Assembly (NCBI GenBank): GCA_023954475.1
Contig: JAMLHW010000003.1
Location: 124,001-188,000, forward strand
DNA: 64,000 nt
Origin: Anaerolineae bacterium
GTDB taxonomy: Bacteria > Chloroflexota > Anaerolineae > Promineifilales > Promineifilaceae
Reading direction: 5' to 3'
Position numbers and translations under genes: made by a program. The notes beneath the pieces are model-generated. The model worked only from the letters and a program-made list of their open reading frames with translations, was not told the origin of the DNA and made no database searches. Each line of letters opens with the position of its first letter. The first letter of the stretch is position 1. This document shows, piece by piece, positions 1 to 64,000 of this stretch.

Positions 1-166
1 ACAGCGCGTCACACCAGACAATCGTTTCGACCGGAGCGCCTTCCTCCAGCGCCATCAGCACAACACGCAGCCCTTCGACAAAAAAAGCACCCTCACGGAG
101 CCGGTGCTTTTTTTGCTGCAAGCGCCGAATGCGCTTGATCAGGGCGTTCTGCATACTCGTAATCAT
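1..166 (-). CDS. TrmH/SpoU-type RNA 2'-O-methyltransferase, N-terminal fragment
   Basis: This is the first 55 codons of a gene that runs off the left edge. The reading contains KKHRLREGAFFVEGLRVV, the usual start of the substrate-binding domain of SpoU/TrmH methyltransferases, which methylate the ribose 2'-hydroxyl of rRNA or tRNA using SAM. The catalytic knotted domain lies outside the window. The start ATG at 166 overlaps the stop of lon as ATGA, so the two genes are probably translationally coupled. The family call rests on this short conserved stretch only, and the exact substrate (23S rRNA or tRNA) cannot be told. Confidence 0.75.
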   Translation of the reverse strand, partial: MITSMQNALIKRIRRLQQKKHRLREGAFFVEGLRVVLMALEEGAPVETIVWCDAL

Positions 167-2607
167 TCTGGATTGTGCCCGTTGGATGCCGGTGTTTCGG
201 GCGGTAATGGCAACAACGCTGCGTCCAGCACGTCTTCCATGCGGTCTGTCAGGATGAATTCGATGTCTTGACGCAGTCGCTTGGGAATATCGTGCAAGTT
301 GTTTTCATTGCGGCTGGGTATGATGACGATGTCAATGCCCAACCGTCGAGCGGCCAGTGCTTTTTCGCGCACGCCGCCGACCGGCAAGACGCGTCCGCGC
401 AGCGTAATTTCGCCGGTCATGCCGACATTGCGGCGCACGGGACGCCGCGTAAACGCCGAAATCAGAGCCGTCGCCATTGCGATACCGGCTGATGGGCCGT
501 CTTTCGGTACGGAACCTTCCGGGACGTGCAAATGAATATCGGTTTGTTCAAATAGATCTGGATCGATTCCCAGATCCTGGCAGCGACTACGCGTGTAGGT
601 AAGGGCTGCACGCGCACTTTCTTGCATGATGTCGCCTAGTTGTCCGGTGAGTGAAAAGTTGCCTTTTCCAGGCATGAGATTGACTTCGATGGTCAGTATG
701 TCTCCGCCCGCGGCAGTCCATGCCAGCCCGTTGACGAGACCAATTTCATCTTCTGCCCGCAGCATTTCGGCCGAAAAGCGCGGCGGACCGAGCAATTCAA
801 CGATCTTCTTTTCCGTTACACGGCGAGCGACCCGTTTGTGTTCGACAACGCGGCGTGCAATCTTGCGGCACACATTGGCAATTTCGCGCTCCAGATTGCG
901 CACACCCGCTTCATAAGTGTATTGACGGATCAACAGCTTGAGTGCGCTGTCATCGAAGCGCACCCGCTGATCTTCCAGCCCATGCTCGCGCAGTTGACGC
1001 GGAATAATAAAGCGATGGGCAATCTCTAGCTTTTCCTCTTCGAGGTAGCCGGGAAACTCAATGACTTCCATCCGATCCAGCAGCGGTCGTGGAATGGGAT
1101 ACAGTGTATTTGCCGTTGTCAGAAACAGCACATCAGATAAGTCAAAATCCAGTTCGAGATAATGATCCTGAAACGCGACATTTTGTTCAGGATCGAGCAC
1201 TTCCAGCAGGGCCGCTGCCGGATCGCCACGAAAATCCTGGCCGAGTTTGTCGATTTCGTCGAGTATGAATAGCGGATTTCGTGTGCCGGCGCGGCGCATT
1301 GATTGGATGATGCGACCCGGCAAGGCGCCAATATACGTCCGCCGGTGACCGCGAATTTCCGCTTCGTCGCGGATGCCGCCCAAGCTGAGGCGAATGAACT
1401 CGCGATTCAACGATGTGGCTATTGAACGGGCAATGGATGTTTTGCCTGTTCCCGGTGGCCCGACAAAGCACAAAATCGGTGTGCGCATTTCGTCGGGCGC
1501 GATTTGCCGCACGGCGATGTATTCGAGTATGCGTTCCTTTACTTTTTCCAGACCGTAATGGTCTTCGTCCAGCACGCGTTCCGCATGGGCGACATCGAGG
1601 TTGTCTTCACTTAGCGCAGTCCACGGCAAATCGAGAATCCAGTCGACGTAGGTGCGAATGACGCCCATCTCCGGTGACATGGGCGGCATTTTGGAGAGAC
1701 GGGCGATTTCTTTTTCAACCCGTGCGGCCACTGCGGGCGGCAATTCGATCTCGGCGGCCCGTTCGCGCAATTCGACCAATTCCTGGGTGAAAATATCGGA
1801 TTCACCCAGTTCGCCCTGGATGGCGCGCATTTGCTCGCGCAAGAAGTGTTCGCGCTGCGCTTTGTCAATACCTTCCTGTATTTCGGAGTGGATGCGCGTT
1901 TCTGTTTCCAGCAGATCGACTTCGCGGCCAAGCAGTACGCTGACTTCGCGCAGTCGTTCGTATGGGTCGAGGATGCCGAGCAGATGTTGCTTGACGCTGA
2001 CCGGCGTGTCGAGAGTGGAGGCGATAAAGTCGGCCAGCCACCCGGGTTCATCGGCGTTGAGCGCATAGGTGAACGCGTCGTCGGGCATTTTGCGGTTGAG
2101 TTCGACAACGTCTTCATACAAGTCGAGAACGGCACGCATCAATGCTTCGGTGTTTTGGTTCCAACCGTCAGATTCTACGAGTGGGCGGACGCGGACACGG
2201 ATGTAGGGGTTCCATTGTACAAATTCGACGATTTCAACGCGGCGTGCCCCTTGACTGAGGACGCTGGAACTGTTGTCGGGCAGGCGAATGATTCGGCCGA
2301 TTTGGACTTCTGTGCCGATTGCATAAATGCCGTTGGCATCCGGGCTGGGTTCTTCACTGTTTTTTTGCGCACCAACGATCAACGTCTCGCCATTGGCAGT
2401 TGCTGCCTGTAATGCTGCCAACGATCGATCTCGGCCGACAAACAACGGCGTCACAATATGCGGATAGAGAACAATGCCGCGCAACGGCATGAATGGCCGT
2501 TCATAACAGCCGTCCTCGTCCAGAATCTCATCTGGAAACGTATCAGCAAACGCGAGCGCCTCTTCCAGCAGATCAAGCTCGTCAGGATAATCTAGCGGGT
2601 TGTCCAT
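163..2607 (-). CDS. lon: ATP-dependent Lon protease
   Basis: Cytoplasmic AAA+ serine protease for damaged and regulatory proteins, about 814 residues and full length for the family. An N-terminal LON substrate domain starts near residue 40 (FMPLRGIVLYP). It is followed by a coiled linker, an AAA+ module with Walker A GPPGTGKT near 383, and a protease domain with nucleophile Ser near 706 (PKDGPSAG) and partner Lys near 749 (GGVREK). The frame is open 26 codons further upstream, but ATG 2607 has a GGAG five bases before it and gives the normal family N-terminus. The stop overlaps the next gene (ATGA). Confidence 0.97.
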   Translation of the reverse strand: MDNPLDYPDELDLLEEALAFADTFPDEILDEDGCYERPFMPLRGIVLYPHIVTPLFVGRDRSLAALQAATANGETLIVGAQKNSEEPSPDANGIYAIGTEVQIGRIIRLPDNSSSVLSQGARRVEIVEFVQWNPYIRVRVRPLVESDGWNQNTEALMRAVLDLYEDVVELNRKMPDDAFTYALNADEPGWLADFIASTLDTPVSVKQHLLGILDPYERLREVSVLLGREVDLLETETRIHSEIQEGIDKAQREHFLREQMRAIQGELGESDIFTQELVELRERAAEIELPPAVAARVEKEIARLSKMPPMSPEMGVIRTYVDWILDLPWTALSEDNLDVAHAERVLDEDHYGLEKVKERILEYIAVRQIAPDEMRTPILCFVGPPGTGKTSIARSIATSLNREFIRLSLGGIRDEAEIRGHRRTYIGALPGRIIQSMRRAGTRNPLFILDEIDKLGQDFRGDPAAALLEVLDPEQNVAFQDHYLELDFDLSDVLFLTTANTLYPIPRPLLDRMEVIEFPGYLEEEKLEIAHRFIIPRQLREHGLEDQRVRFDDSALKLLIRQYTYEAGVRNLEREIANVCRKIARRVVEHKRVARRVTEKKIVELLGPPRFSAEMLRAEDEIGLVNGLAWTAAGGDILTIEVNLMPGKGNFSLTGQLGDIMQESARAALTYTRSRCQDLGIDPDLFEQTDIHLHVPEGSVPKDGPSAGIAMATALISAFTRRPVRRNVGMTGEITLRGRVLPVGGVREKALAARRLGIDIVIIPSRNENNLHDIPKRLRQDIEFILTDRMEDVLDAALLPLPPETPASNGHNPE

Positions 2608-2759
2608 CCACACTCCAAATAACTCAAGATGTGGGCTTGATTGTAGACAGTCCTGTGGAATTGGCAAGAGGAGCATGAGGCGCATCGGTGCAAGAAGCGG
2701 CTTGGGGAGATAATTTCACGTTGAGTAAACGGAAGACCACACTATTAGGTTGGCGTGCG

Positions 2760-2788
2760 TTGACAGCCGTTGTAGGCCACGCTATAGT
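2760..2788 (+). promoter_or_regulatory. Sigma-70-type promoter for the small membrane protein gene
   Basis: A TTGACA box at 2760-2765 and TATAGT at 2783-2788 are separated by 17 bases. They lie about 30 bases before the gene at 2818, which has its own AAGGAG ribosome-binding site. The two boxes differ from consensus by one base in total. Confidence 0.7.
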
Positions 2789-2817
2789 CCCTACGCATTG
2801 TATAAGGAGCCAACTGT

Positions 2818-3192
2818 ATGGAAGCTTTAATCCAGATTCACGGTGCACTGGCCCAGACTGTCTGGTTGTTTATGCTTGTTCTGGGTGTGTGGGGATTATA
2901 TCGAGCCATCCGCGGCTACGGTGTTGGGGCAAGCTATCTCGGTGCACTGGCAATTGGCGGTATACTCATCGCGCTGCAAGGATTGTTGGGCGTCATCTTG
3001 TGGTTAGGCAGTCCGGTTCGCCCGGAGCGTTTTGAATTGCATGTGTTGTACGGCGCTTTTGCTGTCGTTTTTCTGCCGTTTTTGTTTGCCTATATTAAAG
3101 GCGACGATACCAATCGCGGCCAGTGGGTGTATGCATTCGGCACGCTTTTTCTGTTCTGGATGATGTTGCGCCTCGTCGATATTTCGGGTTAG
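2818..3192 (+). CDS. Four-helix integral membrane protein, function unknown
   Basis: A 124-residue protein that is almost entirely membrane-spanning: four hydrophobic helices separated by short loops (RAIRGYG, GSPVRPERF, KGDDTNRG). I do not recognise a characterised family. Histidines in the first helix (IHGALAQ) and at the start of the third (LHVLYGA) could bind haem or a metal, but this is a guess. An AAGGAG ribosome-binding site eight bases before ATG 2818 fixes the start. Its stop comes just before the threonine dehydratase gene, so the two are likely co-transcribed. Confidence 0.75.
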   Translation: MEALIQIHGALAQTVWLFMLVLGVWGLYRAIRGYGVGASYLGALAIGGILIALQGLLGVILWLGSPVRPERFELHVLYGAFAVVFLPFLFAYIKGDDTNRGQWVYAFGTLFLFWMMLRLVDISG

Positions 3193-3218
3193 AGAACCGG
3201 GTGATCGTCACCTCTAAT

Positions 3219-4193
3219 ATGTCTATGTTTGATCACTTGATTCCTCAACGCGTCGCTGAAGCAACTGCGCGTATTCACGGTATAGCCCATGTTACGCCGG
3301 TATTGACCTCGCGTACACTCAATGCACGCGCCGGAAGTGCTGTGTTTCTCAAGTGCGAAAATCTGCAGCGTGTTGGCGCGTTCAAATTTCGCGGCGCGTA
3401 TAATGCGGTTAGCCGATTGGATGACGGCACGCGTGCCAAAGGCGTCATCACGCATTCGAGCGGCAACCATGCGCAGGGATTGGCGCTGGCATCCAAATTA
3501 CTCGGTGTGCCTTGCACGATTGTGATGCCGGACAATGCGCCGGCAGTGAAAAAGGCGGCGACAGCGGGCTATGGGGCGACGATTGTGCAATGTGCTCCGA
3601 TTGACCGCGAACGGGTGGCGTTGCAGTTGGCACAGGCCAACGAGTACACCTTGATCCATCCTTACGATAACGGCAACATTATTGCCGGAGCGGGTACGGC
3701 TGCATGGGAGCTGTTTGATCAAGTCGGCGAGCTGGACTATTTATTCGTGCCGGTTGGGGGTGGGGGCTTGATCAGTGGCAGTGCATTGGCGGCTGTAGAG
3801 CGGTCGCCCGGCTGCCGGGTTATCGGCGTAGAGCCGGAATCGGCCGATGATGCCAATCAATCATGGCGCAACGGTACCGTCACGACCCTGGATGTAGTGC
3901 CGGACACACTGGCCGACGGCTTGCGCACGCGCTTCATCGGCGAGCGCAATCTGTTTGTGATGCAGCGCTATGTGAGCGATATGACGACGGTCAGCGAGGT
4001 TGCCATTCAGGTGACACTGCGATTTGTCTGGGAGCGGATGAAGATCATCATCGAGCCGAGCAGCGCGGTGGCATTGGCACCGGTCTTGCTGGGAACCTAT
4101 CCGGTGCGAGGTCGTGTCGGTGTCTTGATCAGCGGCGGCAATGTTTCGTGGGATGTGGTCTGCCGTTTTTTGTCTATTGATCGAGTATCGTGA
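3219..4193 (+). CDS. Threonine/serine dehydratase, PLP-dependent
   Basis: Fold-type II PLP enzyme that deaminates threonine to 2-oxobutyrate (or serine to pyruvate). Visible landmarks are the Schiff-base lysine in AFKFRGA, the substrate loop SSGNHAQG, the phosphate loop PVGGGGLISG and a C-terminal SGGN. At about 324 residues it has no ACT regulatory domain, so it resembles the catabolic/serine-racemase type rather than feedback-inhibited IlvA. The start is uncertain: ATG 3219, ATG 3225 and GTG 3201 are all possible, and none has a strong ribosome-binding site. The end overlaps the convergent rhomboid gene by 20 bases. Confidence 0.9.
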   Translation: MSMFDHLIPQRVAEATARIHGIAHVTPVLTSRTLNARAGSAVFLKCENLQRVGAFKFRGAYNAVSRLDDGTRAKGVITHSSGNHAQGLALASKLLGVPCTIVMPDNAPAVKKAATAGYGATIVQCAPIDRERVALQLAQANEYTLIHPYDNGNIIAGAGTAAWELFDQVGELDYLFVPVGGGGLISGSALAAVERSPGCRVIGVEPESADDANQSWRNGTVTTLDVVPDTLADGLRTRFIGERNLFVMQRYVSDMTTVSEVAIQVTLRFVWERMKIIIEPSSAVALAPVLLGTYPVRGRVGVLISGGNVSWDVVCRFLSIDRVS

Positions 4194-4785
4194 TTTCGAA
4201 TTCGTCATTGGATTCGGCCGAATGGCGATTCACATACCACGCTGCGAAGATGCCACCGAAAAAGCCAAACAAATGCCCTTGCCACGAGACGCCCATGCGT
4301 CCGGGAAAGATGCCAAAATCCGTGCTGCCGTAAATTAATAGGACGAAGACAGCCACGGCAATCGAGCGCGGGCTGCGTTCAAAAACGCCATTGAGCAGCA
4401 AATATCCCAAATAGCCAAAAATCAAAATACTTGCGCCTAAATGGACTGAATTGGTGGGGCCGATCAGCCAGGTACCCAGACCACCGATGATAATGATTGA
4501 CGCTGTCACGATCAGAAAGCGGCGCAATCCTTGCATCAGTACAAGGAAGCCGAGGATCAAAAAGGGTACCGTGTTTGCCAGCAAATGGCCGAAACCGACG
4601 TGCAGGAAGGGGGCAAAAGCGACGTTGCGCAGGCCTTCAAGTGTGCGGGGGCGGATGCCGTAGCTATCTAGTTGGACAGGTGCAACGGCGTCAAAAAGCT
4701 CCACAAACCACATAAAGGCAACCAGGCCACCGAGGATGAAGAGAATGGTGCGCAGGGTGTCGTATTGTGCTGGTCGATCGTTCAT
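4174..4785 (-). CDS. Rhomboid family intramembrane serine protease
   Basis: Membrane-embedded serine protease with six or so hydrophobic helices. Key residues are visible: the HVGFGHLLANT helix, the nucleophile in HLGASILIFG (GxS), and the catalytic histidine in WQGHLFGFFGG. I start at ATG 4785, which is preceded by GGGAGAAACC, rather than at the in-frame ATG four codons upstream that contains this ribosome-binding site. Substrates are unknown. It converges with the threonine dehydratase and the stop codons overlap. Confidence 0.9.
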   Translation of the reverse strand: MNDRPAQYDTLRTILFILGGLVAFMWFVELFDAVAPVQLDSYGIRPRTLEGLRNVAFAPFLHVGFGHLLANTVPFLILGFLVLMQGLRRFLIVTASIIIIGGLGTWLIGPTNSVHLGASILIFGYLGYLLLNGVFERSPRSIAVAVFVLLIYGSTDFGIFPGRMGVSWQGHLFGFFGGIFAAWYVNRHSAESNDEFEITILDQ

Positions 4786-5011
4786 GGTTTCTCCCATTTA
4801 GAAGCGGCGCAGGCTCGTTTCGTTTTCGGCCGAAAGCCGCGTATGAACCAATACGCAAACAGTGCTTGATAGTTGCACAGAGCCTGGCGTGACGCACGAG
4901 GTCTGTCATTGTTAATTTGTGACATTTAGCAGTCGCCAAGCGAGGCAAGCTCCATTATGCTGTGATCAAGTGAGGAATAGCGCCGTTGGTGTACGGCTGG
5001 CGGAGGCAAGT

Positions 5012-5467
5012 ATGTACAAACACATTTTGGTTCCTTTGGATGGTTCTGAATTTGCCGAAAAGGCGCTGCCCCAGGCAGTTGAACTGGCCCGGCGATTTGA
5101 AAGCCGGGTGACTTTGATGACGATTGTCCCTCCGCCACAATTGGCAGCCGGCGGATTTATCCCGGATTCGGCCGAATTGTATCAGCGGCTACGCGGTGCC
5201 GCGTATACGGAAGCTGACACCTATTTGAACGCGCAGGCTGACAAATTGCGCGAGCACAATATCGACGTTGAGCACCGCGTCGTTGAAGGTGAGCCGGTTG
5301 CCGAATGTATTCTGGACACGTGCGAAAATAGTGATATTGACACGATTGTCATGTGTACGCATGGTCGCAGCGGCATTCGGCGGTGGGTATTCGGCAGCGT
5401 TGCCGAAAAATTGTTGCGTGGAACTGATTTGCCGGTCGTTTTGGTGCGACCTCAAGGCGACGACTGA
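5012..5467 (+). CDS. Universal stress protein UspA, single domain
   Basis: A 151-residue Usp-fold protein. It begins KHILVPLDGSEFAEKAL and ends with the nucleotide-binding loop THGRSGIRRWVFGSVAEKLL, matching the G-2x-G-9x-G(S/T) pattern of ATP-binding Usps. ATG 5012 has GGAGG six bases upstream. It is followed 68 bases later by a two-domain Usp. The 214-base upstream region holds an inverted repeat TGTCA-N11-TGACA (4904-4924) that may be an operator. Confidence 0.93.
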   Translation: MYKHILVPLDGSEFAEKALPQAVELARRFESRVTLMTIVPPPQLAAGGFIPDSAELYQRLRGAAYTEADTYLNAQADKLREHNIDVEHRVVEGEPVAECILDTCENSDIDTIVMCTHGRSGIRRWVFGSVAEKLLRGTDLPVVLVRPQGDD

Positions 5468-5534
5468 CCAGGATTGCTGCGTCAATTTGTGTTGTAATGC
5501 GACAGAGACTGCCACACTGGGAGTGAGGGATACT

Positions 5535-6356
5535 ATGTTTGAGAAAATACTCGTTCCACTTGATGGGTCAAAATTGGCTGAATTTGCGCTTCATCATGCG
5601 TGCAAGCTGCAGCCGCGTGAGCTAATTCTCTTGCGCGTGCCGGTGCCACAGCCGGTTCAGTTAGACGTGCTGGCGGGTTACAGTTGGCTGCCAAGTGATG
5701 ACAAGATTGATTTGGCACGCGCAGAGGCGGCTGATTATCTACGCGACGTGGTCAATCAGATGATGACACCGTGTCCGGTGCGCACACTGGTCAGTTCAGG
5801 TGATGAAGCCAGCGTGATTATCGATTCGGCCGAAAGTGAGAATGTCGATCTCATTGTCATGTCAACGCACGGCTATTCAGGTCTGACGCGCTGGATTTTG
5901 GGTAGTGTTACCGAACGCGTCTTGCGACAGGCACCGTGTCCGGTGCTGGCTGTGCGCGATGATATGGCGCTCGACAACATTATCATCACCGTAGATGGTT
6001 CACAGCATGCTGAATCGGCCGTGGTGCCCGGCCTGGAAGTCGCCCGCCTGCTTGATGGTCAGGTAGCGTTCCTCTATGTTACAAATGAAAGGCAGCACGC
6101 TGAGGCATACGTCAATCAGCTCACTGAAAGGCATCTAAATGGGCCGGTTGTTGTTTCTGGTTCTGTTTTGTCAGGAAAGCCGGCTGATGCGATTCTGGAA
6201 CATGCGGAAAACGTAGCGGCTGACTTGATTGTGATGGCGACACACGGACGTACCGGGCTGCGTCGTTGGGTATACGGCAGCGTAACGGAGAAGGTGTTGC
6301 GCGGCGCTCAAAGCGCACTCATGGTTGTCCGGGTACCTTCCGACGTTTTGATGTAG
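5535..6356 (+). CDS. Tandem-domain universal stress protein
   Basis: A 273-residue protein made of two Usp domains (about 1-140 and 145-273). Each domain ends with an ATP-binding loop (STHGYSGLTRWILGSVTE and ATHGRTGLRRWVYGSVTE). The first begins EKILVPLDGSKLAE, the second NIIITVDGSQHAE. ATG 5535 lies after GAGTGAGG and gives the canonical N-terminus; a longer open frame upstream overlaps the preceding usp gene and is not credible. It is probably co-transcribed with that gene as a stress-response pair. Confidence 0.93.
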   Translation: MFEKILVPLDGSKLAEFALHHACKLQPRELILLRVPVPQPVQLDVLAGYSWLPSDDKIDLARAEAADYLRDVVNQMMTPCPVRTLVSSGDEASVIIDSAESENVDLIVMSTHGYSGLTRWILGSVTERVLRQAPCPVLAVRDDMALDNIIITVDGSQHAESAVVPGLEVARLLDGQVAFLYVTNERQHAEAYVNQLTERHLNGPVVVSGSVLSGKPADAILEHAENVAADLIVMATHGRTGLRRWVYGSVTEKVLRGAQSALMVVRVPSDVLM

Positions 6357-6363
6357 GTTTGGC

Positions 6364-6424
6364 GGTGACAGTCACGCGGGAAACCGGCCAGTTTGGGCCT
6401 GTTTTGGGCGATGTGACTGTCACC
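6364..6424. repeat. 12-bp perfect inverted repeat between convergent genes
   Basis: GGTGACAGTCAC at 6364-6375 pairs exactly with GTGACTGTCACC at 6413-6424 across a 37-base loop. It lies between the convergent usp and CBS genes, so it could be a bidirectional terminator. However, it has no T-run and it carries the same GTGAC/GTCAC core found repeatedly upstream of the CBS gene. Confidence 0.6.
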
Positions 6425-6440
6425 GAAGTCGTGACGACAA

Positions 6441-6890
6441 TCAGGCGACTGCGGCCATACGCTCTTCATGCCACTCGTTGCGCACGACCATGCGGAAAAT
6501 ATCGGATTCGGTGATAATGCCGACCAATTGATCGTCTTCGTCTACTACGGGTAGTCCGCTGACTTTGTTGTCGAGCATGGTTTTTGCGGCGTCGCCAATG
6601 GTTGTATTCGGCCGAATCACGACCGGCTTGTTCGTCATTACCGAGCTGACCTTCAGTCTGGCCAGCAAGTAGTTAAGCTCCCACACACTCAGGGAGGTAG
6701 CAGGCGATGCTTCGGCGCCGCGTACATCACCCAATGTCAATATACCTATCAATTTGCCGTTTGCATCGACGACGGGTAGGCGGCGAAACCCGTTTGCTTT
6801 CATAATTTGATGTGCTTCGGGCAGTGACGTGTCAGAGGTAACGGTTACAACATTGCGCGACATCCAATCTTGAACTAATTCTCGCTTCAT
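6441..6890 (-). CDS. CBS domain-pair protein
   Basis: About 149 residues containing two CBS motifs (Bateman module): residues about 8-60 (DWMSRNVVTVTSDTSLPEA, GFRRLPVVD, LIGILTLGDV) and about 85-140 (SVMTNKPVVIRPNTTIGD, GLPVVDEDDQLVGIITESD). Such stand-alone modules sense adenine nucleotides. I chose ATG 6890 (MKRELVQDW), preceded by AGGAAAAAATTG, over upstream in-frame starts that encode non-conserved residues. A second CBS gene is encoded divergently at 7191. Confidence 0.9.
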   Translation of the reverse strand: MKRELVQDWMSRNVVTVTSDTSLPEAHQIMKANGFRRLPVVDANGKLIGILTLGDVRGAEASPATSLSVWELNYLLARLKVSSVMTNKPVVIRPNTTIGDAAKTMLDNKVSGLPVVDEDDQLVGIITESDIFRMVVRNEWHEERMAAVA

Positions 6891-6960
6891 CAATTTTTTC
6901 CTCGTGGTGTTCATCTGTGCCATATACATAGCGTTCCACACTTGCATTGTAGGGAGTATT

Positions 6961-7061
6961 GTCACCGGAAACAATACCGAATGTCATCTGGTCAGTATGA
7001 AGGATGTCACCGGCTCAGGTGACGAAAAGTGGTCAATCGTCACTGCAATCATGTGACATTT
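6961..7061. promoter_or_regulatory. Divergent control region rich in GTCAC/GTGAC half-sites
   Basis: Between the divergent CBS genes there are GTCACC at 6961, the inverted repeat GTCACC-N6-GGTGAC (7006-7023), and GTCAC-N9-GTGAC (7039-7057) leading into TGTGACATTT (7052-7061). That last string also occurs upstream of the first usp gene (4918-4927). The arrangement suggests binding sites for a shared dimeric regulator, but no regulator is identified. Confidence 0.45.
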
Positions 7062-7190
7062 GCTACAATAATACAACTATCTTTTTGTGTAAACTATATG
7101 AAAAGCGGATGAAAGCAGAAGGTTGAAGCATGAAAAACTACTGCCTTTTTTGGCTTTTATCCATCCGCCTATACCCAGAAGGAGGCCATC

Positions 7191-7601
7191 ATGTTGACAG
7201 TCAGCGATTTAATGACGTTTAATCCGAAAACTGTAACGCCAATGACACCGCTGACCGAGATTCGGCGTTTGATGCGGGCAGAGGGGTGCCGCCATTTGCC
7301 GGTGGTTGAAAATGGGCGGTTGATCGGCATCATCACCGATCGGGATTTGCGCGCAGTTGTCAACACGCCTGTTTTCGCTGTTGGTTCGGCCGAAACAGTG
7401 ATGACGAGCAATCCGATTACTGTTTCACCCGGCACGCCCGCTCATCGTGCTGCCGAGATGCTCAACCTGTACAAATTCAACTCGCTACCCGTTGTCGATC
7501 ATGGTGTCCTGGTGGGGATTGTCACGTCCTCTGATTTTCTGGCACAGTTTACCGAACACGAACTGCGCAGTGATTTTGATTACAGCCCGGGTGAATTCTG
7601 A
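7191..7601 (+). CDS. CBS domain-pair protein
   Basis: A 136-residue Bateman module with CBS1 at about 1-60 (LMTFNPKTVTPMTPLTEI, RHLPVVENGRLIGIITDRD) and CBS2 at about 70-125 (VMTSNPITVSPGTPAH, SLPVVDHGVLVGIVTSSD). A strong AGAAGGAGG lies seven bases before ATG 7191. It has the same architecture as the divergent gene at 6441-6890 but is not a recent copy, since the sequences differ throughout. A role in energy or nucleotide sensing is known for the family, not shown here. Confidence 0.92.
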   Translation: MLTVSDLMTFNPKTVTPMTPLTEIRRLMRAEGCRHLPVVENGRLIGIITDRDLRAVVNTPVFAVGSAETVMTSNPITVSPGTPAHRAAEMLNLYKFNSLPVVDHGVLVGIVTSSDFLAQFTEHELRSDFDYSPGEF

Positions 7602-7622
7602 TTGCACTTTTTCGGCCGATAG

Positions 7623-7695
7623 TTGTCTTTGCCCAATTGCCCTGTATGATTAAGAGGTATCCTCTATTGTCATGTCCGCCAAAACCTGACGGACA
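7623..7695 (+). promoter_or_regulatory. Probable promoter and hairpin-bearing leader of the DHOD-like gene
   Basis: TTGTCT (7623-7628) and TATGAT (7645-7650) are 16 bases apart. The leader that follows holds two small hairpins, AGAGG-TAT-CCTCT (7653-7665) and TGTCCG...CGGACA (7673-7695), before the ribosome-binding site at about 7722. Confidence 0.4.
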
Positions 7696-7734
7696 GTTGA
7701 TTCAAACTATCATACGAGGTTGCGGAGACACCAT

Positions 7735-8727
7735 ATGGCAGACTTGAGTGCCCATTACCTGGGCCTTTCGCTTCAATCCCCCATCGTTGTATCCTCCTGT
7801 CCCTTATGCCGTAATATCGACGACATGCTACGCATGGAAGCCGCCGGCGCAGGGGCGGTTATATTGCCATCATTGTTTGAGGAACAGCTCGAAATCGAAG
7901 ACCTCAACCTGCAATATTATCTGGCTCATGACCGGGGTTCCTTACCGGATGCTCTCAAGCATATTCCGGAGATGAGTGAATACAACAAGGGGGCGGACGG
8001 CTATTTATCGCTGCTCTATCGCGCACAACAGGCGCTGCAAATTCCCGTCATTGCCAGCTTGAATGGCACATCGACAGGGGGCTGGGTACGCTACGCCAAG
8101 CTGCTGGAAGCGGCCGGTGCGGCTGCACTGGAACTCAATGTCTATTACATGCCTACAACGAGCAATGTGACAGGTGCACAGATCGAACAGCGCTATCTCG
8201 ATCTGGTGCAACAGGTTGTAGGCACAGTCGCGATTCCGGTGTCTATCAAATTGAGTCCCTATTTCAGCGCTACGGCACATATGGCGCTGAAATTGGTTGA
8301 GGCAGGGGCAGACGGACTGGTTTTGTTTAATCGGTTTTATCAGCCGGATATTGATTTGGATACAGAAATGGTGACGCCTAACTTGCAGTTGAGTGATTCG
8401 GCCGAATTGCGGCTGCGGTTGCGCTGGGTCGCTATGTTGTATGGACAGGTCAAGGTAGACATGGCGATTACGGGGGGCGTGCATTCGGCCGAGGATGCGC
8501 TCAAGTCTTTGCTTGCCGGTGCCAACGTGGCGATGGTTGCATCAACCTTGTTGCGCAATGGCATTCCCCATATCCGCACCATAATAGACGGCATGAACCA
8601 GTGGATGGATGAGCGTGAGTATGACTCAATCGGCCGAATTCGCGGCAAACTCAGCCAACGGCGCGTTTCCAATCCGTCCGCTTACGAGCGTGCCAACTAC
8701 ATGCAAGTTCTCCAATCTTACCGTTAA
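7735..8727 (+). CDS. Dihydroorotate dehydrogenase-like flavoprotein
   Basis: A 330-residue TIM-barrel protein of the FMN-dependent dihydroorotate dehydrogenase superfamily. Landmarks are SPIVVSSCPL at the N-terminus, IPVIASLNGTSTGGW, PVSIKLSPYF, and the FMN phosphate-binding end ITGGVHSAEDALKSLLAGA. It belongs to the stand-alone DHOD-like group found outside pyrimidine operons, so pyrD function should not be assumed. ATG 7735 follows GCGGAGACACC; two short in-frame extensions upstream have no ribosome-binding site. No pyrimidine genes are nearby. Confidence 0.85.
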   Translation: MADLSAHYLGLSLQSPIVVSSCPLCRNIDDMLRMEAAGAGAVILPSLFEEQLEIEDLNLQYYLAHDRGSLPDALKHIPEMSEYNKGADGYLSLLYRAQQALQIPVIASLNGTSTGGWVRYAKLLEAAGAAALELNVYYMPTTSNVTGAQIEQRYLDLVQQVVGTVAIPVSIKLSPYFSATAHMALKLVEAGADGLVLFNRFYQPDIDLDTEMVTPNLQLSDSAELRLRLRWVAMLYGQVKVDMAITGGVHSAEDALKSLLAGANVAMVASTLLRNGIPHIRTIIDGMNQWMDEREYDSIGRIRGKLSQRRVSNPSAYERANYMQVLQSYR

Positions 8728-8755
8728 CCATTCGATCACCCACCTGCAGGATCAC

Positions 8756-8790
8756 AAAGAGGGTAGACGCTCTAGGCGCCTACCCTCTTT
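8756..8790 (+). terminator. Hairpin terminator after the DHOD-like gene
   Basis: AAAGAGGGTAG pairs with CTACCCTCTTT (11 bp), continued by CGC/GCG around a five-base loop. The T-rich 3' arm ends in CTCTTT, giving a plausible intrinsic terminator 28 bases after the stop codon. A ribosome-binding site and a 15-codon frame follow directly. Confidence 0.6.
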
Positions 8791-8809
8791 GCTTGAAAAG
8801 GAGAAAACC

Positions 8810-8857
8810 ATGAATTCTGGTCAAGAACTGCGCTTCTACAGCTACTTAAGCCATTAA
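8810..8857 (+). CDS. Possible 15-residue microprotein
   Basis: A short frame encoding MNSGQELRFYSYLSH starts at ATG 8810, seven bases after a textbook AAGGAG (8798-8803), directly downstream of the 35-base hairpin. The pairing of a strong ribosome-binding site with a very short frame is unusual. It could be a real small protein or a leader peptide whose structural gene was lost. Nothing on the same strand follows: the next gene is encoded on the opposite strand and its stop lies 21 bases away. I recognise no family. Confidence 0.3.
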   Translation: MNSGQELRFYSYLSH

Positions 8858-8877
8858 TTCCATATCAACAGCACTGC

Positions 8878-9261
8878 TTACAGCAAAACCGGATGCAAAA
8901 TGTCTATCTCCTGGATGAGATGCGGCGTATTGATATGCTTCAACAAATACCGCTTCGCACCTGCCTGTAAAATCAAATCCCGTTCTACTTCATCGATAAA
9001 GGGCGACAATACAATGACATCGACACCGGTATGCACCACTTGTTGGATGTCGTAGAGACTGCTGCTTAGCTTAACGCCATGCGTTGTGTGCAGACCGTAC
9101 AAAACAATATCGGGCTGAGTTTGACGAATCTGGCGCAGCAAGGATGGGACGTCGGCTACCGCGCCGACTATTTGATAATAGTCAACTGATTGCAATCGTT
9201 TTGCCAGTGCTTTGCGCACTTCGGCATGCCGATCCATGATCAGGATTTTCGTTTCACTCAT
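8878..9261 (-). CDS. Degenerate (pseudo-)receiver domain protein
   Basis: A stand-alone CheY-like domain of about 127 residues. The fold is recognisable from TKILIMDRHAEVRKAL, QPDIVLYGLHTTHG, VDVIVLSPF and AKRYLLKHINTPHLIQEI. The phospho-accepting Asp is replaced: the usual LMD reads LYG. One of the paired acidic residues is also changed (MDRH for VDDH), while the conserved Ser and Lys remain. It is therefore unlikely to be phosphorylated in the normal way. The start is ATG 9261, although GTG 9303 is in frame. It lies beside the IS630 remnant. Confidence 0.75.
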   Translation of the reverse strand: MSETKILIMDRHAEVRKALAKRLQSVDYYQIVGAVADVPSLLRQIRQTQPDIVLYGLHTTHGVKLSSSLYDIQQVVHTGVDVIVLSPFIDEVERDLILQAGAKRYLLKHINTPHLIQEIDILHPVLL

Positions 9262-9438
9262 GACCAATGCAATGCTTGTAGGAGCATAACCGATCTGGTA
9301 CACAAGGCCTCGTTTGCGTTGATGCGTTTGTGAAAGCCGATCTGGTTACACAGTTATTTGTTACGCGTTTAGTATAGGTGAGACAGCGGCCCACTATTAG
9401 TGACAAACGTCATGTATTTGCGATTATTCGTCACTGAG

Positions 9439-10684
9439 TACTCAGTAACATAAATGACCTAAACATTCACGGTTTCCGAAGTTGGTGAATAAGCAAACTT
9501 GGAATTCGCATCATTAACAACTGTATATCGAGAATTTAGCTTTTGGCGACATACGGCTATGGAGAATTGCCAATTGATTTTGATACCTTTGCGCATCCGC
9601 TCAGCAATCAAGGCTAACAGTTCGGTTGACAATTCCTCGATCGTGGGGATACGCCGATTCAGGCAGAGTCGAGTCAAAGCCGAGAACTCAATTTCAATCA
9701 TATTGAGCCAACTGGCCGACTTGGGCGTATACCAGAATTCAAATCGTTGCCCTAAAGCAAAGGCTTCATCAGCCGGCAAATACTTGTAAAAAGAGGCAAT
9801 CGTATGTGTGTTGAGGTTATCGAGAACCAGGCAAATCTTGTCAGCCTCAGGATAAGCCTGTGACAAGCGTTCAACCCAAAAATGGTGAACTCTTTGCCTG
9901 TGCGCTGAGGATATCATCTCAGCTACTCGTTTGGCCAAATCAAGGTTCAATCGCTGCCAGAAGAACACAGAACCATTCTTTTCATAGGCATAATGCTCTT
10001 TGCGGATTTGACCGGTTTGCATAGCTATTGGTTCAACGGCGTCACCGATCAGAAAACAAGGACGTTCATCAAAGCAGACGACAGGACGCTGGATTGGAGT
10101 TGGGCATACAACCAGAGGATACGTTCCATTGCTGCGAGAAAAGCATGCGTCATTTTGCCGATTACCCACTGTCGCTTCAAGTGGGCTTGAGTTCGTTTTT
10201 TTGAGAATGCGTCGAATTTCGAAAGTGTGGGAAATGGTGTCAATATACTCAGTTCAACCACTTTTTCGGCCAAAAAACGCAGGCTCCACTGGCTATATCC
10301 TTCTGGAGCGTCGCTGCAAAGCCCAGGGCTGTGATTTGGGCTGGGTAATCCCCATCAATCTCTTTGGGACGACCGGGACGGGGTTTATCGGTTAAGAATT
10401 CCAGCCCATTTCTCATATTTTTAGGCCCAGAGTCGATGCGGTTTGTATCATCACACCGACGATTTGAGCCACCTTTGTAAAGGTGCTTCCTCGATCTAGT
10501 TCGAGGAGAGCTACAGCTCACGTTTATACATTTTGGCAGATAAACTGCCTTTGCTGATTAAGTTTTTCCAGATAAGTGCGATCATTATCGCTTAGGGTGA
10601 CATGTTGTTTTTGCATAGTATCCGTTAGCTTATCTGCTTTTTTAAGGATTCAAGAGATTTTCATATCTTTTCTGTTACAGAGTA
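9439..10684 (-). mobile_element. IS630-family insertion sequence, decayed
   Basis: An element of about 1.24 kb bounded by TA dinucleotides (9439-9440 and 10683-10684), as expected for IS630/Tc1-type insertion into TA. Terminal inverted repeats begin CTCAGTAACA (9441-9450) on the left and CTCTGTAACA (complement of 10673-10682) on the right, and pairing continues inward with AAA and GA matches. The internal transposase is broken by several frameshifts. There are no TCGGCCGA motifs inside. Confidence 0.8.
9459..10616 (-). pseudogene. IS630-family transposase, frameshifted
   Basis: The reading is spread over at least four frames. It begins MQKQHVTLSDNDRTYLEKL at 10616 and hits a stop within 31 codons. 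It then resumes with the linker KPRPGRPKEIDGDYPAQI, then HLKRQWVIGKMTHAFLAAME, and finally the DDE core in one long frame (VVCFDERPCFLIGD, CLVLDNLNTHTIASFYKYLP, YTPKSASWLNMIEIEFSA). The catalytic Asp-Asp-Glu positions are still present, but no single product can be made. Confidence 0.88.
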
Positions 10685-10755
10685 CTGAGTGGTGATGGGG
10701 AAATAAAGACTGCTGCTGTTTGCAATAATGACAACAGTCTCAAAAGACATGCAGG

Positions 10756-12291
10756 TTAGTCGTTCGCTGGATGAACGGGTAGTCGCATAATGATGATTGT
10801 GCCGCTTCCCGGTGTTGATCGCAGCACAAAGCGCCCGCCTAATTCTTCAGCACGCGCTTCCATATTGGCCAATCCATGTCCAATACGCCGTGAATTGTCG
10901 TTGATATCGAATCCGCGCCCGTCGTCTCGAATAGAGAAAACGATATGTTTGCTGTCGGATGTAATTTCTACTTCGACCTGAGATGCTTTGGCATGGCGGG
11001 CTATGTTTGCCAGTGCTTCCTGGGTGGTCAGATAGACGGCATGGGCGACGACGGGAGACATTGACGCTAAATCGGCCGAATTGATGTTCAGTTCCACCGG
11101 TACCAATGTGTTTGCTTGAAACTCACGTACCAGTTGTGCCAATCCCAATGCCAAATCGCCGCGAAAACGGCGTGGGCGCAAATCCATGATGAAATTGCGG
11201 ATGTCTTTAATCGAATCATTGAGGCCGTTGACCGCCATGTCCAGCAACCGCTGTGCTTCATCAGCCCCTTCCGGCAGTACCAGCTTCGTCGATTCGAGCA
11301 CCAGCCCCATGGCATAAATCGATTGGATGATGCCGTCGTGCAGATCCATGCCGATCCGTGTTCGTTCGTCGAGTACGGCCAATTGCTCAACTTGCTCGTA
11401 TAATTTGGCGTTTTGCAGGGCGACTGAGGCATGCGCGGCGAACATCATGACCAACTCAGCATCGTCGGCCGAAAATGCGTCTGCATCCATCTTGTCGGTG
11501 AAATACAATCGGCCGATAATGCGGTCGCCGGCTACAATGGGCGCACCAAGAAAACTCTTCATCGGCGGGTGATTAAGCGGAAACCCAACCGAACGCGGAT
11601 CTTCAGCAATATTGTCAATTCGTATTGGCTGATCAGATTGTGTCACTACCCCCAACAACCCTAATCCATGCGGCAGGTGCGGAATCAACGCGACATCATC
11701 ACGATGCATGCCGCTGATGACAAACGCATCCAAATAACCATCCACATTGGGAATACCGAGCGCAGCATAGCGCGCCCCGATTAGCTCACGTGCCGAATCG
11801 ACGATCTGCTGCAACACCTTGTCCAACGACAATTCACTGCTAATTGCAACGGTCGCGTTGCTCAACGCCGTCAATTGGCGCATACGCTGCTGCGAAATCC
11901 TGGATTCCTGGCGTTCCGCAATCACCAGCGACTCATTCTGTAGTGCCGTAGCGGTTAAATCGGCAATAACAGCGGCAATGTGGCGATCGTTCTCGGCGAA
12001 CTGAGTGCTACCTTGTTTGTCAATCAGATATAGTGTTCCCAACGACTGCTCATTCACACCGATATCAATAGACAATGTATCATCCACCAAAAGATGAGTG
12101 GGAATATGGCCGCTGTGAATGAAGAAATGCTCTAGTTCAGCTTGACGATGTGTTTCTATAACGACATAGCGCGTGCCGGTTAAGCTGCGGCAGCCGTCCG
12201 CCAGTGTTTGCAGAGTAGTCGTGATGTCCCCACCGTGAGCGACGACTTCTGTTAACTGCCTCAATGCAGCAAGGAATGTTGTTTCTGTCAT
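10756..12291 (-). CDS. GAF-domain sensor histidine kinase (HisKA_3 type)
   Basis: A 511-residue soluble kinase without membrane segments. Two GAF-like domains (about 1-115 and 145-300) are followed by a HisKA_3 dimerisation domain with the phospho-accepting His in DLHDGIIQSIYAMGL, and a HATPase with N box QEALANIARHAKA, G1 DDGRGF and G2 GHGLANMEARAEELGG. This is the NarX/DesK/LiaS class that pairs with LuxR-type regulators, and such a regulator gene lies 122 bases upstream in the same direction. There is no clear ribosome-binding site before ATG 12291. Confidence 0.93.
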   Translation of the reverse strand: MTETTFLAALRQLTEVVAHGGDITTTLQTLADGCRSLTGTRYVVIETHRQAELEHFFIHSGHIPTHLLVDDTLSIDIGVNEQSLGTLYLIDKQGSTQFAENDRHIAAVIADLTATALQNESLVIAERQESRISQQRMRQLTALSNATVAISSELSLDKVLQQIVDSARELIGARYAALGIPNVDGYLDAFVISGMHRDDVALIPHLPHGLGLLGVVTQSDQPIRIDNIAEDPRSVGFPLNHPPMKSFLGAPIVAGDRIIGRLYFTDKMDADAFSADDAELVMMFAAHASVALQNAKLYEQVEQLAVLDERTRIGMDLHDGIIQSIYAMGLVLESTKLVLPEGADEAQRLLDMAVNGLNDSIKDIRNFIMDLRPRRFRGDLALGLAQLVREFQANTLVPVELNINSADLASMSPVVAHAVYLTTQEALANIARHAKASQVEVEITSDSKHIVFSIRDDGRGFDINDNSRRIGHGLANMEARAEELGGRFVLRSTPGSGTIIIMRLPVHPAND

Positions 12292-12413
12292 ATGTGTTTT
12301 GATAGATTGTGACGGGTCAAGCCCAGACGTTCAGCAAGCTGGGACTGGCGCATGAGCTAGCGATCGGCCGCTCTTTAATGCTATTCAAGGTGATTTGTTC
12401 TTGTAACCGGTGG

Positions 12414-13067
12414 CTAAATGTGCTCACGAAGGTGGTGTTTGATGGCGTAAGCGGCAGCTTCTGCGCGATTCGATACGTGCAGCTTGGACAAGACACTACT
12501 GACGTAGTTGCGAACCGTTCCTTCACTGAGATACAACTGCGTGGCGATTTCGCGGTTAGTCCGTCCTTCAGCAATTAGTGCCAGAACCTGCTTTTCTTGG
12601 GCGGTCAGGTCATTAAATGCGGCCGATTCTTCTTTCTCAATCGAGCGGCGCACTTCGTCGAAGACGTGTTGCATCAACGTTGGATCAAGTGTCGCTTCAC
12701 CGCGAGCGACGTTTTCAATCGCCCGTATGAGTTCGCCACTGCCAACCTGTTTGAGAACGTAACCAACAGCACCCGCCCGAATCGCGGCGAATAGAAGCTC
12801 ATCCTCGGCGTATGAGGTGAGCATGAGGACTTTGGTATTAGGCAGAGCCTTTTTGATTTGGTGACAGGCATCGATGCCGCTTCCACCGGCCAGACGAATG
12901 TCCATAAGGACAATATCCGGCTCATGGGCGATTGCTTTGCTGACAGCTTCTTGCTCAGACGCCGCTTCACCGATGACGGAGAAATGGGGGTGTCTTTCCA
13001 GCAGTGCTTTGGTACCGAGGCGGACAACTTCATGGTCATCGACTAGCAATAAACGTACTGTTGACAT
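12414..13067 (-). CDS. NarL/LuxR-family response regulator
   Basis: 217 residues: a receiver domain with VDDH acidic pair, phospho-accepting Asp in [15 protein letters not shown] and Lys in GYVLKQV, then a LuxR helix-turn-helix ([37 protein letters not shown]). It is the evident partner of the kinase encoded just downstream. ATG 13067 is preceded at seven bases by TATACT with no ribosome-binding site, which suggests a leaderless transcript. The frame is open 29 codons further up, but those residues are not conserved. Confidence 0.93.
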
Positions 13068-13234
13068 GGTTTTAAGTATACCGTGAATCGAGCAGGATTG
13101 AAAAGGAGTAGTCCGGGTAGATGAATGCGGTGCTACGGTTTTCAGGTAATGCAAAGATGGACAAGGTGTACGGCCTGGTCAAAGATTGGGTTGCTTTCGG
13201 CCGAAAAATCATGCTTTACTGCCCACATCACGGC

Positions 13235-13525
13235 CTAGTACAAGCGCTCCATGTGTTGTGCCAGATCAATATCACGTGTGCTGATCGCATTGCCGAGATC
13301 GTGTGTTACCAGATCGACTGTGACGCGGTTGTAGACATTGGCCCACTCAGGGTGGTGGTCTATTTTGTCGGCGAAGATGCCTACGCTGACCATCCAGCCG
13401 AGTGCTGTGGCAAAACTGTCGAATTTGAATTGCTTGTGCAGCTTGCCGTCCTTGACGTGCCAGCCAGGCAATTCGGTCAGTGCATCGTCAATTTCAGCTT
13501 GTGTCAGTTTATGTCTCGAACTCAT
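13235..13525 (-). CDS. Pterin-4a-carbinolamine dehydratase
   Basis: A 96-residue protein of the 4a-hydroxytetrahydrobiopterin dehydratase family (PhhB/DCoH). It carries the family signature DKIDHHPEWANVYNRV, the N-terminal ALTELPGWHV and the late THDLGNAISTRDIDLA. It normally recycles the pterin cofactor of aromatic amino-acid hydroxylases, but no hydroxylase gene is visible here. GGAGAC lies before ATG 13525. The neighbour upstream on the same strand is the GNAT gene, whose stop is 44 bases away. Confidence 0.93.
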   Translation of the reverse strand: MSSRHKLTQAEIDDALTELPGWHVKDGKLHKQFKFDSFATALGWMVSVGIFADKIDHHPEWANVYNRVTVDLVTHDLGNAISTRDIDLAQHMERLY

Positions 13526-13569
13526 GGGCTTTGTCTCCGGATATGTCTTTTGTGTTTTGGCGATGCGAG

Positions 13570-14454
13570 TTACAGTTGTCTTGCCCAGATGGGGTAGCGT
13601 TGTCCGGTCGGCCGAAATCCGAACTTATGATACAGTGTTTGGGATGGTAGATTGCCGATTTGCGTGTTCAGGCTGATGAAACGATAGCCACTATGTTGTA
13701 GCTGTGTGAATGCGGAGTTTAAAAGTGCCGTGCCTACACCCTGGCCCTGAACGTCGGGATGGACCGTGATGCGTACAAGATGGGCGCTGCGCGAGTCGGA
13801 GCGTGTACTGTATTGAAATGCCACGATGCGATTGTCTATTTCGGCGACGTCAAAACGCAGCGATTGGTGCCAGCCCAGACGCAATCCATCGGCACTGTGT
13901 CGCCAGATGGGATCAAACGCAATGGCTTCGAGGGTCGCAAGCTTCGGGAAATCAGCCAATTCAACCGGCCGAATGCGGATGTTTCGTGCCGTCCCGTTCA
14001 GCGTAATCAGTTTGGTTGCGGCATAGGTTTCGATTTCATCAACTTGCTCGAAAGCGGAGTGGGGTAATTGTGCATTGACCCATTCGGCCGAACTCAGCCA
14101 TGCCAATTGAGACACCGCCTGCTCACGCAAAGCTGTCACCACATTTTCCAGCAACAGACCAAAAACACCCCCCAACTGACTCTCCGTAGATAAAGCCGCC
14201 AGCCGCACCCAGGCTGTCGGCAATGGGTCTGCCGCAGCACCTAAACACGCATCAATTACCCCATGCTGTGATGTGTGTACGAGGAATCCCGGTGTACCGA
14301 TCCAATCCACCGGCATGCGCCAATCAGCATGCAAATGCAGGTAGCAGGCACTCTGGAGTAGGCGTGTGATTACTCCGGAATCAGCGGTGGCTGCAGGGCG
14401 CAAGTTGGATGCTGTGTTTGCGATTTCCACAACCGTATTGTACACTACGCGCAC
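13570..14454 (-). CDS. GNAT family N-acetyltransferase
   Basis: About 294 residues. The C-terminal half is a clear GNAT fold with acetyl-CoA loop [19 protein letters not shown] and the late motif [14 protein letters not shown]. The N-terminal half (about 15-150) looks like a second, degenerate GNAT-like domain without the Q/RxxGxG/A loop. The substrate is unknown. The start is uncertain: GTG 14454 gives the longest product, but GTG codons further in are possible. It is divergent from recA, and the start regions nearly overlap. Confidence 0.8.
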
Positions 14455-14485
14455 TCTTTTATCCTATTTGGCGACCGGAACTCAT

Positions 14486-15520
14486 ATGGCAGCAAAAAGC
14501 CAAAAAACAGGGCGCGAACACACTCTCGAAAACACTCTTGCCAATATTCAAAAACGATTTGGTGATGGTGCGATCATGAAGTTGGGTGACGCAACACATC
14601 TGCAAGTTGACGTCATCCCCACCGGATCACTGTCACTGGATATTGCATTGGGAGTAGGGGGTTTACCCCGAGGCCGTGTGATCGAAATCTATGGTCCTGA
14701 ATCGTCAGGCAAGACCACGATTTGCCAGCACGTAATCGCCGAAGCACAAGCTCGCGGTGGCATCTGTGCCTTCATTGACATGGAACATGCCCTCGATCCC
14801 GGTTATGCTGCGCAGTGCGGCGTTGATGTCAACAACTTGTATGTATCACAACCGGATACGGGTGAACAGGCACTGGAGATAGCCGATGCGTTGGTTCGCT
14901 CCGGCACAATGGATGTTGTTGTCATTGACTCGGTAGCTGCGCTTGTACCACAGCGTGAAATAGAAGGTGAGATGGGTGATTCGCACGTCGGATTGCAGGC
15001 GCGATTGATGTCGCAGGCGCTGCGCAAGATGTCCGGTGTCATCAAACAGACCAATACACTGGTTATTTTCACCAATCAACTGCGCTCCAAGATCGGTGTT
15101 ATGTTCGGGAGTCCGGAAACGACGACTGGCGGCAACGCACTTAAATTTTACGCTTCCGTGAGATTAGATATTCGCCGGATTCAGGCGATTAAGGCTGGTG
15201 GAGAGATTCTCGGCAATCGCACACGCATCAAGGTCAAGAAAAACAAAGTTGCGCCACCTTTTACGGAATGTGAATTCGATATCATGTATAATGAAGGCGT
15301 ATCGAAAAGTGGTGATGTCCTTGATTTGGCCGTGAATTATGATCTGATCGATAAGCGCGGCGCGTATTATCGGTATGATGAGTTGTTACTGGGACAGGGC
15401 CGCGAAAATGCAAAGGAATACCTGCGTGAGAATCCGGCGTTGTTGGTAGAGATCGAGAATCGGATTCGTGAAAAAGCAGGCCTGCCGTACGTCATTGTGG
15501 AAGATGACGAAGAAGAGTAA
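14486..15520 (+). CDS. recA: Recombinase RecA
   Basis: 344 residues, full length. RecA promotes strand exchange in homologous repair and activates LexA cleavage. Visible features are Walker [10 protein letters not shown], the Walker [13 protein letters not shown] region, the DNA-binding loop [20 protein letters not shown] and an acidic tail ending EDDEEE. ATG 14486 ([20 protein letters not shown]) is the conserved start; the frame is open upstream but overlaps the divergent GNAT gene. I could not identify a LexA box. recX follows after a structured 0.5 kb gap. Confidence 0.98.
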
Positions 15521-16037
15521 TATTCAGGATTGTCCAATCGGCCGAATTGGATACTATCATTCATCGTTTATTTGATTGAAAAGCGATTCATCGGCTTACA
15601 AATCGCTCAGTGTGGAAGACAACGTGGCGCATCGGGTCGCCACAACAGGCAACAACCCGATTTTGCTACGACCTAACGTTACACGAAACATGCAGCATTG
15701 GGCAGCAGTCAATCATAAGTAAGGCAAATGACTGCGTGTCCTGAAATGAGTTTATCCGCTCTACAAGTCTGGTTAATGACACTTATGATAACTCAGAACC
15801 AGTGCAACAGAGGACGAGGATAGCTTCTTGACCCAGGCCCTCAACCCGTTCAGCGATGTCAATGACATCGGTTCTGAATTGGTGCTAAACAGATTTGTTG
15901 ACAAAGGCAACCGAGGAAAGGAAGCAGTACAACATATCGGGATGCACACACATAACCAGAATTATGTGTGTTGACTGCTAGAAAGGTAGGCGGTTCCTCA
16001 TTTGGAGCCGGTTGCCTCATAGGTGTAATGTACAAAG
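15521..16037 (+). other. Structured non-coding region, candidate small RNA
   Basis: There is no credible protein gene here, but the density of secondary structure is unusual. Seen directly: an H-type pseudoknot (stem GTGGCG 15624-15629 with CGCCAC 15638-15643, whose loop ATCGGGT 15631-15637 pairs with ACCCGAT 15655-15661); GCAGTCA...TGACTGC around 15705-15745; the near-perfect palindrome CGATGTCA-A-TGACATCG (15854-15870); a 10-bp hairpin ACACACATAA/TTATGTGTGT near 15950; and GGTTCC/GGAGCC near 15993. The region ends in an intrinsic terminator. It does not match tmRNA, RNase P or SRP RNA in my reading. Confidence 0.45.
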
Positions 16038-16069
16038 GCCGTGGCAAAATTATTTTGCTGCGGCTTTTT
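16038..16069 (+). terminator. Intrinsic terminator immediately before recX
   Basis: GCCG-TG-GCAAAA pairs with TTTTGC-TG-CGGC around a three-base loop, the two middle positions being G-U pairs, and is followed by TTTTT (16065-16069). The recX ATG is only nine bases further. It either ends an RNA made from the preceding gap or acts as an attenuator for recX. Confidence 0.75.
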
Positions 16070-16077
16070 ATTTTGTG

Positions 16078-16731
16078 ATGCCGACAATTACCGCGCTAAA
16101 ACAACAACAGCGCAACGAACAGCGTATCAGCGTTTTTATAGACGGCGCGTTTGCGTTTGGTCTGCCGGAACCGGTTGCTCGCGATTTATTGCTGGGGCAA
16201 GAGTTATCGGCCGAATCGATTGCGGAATTACAGCGACAGGCCGATATCCATGCTGCTTTAGAGCATGCCTATCGGTTACTTGCAAACAGACCCCGCAGTT
16301 CGGCCGAAATCCGGCGCGCATTACAAAAAAAAACATATGCACCGGAAACGATCGACGCTATATTGACACAATTACATACAAAAAATTATCTTAACGATCG
16401 TGCGTTTGCCGACTACTGGGTTGAGCAACGCAATACCTTTCGCCCACGCAGTCAGCTTGCACTGCGACATGAATTAGGACAAAAGGGCGTCGCTAGAGAG
16501 ATCATCGAAGCAGCACTCGAAAACGTCGAAGAAGAAGAAGCTGCCCGCACTGTAGCTGGCAAACGGTTAGCAAAGTGGGCAAACCTGACCGAACATGAAT
16601 TTCGCACCAAAGTCTGGCGTTTCTTACAAGGACGCGGATTTGGATTTGACGTAATTCGCACTGTCACCGATGAACTCTGGCAAGCATTACAAACCGAACA
16701 CTTGAATGATCAAGGAGATGACACATGGTAG
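16078..16731 (+). CDS. recX: Regulatory protein RecX
   Basis: 217 residues, small helical repeat protein that binds and modulates RecA filaments. The typical motif runs are YRLLANRPRSSAEIRRAL, LNDRAFADYWVEQR and FLQGRGFGFDVI. ATG 16078 is chosen because earlier in-frame codons fall in the terminator hairpin; no ribosome-binding site precedes it. The stop overlaps the rny start (ATGGTAG, 16725-16731). It sits near recA, as is common, but is separated from it by a terminator. Confidence 0.92.
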   Translation: MPTITALKQQQRNEQRISVFIDGAFAFGLPEPVARDLLLGQELSAESIAELQRQADIHAALEHAYRLLANRPRSSAEIRRALQKKTYAPETIDAILTQLHTKNYLNDRAFADYWVEQRNTFRPRSQLALRHELGQKGVAREIIEAALENVEEEEAARTVAGKRLAKWANLTEHEFRTKVWRFLQGRGFGFDVIRTVTDELWQALQTEHLNDQGDDTW

Positions 16732-18263
16732 TCTATCTACTTCTGGGGATAGTTGTCGGTGCCGCCATCGGATTCGGCATCGGATACTATCTCTGGAAAA
16801 CTCGTTGGAAGCCGGATCAGGAAGCGGCACATGCCCAGCTAACAGCTGATCTGAATAAACGGCGCGAAATGGCTGAGCGTGAACTTGAAGTCATTTTGAA
16901 TTCAGCCCGTGAGGATGCAAAACAGATTCGTGCAGACGGTGAACGCGTCATTGAGCGGCGTTTGGACGACCTGGCACGAGCAGAAGAACGTCTCGACGGC
17001 ATTCGTGCCAGTCAGGACAAACAACTCAAGAAACTGGAGCGTCGCGAACAGAACATAAGCCGCCGCCAAAGCAATCTCGACAAGCGCGAAAATAGCTTGA
17101 AGGAGTTGGAAGCAGAGCGACAGGAGACTTTGCAGGCAGTAGCCGGCATGACGCAGGCCGAGGCCAAGCAAGCATTGCTCGATTCAGTAGAACAAGAAGC
17201 GCGGCACGATATGGCTCGTGTCATGCGTGAAATTGAAGAACGTGCCCGCGAAACCGCTGATGAACAAGCCCGCAAGATCATCGCCACATCGATTCAGCGC
17301 ATTGCCGGAGAGCATGTCGCTGAGACGTCGGTTGCGCTGGTTGAGATTCCCAGCGACGATATGAAAGGACGCATCATCGGCCGATCCGGACGCAATATTC
17401 GTGCATTCGAACAGGCCGCCGGTGTTGACATCGTCGTTGACGACACACCTTCCGCTGTCACCGTGTCCAGTTTCGACCCGGTACGGCGCGAAGTCGCTCG
17501 CCGCGCACTCGAAAAATTGATTATCGATGGCCGTATTCACCCTGCCCGCATTGAAAAAGTGATCAAGGATGCTGAAAAAGAAGTTGATAAAGTGATCCGC
17601 GAAGCCGGTGAAGCAGCCGCCTACGAAGCCAATGTCCATGGGCTGCACCGTGAGATCATCAAAACGTTGGGTCGCCTCAAATTCCGTACATCCTACGGCC
17701 AAAATCAATTACATCATTCAGTCGAAGCGTCCAAAATCGCCGTTATGTTGGCTGCCGAACTCGGTGCCGACATTGAGGTCGCCAAAATGGGTGGCCTATT
17801 GCACGATTTGGGCAAGGCGATTGACCATAATCAGGAAGGCACCCATGCGATGCTCGGTGCCGAGTTGGCGCGTCGTTTCAATGTGCCCTCCAAAGTAGTC
17901 AACTGCATCGCTTCGCATCACCATGAAGTTGAGCAGGAGTCGGTTGAAGCGGTGATTGTGGAAACGGCCGACGCTATTTCCGGCGCACGCCCCGGTGCGC
18001 GTCGTGAAAGCCTGGAGAACTACATCAAACGCGTGCGCACGCTGGAAGAGATCGCCGTATCTTATGACGGTGTGGACAGTGCGTACGCGTTGCAAGCCGG
18101 ACGCGAAATTCGCGTCTTGGTCAAACCCGATAAAATCGACGATCTGGCTGCGATGCGCCTGTCCAAGGAAATATCCAAGAATATTGAGGATAGCATGCAA
18201 TATCCGGGTCAGATTCAAGTGACTATCATTCGCGAAACACGCGCGGTCGGTTTTGCCAAGTAA
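16725..18263 (+). CDS. rny: Ribonuclease Y
   Basis: 512 residues. This membrane-anchored endoribonuclease starts mRNA decay. It has an N-terminal membrane helix (about 2-22), a long coiled coil (about 35-195), a KH domain with GRIIGRSGRNIRAFE, and an HD domain (HHSVEASKIAV, LLHDLGKAID, ASHHHEVE) ending with the family's DAISGARPGARRESLENYI. An AAGGAG lies before ATG 16725, inside recX, so translation is coupled. Confidence 0.97.
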   Translation: MVVYLLLGIVVGAAIGFGIGYYLWKTRWKPDQEAAHAQLTADLNKRREMAERELEVILNSAREDAKQIRADGERVIERRLDDLARAEERLDGIRASQDKQLKKLERREQNISRRQSNLDKRENSLKELEAERQETLQAVAGMTQAEAKQALLDSVEQEARHDMARVMREIEERARETADEQARKIIATSIQRIAGEHVAETSVALVEIPSDDMKGRIIGRSGRNIRAFEQAAGVDIVVDDTPSAVTVSSFDPVRREVARRALEKLIIDGRIHPARIEKVIKDAEKEVDKVIREAGEAAAYEANVHGLHREIIKTLGRLKFRTSYGQNQLHHSVEASKIAVMLAAELGADIEVAKMGGLLHDLGKAIDHNQEGTHAMLGAELARRFNVPSKVVNCIASHHHEVEQESVEAVIVETADAISGARPGARRESLENYIKRVRTLEEIAVSYDGVDSAYALQAGREIRVLVKPDKIDDLAAMRLSKEISKNIEDSMQYPGQIQVTIIRETRAVGFAK

Positions 18264-18272
18264 ACAAACCTG

Positions 18273-18302
18273 GAAACCGAGTTTTTTGAAAAACTCGGTT
18301 TC
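18273..18302 (+). terminator. 14-bp hairpin after rny
   Basis: GAAACCGAGTTTTT (18273-18286) pairs perfectly with AAAAACTCGGTTTC (18289-18302) with only two loop bases. No U-tract follows the 3' arm, so it may be a processing or pausing hairpin rather than a full terminator between rny and tpiA. Confidence 0.5.
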
Positions 18303-18328
18303 TCAAGTTGCTATTCAAGGAGTTTTTC

Positions 18329-19081
18329 ATGCGTACCCCTTTTATTGCAGGAAACTGGAAAATGAACAAAACGCCGGACGAGGCCATCGCTTTCGCCCGC
18401 GAAATACGCTACGAACTGAATAATATTGACGGCGTAGACATTGCGTTTTGCCCGCCGTTTTTGGCGATTCCAGGCGTTGCCGATGCCGTCAAGGCGACTA
18501 AAATCGGCGTTGGTGCACAAAATATGTACTTTGAAGAGAACGGCGCCTATACGGGCGAAATTGCGCCCAACATGTTGACACCGTTTTGTGATTATGTCAT
18601 TCTCGGCCATTCGGAACGCCGCGCTTATTTCGGCGAAACGGACGAAGGTGTCAACAAGAAGGTGAAAAAAGCGCTGGAACACGGGCTGACACCCATCATT
18701 TGTGTCGGTGAAAGCCTGGAGCAGAATGAAGCGGGTGAAACGCACAGTTTTGTCAGCGGGCAAGTGCGAGCGGCGTTAGCTGGGCTTTCGGCCGAACAGG
18801 TAGCCGGTCTCGTCATTGCCTATGAACCGATTTGGGCAATTGGAACGGGAAAATCGGCCACTTCGGCCGATGCGGGTCGTATCATCGGTGTGACCGTGCG
18901 CGGTACCGTTGCCGCTGCCTTCGGTGAGAGTGCTGCACAAAAAATACGCATCCAGTATGGGGGCAGCGTCAAGCCGGACAACATTGCCGAATACATGGCG
19001 CATCCCGATATTGACGGTGCGCTCGTCGGTGGCGCCGCACTCAAACCATCGTTTGTCGATCTGGTGCGCGGCGCGGTTTAA
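18329..19081 (+). CDS. tpiA: Triosephosphate isomerase
   Basis: 250 residues. Interconverts dihydroxyacetone phosphate and glyceraldehyde 3-phosphate in glycolysis. Catalytic residues are all visible: Lys in GNWKMNK, His in ILGHSERR, Glu in [12 protein letters not shown], and the phosphate loop [11 protein letters not shown] with [16 protein letters not shown] lies before ATG 18329. It follows rny on the same strand after a strong hairpin, and no other glycolytic gene is adjacent. Confidence 0.98.
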
Positions 19082-19163
19082 GGGGTATGTGGCAGGGAAC
19101 AGGGTCATGTCTTTACAGACGACTCGCGACTAACTGACCACTGACTACTGACCACTGTTCCAC

Positions 19164-19937
19164 GTGAACGACATCTTCCTCCCGTTCATCTGGGTTGCCG
19201 TCACTTTGCCGGTATTGCTCGTGATGCAGCGGTGGATTCATAAACATTTGCGTGGCCTGGCGCTGTTGCTTACCGGCAATATGCGCTGGGCCATTATCGT
19301 CTATGCCATCATACTTTTTCCCGGCGTGCTGTTACACGAATTCAGCCACTGGATCGTGGCCGGAATGCTCGGCGTCCGTACGGGCAAGTTCTCGGTACTG
19401 CCGCAACATGGCGACGATGGCTCGGTGCAACTGGGTTATGTTGAGTATTACAAGGACAGCCGTGTCGGCCCGGTGCGCGAAAGTTTGATCGGCGCCGCCC
19501 CGTTTTTCTTTGGCACCGGCGTGATCTTGCTCATCAGCCACTTTGTGTTTGATTTGCCGCAACTGATTATTTTGATTCAGACCGGTGATGTGGACAGTCT
19601 GCTTCTCTCACTGCGCACGTTTCTGACCACAAACGATGTTTTTGTGTGGCTTTATCTGCTGTTTGCCGTCAGCAATGCGATGATGCCCAGTCCGTCTGAT
19701 CGTCGGTCATGGCCGCCGGTACTGATCGCACTTGGCGTGATCATTGTGCTGCTCGTCGTTTTTGATGTGCAGCCTTTACTGACTGAGGGTGTGCTCAATC
19801 CGCTTTCGATTGGCGCGAGCTATCTGGCACTGGCATTCGGCTTTACGATTGTGATTGACATGCTGTTTATCGCGTTTATTTTTTTGCTGGAACTGATAAT
19901 CGGCCGAATTCGTGGTGTTCGTGTTCAATATCAATAG
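19164..19937 (+). CDS. M50-like membrane zinc metalloprotease
   Basis: 257 residues with about six hydrophobic segments. HEFSHW in the second or third helix matches the HExxH zinc motif of site-2-protease-type (M50) enzymes, and NAMMPSPSDR occupies the place of the family's N-x-x-P-x-x-x-D third-ligand motif. The start is GTG 19164 with no ribosome-binding site, so it is uncertain. The DNA just before it is a low-complexity stretch of ACTGACCACTGACTACTG type. Function beyond the fold is not known. Confidence 0.65.
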   Translation: MNDIFLPFIWVAVTLPVLLVMQRWIHKHLRGLALLLTGNMRWAIIVYAIILFPGVLLHEFSHWIVAGMLGVRTGKFSVLPQHGDDGSVQLGYVEYYKDSRVGPVRESLIGAAPFFFGTGVILLISHFVFDLPQLIILIQTGDVDSLLLSLRTFLTTNDVFVWLYLLFAVSNAMMPSPSDRRSWPPVLIALGVIIVLLVVFDVQPLLTEGVLNPLSIGASYLALAFGFTIVIDMLFIAFIFLLELIIGRIRGVRVQYQ

Positions 19938-20014
19938 CCCTGTGCTAAAATGTGTCCGGAACAATCCTTTTGTTGTCTTATAATTGCATAAACCAACCAC
20001 AGTCAGGAGACCCC

Positions 20015-21946
20015 ATGTCCAAATCAAGGATCATCATTGTTCTATCTGTGTTCACGATGCTGCTAGTCGGCGTTGTTGGACTCGCTTCCGCACAAGCTGA
20101 CTTGCGCAGCGACGGGCGTGGCGATGCTGCGCCGGCCACCAAACAAATCGCGGCGCCACCGTCCGAATTTGCGGCGCTGCAACTGCCTGATCCGGCCACA
20201 ACCGGTGTGCGTTCTCGCACCGCGATGTTGCCGGTTACCTTCGACGGCAGTGCGAACTGGGCCGGCGACTTGTTGCTGGATGCGCCATCGGCCGAAATCA
20301 TCTGGTTTGCGCCGGAAGGAGCTACGTGGCACCTGACATTGCAGTCACCGTCCGGCCGTCTTGTCGAGTTGAGCGCCCGTGACATCCAACTGGGAACAGA
20401 ATCCAATGCGTTTGCCGGACGCAGCGTGTCGCTCGAAAACGTGCAAACCGGGCGCTGGCAGCTTGGCATTACTGCGCAAGGCAGTACCGACGCCGGCTAT
20501 CTTCTGGTTGGCAGCAAAGAGAGCGCTTACCAACTGTATTCCCATCTGACGACGCACGATTTGGTTGCCGGTAATCCCATCGGGTTTGCTACCTACGCCT
20601 ATGCTGCGGATAGCGCGTATGACGGCGTACCGCAGGCGCTAGCAGGTGTGATCGATTCGGCCGAGTTGCACGTCACAGCGGCTGACGGACGCATGCGTAC
20701 TTTTCCGATGGTCGATGACGGTCGTCACAACGATGGCGCTGCCGCCGACGGTGTTTTCGGCGCAGTCATCGTGGATGCCAAACCGGGCGAGTACGTGGCT
20801 CAGGTAGTCGCTTTTGGACATTCGGCCGAAGGCGCTGCGTTTGTCCGTACGTCTGAACATGTTTTCCCGGTTCTGGCGCAAACGGTGCGTCTGGACGGCA
20901 CAGCAACGACCCGTGTGCTGGATGCGTCGCGGTTGCAAATTGACCTGGGCGCTCAGGCGAACGGCAAAGTCGTCGTTGCCGCTGAGGTGTGGGGCAGCGA
21001 CGGAACGGAGATGATTCCGGTGGCGTGGATCAGCAATGTGGTTTCGGCCGAAGGTAGCACATTGCCGCTGACTCTCGATGCCCGCTGGATCGCACTCGCC
21101 GGTGCGCATGCGCCATTTGAACTGCGCCATGTTCGCGTGCAGGATATGGCGACACACATTCCAGTTGCCCGTGCCGATACCATCGCATTTGACGCGGACG
21201 CATTACCACTGGCCGCGAACAAAGCCATCAGCGCCGTTACTGATGACATGCTCATGGGTGCACGTCCGTCCGGCCCGCAGCCTAATGCCAGCGGTGGTAA
21301 GCTGTTGCTCGTTCACGGTTATTGTTCCGGCGGTGTCTGGCCGACATCGAACTTCACTGAATACAGTGTATTCCAGGATTACAATCAAAACCGCTCTCAC
21401 GATACCTTTGCCACGTTAATTCGCGATCACGGGGCGCAATTCCCGTCCTTTGGCGTTGTCGCCCACAGTCAGGGCGGTGCGGCCAGCTTGCATTTGTATA
21501 CATACTACTGGAGCGGTCTCGACTATTCATCCGGGTCTCGTTTGATTCAATCGGTCGGCACGCCGTATCAAGGCACAGCGCTGGCTGGTAATTTGGCGCT
21601 TCTTGGCCAAATCTTTGGTATCGGCTGCGGCACGAACTGGGATTTGACTTATGACGGCGCTGCGTTGTGGCTGTCTGGTATCCCGTCATGGGCGCGCAGC
21701 CGTGTCTATTACTCAACGACATCGTTTACTGACAAATGGTGGCGTTATGATTACTGTCAGATCGCGTCTGACCTGTTGTTGAGTGATCCGGATGACGGCA
21801 CGACCGAAAAATGGGCGGGTCAATTATCAGGTGCCAACAATATGGGACACAAGACGGGTTGGTGTCATACATCGAGTATGCGTGATCCGGCACAGTACAC
21901 AGATTATGCTCGCAATGTCAATATGAATGCATATGCCAATCGCTAG
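20015..21946 (+). CDS. Secreted lipase/esterase-like alpha/beta hydrolase with N-terminal repeat-like domains
   Basis: About 643 residues with a signal peptide (residues 1-27, ending ASAQA). Residues about 30-380 are beta-rich and resemble choice-of-anchor/Ig-like extracellular modules (VDDGRHNDGAAADGVFGA). The C-terminal third is an alpha/beta hydrolase: oxyanion region LLLVHGYCSGGVWP, nucleophile near Ser 485 in VVAHSQGG, and a late His in GHKTGWCH. An AGGAGACCCC lies before ATG 20015, and a TATAAT sits at 19979. A strong terminator follows. The substrate is unknown. Confidence 0.8.
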   Translation: MSKSRIIIVLSVFTMLLVGVVGLASAQADLRSDGRGDAAPATKQIAAPPSEFAALQLPDPATTGVRSRTAMLPVTFDGSANWAGDLLLDAPSAEIIWFAPEGATWHLTLQSPSGRLVELSARDIQLGTESNAFAGRSVSLENVQTGRWQLGITAQGSTDAGYLLVGSKESAYQLYSHLTTHDLVAGNPIGFATYAYAADSAYDGVPQALAGVIDSAELHVTAADGRMRTFPMVDDGRHNDGAAADGVFGAVIVDAKPGEYVAQVVAFGHSAEGAAFVRTSEHVFPVLAQTVRLDGTATTRVLDASRLQIDLGAQANGKVVVAAEVWGSDGTEMIPVAWISNVVSAEGSTLPLTLDARWIALAGAHAPFELRHVRVQDMATHIPVARADTIAFDADALPLAANKAISAVTDDMLMGARPSGPQPNASGGKLLLVHGYCSGGVWPTSNFTEYSVFQDYNQNRSHDTFATLIRDHGAQFPSFGVVAHSQGGAASLHLYTYYWSGLDYSSGSRLIQSVGTPYQGTALAGNLALLGQIFGIGCGTNWDLTYDGAALWLSGIPSWARSRVYYSTTSFTDKWWRYDYCQIASDLLLSDPDDGTTEKWAGQLSGANNMGHKTGWCHTSSMRDPAQYTDYARNVNMNAYANR

Positions 21947-21982
21947 CTTGCCGACCGTGCTTAGCTGATTGCGTATACGCAC

Positions 21983-22019
21983 GACAGTTCAGAGGTCTTC
22001 AATCTACCTCTGAACTGTC
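21983..22019 (+). terminator. Intrinsic terminator after the lipase-like gene
   Basis: GACAGTTCAGAGGT and ACCTCTGAACTGTC form a perfect 14-bp stem with a nine-base loop, followed by TGATTTTT. It isolates the lipase-like gene from glmS. Confidence 0.85.
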
Positions 22020-22041
22020 TGATTTTTCATCCTTCGTTTAT

Positions 22042-22070
22042 TTGACATTAGGTGCTACACACGCTACGAT
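22042..22070 (+). promoter_or_regulatory. Probable glmS promoter
   Basis: TTGACA at 22042-22047 and TACGAT at 22065-22070 are 17 bases apart. Transcription would start near 22077, about 30 bases before the ribozyme cleavage site, the short 5' leader usual for glmS ribozymes. Confidence 0.5.
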
Positions 22071-22099
22071 GGTGACTGTGTTTTGACAATTGCATAGTG

Positions 22100-22340
22100 G
22101 AAGAATGACAGCGCATGGCCCGGACTTGTATGACCGGGTGACGAGGATGGAGGTCTTCACCGCGAGGTGGGGATAATGACAAACTGCTTGCAGTTTGTCT
22201 GAAGCATCGAGAGATCAGCGGATGCCTCCCAGGATTGCCACATCCTGCATTCCAGTGAAGTAGCTACTTCGCTGTTCCCCAAATGGTGTTGTGACAAACC
22301 GGTTGAGCAATCGGCCGAACAAAATACAGCATCATGTGGC
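22100..22340 (+). ncRNA. glmS self-cleaving ribozyme (glucosamine-6-phosphate responsive)
   Basis: The leader of glmS contains the conserved core of the glmS ribozyme. There is a cleavage-site context A/GCGC (between 22110 and 22111) and a P2-like stem CCCGG...CCGGG. GACGAGGATGGAGG (from 22140) is followed by ATCGAGAG (from 22206) and GCGGATGCCTCCCAGG (22218-22233). Glucosamine-6-phosphate acts as cofactor for cleavage and lowers glmS expression. The central region is longer than in the usual Firmicutes examples: it has CACC-GCGA-GGTG and a 10-bp hairpin GACAAACTGC/GCAGTTTGTC (22178-22199). The 3' boundary is approximate. Confidence 0.85.
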
Positions 22341-22473
22341 CGTAGACAGTTACCTTTGTCTGCGTAACACAATGCCTTTGCGTAACACATGACAATCTGT
22401 TTTTCTTTTAACTGGATGCAGGTACCGGCTGCCGGTCAGTGACGCCTGTGTCCCAACACACGGAGGTAAAATC

Positions 22474-24318
22474 ATGTGTGGTATCGTTGGGTATATCGGT
22501 TCTCGACAGGCATCAGACGTCATTTTGAGTGGGCTGAAACGGCTTGAATATCGCGGCTATGATTCGGCGGGATTGGCTGTGTTGACCCGCAACGGACACG
22601 TTAATGTGCGGCGTGATGCCGGTAAATTGAGTAATCTGGAGAGTCTCGTCGCCGCGCAGCCGGTTAACGGGCATATCGGCATCGGTCATACGCGTTGGGC
22701 AACGCACGGCGCACCCAGCCAACGCAACTCCCATCCGCATACAGGGATGAATGGGCGCGTCGTGGTCGTGCAAAACGGCATTGTCGAAAACTTTATCGAA
22801 CTCAAGGACGAATTACAGGCGGAAGGCGTTGTATTTGCGTCTGATACAGATACCGAAGTAATTGCGCAATTGCTTGAGCGCTACGTGGAAAGCGGGTTGC
22901 CCTTTCTCGAAGCGGCGCAGGCGACACTCAACCGCCTGGAAGGCAGTAATGCGGTCGTCATGCTCAATCGCGATGACGATCGGCAGTTAATTTGTGCCCG
23001 GCTGGGCAACGCGGGCGGGATCACGTTGGGTATTGGCGACGGCGAGATGTTCATTGCGTCTGACATTCCAGCCATTCTGGAATACACGCGGCAAGTCGTT
23101 TTTCTGGAAAATCGCCAGATGGCTGTCATCGATCAGCGTGGTTATCGCGTAATGCATTTGACGGGTGAGCCGATTTCGGCCGAAGAGCACACCATCGCCT
23201 GGGATCCGGTCAGCGCCGCCAAGGGCGAATACCGCCATTTTATGCAGAAGGAAATCTTTGAGCAGCCTCGCGCCATTGTGGAGACGCTCGGTGGTCGCAT
23301 CGACTTTGAGACAGGTGATGTATCGCTTCCTGAAATGAATTTGACGCCGGAGTTGGTTAACCACCTCAACAAAATCATCATCGTCGCTTGCGGCACCAGC
23401 TTTTACTCAGGTCTTGTCGGCAAATACCTGATCGAATCGATTGCCCGCATCCCGGTCGAAGTCGAATATGCGTCTGAATTTCGCTATTATCATCCCATCA
23501 TCGATGACCGAACGGCTGTACTCGCCATTACGCAGTCGGGCGAAACGGCCGATACACTGGCAGCGATGGAGCAAGCGCGACAAGATGGCGCAACACTGTG
23601 GACGATTGTCAACGCATTTGGCAGTCAGGCGATGCGTGTGTCAGACGGCTACATTGCGATGCACGCTGGGCCGGAAATCGGCGTTGCCAGCACGAAGGCG
23701 TTTACAACGTCGATCGTTGACCAATATTTGTTGGCAGTTGCATTGGGTAGGTTGAAGGGATCGTGTTCGGCCGAACGCGCTCGTGAACTCATCTTTGATC
23801 TCACCCATTTGCCTGATTTAGCCGGTCGTGTCCTCGATCACGACGCTGAATACAAGGAACTGGCGCATCTTTTCCACAAAGCGACTGACTTTCTCTTTAT
23901 CGGCCGAGGCATCAACTACCCCATTGCTCTCGAGGGGGCGCTCAAGCTCAAGGAAATCAGCTACATTCACGCAGAAGGTTATCCTGCAGGCGAGATGAAG
24001 CACGGTCCGATTGCCTTGATCGATGAGACGTTGCCGATAGTGGCGATAGCGACCAACGATTTCCTCTACGATAAAATGGTCAGTCAGATTCAACAATCGA
24101 AAGCACGCGGTGGCATTGTCATCGCCGTAGCGACTGAGGGCAACGAAGCGATCTGCAACGAAGCCGACCATGTCATCTACGTGCCGGAAGCATCGCCGTT
24201 GTTGGCTCCGATTGTCAACGTGATACCGCTGCAATTGTTGGCATATCATATCGCCGTTTGGCGTGGCTGCGACGTCGATCAGCCGCGCAACCTGGCGAAA
24301 AGCGTCACGGTCGAATAG
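22474..24318 (+). CDS. glmS: Glutamine-fructose-6-phosphate aminotransferase (isomerising)
   Basis: 614 residues. Makes glucosamine-6-phosphate for cell-wall and glycan synthesis. The N-terminal glutaminase starts MCGIVGYIG with Cys 1 of the mature protein as nucleophile (GHTRWATHGAPS further on). Two SIS sugar-isomerase domains follow (ACGTSFYSGLVGKYL, ITQSGETADTLAA, SYIHAEGYPAGEMKHGP), with the typical end NLAKSVTVE. GGAGG lies eight bases before ATG 22474. Expression is probably controlled by the upstream ribozyme. Confidence 0.98.
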   Translation: MCGIVGYIGSRQASDVILSGLKRLEYRGYDSAGLAVLTRNGHVNVRRDAGKLSNLESLVAAQPVNGHIGIGHTRWATHGAPSQRNSHPHTGMNGRVVVVQNGIVENFIELKDELQAEGVVFASDTDTEVIAQLLERYVESGLPFLEAAQATLNRLEGSNAVVMLNRDDDRQLICARLGNAGGITLGIGDGEMFIASDIPAILEYTRQVVFLENRQMAVIDQRGYRVMHLTGEPISAEEHTIAWDPVSAAKGEYRHFMQKEIFEQPRAIVETLGGRIDFETGDVSLPEMNLTPELVNHLNKIIIVACGTSFYSGLVGKYLIESIARIPVEVEYASEFRYYHPIIDDRTAVLAITQSGETADTLAAMEQARQDGATLWTIVNAFGSQAMRVSDGYIAMHAGPEIGVASTKAFTTSIVDQYLLAVALGRLKGSCSAERARELIFDLTHLPDLAGRVLDHDAEYKELAHLFHKATDFLFIGRGINYPIALEGALKLKEISYIHAEGYPAGEMKHGPIALIDETLPIVAIATNDFLYDKMVSQIQQSKARGGIVIAVATEGNEAICNEADHVIYVPEASPLLAPIVNVIPLQLLAYHIAVWRGCDVDQPRNLAKSVTVE

Positions 24319-24357
24319 CTCGATAATATTTTGCCAATAGGAGCAATGAGTAAAAAG

Positions 24358-24386
24358 TGTAGGTCGGATTGCCAATCCGACCTACA
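24358..24386. repeat. 13-bp inverted repeat, REP-like
   Basis: TGTAGGTCGGATT pairs perfectly with AATCCGACCTACA around GCC. It lies between glmS and the next gene and has no U-tract. The shape is that of a dispersed intergenic palindrome, although only this one copy was seen here. Confidence 0.6.
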
Positions 24387-24403
24387 TCATACTAGGAGAA
24401 AAC

Positions 24404-24814
24404 ATGAAGGCATCTGGCGAGTTTAACGTCGAATTGAAGCCACTGGAACCTTATGCGCAAGGAATTGATGGCATTCAACTCGGCCGAATGTCACTCGATA
24501 AACAGTTCAGTGGAGATTTGGTAGCGACGAGCAAAGGAGAGATGCTCAGCGCAATGACAACGGTACAAGGCTCAGCCGGTTATGTCGTGATTGAACAGGT
24601 TCAGGGCGCGTTGGCCGGCAGGGAAGGCAGCTTTGTCCTGCAACATTTCGGCATTATGGACAGAGGCGCAGGTCGTCTCATTCTGGAAGTGGTGCCTGAT
24701 TCTGGCACCGGGCAATTGGTCGGTCTCTCAGGAAACATGTCCATTATCATCGAAGACGGCAAGCACTTTTATGAATTCGAGTATGGGTTGGAAGATTCTG
24801 CACTAACAAGTTGA
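24404..24814 (+). CDS. DUF3224 family protein
   Basis: A 136-residue beta-barrel-like protein matching the DUF3224 pattern: a start of the FNVELKPLEPY type, RMSLDKQFSGDL, MLSAMTTVQGSAGYVVIE, and the end GKHFYEFEYGL. AGGAGAAAAC lies before ATG 24404. The function of the family is unknown. It follows glmS but is separated from it by a hairpin, so it may be transcribed separately. Confidence 0.8.
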   Translation: MKASGEFNVELKPLEPYAQGIDGIQLGRMSLDKQFSGDLVATSKGEMLSAMTTVQGSAGYVVIEQVQGALAGREGSFVLQHFGIMDRGAGRLILEVVPDSGTGQLVGLSGNMSIIIEDGKHFYEFEYGLEDSALTS

Positions 24815-24910
24815 TTCTTGAAGAAAGCGAATTACTCGAATCGGTTGCGTGTGGTGTATGGCAATAAGTGCCTGATTTTGAGAGGGTAAAAAACTTGACA
24901 TCAACGTGTG

Positions 24911-24940
24911 ATGACATAAGGCACACGGCTATGCTATAAT
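24911..24940 (+). promoter_or_regulatory. Promoter of the split toxin-antitoxin operon
   Basis: ATGACA (24911-24916) and a perfect TATAAT (24935-24940) are 18 bases apart. The toxin ATG is only five bases after the -10 box, so the message would be essentially leaderless. TGACAT occurs twice (24896 and 24912), possibly as an autoregulatory site. Confidence 0.6.
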
Positions 24941-25174
24941 GCTCGATGGGGATTTTCAACTGGAGTGACAAAAAGAATTGGCAGTTGATTGCCGAGCGCA
25001 ACATATCTTTTGAAAACATTGTCTACTATTTGCAGTACGGGTGATTGCTAGATGATATTGACCATCCGAATAAAACCAAATATCCTGGACAAAGGATTTT
25101 TGTTGTCGACGTTGGTGGATACATTTGCCTGGTGCTTTATTTGAACGACGAGGGCAATTTTTTCTTGAAAACAA

Positions 25175-26673
25175 TTATTCTCTTGTTTCCGCTAAGTGAA
25201 AGGTGACGATGGCGATTAACCAGCCCATAATTGTAGGTGCTGAAATCTACAGGAGGGCAAAATGTCAATCGCCATCACTCAAACTATACATGTTTTACAA
25301 ATAATCGTACAAACCGTACCGGTGGGTACGAATCTCGCACTTTTACAATTGATGTGGACGATGCTCAACGGCTCATTTTTACAAAGTCGCGGTGCGATTT
25401 TCCCCGCCTTGAAGGCAAATGGGTTTTCAGCGGAAGAAAGTCGACGGATATGGAGAGCCTTTCGTCAGGGTATCTGGCGTATCAACGAATGCATTGCCCG
25501 ATGGCACAACTATGTTTTGTCTGAAGGAAAATGGCAAAGCCATGAATATGAAGGGTATCGACCAGTCGCCGTCGATTGGACAGCATTTTGGCGGTTCAAA
25601 CTTAAAGGATGGACGGGCAAGATGTTTCACAGCTTGGCAGGACGAGCACTATGTGGGGTTGGTTTTGGTGTTATTTGCCAGGTTGGGCAGGTTGACGGGC
25701 AGCGAATTCCGCTGCTACGTCAAATCATTCGCACCAACAAGAAAGACCGAAGCGAGGCCACACTCAAAGCTGATACCTTGCGCTGGGTCAAGCATCATTT
25801 GGATGAGGGTGAAGTGGCGATTGCCGATGCGGGTGTAGAAATCAGTGACATGCAGGCGGTTGGCATGGGGCAATATGTGATTCGGATGGCCCTTAACTGC
25901 ACCGGTCGTCGCAACTACTTGCCAGAATACAAAGGACGCGGCTGCCGACCCAAATGGGGTGAAAAAGTCCGCCCCTTGCCACGAGCCCATCTGGAAAAAG
26001 AGATAGAAGCGACCCCGCCTGATAGAGAGGAAGTCATCCAGTTTCAAGGGCGCGAGATCGTTGCTCAAGGCTGGGTTGACTTGATTCCATCGACATACAA
26101 ACCAGGGCAAGCACCTGAAACCTTCACCATTTGGGTTTTCTTTGATCCCTTGTATGACAAGCCGCTGGTTTTGGGAACCAATCTGCAGCAGGCAGACCCT
26201 TTGACCATCTTCTGCCTGTATCAAGACCGGTGGCCGGTAGAGCAAATCCCGTTAGTAGCCAAGCAGATGTTAGGCTTGCACCGTCAATTCGTCTTTGCCC
26301 CGGAGTCTTGCGCTCGTTTGCCAGAACTGGCTTTGTTGATGGCTAATATCTTGACCTATCTGGTGACTGTCTTACCCCCGATGCCAACTGGCTTCTGGGA
26401 TAGACACCCCAAAAAACATCTGGCCGTCTGCGTCGGGTCTTATCGGGCGAGTTTTTTCCTAAAGATGCCCTGTCTGACCCCCAACTTCGCAAAAAGACGT
26501 CGGTTACGACCCATTTGCCCAAGGGCGTGGCGGCTCATCGGCGGCAAAAAGCACCGACTTAACCGTTCACATCAATTTGACACGGTTTTACAATCGATTT
26601 TTTAAGGTTCACCGCTTTGAGTGATAGCTCAAAGTCTTTTGTCAATGCCACGTTAGCGGAAACTAGAGTTATT
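25175..26673 (+). mobile_element. IS4-superfamily insertion sequence with 5-bp target duplication
   Basis: The element spans 25180-26668 (1489 bp). Terminal inverted repeats are CTCTTGTTTCCGCTAA (25180-25195) and the complement CTCTAGTTTCCGCTAA (26653-26668), 15 of 16 matching. The target duplication TTATT is at 25175-25179 and 26669-26673. Removing the element and one TTATT restores the reading frame of the interrupted toxin gene, which proves the boundaries. It contains no TCGGCCGA motif. Confidence 0.92.
25262..26605 (+). CDS. IS4-superfamily transposase (YREK signature)
   Basis: 447 residues, apparently intact. The DDE region includes [13 protein letters not shown] with the first Asp, [11 protein letters not shown] with the second, and the exact family signature Y-2x-R-3x-E-6x-K in [21 protein letters not shown] lies seven bases before ATG 25262. 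The 5-bp duplication and 16-bp ends fit subgroups such as ISH3 or IS1634 better than classical IS4 or IS701; I cannot decide which. The element may still be active because gene and ends look complete. Confidence 0.88.
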
Positions 26674-26713
26674 CCAAAAAGAAAAGCAACGCACCATTAT
26701 CTTGGAGATAGAG

Positions 26714-27025
26714 ATGCGTAAAGGAGACAAATTAGACGATATTGAACTGGATTCTGAAGAGCAGAAAATCGTACGAGATTTTGAGGCTGATAAGTTTGAC
26801 TCTGTGTTAACGTCTCAGCGTCGCGAAGAAGTGCGACAGGCGGCTATAAACACATTTAAGAAAGACAAGCGTATCGATATTCGCATCTCATCCCGTGATT
26901 TGGAAGCGTTGCAACGACGGGCGCTTGCTGAAGGCATGCCGTATCAAACGTTGATCGCCAGTGTGTTACACAATTACGTTGCAGGCCAATTACGCGAGAC
27001 CCCACTCTACAGGATTGCAGAGTAG
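26714..27025 (+). CDS. BrnA/CopG-like antitoxin
   Basis: About 103 residues, beginning MRKGDKLDDIELDSEEQ. The C-terminal part (DIRISSRDLEALQRRALAEG, YQTLIASVLHNYV) is a ribbon-helix-helix-like DNA-binding region. It is the antitoxin partner of the split BrnT-type toxin, whose reconstructed end overlaps its ATG by eight bases. GGAG lies nine bases before ATG 26714. The IS now separates it from the native promoter, so any expression must start within or near the element. Confidence 0.8.
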   Translation: MRKGDKLDDIELDSEEQKIVRDFEADKFDSVLTSQRREEVRQAAINTFKKDKRIDIRISSRDLEALQRRALAEGMPYQTLIASVLHNYVAGQLRETPLYRIAE

Positions 27026-27062
27026 TTTTGATCGGTTTGAGTTGCTTTTCGGCCGATAATCC

Positions 27063-27633
27063 ATGCCCGACACCATCCCCATCTACACCATCGGCTACGG
27101 CAGCCGCGCCATTGACGATCTGATCGCCGTCCTACATCAGCACGACATTGCCTATCTGATCGATGTGCGTAGCGCCCCATACTCGCGCTACAAGCCGGAA
27201 TTTTCCAAGAATGAACTCGATACTACCCTGCGTGCCGTCGGCATCCGTTATCTCTTTCTCGGCCGATCTTTAGGCGGGCGACCCGACGATCCCGATTGTT
27301 ACAGCGACAGCTTAAAGTTGACTACGACAAGGTCAAACATGCACACTTTTTTCAGCAGGGCATCAGCGAATTCAAACCGCTTTTGAACAACAGCAGCGCG
27401 TTGTGCTTATGTGCAGCGAGGGCAAGCCGGAAACGTGCCACCGGAGCAAGCTGATCGGGGCTGTGCTCGATGACCTCGGTATTCCAGTCGCGCACATCGA
27501 CGAAAACGACGAAATACAGTCACAGCAAGCCATCATCGACCGGTTCACCGGTGGGCAGATGACTTTGTTCGGCGACCACAGCTTCACGTCGCGCAAGCGG
27601 TACCGCGCAGAAGAAGGGGATAATGATGATTAA
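27063..27633 (+). pseudogene. DUF488 family gene with two frameshifts
   Basis: The start is a typical DUF488 protein: IYTIGYGSRAIDDLIAVLHQ, YLIDVRSAPYSRYKPEFSK, YLFLGRSLGGRP. The frame is lost near 27313 and resumes as KVDYDKVKHAHFF in a second frame. From about 27360 it continues in a third frame as VVLMCSEGKPETCHRSKLIG to a stop at 27633. Two one-base shifts explain it. Either the gene is decaying or the assembly has errors at T runs. The end overlaps the next DUF488 gene by 11 bases. Confidence 0.8.
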
Positions 27634-28111
27634 ACTGGTCACTGTCGGGGCATATGGCTTCGACGCCGAGACGTTTTTTGACGCACTGCAATCGGCCGAA
27701 GTGAACACATTCGTCGACATTCGCTGGCGACGCGGTGTGCGCGGGTCCAACTACGCGTGGGCTAACAGCCAACGGTTGCAAACACGATTAGACGAATTGG
27801 GGATTCATTATCTGTATGATAAATCGCTGGCACCGTCTCCGGAGATAAGGAAGGCACAATATTCGGCCGATGCCGATGCTAAAGTGGCCAAACGCCAACG
27901 CACAACGCTCGCCCCCGCCTTCATCGCCGCTTACGAACAACACTATCTCGCCGATTTCGATCCGGAAGCTTGGCTGGCAACCATGCCACCAGACGCTGCC
28001 ATCGTGGCCCTGTTTTGCGTTGAGGGTGTGCCACAAGCTTGTCATCGCTCACTCGTCGCTGACAAAATAAGCCACGAAACAGGCTGTTCAGTTGCACATC
28101 TGACACCGTAG
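27623..28111 (+). CDS. DUF488 family protein
   Basis: 162 residues. It has the same fold family as the preceding gene but a different subgroup: KLVTVGAYGFDAETFFDAL, TFVDIRWRRGVRGSNYAWAN, and the C-terminal VALFCVEGVPQACHRSLVADK, which matches the CSE...CHR motif position. GAAGGGG lies before ATG 27623 (ATG 27626 is also possible). The biochemical role is unknown. The C-terminal Cys and His pair is conserved in both genes and may be catalytic or metal-binding. Confidence 0.8.
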   Translation: MMIKLVTVGAYGFDAETFFDALQSAEVNTFVDIRWRRGVRGSNYAWANSQRLQTRLDELGIHYLYDKSLAPSPEIRKAQYSADADAKVAKRQRTTLAPAFIAAYEQHYLADFDPEAWLATMPPDAAIVALFCVEGVPQACHRSLVADKISHETGCSVAHLTP

Positions 28112-28151
28112 CTGTAAAGTGTGATGAGGATATGTTTGCGGAGACATCACA

Positions 28152-28463
28152 ATGAATTTAACCATTGACAATGAGTACGAAAATATTTTGATCAATGCTA
28201 TGCGTATGTTGCCACCAAACCGGGTTGAACTGTTGGTAGAGTTTGCACGCTTTTTGGAAGCACAGAGTTTGAATGAGACGTTGTTGCAGGACGAAACCGA
28301 GGCAGCAATTGAAGCCGATAATGCACAGTGGGATGCATTACTGGCAACTGATTCAGCACAGAACATGCTCAAACAATTGATCGCCGAGGCATCGGCGAAT
28401 ACAGTGCGGGCAAGACCAGACCGATCTCTTTTGACGACGAACGCATTACACCGGGAAGGATGA
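28152..28463 (+). CDS. Putative antitoxin of a type II pair
   Basis: 103 residues, mostly helical and acidic (LPPNRVELLVEFARFLEAQS, ETEAAIEADNAQWDALLAT). I do not recognise a named family from the sequence alone. The antitoxin role is inferred from its size, its GGAGAC ribosome-binding site, and the four-base ATGA overlap with the ParE/RelE-like gene that follows. Confidence 0.6.
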   Translation: MNLTIDNEYENILINAMRMLPPNRVELLVEFARFLEAQSLNETLLQDETEAAIEADNAQWDALLATDSAQNMLKQLIAEASANTVRARPDRSLLTTNALHREG

Positions 28464-28729
28464 AATCGACGACAACGTCGCAGTTCTGGAAGCTATATGC
28501 ATCGTTGCCGGTGGAGATTCAACGTCGCGCCGATCGTGCCTATAAACTATGGCAACTCAATCCTCGCGCTCACAGCCTGTTCTTCAAACGAGTTGGTAAG
28601 CACACGCCTGTCTATTCAGTTCGTATCGGCCGAAATCACCGCGCATTGGGCTTGCTTGAAGGCGATACAGTCGTGTGGTTCTGGATTGGCTCGCATGATG
28701 ATTACGAGCGTTTACTCAGCCAAATGTAG
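28460..28729 (+). CDS. ParE/RelE-superfamily toxin
   Basis: 89 residues with the compact RelE/ParE fold pattern: a helical start (FWKLYASLPVEIQRRADRAY), PRAHSLFFKRV, then YSVRIGRNHRALGLLEGD and VVWFWIGSHDDYERLL. The RxGRxHRALG strand and the terminal xHxxYxxL are characteristic. Target (ribosome or gyrase) cannot be told. Start ATG 28460 overlaps the antitoxin stop. Confidence 0.78.
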   Translation: MKSTTTSQFWKLYASLPVEIQRRADRAYKLWQLNPRAHSLFFKRVGKHTPVYSVRIGRNHRALGLLEGDTVVWFWIGSHDDYERLLSQM

Positions 28730-28792
28730 TTTCTCTGCATAGAAACGCCAATTCTGGATGGAATAATCGGTTTGGGTCAGCCGGGGTAGAAA

Positions 28793-31647
28793 ATGGACAT
28801 GAAAGTTGTGATCGTTGCCAAAACACGCATGGGGAGTGGTGCGTGTATCGGTGCTCTAACCTTCGAAGGGCGCAGCGTACGCCTCATCGCTGCTGACCGC
28901 GACACCAATGACCAGTTCAATCAGGAATACGCTGTCGGTGACGTGTGGGAAGTAACCTGCGAGCCAGACCCCGACAGCATTGCGCCCCACGTCGAAAACG
29001 TCATCGTTACTGCCAAACGCAAATTGCCGCCGCTCTCCGGCCTCTACGCATTTGTCATGCGTCACATGTCGCCCAAAGTCGGCGGGCCAGAGATATTGTT
29101 TGACGGCTTGACAGGCATCACGTCAGCCGGGGCGCTCTACGTAGCCGAACGGATCGGTGTTCCGTCGTACAGTACGATGTTCTGGCGTCCCGATCAGGCG
29201 CTGCAGCGCGATCTGCACGGCAAACGCATTCGCTACCGCTATCCGACGCCCGACGGTGGACGCACGGTGACGTTGGTTGGCTACCAAGAGCCGCCGCATG
29301 AAATTGCAGCGGGAACGTTGCTGCGTGTTTCGTTAGCGCATTGGTGGCGACCGGTGGAGATGCCGGACGGCGAATTGCGCTGCTACGTGCAGTTGTCTGG
29401 TTGGATCGAGCCGTCCGAATCGTCATTTCCGGTCATCGAGGTTGAGCAACCGGCGTCTTTACCGTCACAAATCGGCCAAAAGAAACCTCTCGAAGTCCTG
29501 CAAGATGTATTTGGCTATGATGCATTTCGGCCGAATCAGGACGCCATCATCGACCATGTCCTCAGCCGCCGTGATGCCCTCGTCATCATGCCCACTGGCG
29601 GCGGCAAATCACTCTGCTATCAATTGCCGGCGCTGATTTTTGAACGTCTTACCGTTGTCGTCTCGCCGTTGATTGCTCTCATGCAGGATCAAGTCGACCA
29701 ACTCCGCGCCTGGGGCATCGCCGCTACCTTTCTCAATAGCACTCTGACACACAACGAATATATGGCAACGGTGTGTGCCATTCGCAATGGCGAGATAACA
29801 TTGCTCTATGTCGCGCCGGAAACGTTGCTGCGGCCGGAAACACTGGTCATGCTCGAAGAAGTTGCGCCGGCTTGTCTTGCCATTGATGAGGCCCACTGCA
29901 TTTCGCAGTGGGGTCACGATTTTCGGCCGGAGTACCGGCAGTTGATCGATGTGCGCCGCCGATTGCCACACGCCGTCTGCATAGCGCTTACCGCCACGGC
30001 GACACCACGCGTGCGCGACGACATCAAGGCGTCGCTCGATTTTGCTGATGAACAGACGTTTGTGGCGTCATTCGATCGGCCGAATCTGTTTATTGAAGTC
30101 GTTGATAAAGGGAACGCAGCACAGCAAGCTGCTGAGTTTGTCGCGGCGCACCGGGCACAGTCGGGGATTGTCTATTGCAGCACGATTCGTCAGGTAGAAT
30201 CCCAGTCGTCGACACCCTGCAATTTCACGGTATCAACGCTTTACCGTATCACGGCAAACTAGACGCCACTGACGCGTAGCGCAATCAGGCAGCGTTTGTC
30301 CGTGATGATGAACCTGTAATTGTGGCGACTATCGCCCTTCAGCAGGTATCGATAAGCCGGATGTGCGCTGGATTTTGCACGTCGATTTGCCGCAAAACAT
30401 CGAGCATTACTATCAACAAATCGGCCACGACCGGGCGCGATGGGTTGCGTGCCGATTGCCGGTTGCTGTTTAGCTTCGGCGACGTGCAATCAGTATTTTA
30501 TTCGCGAAGGGCAGAATCGGAAGCGCAGGGTCGCCCGCAGCGGTTGTCGGCACTGGTCGATTGGGCGCAATCACGCGTGTGTCGTCGCCGTGCCTTGTTG
30601 ACCTATTTTGGGAAAGCTGCACCCGTTGACCACTGCGGCATGTGTGACAATTGCACGCATACAGTTGACGATCTGGTCGATTTGACTGTGCCGGCGCAAA
30701 AGTTTCTCGCCTGCGTCTATCGCACAAGGCAACAATTTGGTGCATCGCATATCATTGCCGTTTTGCGCGGATCGCGGTCGCAAAAGGTGTTGCAGCGTGG
30801 CCACGATCAGCTTTCGACGTATGGTATCGGGATGGAATATTCGGCCGAACAATGGAAGCAGATCGCCCATCAACTTGTCGGTGAAGAGTTGTTACGGCGT
30901 GACATGCAACACGGTCAACTGCTTCTGACGGAACGTGGCACGACAGTCCTGACCGGCAAACAATCATTTTTTGGCGTCGATCCCGGCGTGACGCAAGCCG
31001 AACGGATGGCGGAAGAAATCGCCGCCGATTACGATGCGGCACTGTTTGAGCAACTGCGTGCCTGCCGCAAGATATTGGCCGACGAACGCAATGTGCCACC
31101 TTACGTGATCATGTCGGATCGCGCATTGCAGGAGATGGCGACGTATTTTCCGCATTCCGAGATGGCTTTGTTGCATATTCACGGCATCGGAAAACACAAA
31201 GTCGCTGAATTTGGAGATGTTTTCCTACCGATCATTCGCACATACTGTGTTGAAAACGGGCTGAGCGAGCGGCCGAAAACGGGCGGCAGCGCGACCCGGC
31301 GCACAAAACGGCGTTTTGTCGGATCGCGGTCGGACGTGGTCGGGCAGGCGTATGAAGCCGGTTGGAGCATTGACGAGTTGCGAGCGGAATACGGCGTTAA
31401 ACGCCAGACGATTGTCAATCATCTGGCGAGATACATCGCAGCAGGCAATAAGCTACCTGCACGGCAGTTGATTGAGGAATCAGAATTATCGGCCGAAACT
31501 CAAACCGCCGTCTTCAACGCCTTCGACGAATTGGGCACAAGCGCACTCAGCCCCGTATTTACCCATTTCGACGGCCAAATCTCTTACGACGAACTCCATT
31601 TGCTCCGAGTCGTTCACAATCTCCGGAAAGCCACTGATCTCGCATAA
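28793..31647 (+). pseudogene. Dual-OB domain fused to RecQ helicase, broken by several lesions
   Basis: Residues 1-215 form a domain not found in ordinary RecQ (MKVVIVAKTRMGSGACIGAL, resembling dual OB-containing proteins). A RecQ helicase follows: FRPNQDAII, Walker A MPTGGGKS, DEAH in AIDEAHCISQWGHDFRP and ALTATATPRVRDDI. The frame breaks near 30195; pieces of the second helicase domain (YHGKLDAT, WILHVDLPQNIEHYYQQIG) lie in shifting frames to about 30440. Reading is then continuous to 31647 with the RecQ zinc motif (HCGMCDNC), a winged-helix region, an HRDC-like domain and a helix-turn-helix tail. At least four indels or stops are needed to explain it. Confidence 0.8.
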
Positions 31648-31651
31648 AAAG

Positions 31652-34600
31652 CTAACCGCCAATCGGACCGGCTTCGTAGCGATAGATCAGGGCCGATTTG
31701 ATCGCGTTGCGCAGATTGGTATCATTCGATTCTGATGCCACGCGATTGCCGTATTTCGCCATTAACGAACTCGGCTGATTGTGAACACTTTCCGGCGGCG
31801 TTAACGGATCAATCATCAGATAATCGGAACCATCAGACGTCCGCGCCTTGATAATAACCCAATGCTGGTCAAAGTCTGTACCGCGATCGCTATCTACCTG
31901 AGCGATGACAACATGACCCGCCGCAATGGCATCGTCGATGCGTTGTAGGGGATGCTCACCTGTCCACAGTGTGTCTTGCAAACCTGGTTCTTCATGTTCC
32001 CAGGAGCGCACGTTGCGATCTTGGCGCAAGCCTTTGAGAGCAAATATTGGCGCTGCGAACTGCACTGCGGAGCCGTTGAAGCCCTGTGAATTCGGTTCAC
32101 GCTGGAACTGTTCGTTCAGCTGCGCTGGCGTAACGCGGCGACCATAGGCGGTTAACATCATGGCAAAGCAGGTCAGCAGGCAACCCCACGAGCCAATGGT
32201 TTGCTGTCCGTGCCCCAACTGATTACCGTTCCAGCGGGCATCGCGCTGTGCGTACCAACCGGATGGATCGTTGAGATTGGCTTGTGTTGTCGGCTGCGCG
32301 ACAGTTGGCAGCGATACGATTTTAGCCCAGATGGTATCACCGAAGAAGTTGCCGCGATCGTCCTGCAGGCGCCAGTGACTTTCAAAAGTGGTGGCCCGTC
32401 CGCTTGCAGCAGTAGGTGCGGCCATCGGCACGGAGAGGACGACTTGTTCGCCGTTCTTGGTTGCCGGCACGATGTGGGCAGCAATACCTTTAGCCATGGC
32501 TGGATTGCCCGCGACATGAACGAGGCGGAAGCCGTCTCCCCAGTGGCGTTCTCCGCTATTTTCGACACGCCATTGCTTGACGAATGTCGTCCCTTCGCGC
32601 AGGCGTGTGCCGTCTGGTGTGGTGAGATCGGCGATCCAGCGCATGTCGGGTACGCGCACGTGACCGTCGCTGACAAGTGGCGCGGTGACGGTGATTTCAG
32701 CATAGAAATGACCGATCGGCGTGTCGGCGGCGTCGCGGAATTCCCAGCGGCTTTGATAGGTTCGGCCGAATTCCTTGGGCGCTGTCAAATTGAGTTCAAT
32801 GACGATTTCGTCACCAGTTTTTGCAGGCATTGGTGCTGCGACCTCAGACAGCTTGTATTCCGTTTTGGCGATCATCGGGTCGTTGTGCGGTGCATTTTTC
32901 GGCGCATACACCAGCCGGTAGCTATCGTCCCACGTGCGTTGACTGGTATTGCGAAAGCGCCAGCGGTAGGTGAACGATGATCCGGCCGGTACGGCATTGT
33001 AGTCGGTGAGTGTGGAATCAAAGCCGATGAAGGCAGAGGGCAGCGGTAAACTAGCCAGCGCATCGGCCGATTCAAATTGCGGTATACCCCAGTCACGCAT
33101 CGTGCGATAGGCGTCGTAGACATGCGGTTTTTCCTTCCCGTCAGCCGTCAGCATGCCCGCATTGCGCATCACGTCGTTCCACGCAAACCAGATCAGAACC
33201 GGTACATAATCGGCATGTTCAACGGCGATTTCTTCCACCATTTCGCCCATGTAGTCGGCGATTCTGCCGTAATGTTCCGGCCCGATTGCATGTTCGCTTT
33301 CGACGCCGACCTCGGTAATCCAGAGCGGCGTATCCGGGAAAGTTTGCTGGAACGGCCGAATTGCATCGCGCAATTTGCCCATCGGCCAGCCGAAAAAGTT
33401 GGTTTTGGCGTGGCGACCATAGGGATGGTAAGCGAGGGCGTCAACGGGCAGTTTGCCGCCAAGTAGATCGCGGACGCGTTTGGCATAGGCGACGGCGCTG
33501 TCGGGGCCGGTATTGAGGCCGCCAAAGACGATTTTAGCCTCCGGTGCGGCAGCGCGGATGGCGGCAGCCGTGTCGCGTAACACGCCGGCAAATTGATCGG
33601 CTGGGGCATGGACAGCAGACGGATTACCGACGCTGTCGCCTTCATTCCAGATTTGGTAAGCAACCTGATCGCCGTACACAGCGTAGTGCTTGGCGATAAT
33701 TCGCGCAGCGTCGGCGAGCTGGCGACCGTAGCTGGGCCAATCGCCGTTGTCCCAGGGGCCGTTTCCCCACACGGTCTCCTGGTTGAGGATGATCAGTGAA
33801 CGAATTCCTTTTTCGGCATACGCCTGCACGAGGGTGTCGTAAAGGGTGAATGCTTCCGGTACGGTGCGATGGCGAGCGGCGGCGCGGAAGACGTAACGCA
33901 CCCATTCCAAACCGGCAAGACGGTCGCCGTCGATGCCGTGAGCTTCGGGGACATTGATGTTCATGCCGGGCTGGAAAGTGCGTTTTGTCTTCGGTTTTTG
34001 CGGTGGTCTTGTAGTGCCGACGATGCGTACATAGAGCCAGCGCGTGCCGCCAAACGCAACCCCATCGGCCGAACGCAATTCCCAATGGGATGCATAGACG
34101 TTTGGCTCTTGTGGTGCCGTCATTTTCAGGCTGAGATCGACTGTTTCATTCGGCCGAATTTCATCCTTCCCGCTCAACTCCCGCAGCGTGAACTGTTGCT
34201 TCATTGCCAGATCGGCCAGAGCCGCATCGGTAGTCGCCTCGACATGCGTTTCGATATTGGTGAACACAAAATCACCGTTCCACGCCGTTGCACTGGTGTT
34301 GCGCAGCGTCCATGTGGCCGTAAATTGCTGTCCCGGTTGCACGTTATTGTAATCGCCAACCGTATTGATGAAGTTGTCGACAGCGTAGCTCAGCGACGAG
34401 GTCGGTATGACGGCTCGTAACCAGCGAATCGGGCCAAAGCGCTTACCGATTTTGTTTTGCAATTGCCAGTTGGTAGCTTGGGTTCCGGCGGCTACGGGCG
34501 CGGTCAACGGCACTTTGAGCTGCACCGTTTGACCAGGCTTGACCTGGTGTGGTGCGCCCAGTTCGTTTAGCGTGTAAACGGTTTTGCTACCAAAGGATGA

Positions 34601-35791
34601 TCGCGGGAAGTTGCCTGTTTCAGCATGTGGCTTGTCGGAGAATACAAGTTGGTAATTTTTGTTCCACGTGCTGTTACCGGTATTTTTGAAGGACCATAGG
34701 GCCTCGAATTGTGTGCCTGGCTCGACGAGGTCGAGGCTGATCGACGTGTCAAATCCGGCCGCTTCGGCCGAATCGAGCGTTGAGGGTTGCAATTCACCCT
34801 GATAATGGGGAGCGCCGTCTGGCCAGGTCGGTTTGCCGTCCCAACGACTTTCCAGCGCGTAATCAGTGAGCGGCTGGATCAACTGCTGCACCTTGTTGGC
34901 AATATCACCATACTCGCCACTGCCCCCACTGCTGCCGACCGTCCACAACGAAACACCGAGCACTTCGGGATGTTTGTCGTAGTATATAGCCGCTTCGCGC
35001 ACATCGTGCATGGCACGACCGACGTCGGGTGCATCGCGGTAGTACCAGGCGCATTCAGAGATAAAAATGCGTGGACGACGGATGTTCATCTCATCGCATG
35101 CGGCGAACATATGCTGGTAACGACCGGTAATGTTCGGCTCGCTGTTGATCAGGGGGCCGAACGGGGGCGGTTGCGGATGCTTTGGGTCGGCACCTTCATG
35201 CAGGGCGATGCCGCATTGGTTGGGATGGCGATGGCACAGCCGCAGATATTTGCGCATGCCGGGCGTTTTCCAGATGGCTTCCTCCGGCGTGCCGGCTGAA
35301 AAGCCGAATGCCAGCGTGCGATAGCCGTCAGCCATGGCGAGCGTGGCAATGGTGTGAGCAACTTCGCCCCACCAGTTGCCGCCGTTGCGCCCGTCTTCCC
35401 AAATTACTTCCTTGCGCCCTTCGTTGCCCCAGATCATCCAGGTCAATTCTTTATATTGCGGCTTGTAGTCGTGGTGACCGGGGTCGCGTACTTCCGGTGG
35501 GATTTGCCGTTTGAACTGTTCCCAATAGTCGCGACCGGCTGCTTCGGGTTGTTTGTTGTAGTCGGGATTCTGGTCGGGCAGGTGCGGGCGGTATATATTC
35601 GGCCGAAAAACCCCAATGTGCGGCACACCTGAGCGAATGCGCAGATCGATCAATTCCTTGACGATGCCGTAATTGTCATAGCTGCACACGGCAGCGGGGC
35701 GTCCGGCTGCATCGAGACGCCTGAAGTAATCGCCGATGCCGCGTGGATTCCCTCCGATGCCACAGTGAACAGTGATCTTTTGGTAGCTCAT
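31652..35791 (-). CDS. Giant multidomain protein: two glycosidase-like barrels, four NBR1-type Ig domains, C39-like peptidase domain
   Basis: 1379 residues, with no signal peptide or membrane helix. Domains: TIM-barrel glycosidase-like (about 1-310; candidate Glu 124 in IWGNEG and Glu 246 in FISECAWY), Ig-like NBR1/four-Trp type (345-462 and 470-592), a second barrel (608-905; Glu 716 in QIWNEGD, Glu 827 in WITEVGVESEH), Ig-like again (918-1040 and 1050-1160), and a C39-like cysteine peptidase domain (1175-1379; Cys 1204 in GSWGCLLTC, His in DQHWVIIKA). The Ig units share W-[SRT]-[FLV]-[KRE]-N-[TS] strands. AGGAGG lies before ATG 35791. Localisation and substrate are unknown. Confidence 0.8.
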   Translation of the reverse strand: MSYQKITVHCGIGGNPRGIGDYFRRLDAAGRPAAVCSYDNYGIVKELIDLRIRSGVPHIGVFRPNIYRPHLPDQNPDYNKQPEAAGRDYWEQFKRQIPPEVRDPGHHDYKPQYKELTWMIWGNEGRKEVIWEDGRNGGNWWGEVAHTIATLAMADGYRTLAFGFSAGTPEEAIWKTPGMRKYLRLCHRHPNQCGIALHEGADPKHPQPPPFGPLINSEPNITGRYQHMFAACDEMNIRRPRIFISECAWYYRDAPDVGRAMHDVREAAIYYDKHPEVLGVSLWTVGSSGGSGEYGDIANKVQQLIQPLTDYALESRWDGKPTWPDGAPHYQGELQPSTLDSAEAAGFDTSISLDLVEPGTQFEALWSFKNTGNSTWNKNYQLVFSDKPHAETGNFPRSSFGSKTVYTLNELGAPHQVKPGQTVQLKVPLTAPVAAGTQATNWQLQNKIGKRFGPIRWLRAVIPTSSLSYAVDNFINTVGDYNNVQPGQQFTATWTLRNTSATAWNGDFVFTNIETHVEATTDAALADLAMKQQFTLRELSGKDEIRPNETVDLSLKMTAPQEPNVYASHWELRSADGVAFGGTRWLYVRIVGTTRPPQKPKTKRTFQPGMNINVPEAHGIDGDRLAGLEWVRYVFRAAARHRTVPEAFTLYDTLVQAYAEKGIRSLIILNQETVWGNGPWDNGDWPSYGRQLADAARIIAKHYAVYGDQVAYQIWNEGDSVGNPSAVHAPADQFAGVLRDTAAAIRAAAPEAKIVFGGLNTGPDSAVAYAKRVRDLLGGKLPVDALAYHPYGRHAKTNFFGWPMGKLRDAIRPFQQTFPDTPLWITEVGVESEHAIGPEHYGRIADYMGEMVEEIAVEHADYVPVLIWFAWNDVMRNAGMLTADGKEKPHVYDAYRTMRDWGIPQFESADALASLPLPSAFIGFDSTLTDYNAVPAGSSFTYRWRFRNTSQRTWDDSYRLVYAPKNAPHNDPMIAKTEYKLSEVAAPMPAKTGDEIVIELNLTAPKEFGRTYQSRWEFRDAADTPIGHFYAEITVTAPLVSDGHVRVPDMRWIADLTTPDGTRLREGTTFVKQWRVENSGERHWGDGFRLVHVAGNPAMAKGIAAHIVPATKNGEQVVLSVPMAAPTAASGRATTFESHWRLQDDRGNFFGDTIWAKIVSLPTVAQPTTQANLNDPSGWYAQRDARWNGNQLGHGQQTIGSWGCLLTCFAMMLTAYGRRVTPAQLNEQFQREPNSQGFNGSAVQFAAPIFALKGLRQDRNVRSWEHEEPGLQDTLWTGEHPLQRIDDAIAAGHVVIAQVDSDRGTDFDQHWVIIKARTSDGSDYLMIDPLTPPESVHNQPSSLMAKYGNRVASESNDTNLRNAIKSALIYRYEAGPIGG

Positions 35792-36042
35792 GCCGACCTC
35801 CTGAAATGGTTGGTAAGTGCCGCGTAGTGCTGCGACTGACAGATGTTGGTTGTGTAGAACGTTTTGGCCTGTAAACATGTTAGCACAGGATGGAAGCAGG
35901 TCAACTAATAGGTACCGGCCCCTTGTGAGAATTCATTTCGGCCGAAAACAATTGACATTTAAGCTTCTGCCGTGTACCGTTGTCAGCGTGAACGCAATTC
36001 AGCGAGCACGCCAATGATTCATTATCAAGGAGATCGATTGCC

Positions 36043-36966
36043 ATGAAAAAACAAAAGAGTCTGGCACTGGCTGCGATTGTTCTGGCTTTGATAGCGATTG
36101 TGACCGCGTGTGGCTTGACTGAGCAAGAAGTGGAGCAAGTCGTCGCAACAGTCGAAAATCTATCCTCATCTGAACTGGCCGGTTTATCCGCCACCATTGA
36201 GGCGTTGCCGCAGTCTCAAGTCGATGCGTTGGCGACATCGGCATCTTATTACGGTGTACCGACCCTGTCGCCGAATCAAGTGACGGCCGTGGTCGCGACA
36301 GTTGCGGCAGCCCGGGCAACGGCGACGGCAGTGGGTTCGGCCGTCGCGTCGGGAGAACGCGTCAACGCCACCGAGGTGCCTGTCAGTCAGGCACCAATCA
36401 TCGTGTACTTCTTTGCATCAGCGCCCAATCAGCAGCAGGCAGAATCAGGTATCCGCTATTTCCTCAACTATGTGACCGATAATGCCAACCGCGTCGAAAT
36501 TTTCGGCCACGTCATGGAAAATCCGGTTGAAGGTAGCTGGCCGGTCTACGATCAATCGGACAACTGGGTTTTATGGGCAGCCAACGATACCGCCTGGGTG
36601 GAGCAATCCCTGCAAGTGGTTCCTGATTCAGCTACCGGTGCGACGCTGCAAAATGTTACCGTGAACAGCAATCAGATCAACCTGGCTTTGCGCGACCCGC
36701 AATTTGTCGACGGCGATCAACTCACTGTCGATGTGAACGGCGTTGTCGTTGTCAATCAATACGTGATGGGTGGGCGGCAAGTGGCGTTTCCCGTTACGCT
36801 CAACAGCGGTGCCAACACCGTGACGATTACCACGTTGAACGCCGGTGTAACGCCGCCGTTGGTGGCTGAAGTTTCGTTAAGCGGTGTGACGGCAGGCCCG
36901 GCGATGCAGTTGACAGGTGGGCTGAACAACGGTCAGCAGCAGTCGTTTACGATTACAGCCCCGTAG
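36043..36966 (+). CDS. Lipoprotein of unknown function
   Basis: 307 residues. A lipoprotein signal ends in the lipobox IVTACG, so it should be anchored on the outer face of the membrane. Residues 30-110 are helical and alanine-rich with repeated VVATV elements. The C-terminal part (residues about 120-307) is beta-rich with an Ig-like segment (GDQLTVDVNGVVVVNQYV, LNSGANTVTITTL). AAGGAG lies before ATG 36043. It is divergent from the giant glycosidase-like gene and followed by a strong terminator. I recognise no family. Confidence 0.75.
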   Translation: MKKQKSLALAAIVLALIAIVTACGLTEQEVEQVVATVENLSSSELAGLSATIEALPQSQVDALATSASYYGVPTLSPNQVTAVVATVAAARATATAVGSAVASGERVNATEVPVSQAPIIVYFFASAPNQQQAESGIRYFLNYVTDNANRVEIFGHVMENPVEGSWPVYDQSDNWVLWAANDTAWVEQSLQVVPDSATGATLQNVTVNSNQINLALRDPQFVDGDQLTVDVNGVVVVNQYVMGGRQVAFPVTLNSGANTVTITTLNAGVTPPLVAEVSLSGVTAGPAMQLTGGLNNGQQQSFTITAP

Positions 36967-36994
36967 ATACAACTCAGCAGGTTGTTTTTGAACG

Positions 36995-37053
36995 CACAGA
37001 TCGCATGGAGATGGCGTAATTGCCTTCTATGCGATCTGTGTGATTGCGTTTTT
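36995..37053 (+). terminator. Intrinsic terminator after the lipoprotein gene
   Basis: CACAGATCGCAT (36995-37006) and ATGCGATCTGTG (37029-37040) form a perfect 12-bp stem, extended inside by GGC/GCC. A T-run follows at 37049-37053. Confidence 0.8.
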
Positions 37054-37094
37054 GTTGCTTCGTATTGATTGAATTCGGCCGAAATTCAGCCTGG

Positions 37095-37179
37095 TGACAG
37101 ATTGCTCCCGCTGTTGCGACCGAAAACTACCTGGGTCGCCTCGTATCTGGGCACTGCAACCCGCTCTGGCGATCTGTCA
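37095..37179 (+). promoter_or_regulatory. Folded leader upstream of mgtE, candidate riboswitch
   Basis: A closing stem TGACAGATTGC (37095-37105) pairs with GCGATCTGTCA (37169-37179) over 11 bp with one G-U. It encloses two further stems: GCGACC/GGTCGC (37116-37121 with 37134-37139) and GGG/CCC (37149-37151 with 37160-37162). The three-way shape 158 bases before a magnesium transporter gene suggests metal-responsive control. I could not match it to the M-box consensus. Confidence 0.4.
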
Positions 37180-37336
37180 TAGCGTTTCGTTTGCTGTACA
37201 ATCAACCGTTGCGGAGCCAGCCTGAGCACTGATTCCCTGAACATAAAGAAATAGACGGCCTTGAATGCGCCGTGTTGCGTTGCCCGGACCAACGCTCATT
37301 TCTAAATCTCACATTCATCCTTATAGGAGAGCATTC

Positions 37337-38710
37337 ATGGATCCAAATATCGTGTCGTTGCCCTCTCCAGAACAAATCGAAGACCTTATTCAACGCGGCG
37401 AAATCGAAACGCTGCGCGAACTGCTCGCCGAATACCATCCGGCCGATATTGTCGATATTCTGGAGTCTTTGGAACCGGAACACGCCATTTTAGTATTCAG
37501 TTTGCTGCCCGATTACGAGGCGAGTGAAGTTCTCGACGAGACCAACAGCTTGCTGAGAGCGGAACTGGTCGAAAAGGTTGAAGATGAGCGTCTGGCAGAC
37601 CTACTCGATACGCTGCCGATGGACGATGCTGCGGAGTTTCTGGAGGATTTACCCGACGAGACATCCGAACGCCTGTTGGATTTGATGGAGCCGGAAGAGG
37701 CAGAAGAAGTTCGTCAACTGCTGAGTTACGAAGAGGATACGGCTGGCCGTTTGATGACGCGTGACGTGATTGCGTTGCGCCGCCAATGGACGGTCGCACA
37801 AGCTGAGGAGTATTTGCGCTCACTTGATGATCCTGAAATGGTACATTACCTGTATGTTGTCGATGTTATCGGCCGATTGATTGGGGTTGTACCGATTCGC
37901 AATCTGATTTTGGCGCAACCGAATGAGTACATCGAACATATTATGATCGATAAAGTGATCTCGGTGTCGGTTTCGGCCGATGAAGCTGAGGTCGCCGAGT
38001 TGATTTCACGCTACGACTTTTATGCGATCCCCGTCGTGGGCGATGACGACAAACTGCTGGGTGTGATTACCGTTGACGATGCGTTGGACGTTCTGGAAGA
38101 AGAGGCAACAGAAGACATCCAGCGGCTCGGTGGTTCTGAACCCCTTGAACAACCCTATTTCTCTGCGTCCGTTCCGTTGATTGTACAAAAGCGCATCGTC
38201 TGGCTGCTCTTGCTTTTTCTCGCGTCCTTTCTCAGCGCTTCCGTCATAGATGGGTTTGAAGGATTAATTGTGCAGTTTGCCATTCTGGCCAACTTCATTC
38301 CGTTAATTACGGGCACCGGTGGTAACGCCGGATCGCAGACCTCGTCCACAATAATCCGCGCAATTGCCACCGGTGAAGTGCGTCTCAATGATGTGTGGCG
38401 GGCGTTGTTTCGCGAAATTGCGACGGGGTTGTTGTTGGGTGTCATGTTGGGCATGATTGGATTCGGGTTCGTCATGTTTGCCGGGTGGGTCGGCATCTGG
38501 CAAGGCGTTACTGTACAACTGGGTATGGTCGTGGCTTTGGCGTTGCCGATTGTCGTGATTTGGGCGGTTGCCATTGCGACGATCATTCCGATTGTGGCCG
38601 AAAAAGTGGGCATTGATCCGCCGGTTGTCAGTTCGCCGATGATCGCGACCATTGTAGATGCGACCGGATTGCTGATCTACTTCACCTTGGCGTCAATTAT
38701 TTTGTTGTAG
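37337..38710 (+). CDS. mgtE: Magnesium transporter MgtE
   Basis: 457 residues. Cytoplasmic N domain (about 1-130, acidic superhelical MgtE_N: LEDLPDETSERLLDLMEPEE), a CBS pair (about 135-255), a plug helix, and five membrane helices with the ion-pore signature GTGGNAGSQTSSTIIRA near 340. It closes at high cytosolic magnesium through the N and CBS domains. AGGAGAGCATTC lies before ATG 37337; the frame is open earlier without support. A folded leader precedes it. Confidence 0.96.
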   Translation: MDPNIVSLPSPEQIEDLIQRGEIETLRELLAEYHPADIVDILESLEPEHAILVFSLLPDYEASEVLDETNSLLRAELVEKVEDERLADLLDTLPMDDAAEFLEDLPDETSERLLDLMEPEEAEEVRQLLSYEEDTAGRLMTRDVIALRRQWTVAQAEEYLRSLDDPEMVHYLYVVDVIGRLIGVVPIRNLILAQPNEYIEHIMIDKVISVSVSADEAEVAELISRYDFYAIPVVGDDDKLLGVITVDDALDVLEEEATEDIQRLGGSEPLEQPYFSASVPLIVQKRIVWLLLLFLASFLSASVIDGFEGLIVQFAILANFIPLITGTGGNAGSQTSSTIIRAIATGEVRLNDVWRALFREIATGLLLGVMLGMIGFGFVMFAGWVGIWQGVTVQLGMVVALALPIVVIWAVAIATIIPIVAEKVGIDPPVVSSPMIATIVDATGLLIYFTLASIILL

Positions 38711-38722
38711 GTACGTTGTATC

Positions 38723-39475
38723 ATGGAGATGCCCAGCGCTTTGATCGAGGTTGTGCGCAACGCGCGTCGCGTGGTTGTGCTGACGGGGGCGGGTGTTTCG
38801 GCCGAATCGGGCATACCCACTTTCCGCGACGCGCAGACCGGCCTCTGGGCCAGATACGATCCCGAAGAATTGGCGTCGCCACGCGCCTTTAAGCGCAATC
38901 CAAAGCTGGTGTGGCAATGGTATCAGTGGCGGCGCGACCTGTGTGCCGGTTCCACGCCCAATCCCGGCCACTTCGCGCTGGTGGAGATGGAACGGCGCAT
39001 TCCCGAATTCACGTTGGTGACGCAAAATGTGGATGGGTTGCACGCATTGGCCGGGAGTCGGCAACTGCTCGAACTGCACGGCAACATCGGCCGATACATA
39101 TGTTACGACCGCCGGCATCCCGTCACCGGGTGGGAGCCGACTGATGAATTGCCGCCGCGCTGCCCGATATGCCATAGTCTGGTGCGTCCTGACGTCGTCT
39201 GGTTTGGCGAACAGTTGGATGCAATCGTCATCAATCGCGCTGCTGTCGCTGCCGAACGGTGCGATATTTTCTTTTCAATTGGCACATCCTCTATCGTGTA
39301 TCCGGCGGCCCTGCTGCCGCAACTGGCGCTGGAGCATGGAGCTATTTTCGTTGAGGTCAATCCCAATCCCACGCCGTTGACCCGTTTTGCTGATTTTGTT
39401 TTGCAAGCGCCGTCCGGTGTAGCATTGCCGGCTTTGGTTCAAACTGTATGGCCTGAAGTCGATTCCGGTAGCTGA
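38723..39475 (+). CDS. Sir2-family NAD-dependent protein deacylase
   Basis: 250 residues. NAD-binding motifs VLTGAGVSAESGIPTFRD and TQNVDGLHALAG, catalytic His in ELHGNIGRY, and the end motif FVEVNPNPTP. It removes acyl groups from lysines. The zinc site looks incomplete: CPIC is present, but the first pair has one Cys only (YICYDRRH). It starts 13 bases after mgtE with a weak ribosome-binding site; ATG 38729 is an alternative. Confidence 0.92.
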   Translation: MEMPSALIEVVRNARRVVVLTGAGVSAESGIPTFRDAQTGLWARYDPEELASPRAFKRNPKLVWQWYQWRRDLCAGSTPNPGHFALVEMERRIPEFTLVTQNVDGLHALAGSRQLLELHGNIGRYICYDRRHPVTGWEPTDELPPRCPICHSLVRPDVVWFGEQLDAIVINRAAVAAERCDIFFSIGTSSIVYPAALLPQLALEHGAIFVEVNPNPTPLTRFADFVLQAPSGVALPALVQTVWPEVDSGS

Positions 39476-39607
39476 GGAAAATGAACATCACTCGAAATTC
39501 CGATTTCTTCAGTGACATCTCGGCAGTCCGGCTTGCGTTTCGGCCGAATCATGCGTATGATCTCATCGGAAAGCATTTAGTCGCGCCGTGCGCGTATGGA
39601 GAATCTC

Positions 39608-40021
39608 ATGACGACACAAGAAGCTGATCTGCCTATCAGCAAAGAATTGCTAGACATTTTGCGCTGCCCGCTGGCAGTGCAGTCAGATGAATACGGCGAC
39701 GATCCCGGTCGACTCGAATTGGTACACAATTGTTGGCTCGTTTCGGCCGATTCCGGTCTCAAATACCCGATTCGCGACGGCATCCCGGTGATGTTGATCG
39801 ACGAAGGGATGAAATGGAAGGACGTGGCGGTAGAAGACCTGCCGGTGCCGCCCCCCCCAGCTGAAACGAGCGCGCCGGTAGCTGATACAACAACACGATC
39901 GACCAGTGCGGCTACTGAATCAAAAGAAAAAGTGATCGCCCTCAAACCGGCTCAACTGGCTATTGTTTTGGTCGTTGTCATCGGTTTGATCGTGCTGCTC
40001 AAGAAACGGCGTTCGGCTTAA
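39608..40021 (+). CDS. Trm112-like domain with C-terminal membrane anchor
   Basis: 137 residues. Residues 5-75 match the Trm112/UPF0434 zinc-ribbon-like domain (ISKELLDILRCPLA, WLVSADSGLKYPIRDGIPVM), normally a small activator subunit of methyltransferases. Only one of the usual cysteines remains. A Pro/Thr-rich linker leads to a single C-terminal membrane helix (LAIVLVVVIGLIVLL) and a basic tail, a tail-anchored layout. I start at ATG 39608, which has GGAG seven bases upstream, rather than at ATG 39596. Confidence 0.7.
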   Translation: MTTQEADLPISKELLDILRCPLAVQSDEYGDDPGRLELVHNCWLVSADSGLKYPIRDGIPVMLIDEGMKWKDVAVEDLPVPPPPAETSAPVADTTTRSTSAATESKEKVIALKPAQLAIVLVVVIGLIVLLKKRRSA

Positions 40022-40084
40022 GAAAGTTGGATTGTTTGGCGGTTGGGTGGTTGGATAGTTCGACATGACGGACCAACCATCCAA

Positions 40085-40870
40085 CTACTTCCCCTTCACT
40101 AAGAATAACCCCACAACCCAATCCCCCAGGCGTGGAAACAGGCGATTGAGATGCACAAACGCCCAATCAAGCGGCGTGATGGTCACTTCGGTGCGCCCTT
40201 TTTCGACGGCGTTGACGATTTTGCGGGCCACCTTTTCGGCCGAAACGCGAGTCACCGCTACATTCCCTGTGCCGTCGCCGCCTAAAGCCGAGTCGTGAAA
40301 CTCCGTTTGCGTCGTGCCGGGATAGATTGTCGTCACGACAATCGGCGAATTGCGCAGCTCCATGCGCAGACCGCGCGTCAGCGCCGTGACCATCGACTTG
40401 CTGGCTGAGTAGAATGCCGTGTTAGGCAGCGGGCGGGCGCTGAGAATCGACGAAATGTTGATGATTTGGCCGCGACCCTGGCGACGCATGTGCGGAATGG
40501 CGGCCTGCGACGTTGCCAGCACCGCCAATACGTTGACATCGAGAATGGCGCGCGCATGTTCGAGCGGCAGGTCGGCGAGGTATGATTTGTGGCCGAGACC
40601 GGCGTTGTTGATCAGGACATCGATTCGGCCGAAATGCGCCACCGTCTGCTCGACGACCGCGTGACAAAAATCCGTGTCGCTCAAGTCACCGGCCAGCGCC
40701 AGTCGCTCGCCGGGAAACTGTGCCAGATCAGCGACCAATGTTTCCAACCGTTCGGCCCGCCGCGCCACGACGACGACATGGGCGCCTTTTTCTGCCAGAA
40801 CCGTTGCCGTCGCCCTGCCGATTCCGGCCGAAGCACCCGTCACAACCACAACGCAATTCGCTACTTGCAA
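40085..40870 (-). CDS. Short-chain dehydrogenase/reductase
   Basis: 261 residues, classical SDR: cofactor loop VTGASAGIGRATA, NNAG in LINNAGLGHKS, catalytic Ser in INISSILSARP and Tyr/Lys in AFYSASKSM. The residues after strand 2 (VARRAERL) favour NADP(H). The substrate is unknown. The start appears to be TTG 40870, with AAGGAT about eight bases before it; no ATG fits the conserved N-terminus. Confidence 0.88.
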   Translation of the reverse strand: MQVANCVVVVTGASAGIGRATATVLAEKGAHVVVVARRAERLETLVADLAQFPGERLALAGDLSDTDFCHAVVEQTVAHFGRIDVLINNAGLGHKSYLADLPLEHARAILDVNVLAVLATSQAAIPHMRRQGRGQIINISSILSARPLPNTAFYSASKSMVTALTRGLRMELRNSPIVVTTIYPGTTQTEFHDSALGGDGTGNVAVTRVSAEKVARKIVNAVEKGRTEVTITPLDWAFVHLNRLFPRLGDWVVGLFLVKGK

Positions 40871-40894
40871 ACGACTATCCTTTGCTGTCAGCGT

Positions 40895-41368
40895 TTAATC
40901 GCCACGATACGCGCTTTCAAGCGCCGCAATATCGATTTTCCGCATGGTCAACATCGCCTGCATCGCGCGTTGGGACGCCTCGTGATCGGGTGAACCGATC
41001 AGTCGCGGCAGCGCTTCCGGCACGATTTGCCACGACACGCCAAAGCGATCCTTGAGCCAGGCGCATTGACTTTCGCTGCCGCCATTGGCCGTCAACGCTT
41101 CCCACAAATAATCGGTTTCGGCCTGATCTTTGGTCGAGACGACGATGGATGCCGCTTCTGTTTGTGGAAATTGTGGCCCACCGTTCAACGCCTGAAACGG
41201 CACGCCGCCGAGCGTAAACGTCACCATCACTGCCGGGCCGTCAGGATGTGGCCGCATAATAGTTGTAATTTCGGAATTGGAAATCAGGGATGTGTATAAA
41301 TGCGCCGCTGCTTCGGCTTCGCTGTCAAACCAGAGGCAAATCGCCACTTTTGTAGAGTTGTTTGTCAT
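40895..41368 (-). CDS. VOC family (PhnB-like) protein
   Basis: 157 residues of the glyoxalase/PhnB-like fold often annotated as 3-demethylubiquinone methyltransferase-like: KVAICLWFDSEAEAAAHLY, MVTFTLGGVPFQALNGGPQF, and DRFGVSWQIVPEALPRLI. The metal or substrate is unknown, and the methyltransferase name is not supported by any SAM motif. AAGGAA lies before ATG 41368; a longer open frame exists without a ribosome-binding site. It is the last ordinary gene before the motif-free island. Confidence 0.8.
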   Translation of the reverse strand: MTNNSTKVAICLWFDSEAEAAAHLYTSLISNSEITTIMRPHPDGPAVMVTFTLGGVPFQALNGGPQFPQTEAASIVVSTKDQAETDYLWEALTANGGSESQCAWLKDRFGVSWQIVPEALPRLIGSPDHEASQRAMQAMLTMRKIDIAALESAYRGD

Positions 41369-41441
41369 GTTCGCTGTGTTCCTTGTAGTAAACGGTCTGA
41401 GTGTGATCCCCAATTGCTTGTTGGCCAGCAGAATTGGGCAG

Positions 41442-41783
41442 TTATCCCTGTTCCTCTATCAAAACGGACAGCTTGCTCAACACTTCTCTGTAGACCGTTC
41501 GCGGCAGTTTGTCAATGTATTCCGCGTTTCGTGCCCGCCAATCTAGGCTCTTTACCTGGTCCGACAAGACAACGCCCGTTATGTTCAGTCCTTCAGGCAG
41601 TTCTACTTCGAACGGATACCCTTTCGCCTGGCTGGTGATCGGGCACAGAATGGCCAAACCGACTGGTCCGTTGTAACTGGACGGTGATAAAACTTAAGCC
41701 GGGCGACGCTCAGCCCGTTCATGTCCGGTTTGGGGGTTGAAGCTCAACCAAATCAAGTCGCCTTGGTTTGGAACATAGGTCAT
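41442..41783 (-). pseudogene. mazF: MazF-type endoribonuclease toxin with a nonsense codon
   Basis: Reading from ATG 41783 gives MTYVPNQGDLIWLSFNPQTG and ERAERRPA, then an in-frame TAA (41694-41696). In the same frame it continues VLSPSSYNGPVGLAILCPIT and on to a normal MazF C-terminus (LSDQVKSLDWRARNAEYIDK). A single T-to-A change (TTA to TAA) explains the stop. The start overlaps the antitoxin stop as TAATG. Restart at an internal start codon would lack the nuclease N-terminus. Confidence 0.85.
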
Positions 41784-42025
41784 TACCAGACCTCGTCCCC
41801 GATACATGTGCCTATTTCAAGCTCACGATGCAGATTGTCTGCTGTAATATCCGCCAGCAGATCGGCCAGGGTTATTTTGGGTTCCGGCAGCGGCTTGACT
41901 ATCAGTTGCCCATCGACGAGCAGGATTTCAACCGCCGTGTCGGGTTTGATTGCCAACTGATCTGCCATTGACTTTGGAATGCATGGAGCCAGACTGTTGC
42001 CCCACTTCTTGACCTGAGTTTGCAC
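41783..42025 (-). CDS. mazE: MazE-type antitoxin
   Basis: About 80 residues of the AbrB/MazE swapped-hairpin family: VQTQVKKWGNSLAPCIPKSM, PDTAVEILLVDGQLIV, then an acidic toxin-binding tail ending GDEVW. I favour GTG 42025, preceded by GAGGTG, giving the usual MQTQ start; ATG 42037 is possible. It overlaps the mazF start. Because the toxin is broken, it may be an orphan antitoxin. Confidence 0.85.
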   Translation of the reverse strand: MQTQVKKWGNSLAPCIPKSMADQLAIKPDTAVEILLVDGQLIVKPLPEPKITLADLLADITADNLHRELEIGTCIGDEVW

Positions 42026-42342
42026 AAAACACCTCATCAAATGTATGTACAATGGTGATACATTGTTTTGACTCAATGACAATACAAGTGTAGGGTATTC
42101 TCAGTCCATATTGACTCAATGCAACCAAATCAACGAACTAACAATTCGCAATTCACCCCACAAAAAAGCCTCCACGACATCCTGGTTGCAACAGTGTTAT
42201 CAATTCGTTTTGCCGTATTATGGACATCTTCTGCCCGCCGCGACCCAAATATCGTTGATAGTGTTAGCAACTTCAGTATGCCAATGCCCTAGCGCCTATT
42301 TCATGTTTGCTGCAAGCTCGTTAGGTAGCATAACCCTTGTGA

Positions 42343-42986
42343 TCAGACTGCCCGAAGATAGTTTTCAAGATCGACATTGTTTATTGCTTCAGAAAGATAA
42401 TCATGAACCTCTTTACGAGGCATAAATACAAGTGGATGCTCGAAAGCCATCCTCTTGTGCAAAATCTGAGCAACCTCTTGGGGCCAATACGCCATGCTCA
42501 TTTGTACTACGTCTCCGTCAATTCTCTTTGCAAGGTCACGAATGTTACTCTTTGGCCCGATTCGATCTACGATGATTACAGTAGCCATAAACCATGTTGA
42601 TCGTCCAAAATCAACTTCACGAGCGAACCGAGAGACTTTGTCGAGGGAGATTTCTGTGTTTCCACGCCCAATGAAGCCAATATCAAATCTCGCTCCTTTG
42701 CCTGCACCGACAAGCGCAGTTGCATCGCTTTCTCGATCTCCTGTGGATGACAGCCAGAATTCATTTTGAAATTTGCAGGTTTACCAGAATCTGCAAACTC
42801 AAAGCCTAGAATCTGCAATAACGAGCCCAACACAAAACGCTCAAATGTCTTCCCACATAATGACTTTTCGATCCTCGGATTGTCAGCGTTTGGGAGCCTA
42901 TCATACCAAGAAGATAGACCATGAATTCCCAACTCATCTCCGCTACTTCTACATCGTCTCGGTAGATCTTTGCTGCTCAATCCCAT
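42343..42986 (-). pseudogene. CfrBI-like restriction endonuclease, frameshifted
   Basis: The first frame reads SLCGKTFERFVLGSLLQILG and FADSGKPANFK. Dropping one frame at the T4 run 42764-42767 (adding one base restores it) continues NEFWLSSTGDRESDATALV, GAGKGARFDIGFIGRGNTEI, FMATVIIVDRIGPKSNI and so on to NNVDLENYLRAV. The region resembles the CfrBI endonuclease family from memory, and its position next to a DNA methyltransferase agrees. The true N-terminus is unclear; the 43.0-43.25 kb stretch (TRSFHKATNCATDALLRGSN) may belong to it with another lesion. Confidence 0.45.
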
Positions 42987-43245
42987 ATCTTTGACAGCCT
43001 ACGGTTAAGCCGGCTGTCTCTTCATATCGTTTGACGATATAATTCTAATCAACAAGGATAACGACTTTAGAACATTTTCTTTGCACGCTTTGCCCGGTTG
43101 GAGTCCGCGCCACTGCAATCCATGCCGGATCAACTTTCGTTTCAATATCTTTTGCGATCTTGCATCGATAAACTGGTAATCTGTTCGATCCACGCAACAA
43201 GGCATCGGTCGCACAGTTTGTGGCCTTATGAAACGATCTTGTCAA

Positions 43246-43458
43246 ACTCCTATGAGCCGCGCAAAGATTGCGTCTTGTGTAACATCGAGAACGATAGTTC
43301 GGCTATTCAGGCCAATTCTTCAATTTGGCTCGTACTACGCTTTCTCATTAGATAAGCCACGATCGTCATGAGTTCAGAATAGCTTATGGGTCATTGTCTC
43401 TAAAACAGTATGTCGGCTCCATCAATGAGCGCCACAATTCAAGTAGGTGGACTACGCA
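43246..43458. other. Gap between the restriction and modification genes
   Basis: Only scattered stop-rich reading frames are seen. It may hold the eroded N-terminal part of the endonuclease gene, but I cannot assemble a convincing protein. Confidence 0.3.
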
Positions 43459-44584
43459 TTAATCCCACCAAAATTTTGCTCTAGAACGAATTTCATCAAT
43501 GTATGAGCTTTCTTGATCAACCAGTACGAATCGACGATTCTGTACAATAGTTGCATGTCCAGTAGTACCAATACCTGCGAAAGGATCAAGTACAACATCG
43601 TCGATAAACGAGTAGTATTTGATAACACGCTCTGCCAACTCTCGCGGGAAGATGGCAGGGTGCTTCTTGTCATGGGCAGGCATTATCTTCCATATGTTGA
43701 TTCGCTCATAATCATCATCTATCTTCGAACGTGCGACAATGTCCTGATCGGGAAATGAGCGGATATTCCAATCTATCAGGCGATCCGTATGCTTCCGATA
43801 AACCAGTATATACTCCGTGACAGGCACTGGCTTATACTGAAGCGGATTACGATCTGCGGCAAATCGTCTGCCACGACCAGTTGCCCAACCTGCTCCTTCA
43901 GGCTTTTCCCAAATGATGTCGTCAATAAAATCGTAACCTTCCTCAATGAAAAGACGATGTATATCAAATGGGACTGCAATTCTTTTTGAGGCCTCACTGC
44001 GTTTTGTTCTTCTTATCAAAACGGGAGATACATTTATCACAAAGAATCTACCCTCATTTAGCACTCGATGGCATGCTCTTATAACCTTTCGCATTTTTAA
44101 AAGGTAATCTTCATAGTCAAGATAGTCCTTGTACTCAGGTCTTGCGTTGAAATAGGGGGGATGTAAAGATTAGGTCGATCGATTCGGCTGGAAACTCTTG
44201 TAGCACATCTTCAGAGTCACCTTGAGCTATCGTGTTTCGTAAGCTAGATACTTTGTAAGTGGTTTTCCTCTTGCGACGACGCTTCTTTGAACTTCCGTTG
44301 CGGTGTAGCAGTCTTGCTTCTAGAGTTGACTGGTTCGTAGATTTTTGACTATCGATCAGGGTGGTGAATGCGTCAACAACAATTTCTCCCACTCGAACCT
44401 TAGAATCTGTACCTACCAGTGGCACACGCCAGATATGATACCGGTCATCAACTTCAGGAAGACCCATTGAAACTGCATTGAATAAATCTATTTCTGAAAG
44501 CCATAATTCGGCAATTTCTCGTGCCTTTTCAGCGTTGACAACTCGATACTTTCTCTTCTCAGCTACAGTTTTTCCATCATTCAT
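43459..44584 (-). pseudogene. Beta-class DNA methyltransferase with a frameshift in the catalytic motif
   Basis: About 374 codons. The first frame (from ATG 44584) reads to SIDLIFTSP and then loses frame at the G6 run 44155-44160. With one base fewer it reads [20 protein letters not shown] and continues through [20 protein letters not shown] to the SAM-binding motif [21 protein letters not shown] before FxGxG is the order of N4-cytosine/N6-adenine beta-class enzymes, and the length is similar to M.CfrBI. The frameshift could be decay, sequencing error or a phase-variable tract. Confidence 0.8.
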
Positions 44585-44980
44585 ATTGCGAATTCTACCT
44601 CATATGTCCGCGTAGTGCGCATCACCTGCCCCTAGTGGGATCGGTGTGTTTGCCATGTTTGATCGTGTAGCGGCGGCGTGTACCATTGATGACGTATAAA
44701 TGTTGATTTTATACGCATCTTCTGCAGCATAGACCAGTTCACTAGCACATTTGCCGCAAAAAGTGCAGCATAAAACTACAGTCGACAGTATATCCTGCAA
44801 AATTGTTGTAGAACGAAAGCTAATCAAGACAAAAACCGCTTGCCTAGATTTTAGGTCAGCAAAGCACATATTACAAGGTAGAACAGCGCCTTACATCAAT
44901 GCTCAACGGAAAAGCATTTCAACTATAAAAGCCTTCGCAATCTCTCAATCACGGAGGCTATTTCCTCAATTTGATTCGGT
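44585..44980. other. Intergenic region upstream of the methyltransferase with an operator-like repeat
   Basis: This holds no convincing gene; an 89-codon frame on the minus strand (44600-44869) resembles nothing known. A perfect inverted repeat CGTATAAA (44693-44700) and TTTATACG (44708-44715) with a seven-base centre lies about 110 bases before the methyltransferase start. It could be a promoter or controller-protein site. Confidence 0.4.
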
Positions 44981-46120
44981 TTACTTGCCTAAAATGTGCG
45001 TCACAATCGTCGCGCCGCTGCCGCCGATGTTTTGCGTCATGGCAATCTCCACGCCGTCGATCTGCGCGTCGCCCGCTGTGCCGCGCATCTGCTGCGTCGC
45101 TTCCACGATCTGATAGACGCCGGTCGCGCCCACCGGATGCCCACGCGCCTTGAGACCACCCATCGTCTGGATCGGCAGCCCACCGTTGGGGAAAATCGCG
45201 CCCGACTGCGCAAACGGCACGCCTTGCCCCGGCTCGACAAAGCCGGACGACTCCAGCGACAGCGCCGCCATCACCGAAAACGCATCGTGCAGTTCGAAGA
45301 TGTCGATGTCGTCATGGGTCACACCGGCCTGCGCCATCGCCTTGCGTGTCGAAATCTCGGCCGCTTTGAGCCACAGCGGATCTTCGCGGTCGTGGACGGC
45401 CAATGTGTCGATCGACGAGGCTGAACCGAGGATTTTGACGGCGTCGGGTGCTTTTTCGGCCGAAACCAACACCACCGCCGCCGCACCATCCCCAATCGGC
45501 GATGCATCAAACAACGTAATCGGTTCCGCCACGGCGCGACCCCGCTCGTAGGTCCTCAGCGAAATCGGCTCGCGGAAGAGCGCATTTGGATTGTTCGCGC
45601 CATTGGCGTGCGCGTTCAGCGCAAACGGTGCGAAGTCGGCCTGCACATAGCCGTAGGTATGCATATAGCGCTGCATGACGAGCGCATTCAGCCCGACAAA
45701 CGTCACGCCGTGTATGACTTCGTAATCGGCATCGGCCGCCGTCGCCAATGCGCGCGTCGTCTCTGCGCCTTTCGAGTCGGTCATTTTCTCGACGCCGACG
45801 ACGAGGACGGCGTCCATCATGCCGCCGGCGATGGCGAGCATCCCCTGTCGCACCGCTGCCGCGCCACTGCCACATGCCGCTTCCAGTTTGACTGTCTCAA
45901 CGCCGCGCATACCCAGATAATCGGCGACTTTGGTCGCCAGATGGTGTTGTTTGTTGAGCGCATCGCTGGTCATATTGCCGAGAAAGATCGCATCGACTTT
46001 GTCAATGCCGGCATCGTCCAGCGCCGCCCGCGCCGCATCTACGGCGAGATTGTGGACGGCCATATCCCAATGTTCGCGTACCGGTGTCTGGCCGATCCCT
46101 TTAATCGCAACTCGTTGCAT
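44981..46120 (-). CDS. SCP-x-type thiolase
   Basis: 379 residues. Nucleophile Cys in EAACGSGAAAV and catalytic His in KARGHPVGATG are present. The second active-site Cys of classical thiolases is replaced by Asn (QNIGGSGATIV), as is usual in the SCP-x group. ELHDAFSV matches the NxAF/HDAF motif. Its usual partner, a DUF35 OB-fold protein, is not adjacent. GGAGCAC lies before ATG 46120. A role in fatty-acid or sterol side-chain degradation is inferred from the family. Confidence 0.88.
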   Translation of the reverse strand: MQRVAIKGIGQTPVREHWDMAVHNLAVDAARAALDDAGIDKVDAIFLGNMTSDALNKQHHLATKVADYLGMRGVETVKLEAACGSGAAAVRQGMLAIAGGMMDAVLVVGVEKMTDSKGAETTRALATAADADYEVIHGVTFVGLNALVMQRYMHTYGYVQADFAPFALNAHANGANNPNALFREPISLRTYERGRAVAEPITLFDASPIGDGAAAVVLVSAEKAPDAVKILGSASSIDTLAVHDREDPLWLKAAEISTRKAMAQAGVTHDDIDIFELHDAFSVMAALSLESSGFVEPGQGVPFAQSGAIFPNGGLPIQTMGGLKARGHPVGATGVYQIVEATQQMRGTAGDAQIDGVEIAMTQNIGGSGATIVTHILGK

Positions 46121-46211
46121 AATGTGCTCCGTAAACAGAAATATTTTGAAGTTTACACGCAGAACAGTGTCAAAAGCTGTCAGCTAATAGCTGATAGCTT
46201 GAAGCCATCGG

Positions 46212-46424
46212 CTATTTCTTGGCTTTTTGCATGTGGAATATAAAGTGGGCCAGGTGCGCACCCAGCGCGAGCACGGTGAAGATCAGCGCGGCGAAAATCA
46301 AGGTGCCGATCAAGGTTTCGGCCGAAAACACATCACCGACCGACCGTGCCCCTTCACCCCACGCATTCAAGCCAAACGCAAAGATCAAACTCAGGATGAG
46401 CAATACGGCATACACAATTTTCAT
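46212..46424 (-). CDS. Small two-helix membrane protein
   Basis: About 70 residues with two hydrophobic helices (IVYAVLLILSLIFAFGL and TLIGTLIFAALIFTVLAL) joined by an acidic loop, and a basic C-terminus. I know of no family. ATG 46424 follows GATACT by seven bases with no ribosome-binding site, suggesting a leaderless message; GTG 46430 is in frame but less likely. Confidence 0.65.
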   Translation of the reverse strand: MKIVYAVLLILSLIFAFGLNAWGEGARSVGDVFSAETLIGTLIFAALIFTVLALGAHLAHFIFHMQKAKK

Positions 46425-46492
46425 GATCACAAGTATCGGCCGAATTCATGCCACAGGCAAATGCCGCGCGTATCTGGACGATTGGCATACCG

Positions 46493-47296
46493 CTAATCAT
46501 CTTCCGGGTGCGGTGGCGGTCCGGCATCCGGTGGAATCGGCACACCGTCCGGAATCGCGCTCAACCGGTCACAACTGATGCCCACGATGTCCTCCCAGAG
46601 GTACCCTTGCGCTTCGAACGTCGGAATGTCCTTGATCCAGCGTTTTGTACCGGCTTCCAGCGCGTAGACATGCGGCGAACCGAAGCATTTGTAGAGCAGG
46701 TGAATGGGGAGACCGTCTTCGAACTTGTCCAGAAACGTGTCGTTGACCTCGTTTACCTGTTCCCAGCGATAGCCGTAATGCTGAAATGCTTCGAGTGTCG
46801 TGATCCAGCGCTTCTGATTGTTCGCGAGGACGTAGATTTCGTCGCCTGAACCTTTGAGGACGAGGCCGTCGCGAATGACGAGCGATTGTTCATCGGGTAG
46901 CGCCCGCGCGAGGTTGGTGCCGTGCCGGTTGAAAGGAATATTGAACAGAATAATCAGCGCCAATACGCCGACTGCCATGCGCAGCAACATACGATCCATG
47001 CCGATTGAGGGCTGTGACGGTGACGCCGGTTCGATTTCGGCCGAATCATCTGCTTCAGGTGTTTCAAAGTCCGCGACACTGACTGCGTCTGCTTCCGGTT
47101 GTTCTGCAACTGTCACCGGCTCCGGTTCCGCTTCTGTAACGACTGGCTGCGGCTCGACGACCGGTGGCGTCTGGGGACTTTTTTCGGCCGAATCCGTGCT
47201 GAACGGTGTCGCAGCATCCGCTGTCCGCCGCGCCCGCCGTTCTTCCAGCGCATCGAGCAACAGGTCTAGTATTTGGTCAACTTTTGAGTCAGACAT
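46493..47296 (-). CDS. Membrane-anchored protein with two KRWI repeats
   Basis: About 267 residues: a charged and Pro/Glu-rich cytoplasmic half (about 1-95), one membrane helix (MLLRMAVGVLALIILF), and an external domain with two imperfect repeats of the form KRWI-4x-Y/F-4x-GY-x-W-2x-V/I (KRWITTLEAFQHYGYRWEQV and KRWIKDIPTFEAQGYLWEDI). Such repeats are widespread in Chloroflexota surface proteins; their ligand is unknown. ATG 47296 has no ribosome-binding site and sits just after a low-complexity CACTGATCACTG stretch. Confidence 0.7.
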   Translation of the reverse strand: MSDSKVDQILDLLLDALEERRARRTADAATPFSTDSAEKSPQTPPVVEPQPVVTEAEPEPVTVAEQPEADAVSVADFETPEADDSAEIEPASPSQPSIGMDRMLLRMAVGVLALIILFNIPFNRHGTNLARALPDEQSLVIRDGLVLKGSGDEIYVLANNQKRWITTLEAFQHYGYRWEQVNEVNDTFLDKFEDGLPIHLLYKCFGSPHVYALEAGTKRWIKDIPTFEAQGYLWEDIVGISCDRLSAIPDGVPIPPDAGPPPHPEDD

Positions 47297-47351
47297 AATG
47301 CGCGATGAGTGAATAGTGATGAGCACCTGATCACTCATCACTGATCACTGA

Positions 47352-48083
47352 CTACTGTACTATGAAAAAGCCCAGAACCTCGCCCAGACTGGCGAAGATA
47401 TTGGTATAGAAATTGCCGCCGAGCTGACGGAACAGTTCAAATTCAATGCTGGGCGCACCGACAAACGGCCGAATCGTCCACGCCAACTGGCTGCCCACAA
47501 ATGCGTAAACAATCATCCACAGCCATAATACCCAGCGCCGCGCTCGCGCCCCTTCCACATCATCGTTCGACGTCACAATGCGCATACCCTGCGCCAGAAA
47601 CACCACGCCACTGACCCCGGCAATGATGAAGACGCCGACATTCAACAGCTTGAAAAACTGGTATTGGCTTGTCGTCAGCAGGAAAAATAGCGTAATCGGT
47701 GCCATGGCCAGCAGCAAGACGGCTGTCACCGTGATCGCGGTCAGGATCAAGGCGATGTTTTGTGTCAGAGATTGATTCGACCCGAACAGGACGTTGAAGA
47801 AGTAGAGCGTCGGGGCGCAAATCAATAACGTTGCCAGAAAGAGTAGGGGCAGCTTGAATGCCGAACTGAGTGTCTGCCACAAACTGTGACTCGACCCCAT
47901 CACGGCACCATATAGCGCGAGAAAAACCGCGCTGGAAATCAGCATCGCCCGCATTTTTTCGCCGAGTCCGATGCCGTCGCGTATCTCGCCAAAAAAGACG
48001 CGCCGATCACGCAAAATCGTCTCGATGATGGCGAGATCGCGGTTTTGTCGTTCTTTACCGCGAACAAATCCTGATAAATTCAT
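47352..48083 (-). CDS. Yip1-like multi-pass membrane protein
   Basis: 243 residues: a short cytoplasmic start (IIETILRDRRVFFGEIRDG) and about six membrane helices. The pattern fits the group often labelled Yip1-like or actin-binding WH2 domain protein; neither label implies a known bacterial function. ATG 48083 has no obvious ribosome-binding site. It lies between the KRWI-repeat protein and the PadR pair on the same strand, and may be co-transcribed with them. Confidence 0.65.
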   Translation of the reverse strand: MNLSGFVRGKERQNRDLAIIETILRDRRVFFGEIRDGIGLGEKMRAMLISSAVFLALYGAVMGSSHSLWQTLSSAFKLPLLFLATLLICAPTLYFFNVLFGSNQSLTQNIALILTAITVTAVLLLAMAPITLFFLLTTSQYQFFKLLNVGVFIIAGVSGVVFLAQGMRIVTSNDDVEGARARRWVLWLWMIVYAFVGSQLAWTIRPFVGAPSIEFELFRQLGGNFYTNIFASLGEVLGFFIVQ

Positions 48084-48144
48084 AGAACAACTCCATCGTC
48101 AGCTTCCAGTCTTACGCCTTCCGCACGCTGAGCCTGTCGCAGCG

Positions 48145-48633
48145 TCACCATTGGCTGGCTGTCGGAAACACGATAAATATCAGCGAAATCATCCAGAAAA
48201 TGCCCCAACCTGCTACTGCGTATTGCCACCTTTTGAATTGCCACAATGGAATCACCAAAGCTGCAATCGCGACGATCCAGAACAATGGTGCTGACAAGAT
48301 CTGCTGCCAACCGAGTGCGCTGCCTTCGGCCGAAAAGACGACCCACCGCAGCATCAGCGCACACACGACCGGCACTGCAGCCAACAGAATCGCATCGGCC
48401 GATTCCCATTCCAGATGAACAGCCTGCAATTGAGGCGCAACTTCCTCGATGCCAAATTGCTCCGCCGCTTTCAACAACGCCGCTTCCTCGTCCAATCCGG
48501 CCAGCTTGGCATCGGCGACAGCATCCTCTAAATGCGAGCGAATCTCGTCGAGCAAATCGCGTTCCGTCTCTTTGCTCAAATTCAATTCGCGCTGAATGTT
48601 TGCGAGCACATCGTCAATCGTCAAACGTCTCAT
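48145..48633 (-). CDS. HAAS/permease-prefix-type membrane protein
   Basis: 162 residues. The N-terminal 75 form the helical HAAS-like module (LSKETERDLLDEIRSHLEDA, AALLKAAEQFGIEEVAPQLQ) that commonly accompanies PadR regulators. Three membrane helices follow. It lies 63 bases downstream of the padR-type gene in the same direction, which supports a regulator and membrane-partner pair. Confidence 0.75.
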   Translation of the reverse strand: MRRLTIDDVLANIQRELNLSKETERDLLDEIRSHLEDAVADAKLAGLDEEAALLKAAEQFGIEEVAPQLQAVHLEWESADAILLAAVPVVCALMLRWVVFSAEGSALGWQQILSAPLFWIVAIAALVIPLWQFKRWQYAVAGWGIFWMISLIFIVFPTASQW

Positions 48634-48696
48634 GAAATATCACGCAAAGTTGCAAAGCTGCAAAGAAAATCTGCGTAATCTGCGGTTATCTGCGTC

Positions 48697-49029
48697 CTAT
48701 TGTTCCGTACCCAGCAACGCCTGCATCTGCGTCATGAACTGCTGCCATTCGGCCGAACCTTCGCCCAACAACTGCTTGCCTTGCTTGGTCAACGCATAAT
48801 ATTTGCGCCGCCGCTCACCGGGGAGTGTGCGCCATTCACTCGTCACCAGGCCATCTTTTTGCATCCGATGCAAAGTCGGGTAGAGCAATCCTTCCTTCAT
48901 TTCGAAATAGCCATCACTGCGTCGCTGCAATTCCTGGCTGATTTGGTAGCCGTACATCGGCTCGTCTGCCAGCAGCCGCAGCACCAGAACCTCGGTGCTG
49001 CCCTTGCGCATCTGATCACGTAACGTCAT
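48697..49029 (-). CDS. PadR-family transcriptional regulator
   Basis: About 110 residues. Winged helix: EVLVLRLLADEPMYGYQISQ, EMKEGLLYPTLHRMQKDGLV and the wing RRRKYYALTKQGKQLL. ATG 49029 is preferred over the in-frame TTG 49035. A strong promoter lies upstream, overlapped by the symmetric sequence TTGACA-T-TGTCAA (49081-49093), a plausible autoregulatory operator. Confidence 0.92.
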   Translation of the reverse strand: MTLRDQMRKGSTEVLVLRLLADEPMYGYQISQELQRRSDGYFEMKEGLLYPTLHRMQKDGLVTSEWRTLPGERRRKYYALTKQGKQLLGEGSAEWQQFMTQMQALLGTEQ

Positions 49030-49065
49030 AATCAATACCTAATTTCCTTATGCATAATGATCACA

Positions 49066-49093
49066 AGTATAAGCCATCGTTTGACATTGTCAA
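49066..49093 (-). promoter_or_regulatory. Promoter and possible operator of the PadR gene
   Basis: On the minus strand TTGACA (49093-49088) and TATACT (49071-49066) are 16 bases apart. The -35 box is half of the dyad TTGACA-T-TGTCAA, so binding there would block transcription. Confidence 0.65.
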
Positions 49094-49300
49094 CTGCCGC
49101 AGTGCTAACGCTTATAAAGTTGTCTGATGCAAGCCGTTCGCTTTCAGCTTGCAACACGCTGTCTTGGCTTGCAGATTTATCGCTTTCTTACTCCTCTCCA
49201 ACGCCTTTTTGACATAGTTCCTGTACCATCAAATGCAACAACAATAGTGGAGATTGATGACAGGCTAAAGCGGGTTTTCGCCTTCATCCTTTAAGAAGAC

Positions 49301-51898
49301 ATGAACTTGAACAAATACACGCAAAAAGCACAAGAAGCGGTGCTGGCCGCGCAATCGCTGGCACAGGACAGCAATCACAGCCAGATCGAACCGATCCATC
49401 TGTTGGCGACATTGGTCATGCAGGAAGGTGGCGTCGTGCCCCAGTTGCTCAACCGCATTGGTGGCAATTTACCGCAAATTGCGCAGCGGATCGAGCAGCA
49501 GTTGGGCAAACTGGCGCGTGCTTATGGCAGCACGACCGATATCCGCATGTCGCGCGAGTTGTCGAATGTGTTGAATTCGGCCGAAAGAATCGCCGGCAAC
49601 ATGAAAGATGACTACACCAGCACCGAACACTTGCTGCTGGCTTTGCTCGATGCCAATATCCGCGATCTCGGCTGGCTTAGCGAACTGGGCATTAGCAAAG
49701 ATGCTGTGTTGGAAGCCCTGACGCAAGTGCGTGGCGGCCAGCGCGTCACCAGCCAGAATCCCGAATCGACCTACGAAGCGCTGCAAAAATACGGGCGCGA
49801 TCTGACTCAACTGGCGCGACTCGGCAAGCTCGATCCCGTTATCGGCCGAGATGAAGAAATCCGCCGCGTCATCCAGGTGATCAGCCGCCGCACCAAGAAC
49901 AACCCGGTGCTGATCGGTGAAGCCGGCGTCGGCAAAACGGCTATCGTCGAAGGTCTGGCGCAGCGCATTGCCAACGGCGACGTACCCGAAGGGATGAAAA
50001 ACAAAGATTTATTCGCCCTCGATCTCGCCAGTCTCGTCGCTGGGGCCAAGTTTCGCGGTGAATTTGAAGAGCGGCTCAAAGCAGTTCTCAAAGAAATCAG
50101 TGACAGCGACGGACGCATCATCCTGTTTATCGACGAACTGCACACGATGGTCGGTGCCGGTGCGGCCGAAGGGTCGATGGACGCCAGCAACATGCTCAAG
50201 CCGATGTTGGCACGGGGCGAACTGCGCACCGTCGGCGCAACGACGCTCGACGAATACCGCAAACATATTGAAAAAGACGCCGCATTGGAACGCCGCTTCC
50301 AGCCCGTTTTTGTCGACGAACCGACCGTTGAAGATACGATTTCAATTTTGCGCGGGTTGAAAGAACGGTATGAAATTCATCACGGTGTGCGCATTCAGGA
50401 CAGTGCCGTCATTGCCGCAGCCACGTTGTCGCATCGCTACATCAGCGACCGCCAGTTGCCTGACAAAGCGATTGACCTGATCGACGAAGCCGCCAGCCGT
50501 CTGAAAATGGCGATTGACAGCAAACCGGAAGCCCTCGACCGCATCGATCGTCAGATTTTGCAGCTCGAAATTGAGCGCGAGGCACTCAAGAAAGAGCGTG
50601 ATAGAGCCAGCGTCGCCCGGCTCGATGTCATTGAAGGTGAAATGGCCGAGTTGAAAGAGGAAGCCAATGCACTGCGCGCCCAATATGAGACAGAAAAATC
50701 GGCCATCGACAGGGTGCGTGCCGTCAAGGCGCAGATGGATGAGGTGCGCGTAAACATCGAGCAGGCTGAACGCAGCGCCGATCTCGGCGAAGCGGCCCGT
50801 CTGCGCTACGGTGTCCTGATCGATTTGGAACGGCAATTGTCGCAGCAGGAAGCGCGGCTCAAGGAGTTGCAGCGCGACGGTGCTTTGCTCAAGGAAGAGG
50901 TTGACGGCGAGGACATTGCCGCCATCGTCTCGAAGTGGACGGGTATTCCGATCAGTAAATTGCTGGAAGGTGAAGTGGAGAAGCTGATCAAGATGGAAGA
51001 TCGCCTGCACCGGCGTGTGATCGGGCAGGATGACGCCATTCGTGCCGTTGCCAATGCGGTGAGACGGTCGCGGGCGGGGTTGAGTGATCCCAATCGGCCG
51101 ATTGGCTCATTCATCTTTCTCGGTCCCACTGGCGTCGGCAAAACCGAATTGGCACGCGCCCTTGCCGAATTCCTGTTTGATGACGAGCACAACATGGTGC
51201 GCATCGACATGGGCGAATATCAGGAACGTCACACCGTCAGCCGACTGGTAGGTGCGCCGCCCGGTTACATTGGCTACGACGAAGGCGGCCAACTCACTGA
51301 AGCGGTACGCCGTCGTCCATACAGCGTCGTCCTCTTCGATGAAATTGAGAAGGCGCACGCTGACGTATTCAATACTTTGTTGCAACTACTCGACGATGGT
51401 CGCTTAACTGACAGCCACGGGCGCACGGTCAACTTCAAGAATACCGTCGTCATTATGACCAGCAATGTCGGCAGCCAATTCCTGCAAGGCGCTACATTCA
51501 ATCCGGAAGCTGCCCGACAGGCTTTGCACGCCCAATTCCGGCCTGAGTTTTTGAATCGCATCGACGATATCATCACGTTTAGTGCGTTGACCCGCGAAGA
51601 TTTGGCCGAGATTGTCGATATTCAGACCGAAAATCTGCAGCAGATGCTGGCAGAGCGCGACATTCAGTTGCATCTTAGCGATGAAGCGAAGCATTTCCTG
51701 GCAGATACCGGCTACGATCCGGCGTTTGGTGCGCGTCCACTCAAACGGACGATTCAGCGGTACGTCGCCGACCCGCTCGCACTGGAGTTGCTGGAAGGGC
51801 ACTTTGCTCCAGGCGATGCCATCCGCGTCACGATGGACGAGGACGGCCTGGTATTTGAGCAGGATATTCCACTGGTTGAAGGGGAAGTGGTGGCGTAA
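49301..51898 (+). CDS. clpB: ClpB disaggregase
   Basis: 865 residues, full length. ClpB works with DnaK to rescue aggregated proteins. An N domain (1-145), AAA+ domain 1 (Walker [14 protein letters not shown] near 205), a coiled-coil middle domain (about 405-525) and AAA+ domain 2 ([19 protein letters not shown] near 605) are all present. The conserved [16 protein letters not shown] precedes the second AAA+. Weak AAGAAG before ATG 49301. A single CIRCE-like half site (49100-49108) lacks its partner. Confidence 0.97.
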
Positions 51899-51998
51899 AT
51901 TCGGCCGAATGCAAATCATTGAGACAGCCGGTTTCTCACCGAAATCGGCTGTCTGCGTTTGTCAGCAAATACACAAAGGCCTGCGCTATAATCATGGC

Positions 51999-52496
51999 AT
52001 GGATAACGTCAGCGACCGGACCGGCACTTGGAAAGGACTAATACCCTATTTGCTCGTGATAGTCGTCGCCTTCATGCTGGATCGGCTGTCAAAATGGTGG
52101 GCGGCAGATTTCTTCACCACGCACGGCACAACGCAGTTGCATCCCTTGCTGATCTTGCAGGAAACATATAATCGCGGCATCGCGTTGGGCATTTGGCAGG
52201 GCATTGGACCCTTGATTGGCTGGCTCTCCATCGTTGTCGTTATCGTCCTGGCAGTTATGCTTGTGCGCACATCGGCGGACAACTACCTGTTGCGTACAGG
52301 ATTGGCAATTATCATCGGCGCTGCTTTGGGCAATATGATCGACCGGATCAGTGCCGGGGAAGTACTCGACTTCTTGACGACGCCATTCCGTTCCAGTGTA
52401 TTCAATGTGGCCGACGTGCTGATTTGGGTGGGGATGGGTTTTATTTTGTTAGGAGCATGGCGAGGTTCACGTCGGAACAGGGCGGAGCAAGTTTGA
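51999..52496 (+). CDS. lspA: Lipoprotein signal peptidase
   Basis: 165 residues with four membrane helices. Catalytic aspartates are visible in GAALGNMIDRI and SSVFNVADVLIWVG, and the N-RG-ALG motif is in YNRGIALGI. It cleaves the signal peptides of lipoproteins such as those encoded at 36043 and 63039. ATG 51999 is six bases after a perfect TATAAT (51987-51992) with no ribosome-binding site, suggesting a leaderless transcript. Confidence 0.93.
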   Translation: MDNVSDRTGTWKGLIPYLLVIVVAFMLDRLSKWWAADFFTTHGTTQLHPLLILQETYNRGIALGIWQGIGPLIGWLSIVVVIVLAVMLVRTSADNYLLRTGLAIIIGAALGNMIDRISAGEVLDFLTTPFRSSVFNVADVLIWVGMGFILLGAWRGSRRNRAEQV

Positions 52497-52587
52497 CGGT
52501 TACAAAATAGTGTACAATTCAGCAAGATAGAGCGCACTTGATGTCTTAAGCAGTTGGAACGTGGAACTATCAAGAGGAAAATCGATA

Positions 52588-52803
52588 ATGCAAGTATATG
52601 CCTATGAACTTACCATGCAAGAAGAGGGAATTCTTACACTAACGAATTTGCCGCTCAACGCCGGTGAGAAGATAGAGGTGATAATTATTCCTCGTTCAGA
52701 ACACCGGCAAACAGAGCTACGGTATCCATTTTGGGGGAAACCACTTAGTTACTCGAATCCGACTGATTCGATTGCTGAAGAGGATTGGGAGGTATTGCAG
52801 TGA
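52588..52803 (+). CDS. Antitoxin partner of the PIN-domain toxin
   Basis: 71 residues. A short beta-rich N-terminal half (YELTMQEEGILTLTNLPLNA, KIEVIIIPR) resembling an AbrB/SpoVT-like fold is followed by FWGKPLSYSNPTDSIAEEDW. The antitoxin role is inferred from its overlap with the toxin gene (GTGA at 52800-52803). GAGG lies upstream of ATG 52588. Confidence 0.7.
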   Translation: MQVYAYELTMQEEGILTLTNLPLNAGEKIEVIIIPRSEHRQTELRYPFWGKPLSYSNPTDSIAEEDWEVLQ

Positions 52804-53192
52804 TCGTGCTGGATACCCACATTTGGGTATGGTGGATTTATAATGATGACAAATTGACCGAGCAATACCGCGAGATTATTCAGAATCACGAAAATGAAGG
52901 GTTGGGCGTCAGTATTTTTTCATGCTGGGAAGTGGCCAAGTTAGTAGAATTAAAGAAACTGGTCCTCCATTGTCCTCTTCGAGAGTGGCTGGAAACGTCG
53001 CTCAATTACCCGGGTATGCGATTACTCAACCTTACGCCAGAAATAGTCATTGAATCAACTCAGCTTCCAGGTAAGTTTCATCGTGATCCGGCAGATCAAA
53101 TTATTGTAGCTACAGCTCGTGTTCATAATTGCCCATTGCTCACGAAGGACGACAGAATTCTCAACTATCCGTATATTGAATTGTTGAACTGA
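52800..53192 (+). CDS. PIN-domain (VapC-like) toxin
   Basis: About 130 residues. The PIN fold starts VLDTHIWVWW with the first metal-binding Asp. FSCWEVAKLVELKK contains the conserved Glu, and HRDPADQIIVATA supplies the later aspartates, ending LLTKDDRIL. These are the residues of metal-dependent RNases. Start GTG 52800 overlaps the antitoxin stop. The pair sits in a stretch without TCGGCCGA (51.9-53.4 kb) and may be acquired. Confidence 0.85.
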   Translation: MIVLDTHIWVWWIYNDDKLTEQYREIIQNHENEGLGVSIFSCWEVAKLVELKKLVLHCPLREWLETSLNYPGMRLLNLTPEIVIESTQLPGKFHRDPADQIIVATARVHNCPLLTKDDRILNYPYIELLN

Positions 53193-53204
53193 TGCAAGCA
53201 ATGG

Positions 53205-53756
53205 TCACTCGAGCAATCTTTCGGCTTTGGCCTGGAGCACAGCTTGCGTCGCTGTGCCGGCCAACTGTTCGCGAATGACGCCGTCGCCGTCGATGAAATA
53301 GGTGGTTGGCAGGGCGACGACGCGATAGAGGCGATTGGTGACTGAATCTTCGTCGAGCAGCAGAGGGTAATCGACGCCAACAGATGTGGCAAAACGGGTG
53401 ATCTCGGCCGAATCCTGCCCCTGATTGACGCCTAATACGACCGCTTTTCCGTCCATTTCCTCGGATAATCGCTGTAAATCCGGCATCTCGAAACGGCACG
53501 GCCCACACCATGTTGCCCAGAAATTGAGTACGACTACCTGACCGCGATAATCACTGAGCGACACGGTTTCGCCTGTCGTCGTTGTCAGTGTGAATTCCGG
53601 CGCAAGGTGGCCCGGTCGCGGCGCTTCGACTAATTCAGCGGGGACAGTGACATCGGCTGATTCGCGCGACACAAAAATGACAATACTGCCCACGATCATG
53701 ACAGTGACAATTAGGGCAATCCAGGCGGTCGATTTGGAAAAATCGAGCCGGCTCAT
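53205..53756 (-). CDS. Membrane-anchored TlpA/ResA-like thiol-disulfide oxidoreductase
   Basis: 183 residues. One N-terminal membrane helix (about 10-30) places the thioredoxin-like domain outside the cytoplasm. The active site is WATWCGPCRFEMP, followed by the cis-Pro region VALPTTYFIDGDG. Such proteins reduce apocytochromes or other secreted proteins. ATG 53756 overlaps the rimO stop (ATGA), so it is coupled to rimO. Confidence 0.92.
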   Translation of the reverse strand: MSRLDFSKSTAWIALIVTVMIVGSIVIFVSRESADVTVPAELVEAPRPGHLAPEFTLTTTTGETVSLSDYRGQVVVLNFWATWCGPCRFEMPDLQRLSEEMDGKAVVLGVNQGQDSAEITRFATSVGVDYPLLLDEDSVTNRLYRVVALPTTYFIDGDGVIREQLAGTATQAVLQAKAERLLE

Positions 53757-55150
53757 TTTTTGCCGTCGACAACAACGTTGTCAAGCGTGACACTGTACGC
53801 AGGCAACGTATCGGGTACGCCAGTCAGATCATAGACCATTGCACCGTCGATACGCACCGGCACGATTTCGCCGACGGGTAGTTCGCCGGGTACAAACACC
53901 ATACCGTCAATTTCCGGGGCATCGCGATACGTTCGGCCGACTGACATCCCGTCACCAATTCCCTCTACCAACATAGGCAGCACTTTGCCTACCAATGCCT
54001 GATTCTTTGCCAGTGAAATCGGTTGTTGCAGCGCCATTAACTCATCGCGCCGCGCCTGTTTCACCTCTTCCGGCACTTGCCACGCTACCGTCGCCGATGG
54101 TGTGGACGCTTCATAGGAATAGGTGAACGCGCCAAAACGGTCAAATTGCAGGTTGGTAGCAAATTGTTTTAGCGCATCGAATTCTTCATCCGTCTCGCCG
54201 GGATAGCCGACGATAAACGTGGTGCGAATCGCCAAATCGGGGATGGCAGCACGCATTTTCTCGACAGTGCGATAAACCCAGTCGATGTTGGCCGGGCGGC
54301 GCATCCGCTTTAATGTTTCGCGGTGACCATGCTGCAGTGGTATATCGAGATACGGCAAAATCTGTTCGTGCCGCGCCATCGTCTCGATCAACTCGTCGGT
54401 GACGTAGCCGGGATAGGCGTACATGATACGTAGCCACGGGATATCCGGTGCGGCGGCGACGATGCCATCGAGCAATTGCGCCAGGCCGTTTTTGAGACCT
54501 AAATCGCTGCCGTAGTCGGTTGAATCCTGCGCGATCAAAATCAGCTCACGCACGCCGTTGTGTTGCAGTCGCACCGCTTCGTCGATGACGGCCTGCATCG
54601 GCCGACTCACAAGCGTGCCCTTGATTTCCGGAATGGCACAAAATGCACACGGACGGCGACAACCGTCCGCAATTTTGAGGTAAGCTGACGCACCCTGAAT
54701 CGATGCGCGCAGCACGCCGCGCTCATCCCGCCCGACGGTGGTCGCGTCATCAGGCAGATGGTAGAGCGGCTCAGGATGTTTGTTGCGGCGCAGTTGGCGG
54801 ATAAACGGCACAATGTCCATCCAGCGACGTGTACCGATGACGCCGTCGATGCCGGGAACCCATTCAACCACTTCGGAGCCGTAACGCTGCGCCATGCACC
54901 CTGCCGCGATGACGAGTTGGTCGCGCTGTTTTAAGTCGACCAGTTCCTGCAACGCGCCGATCGATTCCTGTCGCGCTGCTTCGATGAAACCGCACGTATT
55001 GACGATGAGTATGGATGCGTCGTCGGGATCAGCGCTGCCACTGAAACCGGCTTTGTGGAGCAGGGCAGCCATGCTTTCGCTGTCGACTGAGTTTTTACTG
55101 CAGCCCAGCGAGAGCAGATAGAATTGTTTTTTGCGTTGCGCTTTACTCAT
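53753..55150 (-). CDS. rimO: Ribosomal protein S12 methylthiotransferase
   Basis: About 465 residues. N-terminal UPF0004 domain with three cysteines (LLSLGCSKN, VNTCGF, AGCMAQRY) for the auxiliary cluster, the radical-SAM motif GCRRPCAFC, and a C-terminal TRAM domain. RimO adds a methylthio group to an Asp of protein S12. The SLGCSKN and IPEIKG motifs distinguish it from MiaB. ATG 55150 overlaps the stop of the upstream rodZ-like gene (ATGA); GTG 55165 is less likely. Confidence 0.95.
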   Translation of the reverse strand: MSKAQRKKQFYLLSLGCSKNSVDSESMAALLHKAGFSGSADPDDASILIVNTCGFIEAARQESIGALQELVDLKQRDQLVIAAGCMAQRYGSEVVEWVPGIDGVIGTRRWMDIVPFIRQLRRNKHPEPLYHLPDDATTVGRDERGVLRASIQGASAYLKIADGCRRPCAFCAIPEIKGTLVSRPMQAVIDEAVRLQHNGVRELILIAQDSTDYGSDLGLKNGLAQLLDGIVAAAPDIPWLRIMYAYPGYVTDELIETMARHEQILPYLDIPLQHGHRETLKRMRRPANIDWVYRTVEKMRAAIPDLAIRTTFIVGYPGETDEEFDALKQFATNLQFDRFGAFTYSYEASTPSATVAWQVPEEVKQARRDELMALQQPISLAKNQALVGKVLPMLVEGIGDGMSVGRTYRDAPEIDGMVFVPGELPVGEIVPVRIDGAMVYDLTGVPDTLPAYSVTLDNVVVDGKK

Positions 55151-56043
55151 TGGGTGGTTAGCCACGTTTCTTCGATGACTTCGCCGCGGCTCCCTAATCG
55201 GCCGATTTCGATACCGTTGATCGTTGCATAAACGCCGGCACCGTTACCTGTCGTCAATTTGGCCTCTTCCTGTGCCGCATTCTCACCGGTAAAATCAAAA
55301 ATATCCCCTTGCACGGCCAGCCCTTCGTACTGAACTTCGCCGTCAATAATGACTTGCAGCCAGGTGCGTTCGGTGATTTCCAGCAACAATTCAATCGTTT
55401 CCATCACCGCCGGTAATTCCGGGCGCGGACGGGTGACATCAGCGGTGCCAATCGCATCAATGCCGGTGCGCCCCGTCGATGTGATCGATTCGTTACCTTG
55501 CACAATGCCCGATGCGGGCAGCGGGATGGGCGTTGGTTCCCCATCACTGTTGAGTAGCTCAGTGACGGTATCGACAATGCCGGTTTCCGGCCTGTCTTCC
55601 TGGCTATTGAGGAAGAAGCGGCTGCCGACCAGTGCAATGGCCACGATGAGCGCGATGATGATGATGATGCGCAGCCATGAATCGACCCCGCGTTGATCTT
55701 CGATTGTGGCATTGATTTGGACGTTGACCGGATTGAAGAAGGCTGAGTCGTCGCCCAACGGTTCGGGTTCACGTACTGGTGCCGGCGTGAAAATCGGCGT
55801 TGCGGGCATTTGCCCTGCTTCCAGTTCGTAGCGGTCGATCAGGGGTTTGGCGTCGAGTTTTAGAAATTTGGCGTAGTTGCGCAAGTAGCCACGAGCATGA
55901 ACAGGAGTCGGCAGCGCCCGAAAACGCCCATCTTCCATAGCCTGCAAATACTTCTTGGGGATGCGTGTTCCTGCCTGAACGTCATCAAGCGTCAGGCTGT
56001 TGGTTTCGCGTGCTTCACGCAGTAGGGAGCCGACTTCTTCCAC
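55147..56043 (-). CDS. RodZ-like helix-turn-helix membrane protein
   Basis: 298 residues. HTH_25-type domain (LLREARETNSLTLDDVQAGT, IPKKYLQAMEDGRF), a membrane helix near 125-145 (IIIIIALIVAIALVGS), a Pro/Thr/Gly linker and a C-terminal DUF4115-like beta domain (ERTWLQVIIDGEVQYEGL). This is the RodZ layout linked to cell shape and MreB, though no mre genes are in the window. GTG 56043 is the apparent start. The rplI terminator lies just upstream. Confidence 0.85.
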   Translation of the reverse strand: MEEVGSLLREARETNSLTLDDVQAGTRIPKKYLQAMEDGRFRALPTPVHARGYLRNYAKFLKLDAKPLIDRYELEAGQMPATPIFTPAPVREPEPLGDDSAFFNPVNVQINATIEDQRGVDSWLRIIIIIALIVAIALVGSRFFLNSQEDRPETGIVDTVTELLNSDGEPTPIPLPASGIVQGNESITSTGRTGIDAIGTADVTRPRPELPAVMETIELLLEITERTWLQVIIDGEVQYEGLAVQGDIFDFTGENAAQEEAKLTTGNGAGVYATINGIEIGRLGSRGEVIEETWLTTQ

Positions 56044-56067
56044 CGGTTTTGATTGCCTGAAACAAAA

Positions 56068-56101
56068 AAGACAAAGGACAAACTGATTTGTCCCTTGTCT
56101 T
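56068..56101 (-). terminator. Intrinsic terminator of rplI
   Basis: On the minus strand AAGACAAGGGACAAA pairs with TTTGTCCTTTGTCTT (one G-U) around TCAG, followed by a run of T (complement of the A-run 56064-56069). Confidence 0.85.
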
Positions 56102-56125
56102 CATGTCATTGTTTAGTCAAGGCTG

Positions 56126-56686
56126 TTATTCGGCCGAATCGAATTCCGTCTCATCTTCATACGTTTCGTCCGTTTCGTCTGTATCGATCTCATCTTCAGC
56201 TGTAGCGACAGCTTCTTCTGCCACAATGGCTTGTACCGGCTCATCTTCTGAGCGGATGACGACCTGAAACTGCGGCTGGAAATCGGCATTCAAACGAACG
56301 GTGATGGTATGTTCACCCAATTGACGTAACGGGCCACCATCGACTTTGCGCCGATCGATTTCCGTGCCAAGCGATTCATTGAGCCCATCTGTAATGTCGG
56401 CATTGGTGACCGATCCGTACAATTTGCCGTTGTTGCCTGCTTTGGCGACAAAGTCCAGCGTCACACCGGATATTCTTTCCGACAGAATCTCATATTCAGC
56501 ACGCATTTCGGCGCGACGTGCTTCGGCGCGCGAGCGCCATGCCTCTGCCATATTCATCGCTTCCGGCGTCGCCATGACCGCCAACCCACGCGGTAGCAGG
56601 TAGTTACGGCCATACCCGCGGGCCACTTTTTTGACCTCACCCGCATAACCCAAATTGTCAATATCTTCTTTCAACAGCACTTGCAT
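56126..56686 (-). CDS. rplI: Ribosomal protein L9
   Basis: 186 residues. The N-terminal L9 signature is clear (MQVLLKEDIDNLGYAGEVKK, VARGYGRNYLLPRGLA), followed by the central helix and the C-terminal domain with GKLYGSVTNADI. The last 35 residues are an acidic Asp/Glu/Thr-rich tail beyond the normal 150-residue length. It is isolated here from rpsF/rpsR, its common neighbours, and ends in its own terminator. Confidence 0.96.
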   Translation of the reverse strand: MQVLLKEDIDNLGYAGEVKKVARGYGRNYLLPRGLAVMATPEAMNMAEAWRSRAEARRAEMRAEYEILSERISGVTLDFVAKAGNNGKLYGSVTNADITDGLNESLGTEIDRRKVDGGPLRQLGEHTITVRLNADFQPQFQVVIRSEDEPVQAIVAEEAVATAEDEIDTDETDETYEDETEFDSAE

Positions 56687-56890
56687 AGCTGATTAACTCC
56701 ATTCGTGAAATTTCGCAACGAGTATGTTAGCAAAACCCGATGGTTCTGACAAACTTACGGCTTTGTGATTAACGATTCCTGTAACTATTGGGCGTAAATC
56801 TATGTTTTACGGGTGAACGATGGCTTTTTGCTGGCCCTGAGTCTGGTTTACTGCTGCAGTTTACCTGTCTGTAGACGTGTTGATAGTGGG

Positions 56891-57709
56891 TCAGGAGTTG
56901 CTGCTGTAGAGGTCATCCATGGCAACGAGAACGTCTTCCAGTTCGTGTACTTCTTCTGTGATCTCGTGTTGCAGGCGCTTGTACCGACTGCTGTCGATAT
57001 CTTTGGCATCGAGAAGCATTGTCTGCGTGTAGATGGTGCCCATTGTTGTGACGGTGTTTTCGAGACGCAACTGCGCCCGTTCCATGGCGTTATCGAGTCG
57101 CTCAATGGTGTCGATTTGACGTTCTTTGCTCTCGATATTGGTTTTAATATCGGTGATGACGGCGGCATTATCTTCGGCCGATAACTGGCGTTGTAGTTGT
57201 AGAATGCGTTTTGCCGCACTGTCCCGATTTTGCAACAATCGGTCACGTTCTATCAGGTAGCGGTCAAGTCGCACGGCGAGATCGTAAATATCTTCAATCC
57301 AATCATCGAATTGATCGGCGATGCTTTGTAGTTCATCGCGCATCGCTGAGTACCTTCCATCACTCATTTCGGCTGTAATCCGAGTGCGATAAGTAAACGC
57401 CTGCTCGATTTGCTGCTGCAATTTCTCATTGCGCAGGCGCTCCGGCTGAAACTCGCTGCGTAACATCTCTGCCACGGCCTGTTGACCGGTCTGGGGGTCG
57501 GTCAGGCTGCTGTAGAGCATGGCGGTTTCAGCCACGACGCCGCCCAGCAAATACCCCCACCACGGAATGATAGGGATGATGTCAGGCCCAAACAAAGTGA
57601 GCAACACGGTCAAAGACAGGATGACAGCGCTTTCCCAGCGGAAAAATGCTTTTTGCAGGATAGCCCGTTGCGCCCGTTTTTCGAGTGATTCGCGGCTGTT
57701 GTGGGACAT
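56891..57709 (-). CDS. Coiled-coil membrane protein next to pspA
   Basis: 272 residues. A basic start, a hydrophobic hairpin (AVILSLTVLLTLFGPDII, PWWGYLLGGVVAE) and a long helical, probably coiled-coil domain to the end. I do not recognise a named family. It lies 81 bases downstream of the PspA-like gene on the same strand, and a membrane-stress role is inferred only from that. The 200 bases between it and rplI hold nothing clear. Confidence 0.7.
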   Translation of the reverse strand: MSHNSRESLEKRAQRAILQKAFFRWESAVILSLTVLLTLFGPDIIPIIPWWGYLLGGVVAETAMLYSSLTDPQTGQQAVAEMLRSEFQPERLRNEKLQQQIEQAFTYRTRITAEMSDGRYSAMRDELQSIADQFDDWIEDIYDLAVRLDRYLIERDRLLQNRDSAAKRILQLQRQLSAEDNAAVITDIKTNIESKERQIDTIERLDNAMERAQLRLENTVTTMGTIYTQTMLLDAKDIDSSRYKRLQHEITEEVHELEDVLVAMDDLYSSNS

Positions 57710-57790
57710 GGCGGTGGCTGGTCAGGTCGTTGTCGCGTGTGGCAATCGGCCGATCACTCTATCGGCCGATTGCCGTTCATGACGGATTGG

Positions 57791-58522
57791 TTATTCGCTT
57801 GTGCTGGCGTCGCTTTCGTAAGACAGCGTATCCGAATCGGCCGAATCGGACAGCCCCAGCCGGCGTTTGCGTTCTTCAAGCTGCATATCGAGCTCAGATC
57901 GGCCGATCACTTCATCCATCTGATCGTCGAGCCGGTCAGCGTACAATTCGCTTTCTGCGCTGGCACGGTCTAGACGAGAACGAATCGAGTCTCCGATGCG
58001 CGCAATGTCCGCATCGCCAACGCCCTCCAAATCATCCAGACTCTTGATTGCTTTAACCGTCGTCTCTTTCGACTTGGCTAGCTGCATCAACGTTTCCAGC
58101 TCCCGCTGTTCGATCTTAATGTCTTTGATACGTGCTTCCAGCTTCAAGCGGGCGCGCTTCAGGGCTTCATACTCGCGTTCCTGGCGCACCCATTGTTCGT
58201 GGTAATTCTCTTGCAGTCTGCGCGTGGAATTAAGCTCTTTTTGTGCCGCAGCCGCCAGGTCGTTTTTGCCCTGCATCAGCAGCATATCGACATTTCGGTC
58301 GAGTTGGTCGCCTTTTTTCTTGTATTCGTTGTATTTGCGTTCCAATGTGCGGACTTCGCCACCGACAGTCGCAGTAGCCTTTTCCAGATCATCGAGATTA
58401 TCTTCCGCGTCGCGAATGTATTGTTTGAGTACTGCGGTGGAATTGGCTTCCAATGCGCGGTCGAGCAGATCGTGCATATTGGCAGAGATCAATGTTTGTG
58501 TTTTTTCAAGAAGTGATGCCAT
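57791..58522 (-). CDS. PspA/IM30 family protein
   Basis: 243 residues, almost wholly helical. It opens with the PspA-type LLEKTQTLISANMHDLLDRA and continues as a coiled coil to about 215, then a Ser/Asp-rich tail. Family members form ESCRT-III-like assemblies that support damaged membranes. The neighbour downstream is an unknown coiled-coil membrane protein, a possible partner. Four copies of TCGGCCGA lie between 57747 and 57905. Confidence 0.88.
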   Translation of the reverse strand: MASLLEKTQTLISANMHDLLDRALEANSTAVLKQYIRDAEDNLDDLEKATATVGGEVRTLERKYNEYKKKGDQLDRNVDMLLMQGKNDLAAAAQKELNSTRRLQENYHEQWVRQEREYEALKRARLKLEARIKDIKIEQRELETLMQLAKSKETTVKAIKSLDDLEGVGDADIARIGDSIRSRLDRASAESELYADRLDDQMDEVIGRSELDMQLEERKRRLGLSDSADSDTLSYESDASTSE

Positions 58523-58626
58523 CTGTTGCGTTCTCCTTCGTGTTCGATGGGTTGAAACAAAATGTTGGTTAGACCGATAATTGCGTATCAGTCCGGCAGC
58601 CCGACTGATTGCGGTGTCCGCTTATT

Positions 58627-61053
58627 CTACGCTGTTGCCGCAAACTCACCAATCGGCAGTTGAATGCGGATGATAATGCTGTCTTCTGCCGTCGTGTCGA
58701 TACTCATTTTGCCGCCATGTAGCACAATAAGCTCGTTGATGAGTACAAATGCTGAGCCAAACAGGGTGTTTTGCAGAATCGCGAGATCTTTGCGTGTGAA
58801 TAATGCCTGGATTTGGTCGATATCCTGTTCTGAAAAAATGTGATGAAACACATGCAATTCAATAATAGCGTGATTTTCCAGACCGTACACGTGAATTTGT
58901 AAGCAGGGAGTTAGAGTAGGGCGGCAAAGTCGGCTGAAGATAGTGATTAAGCGCCGCAGCGCCAGTTCCAACAGTTGCGAATTGCTGGCGAGAACGGATG
59001 TATCTGCGTTGGCGGTTAACTGAATGATGGGTTGGTTTGGCGGGGCAGTGCGGTTAATGCGGTCGCATATGTCGCCTAACAATGCACTCACCGAGGTACT
59101 CAGATTTGTCTGTCTATCTGTATCATCTGGTTTGGTTCTGGTTTTGAGCTCGACCAATAATGTGAAATCGGTGACCATTTCCACCAGTTGTGTACTGCCA
59201 TTGTCAATAGCTACCAGTGATGCTTTCAAATCGGTTACGTTTTCGGCCGATTCGACGCTGTGCAAAATCGATTGCGAATGGTTACTGACAATGTTCAACG
59301 GATCGATAAACCGTGGGCCCAACAGATCGAGAATACTTTGTCGCAGTTGTTGAAAATCGGTTGCTTCGACATGTTCTATGGCAAAATGCCGATCCAGACG
59401 TGCTTCAATCACACCGAGTAACTCATCCGCATCATATGGTTTAGTGACGTATTCATCAACTCCCAATTGGCGGCCACGCTTGATGTGATGCTCATCGTTG
59501 CGCGCCGTCAGGAAAATGAACGGGATGGTGATCCAGTCAGCATGCAGCTGCACCTGTTGCAAAAAGGTGTAGCCGTCCATCTCCGGCATAACAATGTCGC
59601 ACAAGATGAGGTCGATGGCATGTTCAGCCAGCGTTTGTAAACCTGCGATGCCGTTTTCGGCCGAAAACACCTGATAACGATAGCGTGACTCTCCTGCTGC
59701 AGCTTCCAACAGATCGCGTAACCCGTCACGTAACAATTGTTCATCTTCAACAATAAGCAGATTGACTTGTGCAGGCGCTTGCGGTGTCACTTTACCTTTT
59801 ATCTGGTTTACTTGCGGATCATAGATTGGCAGACACGCGGTAAACGTACTTCCGTACCCAGGCTGTGATTCTACTTCAATGTGCCCACCATGCAGCGCGA
59901 TCAGATCGCGAGCAATTGTCAGACCAGCTCCCGATCCTTGCTGCTCCAACTGCGGCCGATCGTGTTGATAAAAAAGATCGAATAATTTAGGTATCGCAGC
60001 AGTCGGGACACCAATACCATGATCGGTAACAGCAACGCGCACAGTCGTATCTGTAGATGTAGCCTCAAGCATTATCGATCCGGGTTGACTGTCTCGCGGA
60101 GTAAACTTGATGGCGTTGTCGACAAGTCGAGAAAAGATATCGGCTAGTGTCGCCGGGTTGCCCCAAATCGGAGGCAATTTGTCGTCGATGGCGTAGATGA
60201 ACTCGATACTGCGTGTAGCTGCCTGTGCTTCGTATTCCCGACCCACCTGACGCACCAGATTGCCAACATCGTCTATTGGTCGGGCGTGCTGCAGAATGGG
60301 TTGTCGTGCTTTGCCACTGGCCAGATCGATGACGAGGATCAAGTCGCGTACCAATTGCATCAGTCGCGAAACGCCAACTTGAATTCCTTTGAGATATTCG
60401 ACGATGAGTTCGGGGTCTTCCTCTTCATTTGCCAAACTATCGTTCAAGATTTCAAAATAGGCTGTGACAAAATTGAGCGGCGTGCGGAATTCATGTTGCA
60501 AAGTGTGCAACATGTGACGGCGCTTGGTTTCGGCCGAATGTTGGCGTTGTGTTCTGCGCCGTAGCGTCAAGTCCAACTGTGCTTCGATCAACGTCAACAA
60601 ATCCGCAGGATTAAACGGTTTTGTGATGTACAATTCCACGCCACTAAGGCGGCCACGCGCTACATCTTCCGCTGTGGTACGAGCTGTCAAGAACGTGAAC
60701 GGAATGTGAACCCACTGTGGCTGTTGACGCACAGCTTCAAGTAACGCATAGCCGTTCATCTCCGGCATATTGACATCAGTGACGATCAAATCGGGTGTAT
60801 ACTCGGCCATCACACGGAGGGCATCTTGTCCATTTGCCGCCTTGAGAATGGTGATGTCGTATCGCGATGCCTCCATTTCCAGTAATTCGGCAAATCCGTC
60901 CAGCAGCGACGGGTCGTCTTCAACTAACAGGACGGTAGCTTGTGGCAGCACGTCATCGTTCGTCGCAGCGGTATTGGGGGCCATTGCAGTCGATGATTGT
61001 TTCTGATTTGATAGAGGAGTTTGTAAGACCATGCAGTTTGCCGACGACAGCAT
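58627..61053 (-). CDS. Hybrid response regulator/histidine kinase with a degenerate second kinase module
   Basis: About 808 residues: receiver 1 (about 40-165; VEDD, Asp in IVTDVNMPEMNG), HisKA with phospho-accepting His in LQHEFRTPLNF, HATPase (VDNAIKFTP, DHGIGVP, GSGAGLTIARDLI), and receiver 2 (about 430-555; Asp in ILCDIVMPEMDG). A second HisKA/HATPase-like region follows, in which the His is replaced (LGPRFIDPLNI) and the ATP-binding boxes are eroded. The repeated REC-DHp-CA order suggests internal duplication. There is no membrane segment. Start ATG 61053 is uncertain; ATG 60984 is possible. Confidence 0.88.
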   Translation of the reverse strand: MLSSANCMVLQTPLSNQKQSSTAMAPNTAATNDDVLPQATVLLVEDDPSLLDGFAELLEMEASRYDITILKAANGQDALRVMAEYTPDLIVTDVNMPEMNGYALLEAVRQQPQWVHIPFTFLTARTTAEDVARGRLSGVELYITKPFNPADLLTLIEAQLDLTLRRRTQRQHSAETKRRHMLHTLQHEFRTPLNFVTAYFEILNDSLANEEEDPELIVEYLKGIQVGVSRLMQLVRDLILVIDLASGKARQPILQHARPIDDVGNLVRQVGREYEAQAATRSIEFIYAIDDKLPPIWGNPATLADIFSRLVDNAIKFTPRDSQPGSIMLEATSTDTTVRVAVTDHGIGVPTAAIPKLFDLFYQHDRPQLEQQGSGAGLTIARDLIALHGGHIEVESQPGYGSTFTACLPIYDPQVNQIKGKVTPQAPAQVNLLIVEDEQLLRDGLRDLLEAAAGESRYRYQVFSAENGIAGLQTLAEHAIDLILCDIVMPEMDGYTFLQQVQLHADWITIPFIFLTARNDEHHIKRGRQLGVDEYVTKPYDADELLGVIEARLDRHFAIEHVEATDFQQLRQSILDLLGPRFIDPLNIVSNHSQSILHSVESAENVTDLKASLVAIDNGSTQLVEMVTDFTLLVELKTRTKPDDTDRQTNLSTSVSALLGDICDRINRTAPPNQPIIQLTANADTSVLASNSQLLELALRRLITIFSRLCRPTLTPCLQIHVYGLENHAIIELHVFHHIFSEQDIDQIQALFTRKDLAILQNTLFGSAFVLINELIVLHGGKMSIDTTAEDSIIIRIQLPIGEFAATA

Positions 61054-61203
61054 TGAGTCCAGAGTAAGTTCAGTATATTATAGCATACCAGAGGCAGCGT
61101 AATCGGCTTGTATCGTAAAACGATCCTAAAGATGCGTACAGATTGATAGTACGATACTGATCGGCTTATTTGTGGTGTCATTATTTGAACTGGACGAGGG
61201 CAT

Positions 61204-62883
61204 ATGGTTTTATTAGCAAGGGCATTATATGATCACCATTTGATAGTTCTGCGCGTGATCGGCGAATGGTGGGAAGTCGATCTCACCGGCATGGACAAGG
61301 ATGCGGCCGTAACTGTGTTGGCCGACACATTGCAAGCCCTGGATTTGACGCATGAGATGCTGTTTTTGCCGGAGGAAGAGGTTGCAGCTCTGCATGCCCT
61401 GGCGGCTGGTGGTGGACGTGTTCCGGTGGCGATGTTCAGCCGCCGGTATGGGGATATTCGGCCGATGGGTCCGGGTAAACTGGAGCGCGAAGAGCCGTGG
61501 CTTGCACCGGAATCTCCGGCCGAAGGGCTGTGGTATCGTGGGTTTCTCTATCGCGGGTTTGACTCGGCCGATGATGAGCCGGTTGAATACTTCTATCTGC
61601 CCGACGAATTGTTGGCGCAACTGCCGTCGGCGCAGGTGATGGATTCGGCCGAAATCGTTACTGAAGACGCCATGCCGGTAGCTACACTGACGGCGGCGGC
61701 ACCAGCCGCTGTCCCCGAACTGTTCGCCGCTGCGCCGGGCGACGCCATAGACGATCTAACCGCTTTGCTCAGCGAGGTGCAGCGCCTTGCGCCGGAACGC
61801 GATTTACCGTCCTCATCGCTGGCATACCTGCTCGACAAACATCCGTCGCGACAAAATCTGCTGCTGCGCCTCGCCTATGAAATGAACCTGTTACGCCGCA
61901 GTGACGGAATCTTGCGTCCGGCACGCGCTGCCATGACCTGGCTGCAACAAGCGCGTGCCGTACAGCTCGTCGCTTTGATGGAAGCGTGGAGCCAAAGCAA
62001 CTGGAGCGAACTGCATCATACACCGGGTTTGGTGTGTGAAGCCGGCAGTTGGGAATACGATCCCATCGCCGCGCGGACAACGTTGCTGGACGCCATGCCG
62101 CACACCGACGAATGGGTTGCCATAGACGCGCTCATCGACGCGATCAAGACGCACACGCCTGATTTCCAACGGCCCAACGGCGATTACAGATCATGGTATA
62201 TTCGCGATCAAGCGACTGATGTCTATCTTTCCGGATTCGAAAGCTGGGATGATGTTGAGGGACGGCAACTACATTTTATCTTAACGCAGGTGATGTTTTG
62301 GCTGGGTATGGTTGATGTGGCTGATAATGCCGTGCGTTTTTCGGCACTGGCGCTGGATTGGTTGCACGGGCGATCTCCTGTTGCGGATGAAGTGCGTGTA
62401 CCATTGGTCGTCAATGCGGATGGCGTTTTGGTTGTGCCGCACAATGCCGGACGCCGCGATCGATTCCAGACTTCACGCATTGCCGATCCGTTGCCGGTGT
62501 TGCGCGGCAAACCGTTTCACTATCGGTTGTCGCCGGCGTCACTGGAACGTGCGCGGGCACAGGGCATTGAGCCGCAGCGCGTGCTGGCCTTTTTGGAGGA
62601 AGTGAGTAATCGGCCGATACCTGCAGCTACCAAACGCGCCTTGGAACGCTGGGCCGAAAACGGCGTTGAAGCACGTCTGGAATCAGTAGTCATTTTACGC
62701 GTTCGTGACGCCGCTGTATTGGACACATTGCGTCGCAACCCCAAAACGCGCCCCTTCATCGGTGAAGCGCTGGGCGATCTGGCCGCTGTCGTACGTCGTG
62801 CCGATTGGCAGGCATTGCGTGATGTCACTGCTCAATTGGGACTGCTGCTCGCTGTTGACGAGGACGAATCGTCTGCTTCATAA
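61204..62883 (+). CDS. XPB/Ssl2-like helicase-associated domain protein
   Basis: 559 residues. The C-terminal part (about 390-520) fits the helicase-associated XPB/Ssl2-like domain: VPLVVNADGVLVVPHNAGRR, FHYRLSPASLERARAQGI, AFLEEVSNRPIPAATKRALE. There is no Walker A or DEAD box, so it is not a helicase by itself. The N-terminal half is helical with a Ser/Ala-rich linker near 150-180. This type is frequent in Chloroflexota and Actinobacteria next to XPB helicases, but none is adjacent here. GAGG lies before ATG 61204. Confidence 0.75.
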   Translation: MVLLARALYDHHLIVLRVIGEWWEVDLTGMDKDAAVTVLADTLQALDLTHEMLFLPEEEVAALHALAAGGGRVPVAMFSRRYGDIRPMGPGKLEREEPWLAPESPAEGLWYRGFLYRGFDSADDEPVEYFYLPDELLAQLPSAQVMDSAEIVTEDAMPVATLTAAAPAAVPELFAAAPGDAIDDLTALLSEVQRLAPERDLPSSSLAYLLDKHPSRQNLLLRLAYEMNLLRRSDGILRPARAAMTWLQQARAVQLVALMEAWSQSNWSELHHTPGLVCEAGSWEYDPIAARTTLLDAMPHTDEWVAIDALIDAIKTHTPDFQRPNGDYRSWYIRDQATDVYLSGFESWDDVEGRQLHFILTQVMFWLGMVDVADNAVRFSALALDWLHGRSPVADEVRVPLVVNADGVLVVPHNAGRRDRFQTSRIADPLPVLRGKPFHYRLSPASLERARAQGIEPQRVLAFLEEVSNRPIPAATKRALERWAENGVEARLESVVILRVRDAAVLDTLRRNPKTRPFIGEALGDLAAVVRRADWQALRDVTAQLGLLLAVDEDESSAS

Positions 62884-63038
62884 CAATTCCCTGTTGCAGT
62901 TGTCATGATTGGCAAAGATGTTTTCAGGAACCGAAGCTGCGGCAGTACACAACCCGTAATACTTCTGTAACCAAATGACAACGGTATTGTAACGGCATGT
63001 TGCTATCATCAACATGATATTTGTGGAGGCACATCATC

Positions 63039-63677
63039 ATGACCCGTTTGATTGTCATTTTGCTCATCTCTTTGCTGGCTCTGAGCGTGGTAGCATGTAT
63101 GCCAGCCGCTGTTGAAACGAGCCAGACTGATAAAGCTGCCGCTGCTGTGGTGGTGACAGATTCCAATTCGGCCGAAATACCGACTGTTGAACCGACTGAA
63201 CCGATGCCAGACCCGACGCCAACACCATTCCCTCTGCCCATACTTTACCCAGCGCCGCCAATCAATAATGACGTTTGGATCAACAACGATGCGGGATCAA
63301 CCCTGAATGATTTGCGTGGCAAAGTCGTACTCGTTGAATTCTGGACGTTTGGCTGTATCAACTGTAAACGGGTGATTCCATACATGAATGAATGGTATGC
63401 CGACTACGCCGGAGACGATTTCGAGATTTTGAGTGTCCATTACCCGGAGTTCCGCTACGAGCACGATATCGACAACGTCCGCGCAGCAGTTACGGAACAT
63501 GGAATCGAATTTCCGGTCGCCATTGATAACGCACGCATGACATGGTCGGCGTGGAATCAACGCTATTGGCCCACGCGTTATTTAGTCGACCGCGACGGCA
63601 ATGTCCGTTTTCGCCATATTGGTGAAGGGGCGTATGCCGAAACGGCGGCTGCCATTGAAACGCTGTTGGCGGAATAG
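63039..63677 (+). CDS. Thioredoxin-fold redoxin lipoprotein
   Basis: 212 residues. Lipoprotein signal with lipobox ALSVVAC, a long Pro/Thr-rich linker (TVEPTEPMPDPTPTPFPLP), then a thioredoxin-like domain with active site FWTFGCINCKRVIPYM (CxxC as CINC) and cis-Pro region YWPTRYLVDRDG. The layout matches DipZ/redoxin-type extracellular oxidoreductases. GGAGG lies 10-12 bases before ATG 63039; a TTG 18 bases upstream is not preferred. Confidence 0.88.
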   Translation: MTRLIVILLISLLALSVVACMPAAVETSQTDKAAAAVVVTDSNSAEIPTVEPTEPMPDPTPTPFPLPILYPAPPINNDVWINNDAGSTLNDLRGKVVLVEFWTFGCINCKRVIPYMNEWYADYAGDDFEILSVHYPEFRYEHDIDNVRAAVTEHGIEFPVAIDNARMTWSAWNQRYWPTRYLVDRDGNVRFRHIGEGAYAETAAAIETLLAE

Positions 63678-63681
63678 CGGA

Positions 63682-64000
63682 TTACAATTTCTCCAGGACC
63701 AGAAAATGGGATAGTCCCAGCACGTTGAGTGGGCTTTGTTCGGCCGAATAGAGAATGCGTTTGAGAATTCGGCCGAAGCGCGGTCGTCTTGCTGCAATAT
63801 TGTCGTAGCCGCCGAAAATGCGGCTATGGTGCACCTCGTAAACCGGCAAATCAGCGTATAAACGTCGCAGCCCTGCTCGTGTATACGTGCGAACGTGCGG
63901 AGCAAGCTGATTGCGCAATCCATTCGGCAGATAATTCACCAGCCACTTGTTGCCGAAATGATAGGTGCCACGCACATAAATGCCGTGTTGCTCAACCGGA
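63682..64000 (-). CDS. Class I SAM-dependent methyltransferase, C-terminal fragment
   Basis: The frame is open to the right edge, about 105 codons. Reading GIYVRGTYHFGNKWLVNYLP, VYEVHHSRIFGGYDNIAARR and LNVLGLSHFLVLEKL matches the C-terminal part of a group of methyltransferase-domain proteins common in Chloroflexota. The SAM-binding motif lies outside the window, so the class call is by resemblance only. The stop is at 63682, convergent with and five bases from the redoxin gene stop. Confidence 0.6.
   Translation of the reverse strand, partial: PVEQHGIYVRGTYHFGNKWLVNYLPNGLRNQLAPHVRTYTRAGLRRLYADLPVYEVHHSRIFGGYDNIAARRPRFGRILKRILYSAEQSPLNVLGLSHFLVLEKL

Follow-up and report, generated by a model that had tools for sequence, protein, structure and literature searches.

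Domain organization of the kinase gene

The analyzed window is a stretch of 64,000 nucleotides from an Anaerolineae bacterium. On its minus strand lies a gene for an 808-aa protein in which a receiver (REC), a dimerisation domain (DHp), and an ATP-binding domain (CA) occur in this order twice. The features of the gene and of its downstream neighbors are as follows.

58627..61053, minus strand: whole gene, REC1-DHp1-CA1-REC2-pseudo-DHp2-pseudo-CA2; 808 aa, ATG start
60586..60933, minus strand: REC1, residues 41-156, phospho-Asp93 (Pfam PF00072; Asp and Lys in 38/38)
60337..60522, minus strand: DHp1 (HisKA), residues 178-239 (Pfam PF00512)
60493..60495, minus strand: codon of the phospho-acceptor His187 (His in 38/38)
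59824..60159, minus strand: CA1 (HATPase_c), residues 299-410, with N, G1, and G2 boxes intact (Pfam PF02518)
59407..59757, minus strand: REC2, residues 433-549, phospho-Asp486 (Pfam PF00072; Asp in 38/38, Lys in 39/39)
59341..59433, minus strand: second signalling helix, residues 541-571 (a single length in 34/34 full-length proteins)
59137..59376, minus strand: pseudo-DHp2, residues 560-639 (profile alignment to DHp1; AlphaFold helices)
59314..59316, minus strand: codon of Pro580, which replaces the phospho-His (non-His in 39/39)
58645..59118, minus strand: pseudo-CA2 and the linker before it, residues 646-803 (lacks the N-box Asn and the G1 Asp)
57791..58522, minus strand: pspA (PF04012, E 3e-18), 104 bp downstream of the kinase gene, a possible functional partner
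56891..57709, minus strand: 272-aa protein of the conserved gene row (synteny), with no Pfam or NCBIfam match

The repeated order of receiver, dimerisation, and ATP-binding domains, claimed in a preliminary description of this DNA, was borne out by Pfam for the first half and REC2 and by profile-profile alignment for the rest; beyond residue 549, Pfam gave no match even at E<=1. The same description had pointed to a change of LQHEFRTPLN into LGPRFIDPLN. Both motifs were found exactly, at residues 185-194 and 578-587, respectively, and His187 maps to Pro580.

Homology and fold of the second half

The two halves were aligned as profiles with hhalign, using 38 first-half and 35 second-half DHp-CA sequences. 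They aligned over 243 columns with an E-value of 1.8e-51, as the preliminary description had expected. Single domains also matched their counterparts (REC1 and REC2, 1.7e-71; DHp1 and DHp2, 6.8e-29; CA1 and CA2, 2e-22), and two mismatched domain pairs used as controls gave no alignment (E 0.49 over 26 columns and 0.036 over 8 columns).

An AlphaFold model of the second half, built from 34 sequences, had a mean pLDDT of 77.2 and a pTM of 0.74. The model resembled histidine-kinase cores, with VIA Z scores of 17.8 for 4u7n and 17.7 for DivL (4q20) and a best Foldseek E-value of 6.5e-12. Comparison of the second-half sequence profile with the PDB gave HK853 (5.9e-15) and DivL (1.5e-12). The second half is a DHp-CA module by both fold and homology. 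The full-length model reached a pTM of only 0.56, from which no arrangement of the halves can be derived, and it was not used for that purpose.

Loss of catalytic residues in the second half

Proteins from 39 loci were aligned, namely those of 38 genomes matching at E<=1e-60 and a 288-aa fragment at a contig end in genome G020; genome G015 is represented in this set by locus L032. His187, Asn313, and Asp344 of the first half correspond to Pro580, Ile705, and Val735 of the second, and G373, G375, and G377 to L764, G766, and A768. The His, the N-box Asn, the G1 Asp, and the tested glycines were present in all 38 readable first halves. At position 580 of the second halves, His was found in none of 39 proteins, the residue being Pro in 29, Arg in five, and Asp, Ala, Lys, Leu, or Ile in one each; Tyr did not occur. 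The N-box Asn and the G1 Asp were each absent from all 36 readable second halves. Erosion of the glycines was incomplete, since Gly persisted in 7/36 and 1/11 proteins at the G1 positions and in 3/35, 9/35, and 2/35 at the G2 positions. The eroded ATP-binding boxes of the preliminary description were thus recovered, with that reservation for the glycines. Because the losses of His, Asn, and Asp are fixed in every readable relative, they lie far beyond chance. In both receivers, the acidic pair, the Asp, and the Lys were present in every readable case. The fully conserved REC2 is the likely input of the dead module, a point that goes beyond the preliminary description.

These residues suggest that the first half is a Rec-controlled histidine kinase, with a REC directly before an intact DHp-CA in 38/38 proteins, and that the protein can be classed as a hybrid histidine kinase, in which a kinase core predicted to be active is followed by a REC with its Asp. 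The second half, lacking the phospho-His, the N-box Asn, and the G1 Asp, is predicted not to be an active HisKA/HATPase_c kinase. It might instead autophosphorylate on another residue, as claimed for RcsD, which has no conserved His and is reported in PMC3762810 to be labelled by ATP. We consider this highly improbable: the Asn and Asp are missing from 36/36 second halves, and the only column with His in at least half of the 34 full-length proteins is 779, in CA2, with none in DHp2.

Signalling helix and faces of the DHp domains

The distance from the REC Lys to the His position was 42 residues in 38/38 first halves, in 39/39 second halves, and in 49/49 single REC-HK loci outside the family. 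Across the 34 full-length proteins, length was constant in no segment except the two signalling helices, and identity was at least as high in the second helix (41.1%) as in the first (38.2%). Both helices extend without a break from the receiver to the DHp domain in the full-length model (residues 149-208 and 542-602). For LvrB, PMC13269768 describes that REC phosphorylation induces a coiled coil in the signalling helix and thereby releases CA, and that Rec-controlled kinases favor helix lengths that are multiples of seven. The spacing of 42 is such a multiple, although our span may differ from the one defined there.

We further compared alpha1 of the two DHp domains after the His position by a position-free periodicity test. 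In DHp1 every face of the helix was conserved (8316 of 10000 shuffles were as periodic), whereas in DHp2 conservation was confined to a single face, that of the core (0 of 10000 shuffles). The variable side of DHp2, at a phase of 269 degrees, was turned to the docking positions of HK853 (280-340) and not to the core positions (60-120). Upstream of the His position, alpha1 of DHp2 had a slight edge in conservation (1.29 bits, against 1.58 in DHp1), and alpha2 was about equally conserved (1.37 vs 1.28 bits). A docking triple chosen beforehand from PDB titles showed 2.98 bits in DHp2 vs 0.98 in DHp1, a difference that is suggestive only, as it was reached in 0.087 of shuffles. A count of 'exposed' positions (0 of 20000 shuffles) was discounted, the positions having been picked after the entropies were seen, and the position-free test was relied on. 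By these patterns, the dead half appears to have kept the lever and the dimer core while losing catalysis, and it probably lost the response-regulator docking face.

The probable loss of this face bears on the idea that the dead DHp2 docks a phosphorylated receiver, either its own REC2 or a separate regulator, and relays its state in the manner of DivL, which senses DivK~P through its kinase core, as described in PMC4211667. DivL was among the best fold matches and also matched by profile; however, other histidine kinases reached equal fold scores, and the alpha1 face with the docking positions is conserved only in DHp1 and varies in DHp2, while DivL keeps its docking surface. We regard this reading as quite improbable.

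Distribution and origin of the tandem gene

The tandem gene was found in 38 of the 52 genomes of the family to which the window belongs (E<=1e-60), and open full-length frames of at least 760 aa numbered 34 across the family. The copy in G033 (L154) carried five stop codons (four TGA and one TAA) in the later part of the match and is either broken or misassembled.

A maximum-likelihood tree was computed from REC and DHp (94 rows, midpoint root; some rows, e.g. L151, on long branches); the CA domains were excluded, CA2 having diverged too far. One branch set the 38 first halves apart and a second branch did the same for the 38 second halves, each with support of 100/99, and the two clades grouped together at 94/97. 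The nearest outside row was L162, a single REC-HK of another family that also adjoins pspA. One old tandem duplication would explain all copies. The dead state is family-wide and not a local decay. Its single origin and its spread through the family had not been part of the preliminary description, nor had the conserved neighborhood with pspA described below.

When the full-length profile was used at E<=1e-110, 93 matches were obtained among 396 class genomes. The match ran along REC-HK-REC into the second half in 23 family genomes (two of them cut at contig ends), and it covered one unit in 70 non-family genomes, with the exception of G266. In that genome the match crossed a stop into an adjacent gene, and G266 was rejected as an ancestor with a live second half: it holds a separate tandem of two REC-HK genes 27 bp apart, both with the phospho-His (L184:2877-5177, minus strand, another family). 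No intermediate with a live second half was found among the 396 class genomes. For the comparison outside the family, 49 REC-HK loci were aligned (from 48 of those 70 non-family genomes and from G036), and the eight tested catalytic and receiver residues were present in 49/49.

A search of other genome contigs gave 312 relatives, of which 80 loci were retained. Among the matches listed (E<=1e-20), only L031 and L032 of these 80 had a near end-to-end ORF with both halves; they belong to Anaerolineae and Anaerolineales MAGs, and their rows were identical to those of G007 and G015. Seven loci with wide or otherwise notable tblastn coverage (L054, L059, L064, L075, L091, L099, and L108) were dismissed, since their matches spread over neighboring genes and no single ORF held both units. 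Viral contigs gave five pattern matches, with no relative among them.

Conservation and selection

Mean pairwise identity among the 34 full-length proteins was 54.5% for REC1, 52.7% for DHp1, and 38.4% for CA1 with its linker; the corresponding values in the second half were 55.2% for REC2, 43.7% for DHp2, and 22.6% for CA2. CA2 was the most variable domain, with 13 lengths in the 34 proteins, and no strongly conserved CA2 surface was seen. The residue E635 was invariant in all 34. Ratios of dN/dS were obtained, where computable, from 14 chosen within-family pairs and ranged from 0.01 to 0.11 for DHp1 (10 pairs), 0.01 to 0.20 for DHp2 (13 pairs), 0.08 to 0.16 for CA1 with linker (9 pairs), and 0.07 to 0.50 for CA2 (11 pairs). 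The value of 0.50 came from the pair L129/L139, with a dS of 2.43, and the next highest CA2 value was 0.25. Both halves therefore appear to be under purifying selection, REC2 and DHp2 being held firmly and CA2 loosely.

These figures also weigh on the view that the second half is a passive remnant, which only holds the dimer together or is being lost and has no signalling role. The low identity and varied length of CA2, its dN/dS of 0.50 in one pair, and the stops inside the match of the G033 copy are what such a remnant would show. Against it stand the 34 open full-length frames, the DHp2 ratios, the invariant E635, and a REC2 that is as conserved as REC1 and never lacks its Asp. We judge a passive remnant improbable.

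Gene neighborhood and linkage to pspA

In the common family order, genes for proteins of about 980 aa and about 210 aa, a MutL/GlmL-like protein, a KOW-motif protein, and a protein of about 200 aa precede the kinase gene, which is followed by pspA, a TPR/zinc protein gene, a gene of the 272-aa type, rplI, rodZ, and rimO. Among the 36 informative loci, in which the kinase gene is uncut by a contig end, pspA lay downstream on the same strand in 30. The gap was 22-381 bp in 26 of them (104 bp in the window), and two genes lay between in the other four, L125, L127, L145, and L146, all of one genus. The intervening proteins of L125 and L127 are of 426 and 357 aa and zinc-ribbon-like by a weak Pfam match. 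The six loci with no downstream pspA were L032, L129, L130, L139, L140, and L151. Outside the family, pspA lay directly downstream of the REC-HK in at least 17 of 49 loci, a lower bound because some of these loci are short; 10 of the 17 also had a gene of the 272-aa type, and none had a rodZ match in the available flank.

With a close pspA defined at E<=1e-50, the 52 family genomes comprised 33 with hybrid and close pspA, five with the hybrid alone, three with pspA alone, and 11 with neither, eight of the latter belonging to one genus. One of the three 'pspA alone' genomes is G020, which nevertheless has the hybrid fragment. The five genomes with the hybrid alone were G005, G015, G072, G073, and G074; some are relatives in the same genus, and G072 is only 69% complete. 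No pspA was found at E<=1e-20 in G005, G073, and G074 (one genus; loci L129, L139, and L140), all of which have kept the kinase gene. By these counts the linkage is old and frequent, yet the gene can do without pspA.

Several further observations were made in the window. Between pspA and the gene of the 272-aa type (57709-57791), the window lacks the TPR/zinc-ribbon-like gene that many relatives have at this place. Searches of the same genome for this gene (E<=1e-8) and for the MutL-like protein of the relatives were empty, results that weigh little. Upstream of the kinase gene, a divergent gene at 61204-62883 on the plus strand encodes a protein of 559 aa that matches a helicase C-terminal domain (PF13625) and stands where relatives have the MutL-like and KOW block; a similar gene adjoins the kinase gene in L130 and is found close to it in L032 and L129. 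Elsewhere in the genome (G000:C21:54962-55651) there is another PspA-like gene, a distant one with 38% identity, and many family genomes have such a second copy. Two small overlapping ORFs of 80 and 135 aa at 52561-53192 on the plus strand have the look of a VapBC-type toxin-antitoxin pair; the longer has a PIN domain (E 2e-18), and the shorter gave no Pfam match. No tRNA was found in the 64-kb window.

The gene upstream of the REC-HK was scanned in eight outside loci chosen from 22. It encoded a GAF-bearing histidine kinase in L158, L159, L161, and L185, an AAA/Trans_reg_C protein in L188, L200, and L208, and a beta-lactamase-like protein in L196; the family's own upstream protein (L118) had no Pfam match. 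An upstream sensor kinase feeding REC1 would fit only the first four of these loci.

The neighborhood raises the possibility that the output is in trans, phosphorylation of REC2 causing DHp2-CA2 to take up or let go of a partner, with PspA-linked control of envelope stress as the likeliest setting. The downstream pspA in 30/36 family loci, mostly at short distance, would agree with this, as would the outside REC-HK loci that directly precede pspA with no rodZ in the flank and the joint presence or absence of hybrid and close pspA in 33 and 11 of the 52 genomes. However, five genomes have the gene and no close pspA, eight of the 11 'neither' genomes are a single genus, and CA2 has no strongly conserved surface. 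Synteny within the family was not accepted as proof of a function, because the entire block, rplI, rodZ, and rimO included, moves as one there. We hold an output in trans to be unlikely, though it deserves more weight than the alternatives above. The phage-shock survey PMC11237479 mentions Chloroflexi for a PspA-PspAA fusion.

Proposed mechanism

The second half probably works as a regulator by mechanical means and not as an enzyme. Our preferred reading, held tentatively, is that a REC-DHp-CA unit was duplicated and that the second unit became a Rec-controlled pseudokinase, a clamp driven by REC2 that acts on the first kinase (HK1) in cis. The duplication of the Rec-controlled histidine kinase gene would have occurred once, in tandem, before the family diversified. 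The first unit presumably remained an active kinase, and the second would have kept its receiver, signalling helix, and DHp dimer core. Gone from the second unit would be the phospho-His and the ATP site and, in all likelihood, also the face on which response regulators dock.

In the proposed sequence of events, REC1 would be phosphorylated from outside and would switch HK1 on through the signalling helix, as in LvrB. HK1 would then phosphorylate REC2 (from His187 to Asp486), a transfer we assume by analogy with ordinary hybrid kinases, or another kinase may do so. REC2 would shift its own signalling helix and so alter the geometry of the dead DHp2-CA2 dimer, which would thereby clamp the same homodimer mechanically and set or end the output of HK1 in cis. 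The data show the architecture, the losses, the single origin, the selection, and the constant lever length; all phosphotransfers, the clamp itself, and the direction in which it would act (on or off) are inferred. For a part that kept a lever and a dimer core and lost catalysis, the simplest role would be a mechanical one, in which the state of REC2 fixes the geometry of DHp2, and we read the dead half as a cis clamp driven by REC2. The precedent for the lever is LvrB (PMC13269768).

Control of HK1 in cis is our first choice because the two units always form one chain in intact copies and CA2 has no fixed surface; so variable a CA2 is easier to reconcile with action in cis than with a conserved surface for a partner. 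On the other side, the fixed helix length and core conservation could serve dimerisation alone, with no signalling, and the linkage to pspA allows an output in trans instead. The preliminary description had suggested a pseudokinase that regulates the first half, in principle like those of JAK-type kinases. The pseudokinase part is strongly supported, as the dead state is ancestral, fixed in the family, and under selection; JAK-like regulation of the first half by the second would be compatible with the data, cis control being the preferred direction. More generally, and with greater hesitation, we propose that a receiver joined to a kinase core dead in both catalysis and docking may form a phosphorylation-driven mechanical clamp on its active twin, retained by the family and often beside pspA.

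Comparison with known systems

The JH2-JH1 arrangement of JAKs joins a pseudokinase in one chain to an active kinase that shares its fold; this fold is the unrelated protein-kinase one, and in JAKs the pseudokinase precedes the kinase. In the present protein the putative pseudokinase follows the kinase and has its own receiver, and control in cis is likewise possible by analogy.

A close likeness in domain order is LvrB of Leptospira (PDB 8vc9), in which the domains run REC-DHp-CA and alpha5 of REC continues through the signalling helix into DHp. This architecture is shared by the first half and by the 49 single REC-HK loci. LvrB differs in that it is a single, catalytically active unit, with no second REC and no dead kinase core. 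In ordinary hybrid histidine kinases, too, a kinase such as HK1, active as judged from its residues, is followed by a REC with an intact Asp; here a dead DHp-CA follows REC2, and a second REC stands in front.

DivL of Caulobacter (PDB 4q20) also has a kinase core that lacks the phospho-His, and its fold is very similar. Its dead core carries signals with no kinase activity through a conserved docking face (PMC4211667). DivL is a separate protein with PAS domains, Tyr for His, and a retained docking face. In the window protein no PAS domain, which DivL carries at its N terminus, matched Pfam at E<=1, and the second half has neither the Tyr nor a conserved docking face. Unlike DivL, its core is fused behind a kinase predicted to be active, mostly has Pro for His, has lost the ATP-site residues, and has its docking face freed. 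RcsD likewise has a kinase-like region with no conserved His within a phosphorelay, and PMC3762810 indicates that a missing His does not exclude ATP labelling; RcsD, by the same source, acts through an HPt domain, and no HPt domain matched the window protein in Pfam at E<=1.

In the open-access literature, nothing was found on histidine pseudokinases with a degenerate HATPase or on those of Chloroflexota, and titles and abstract starts gave no tandem, duplicated, dual, or two-domain histidine kinase of this kind. The bacterial pseudo-histidine kinases found there, DivL and RcsD, are separate proteins. Here an active unit, as predicted, and its dead twin lie in one chain, derived from one duplication, with about 39 orthologous loci for comparison. 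The dead unit, with receiver and lever kept, offers a natural test of whether a lever of the LvrB type is used beyond the gating of catalysis, and also of whether control by a fused pseudokinase, as in JAKs, arose in two-component signalling.
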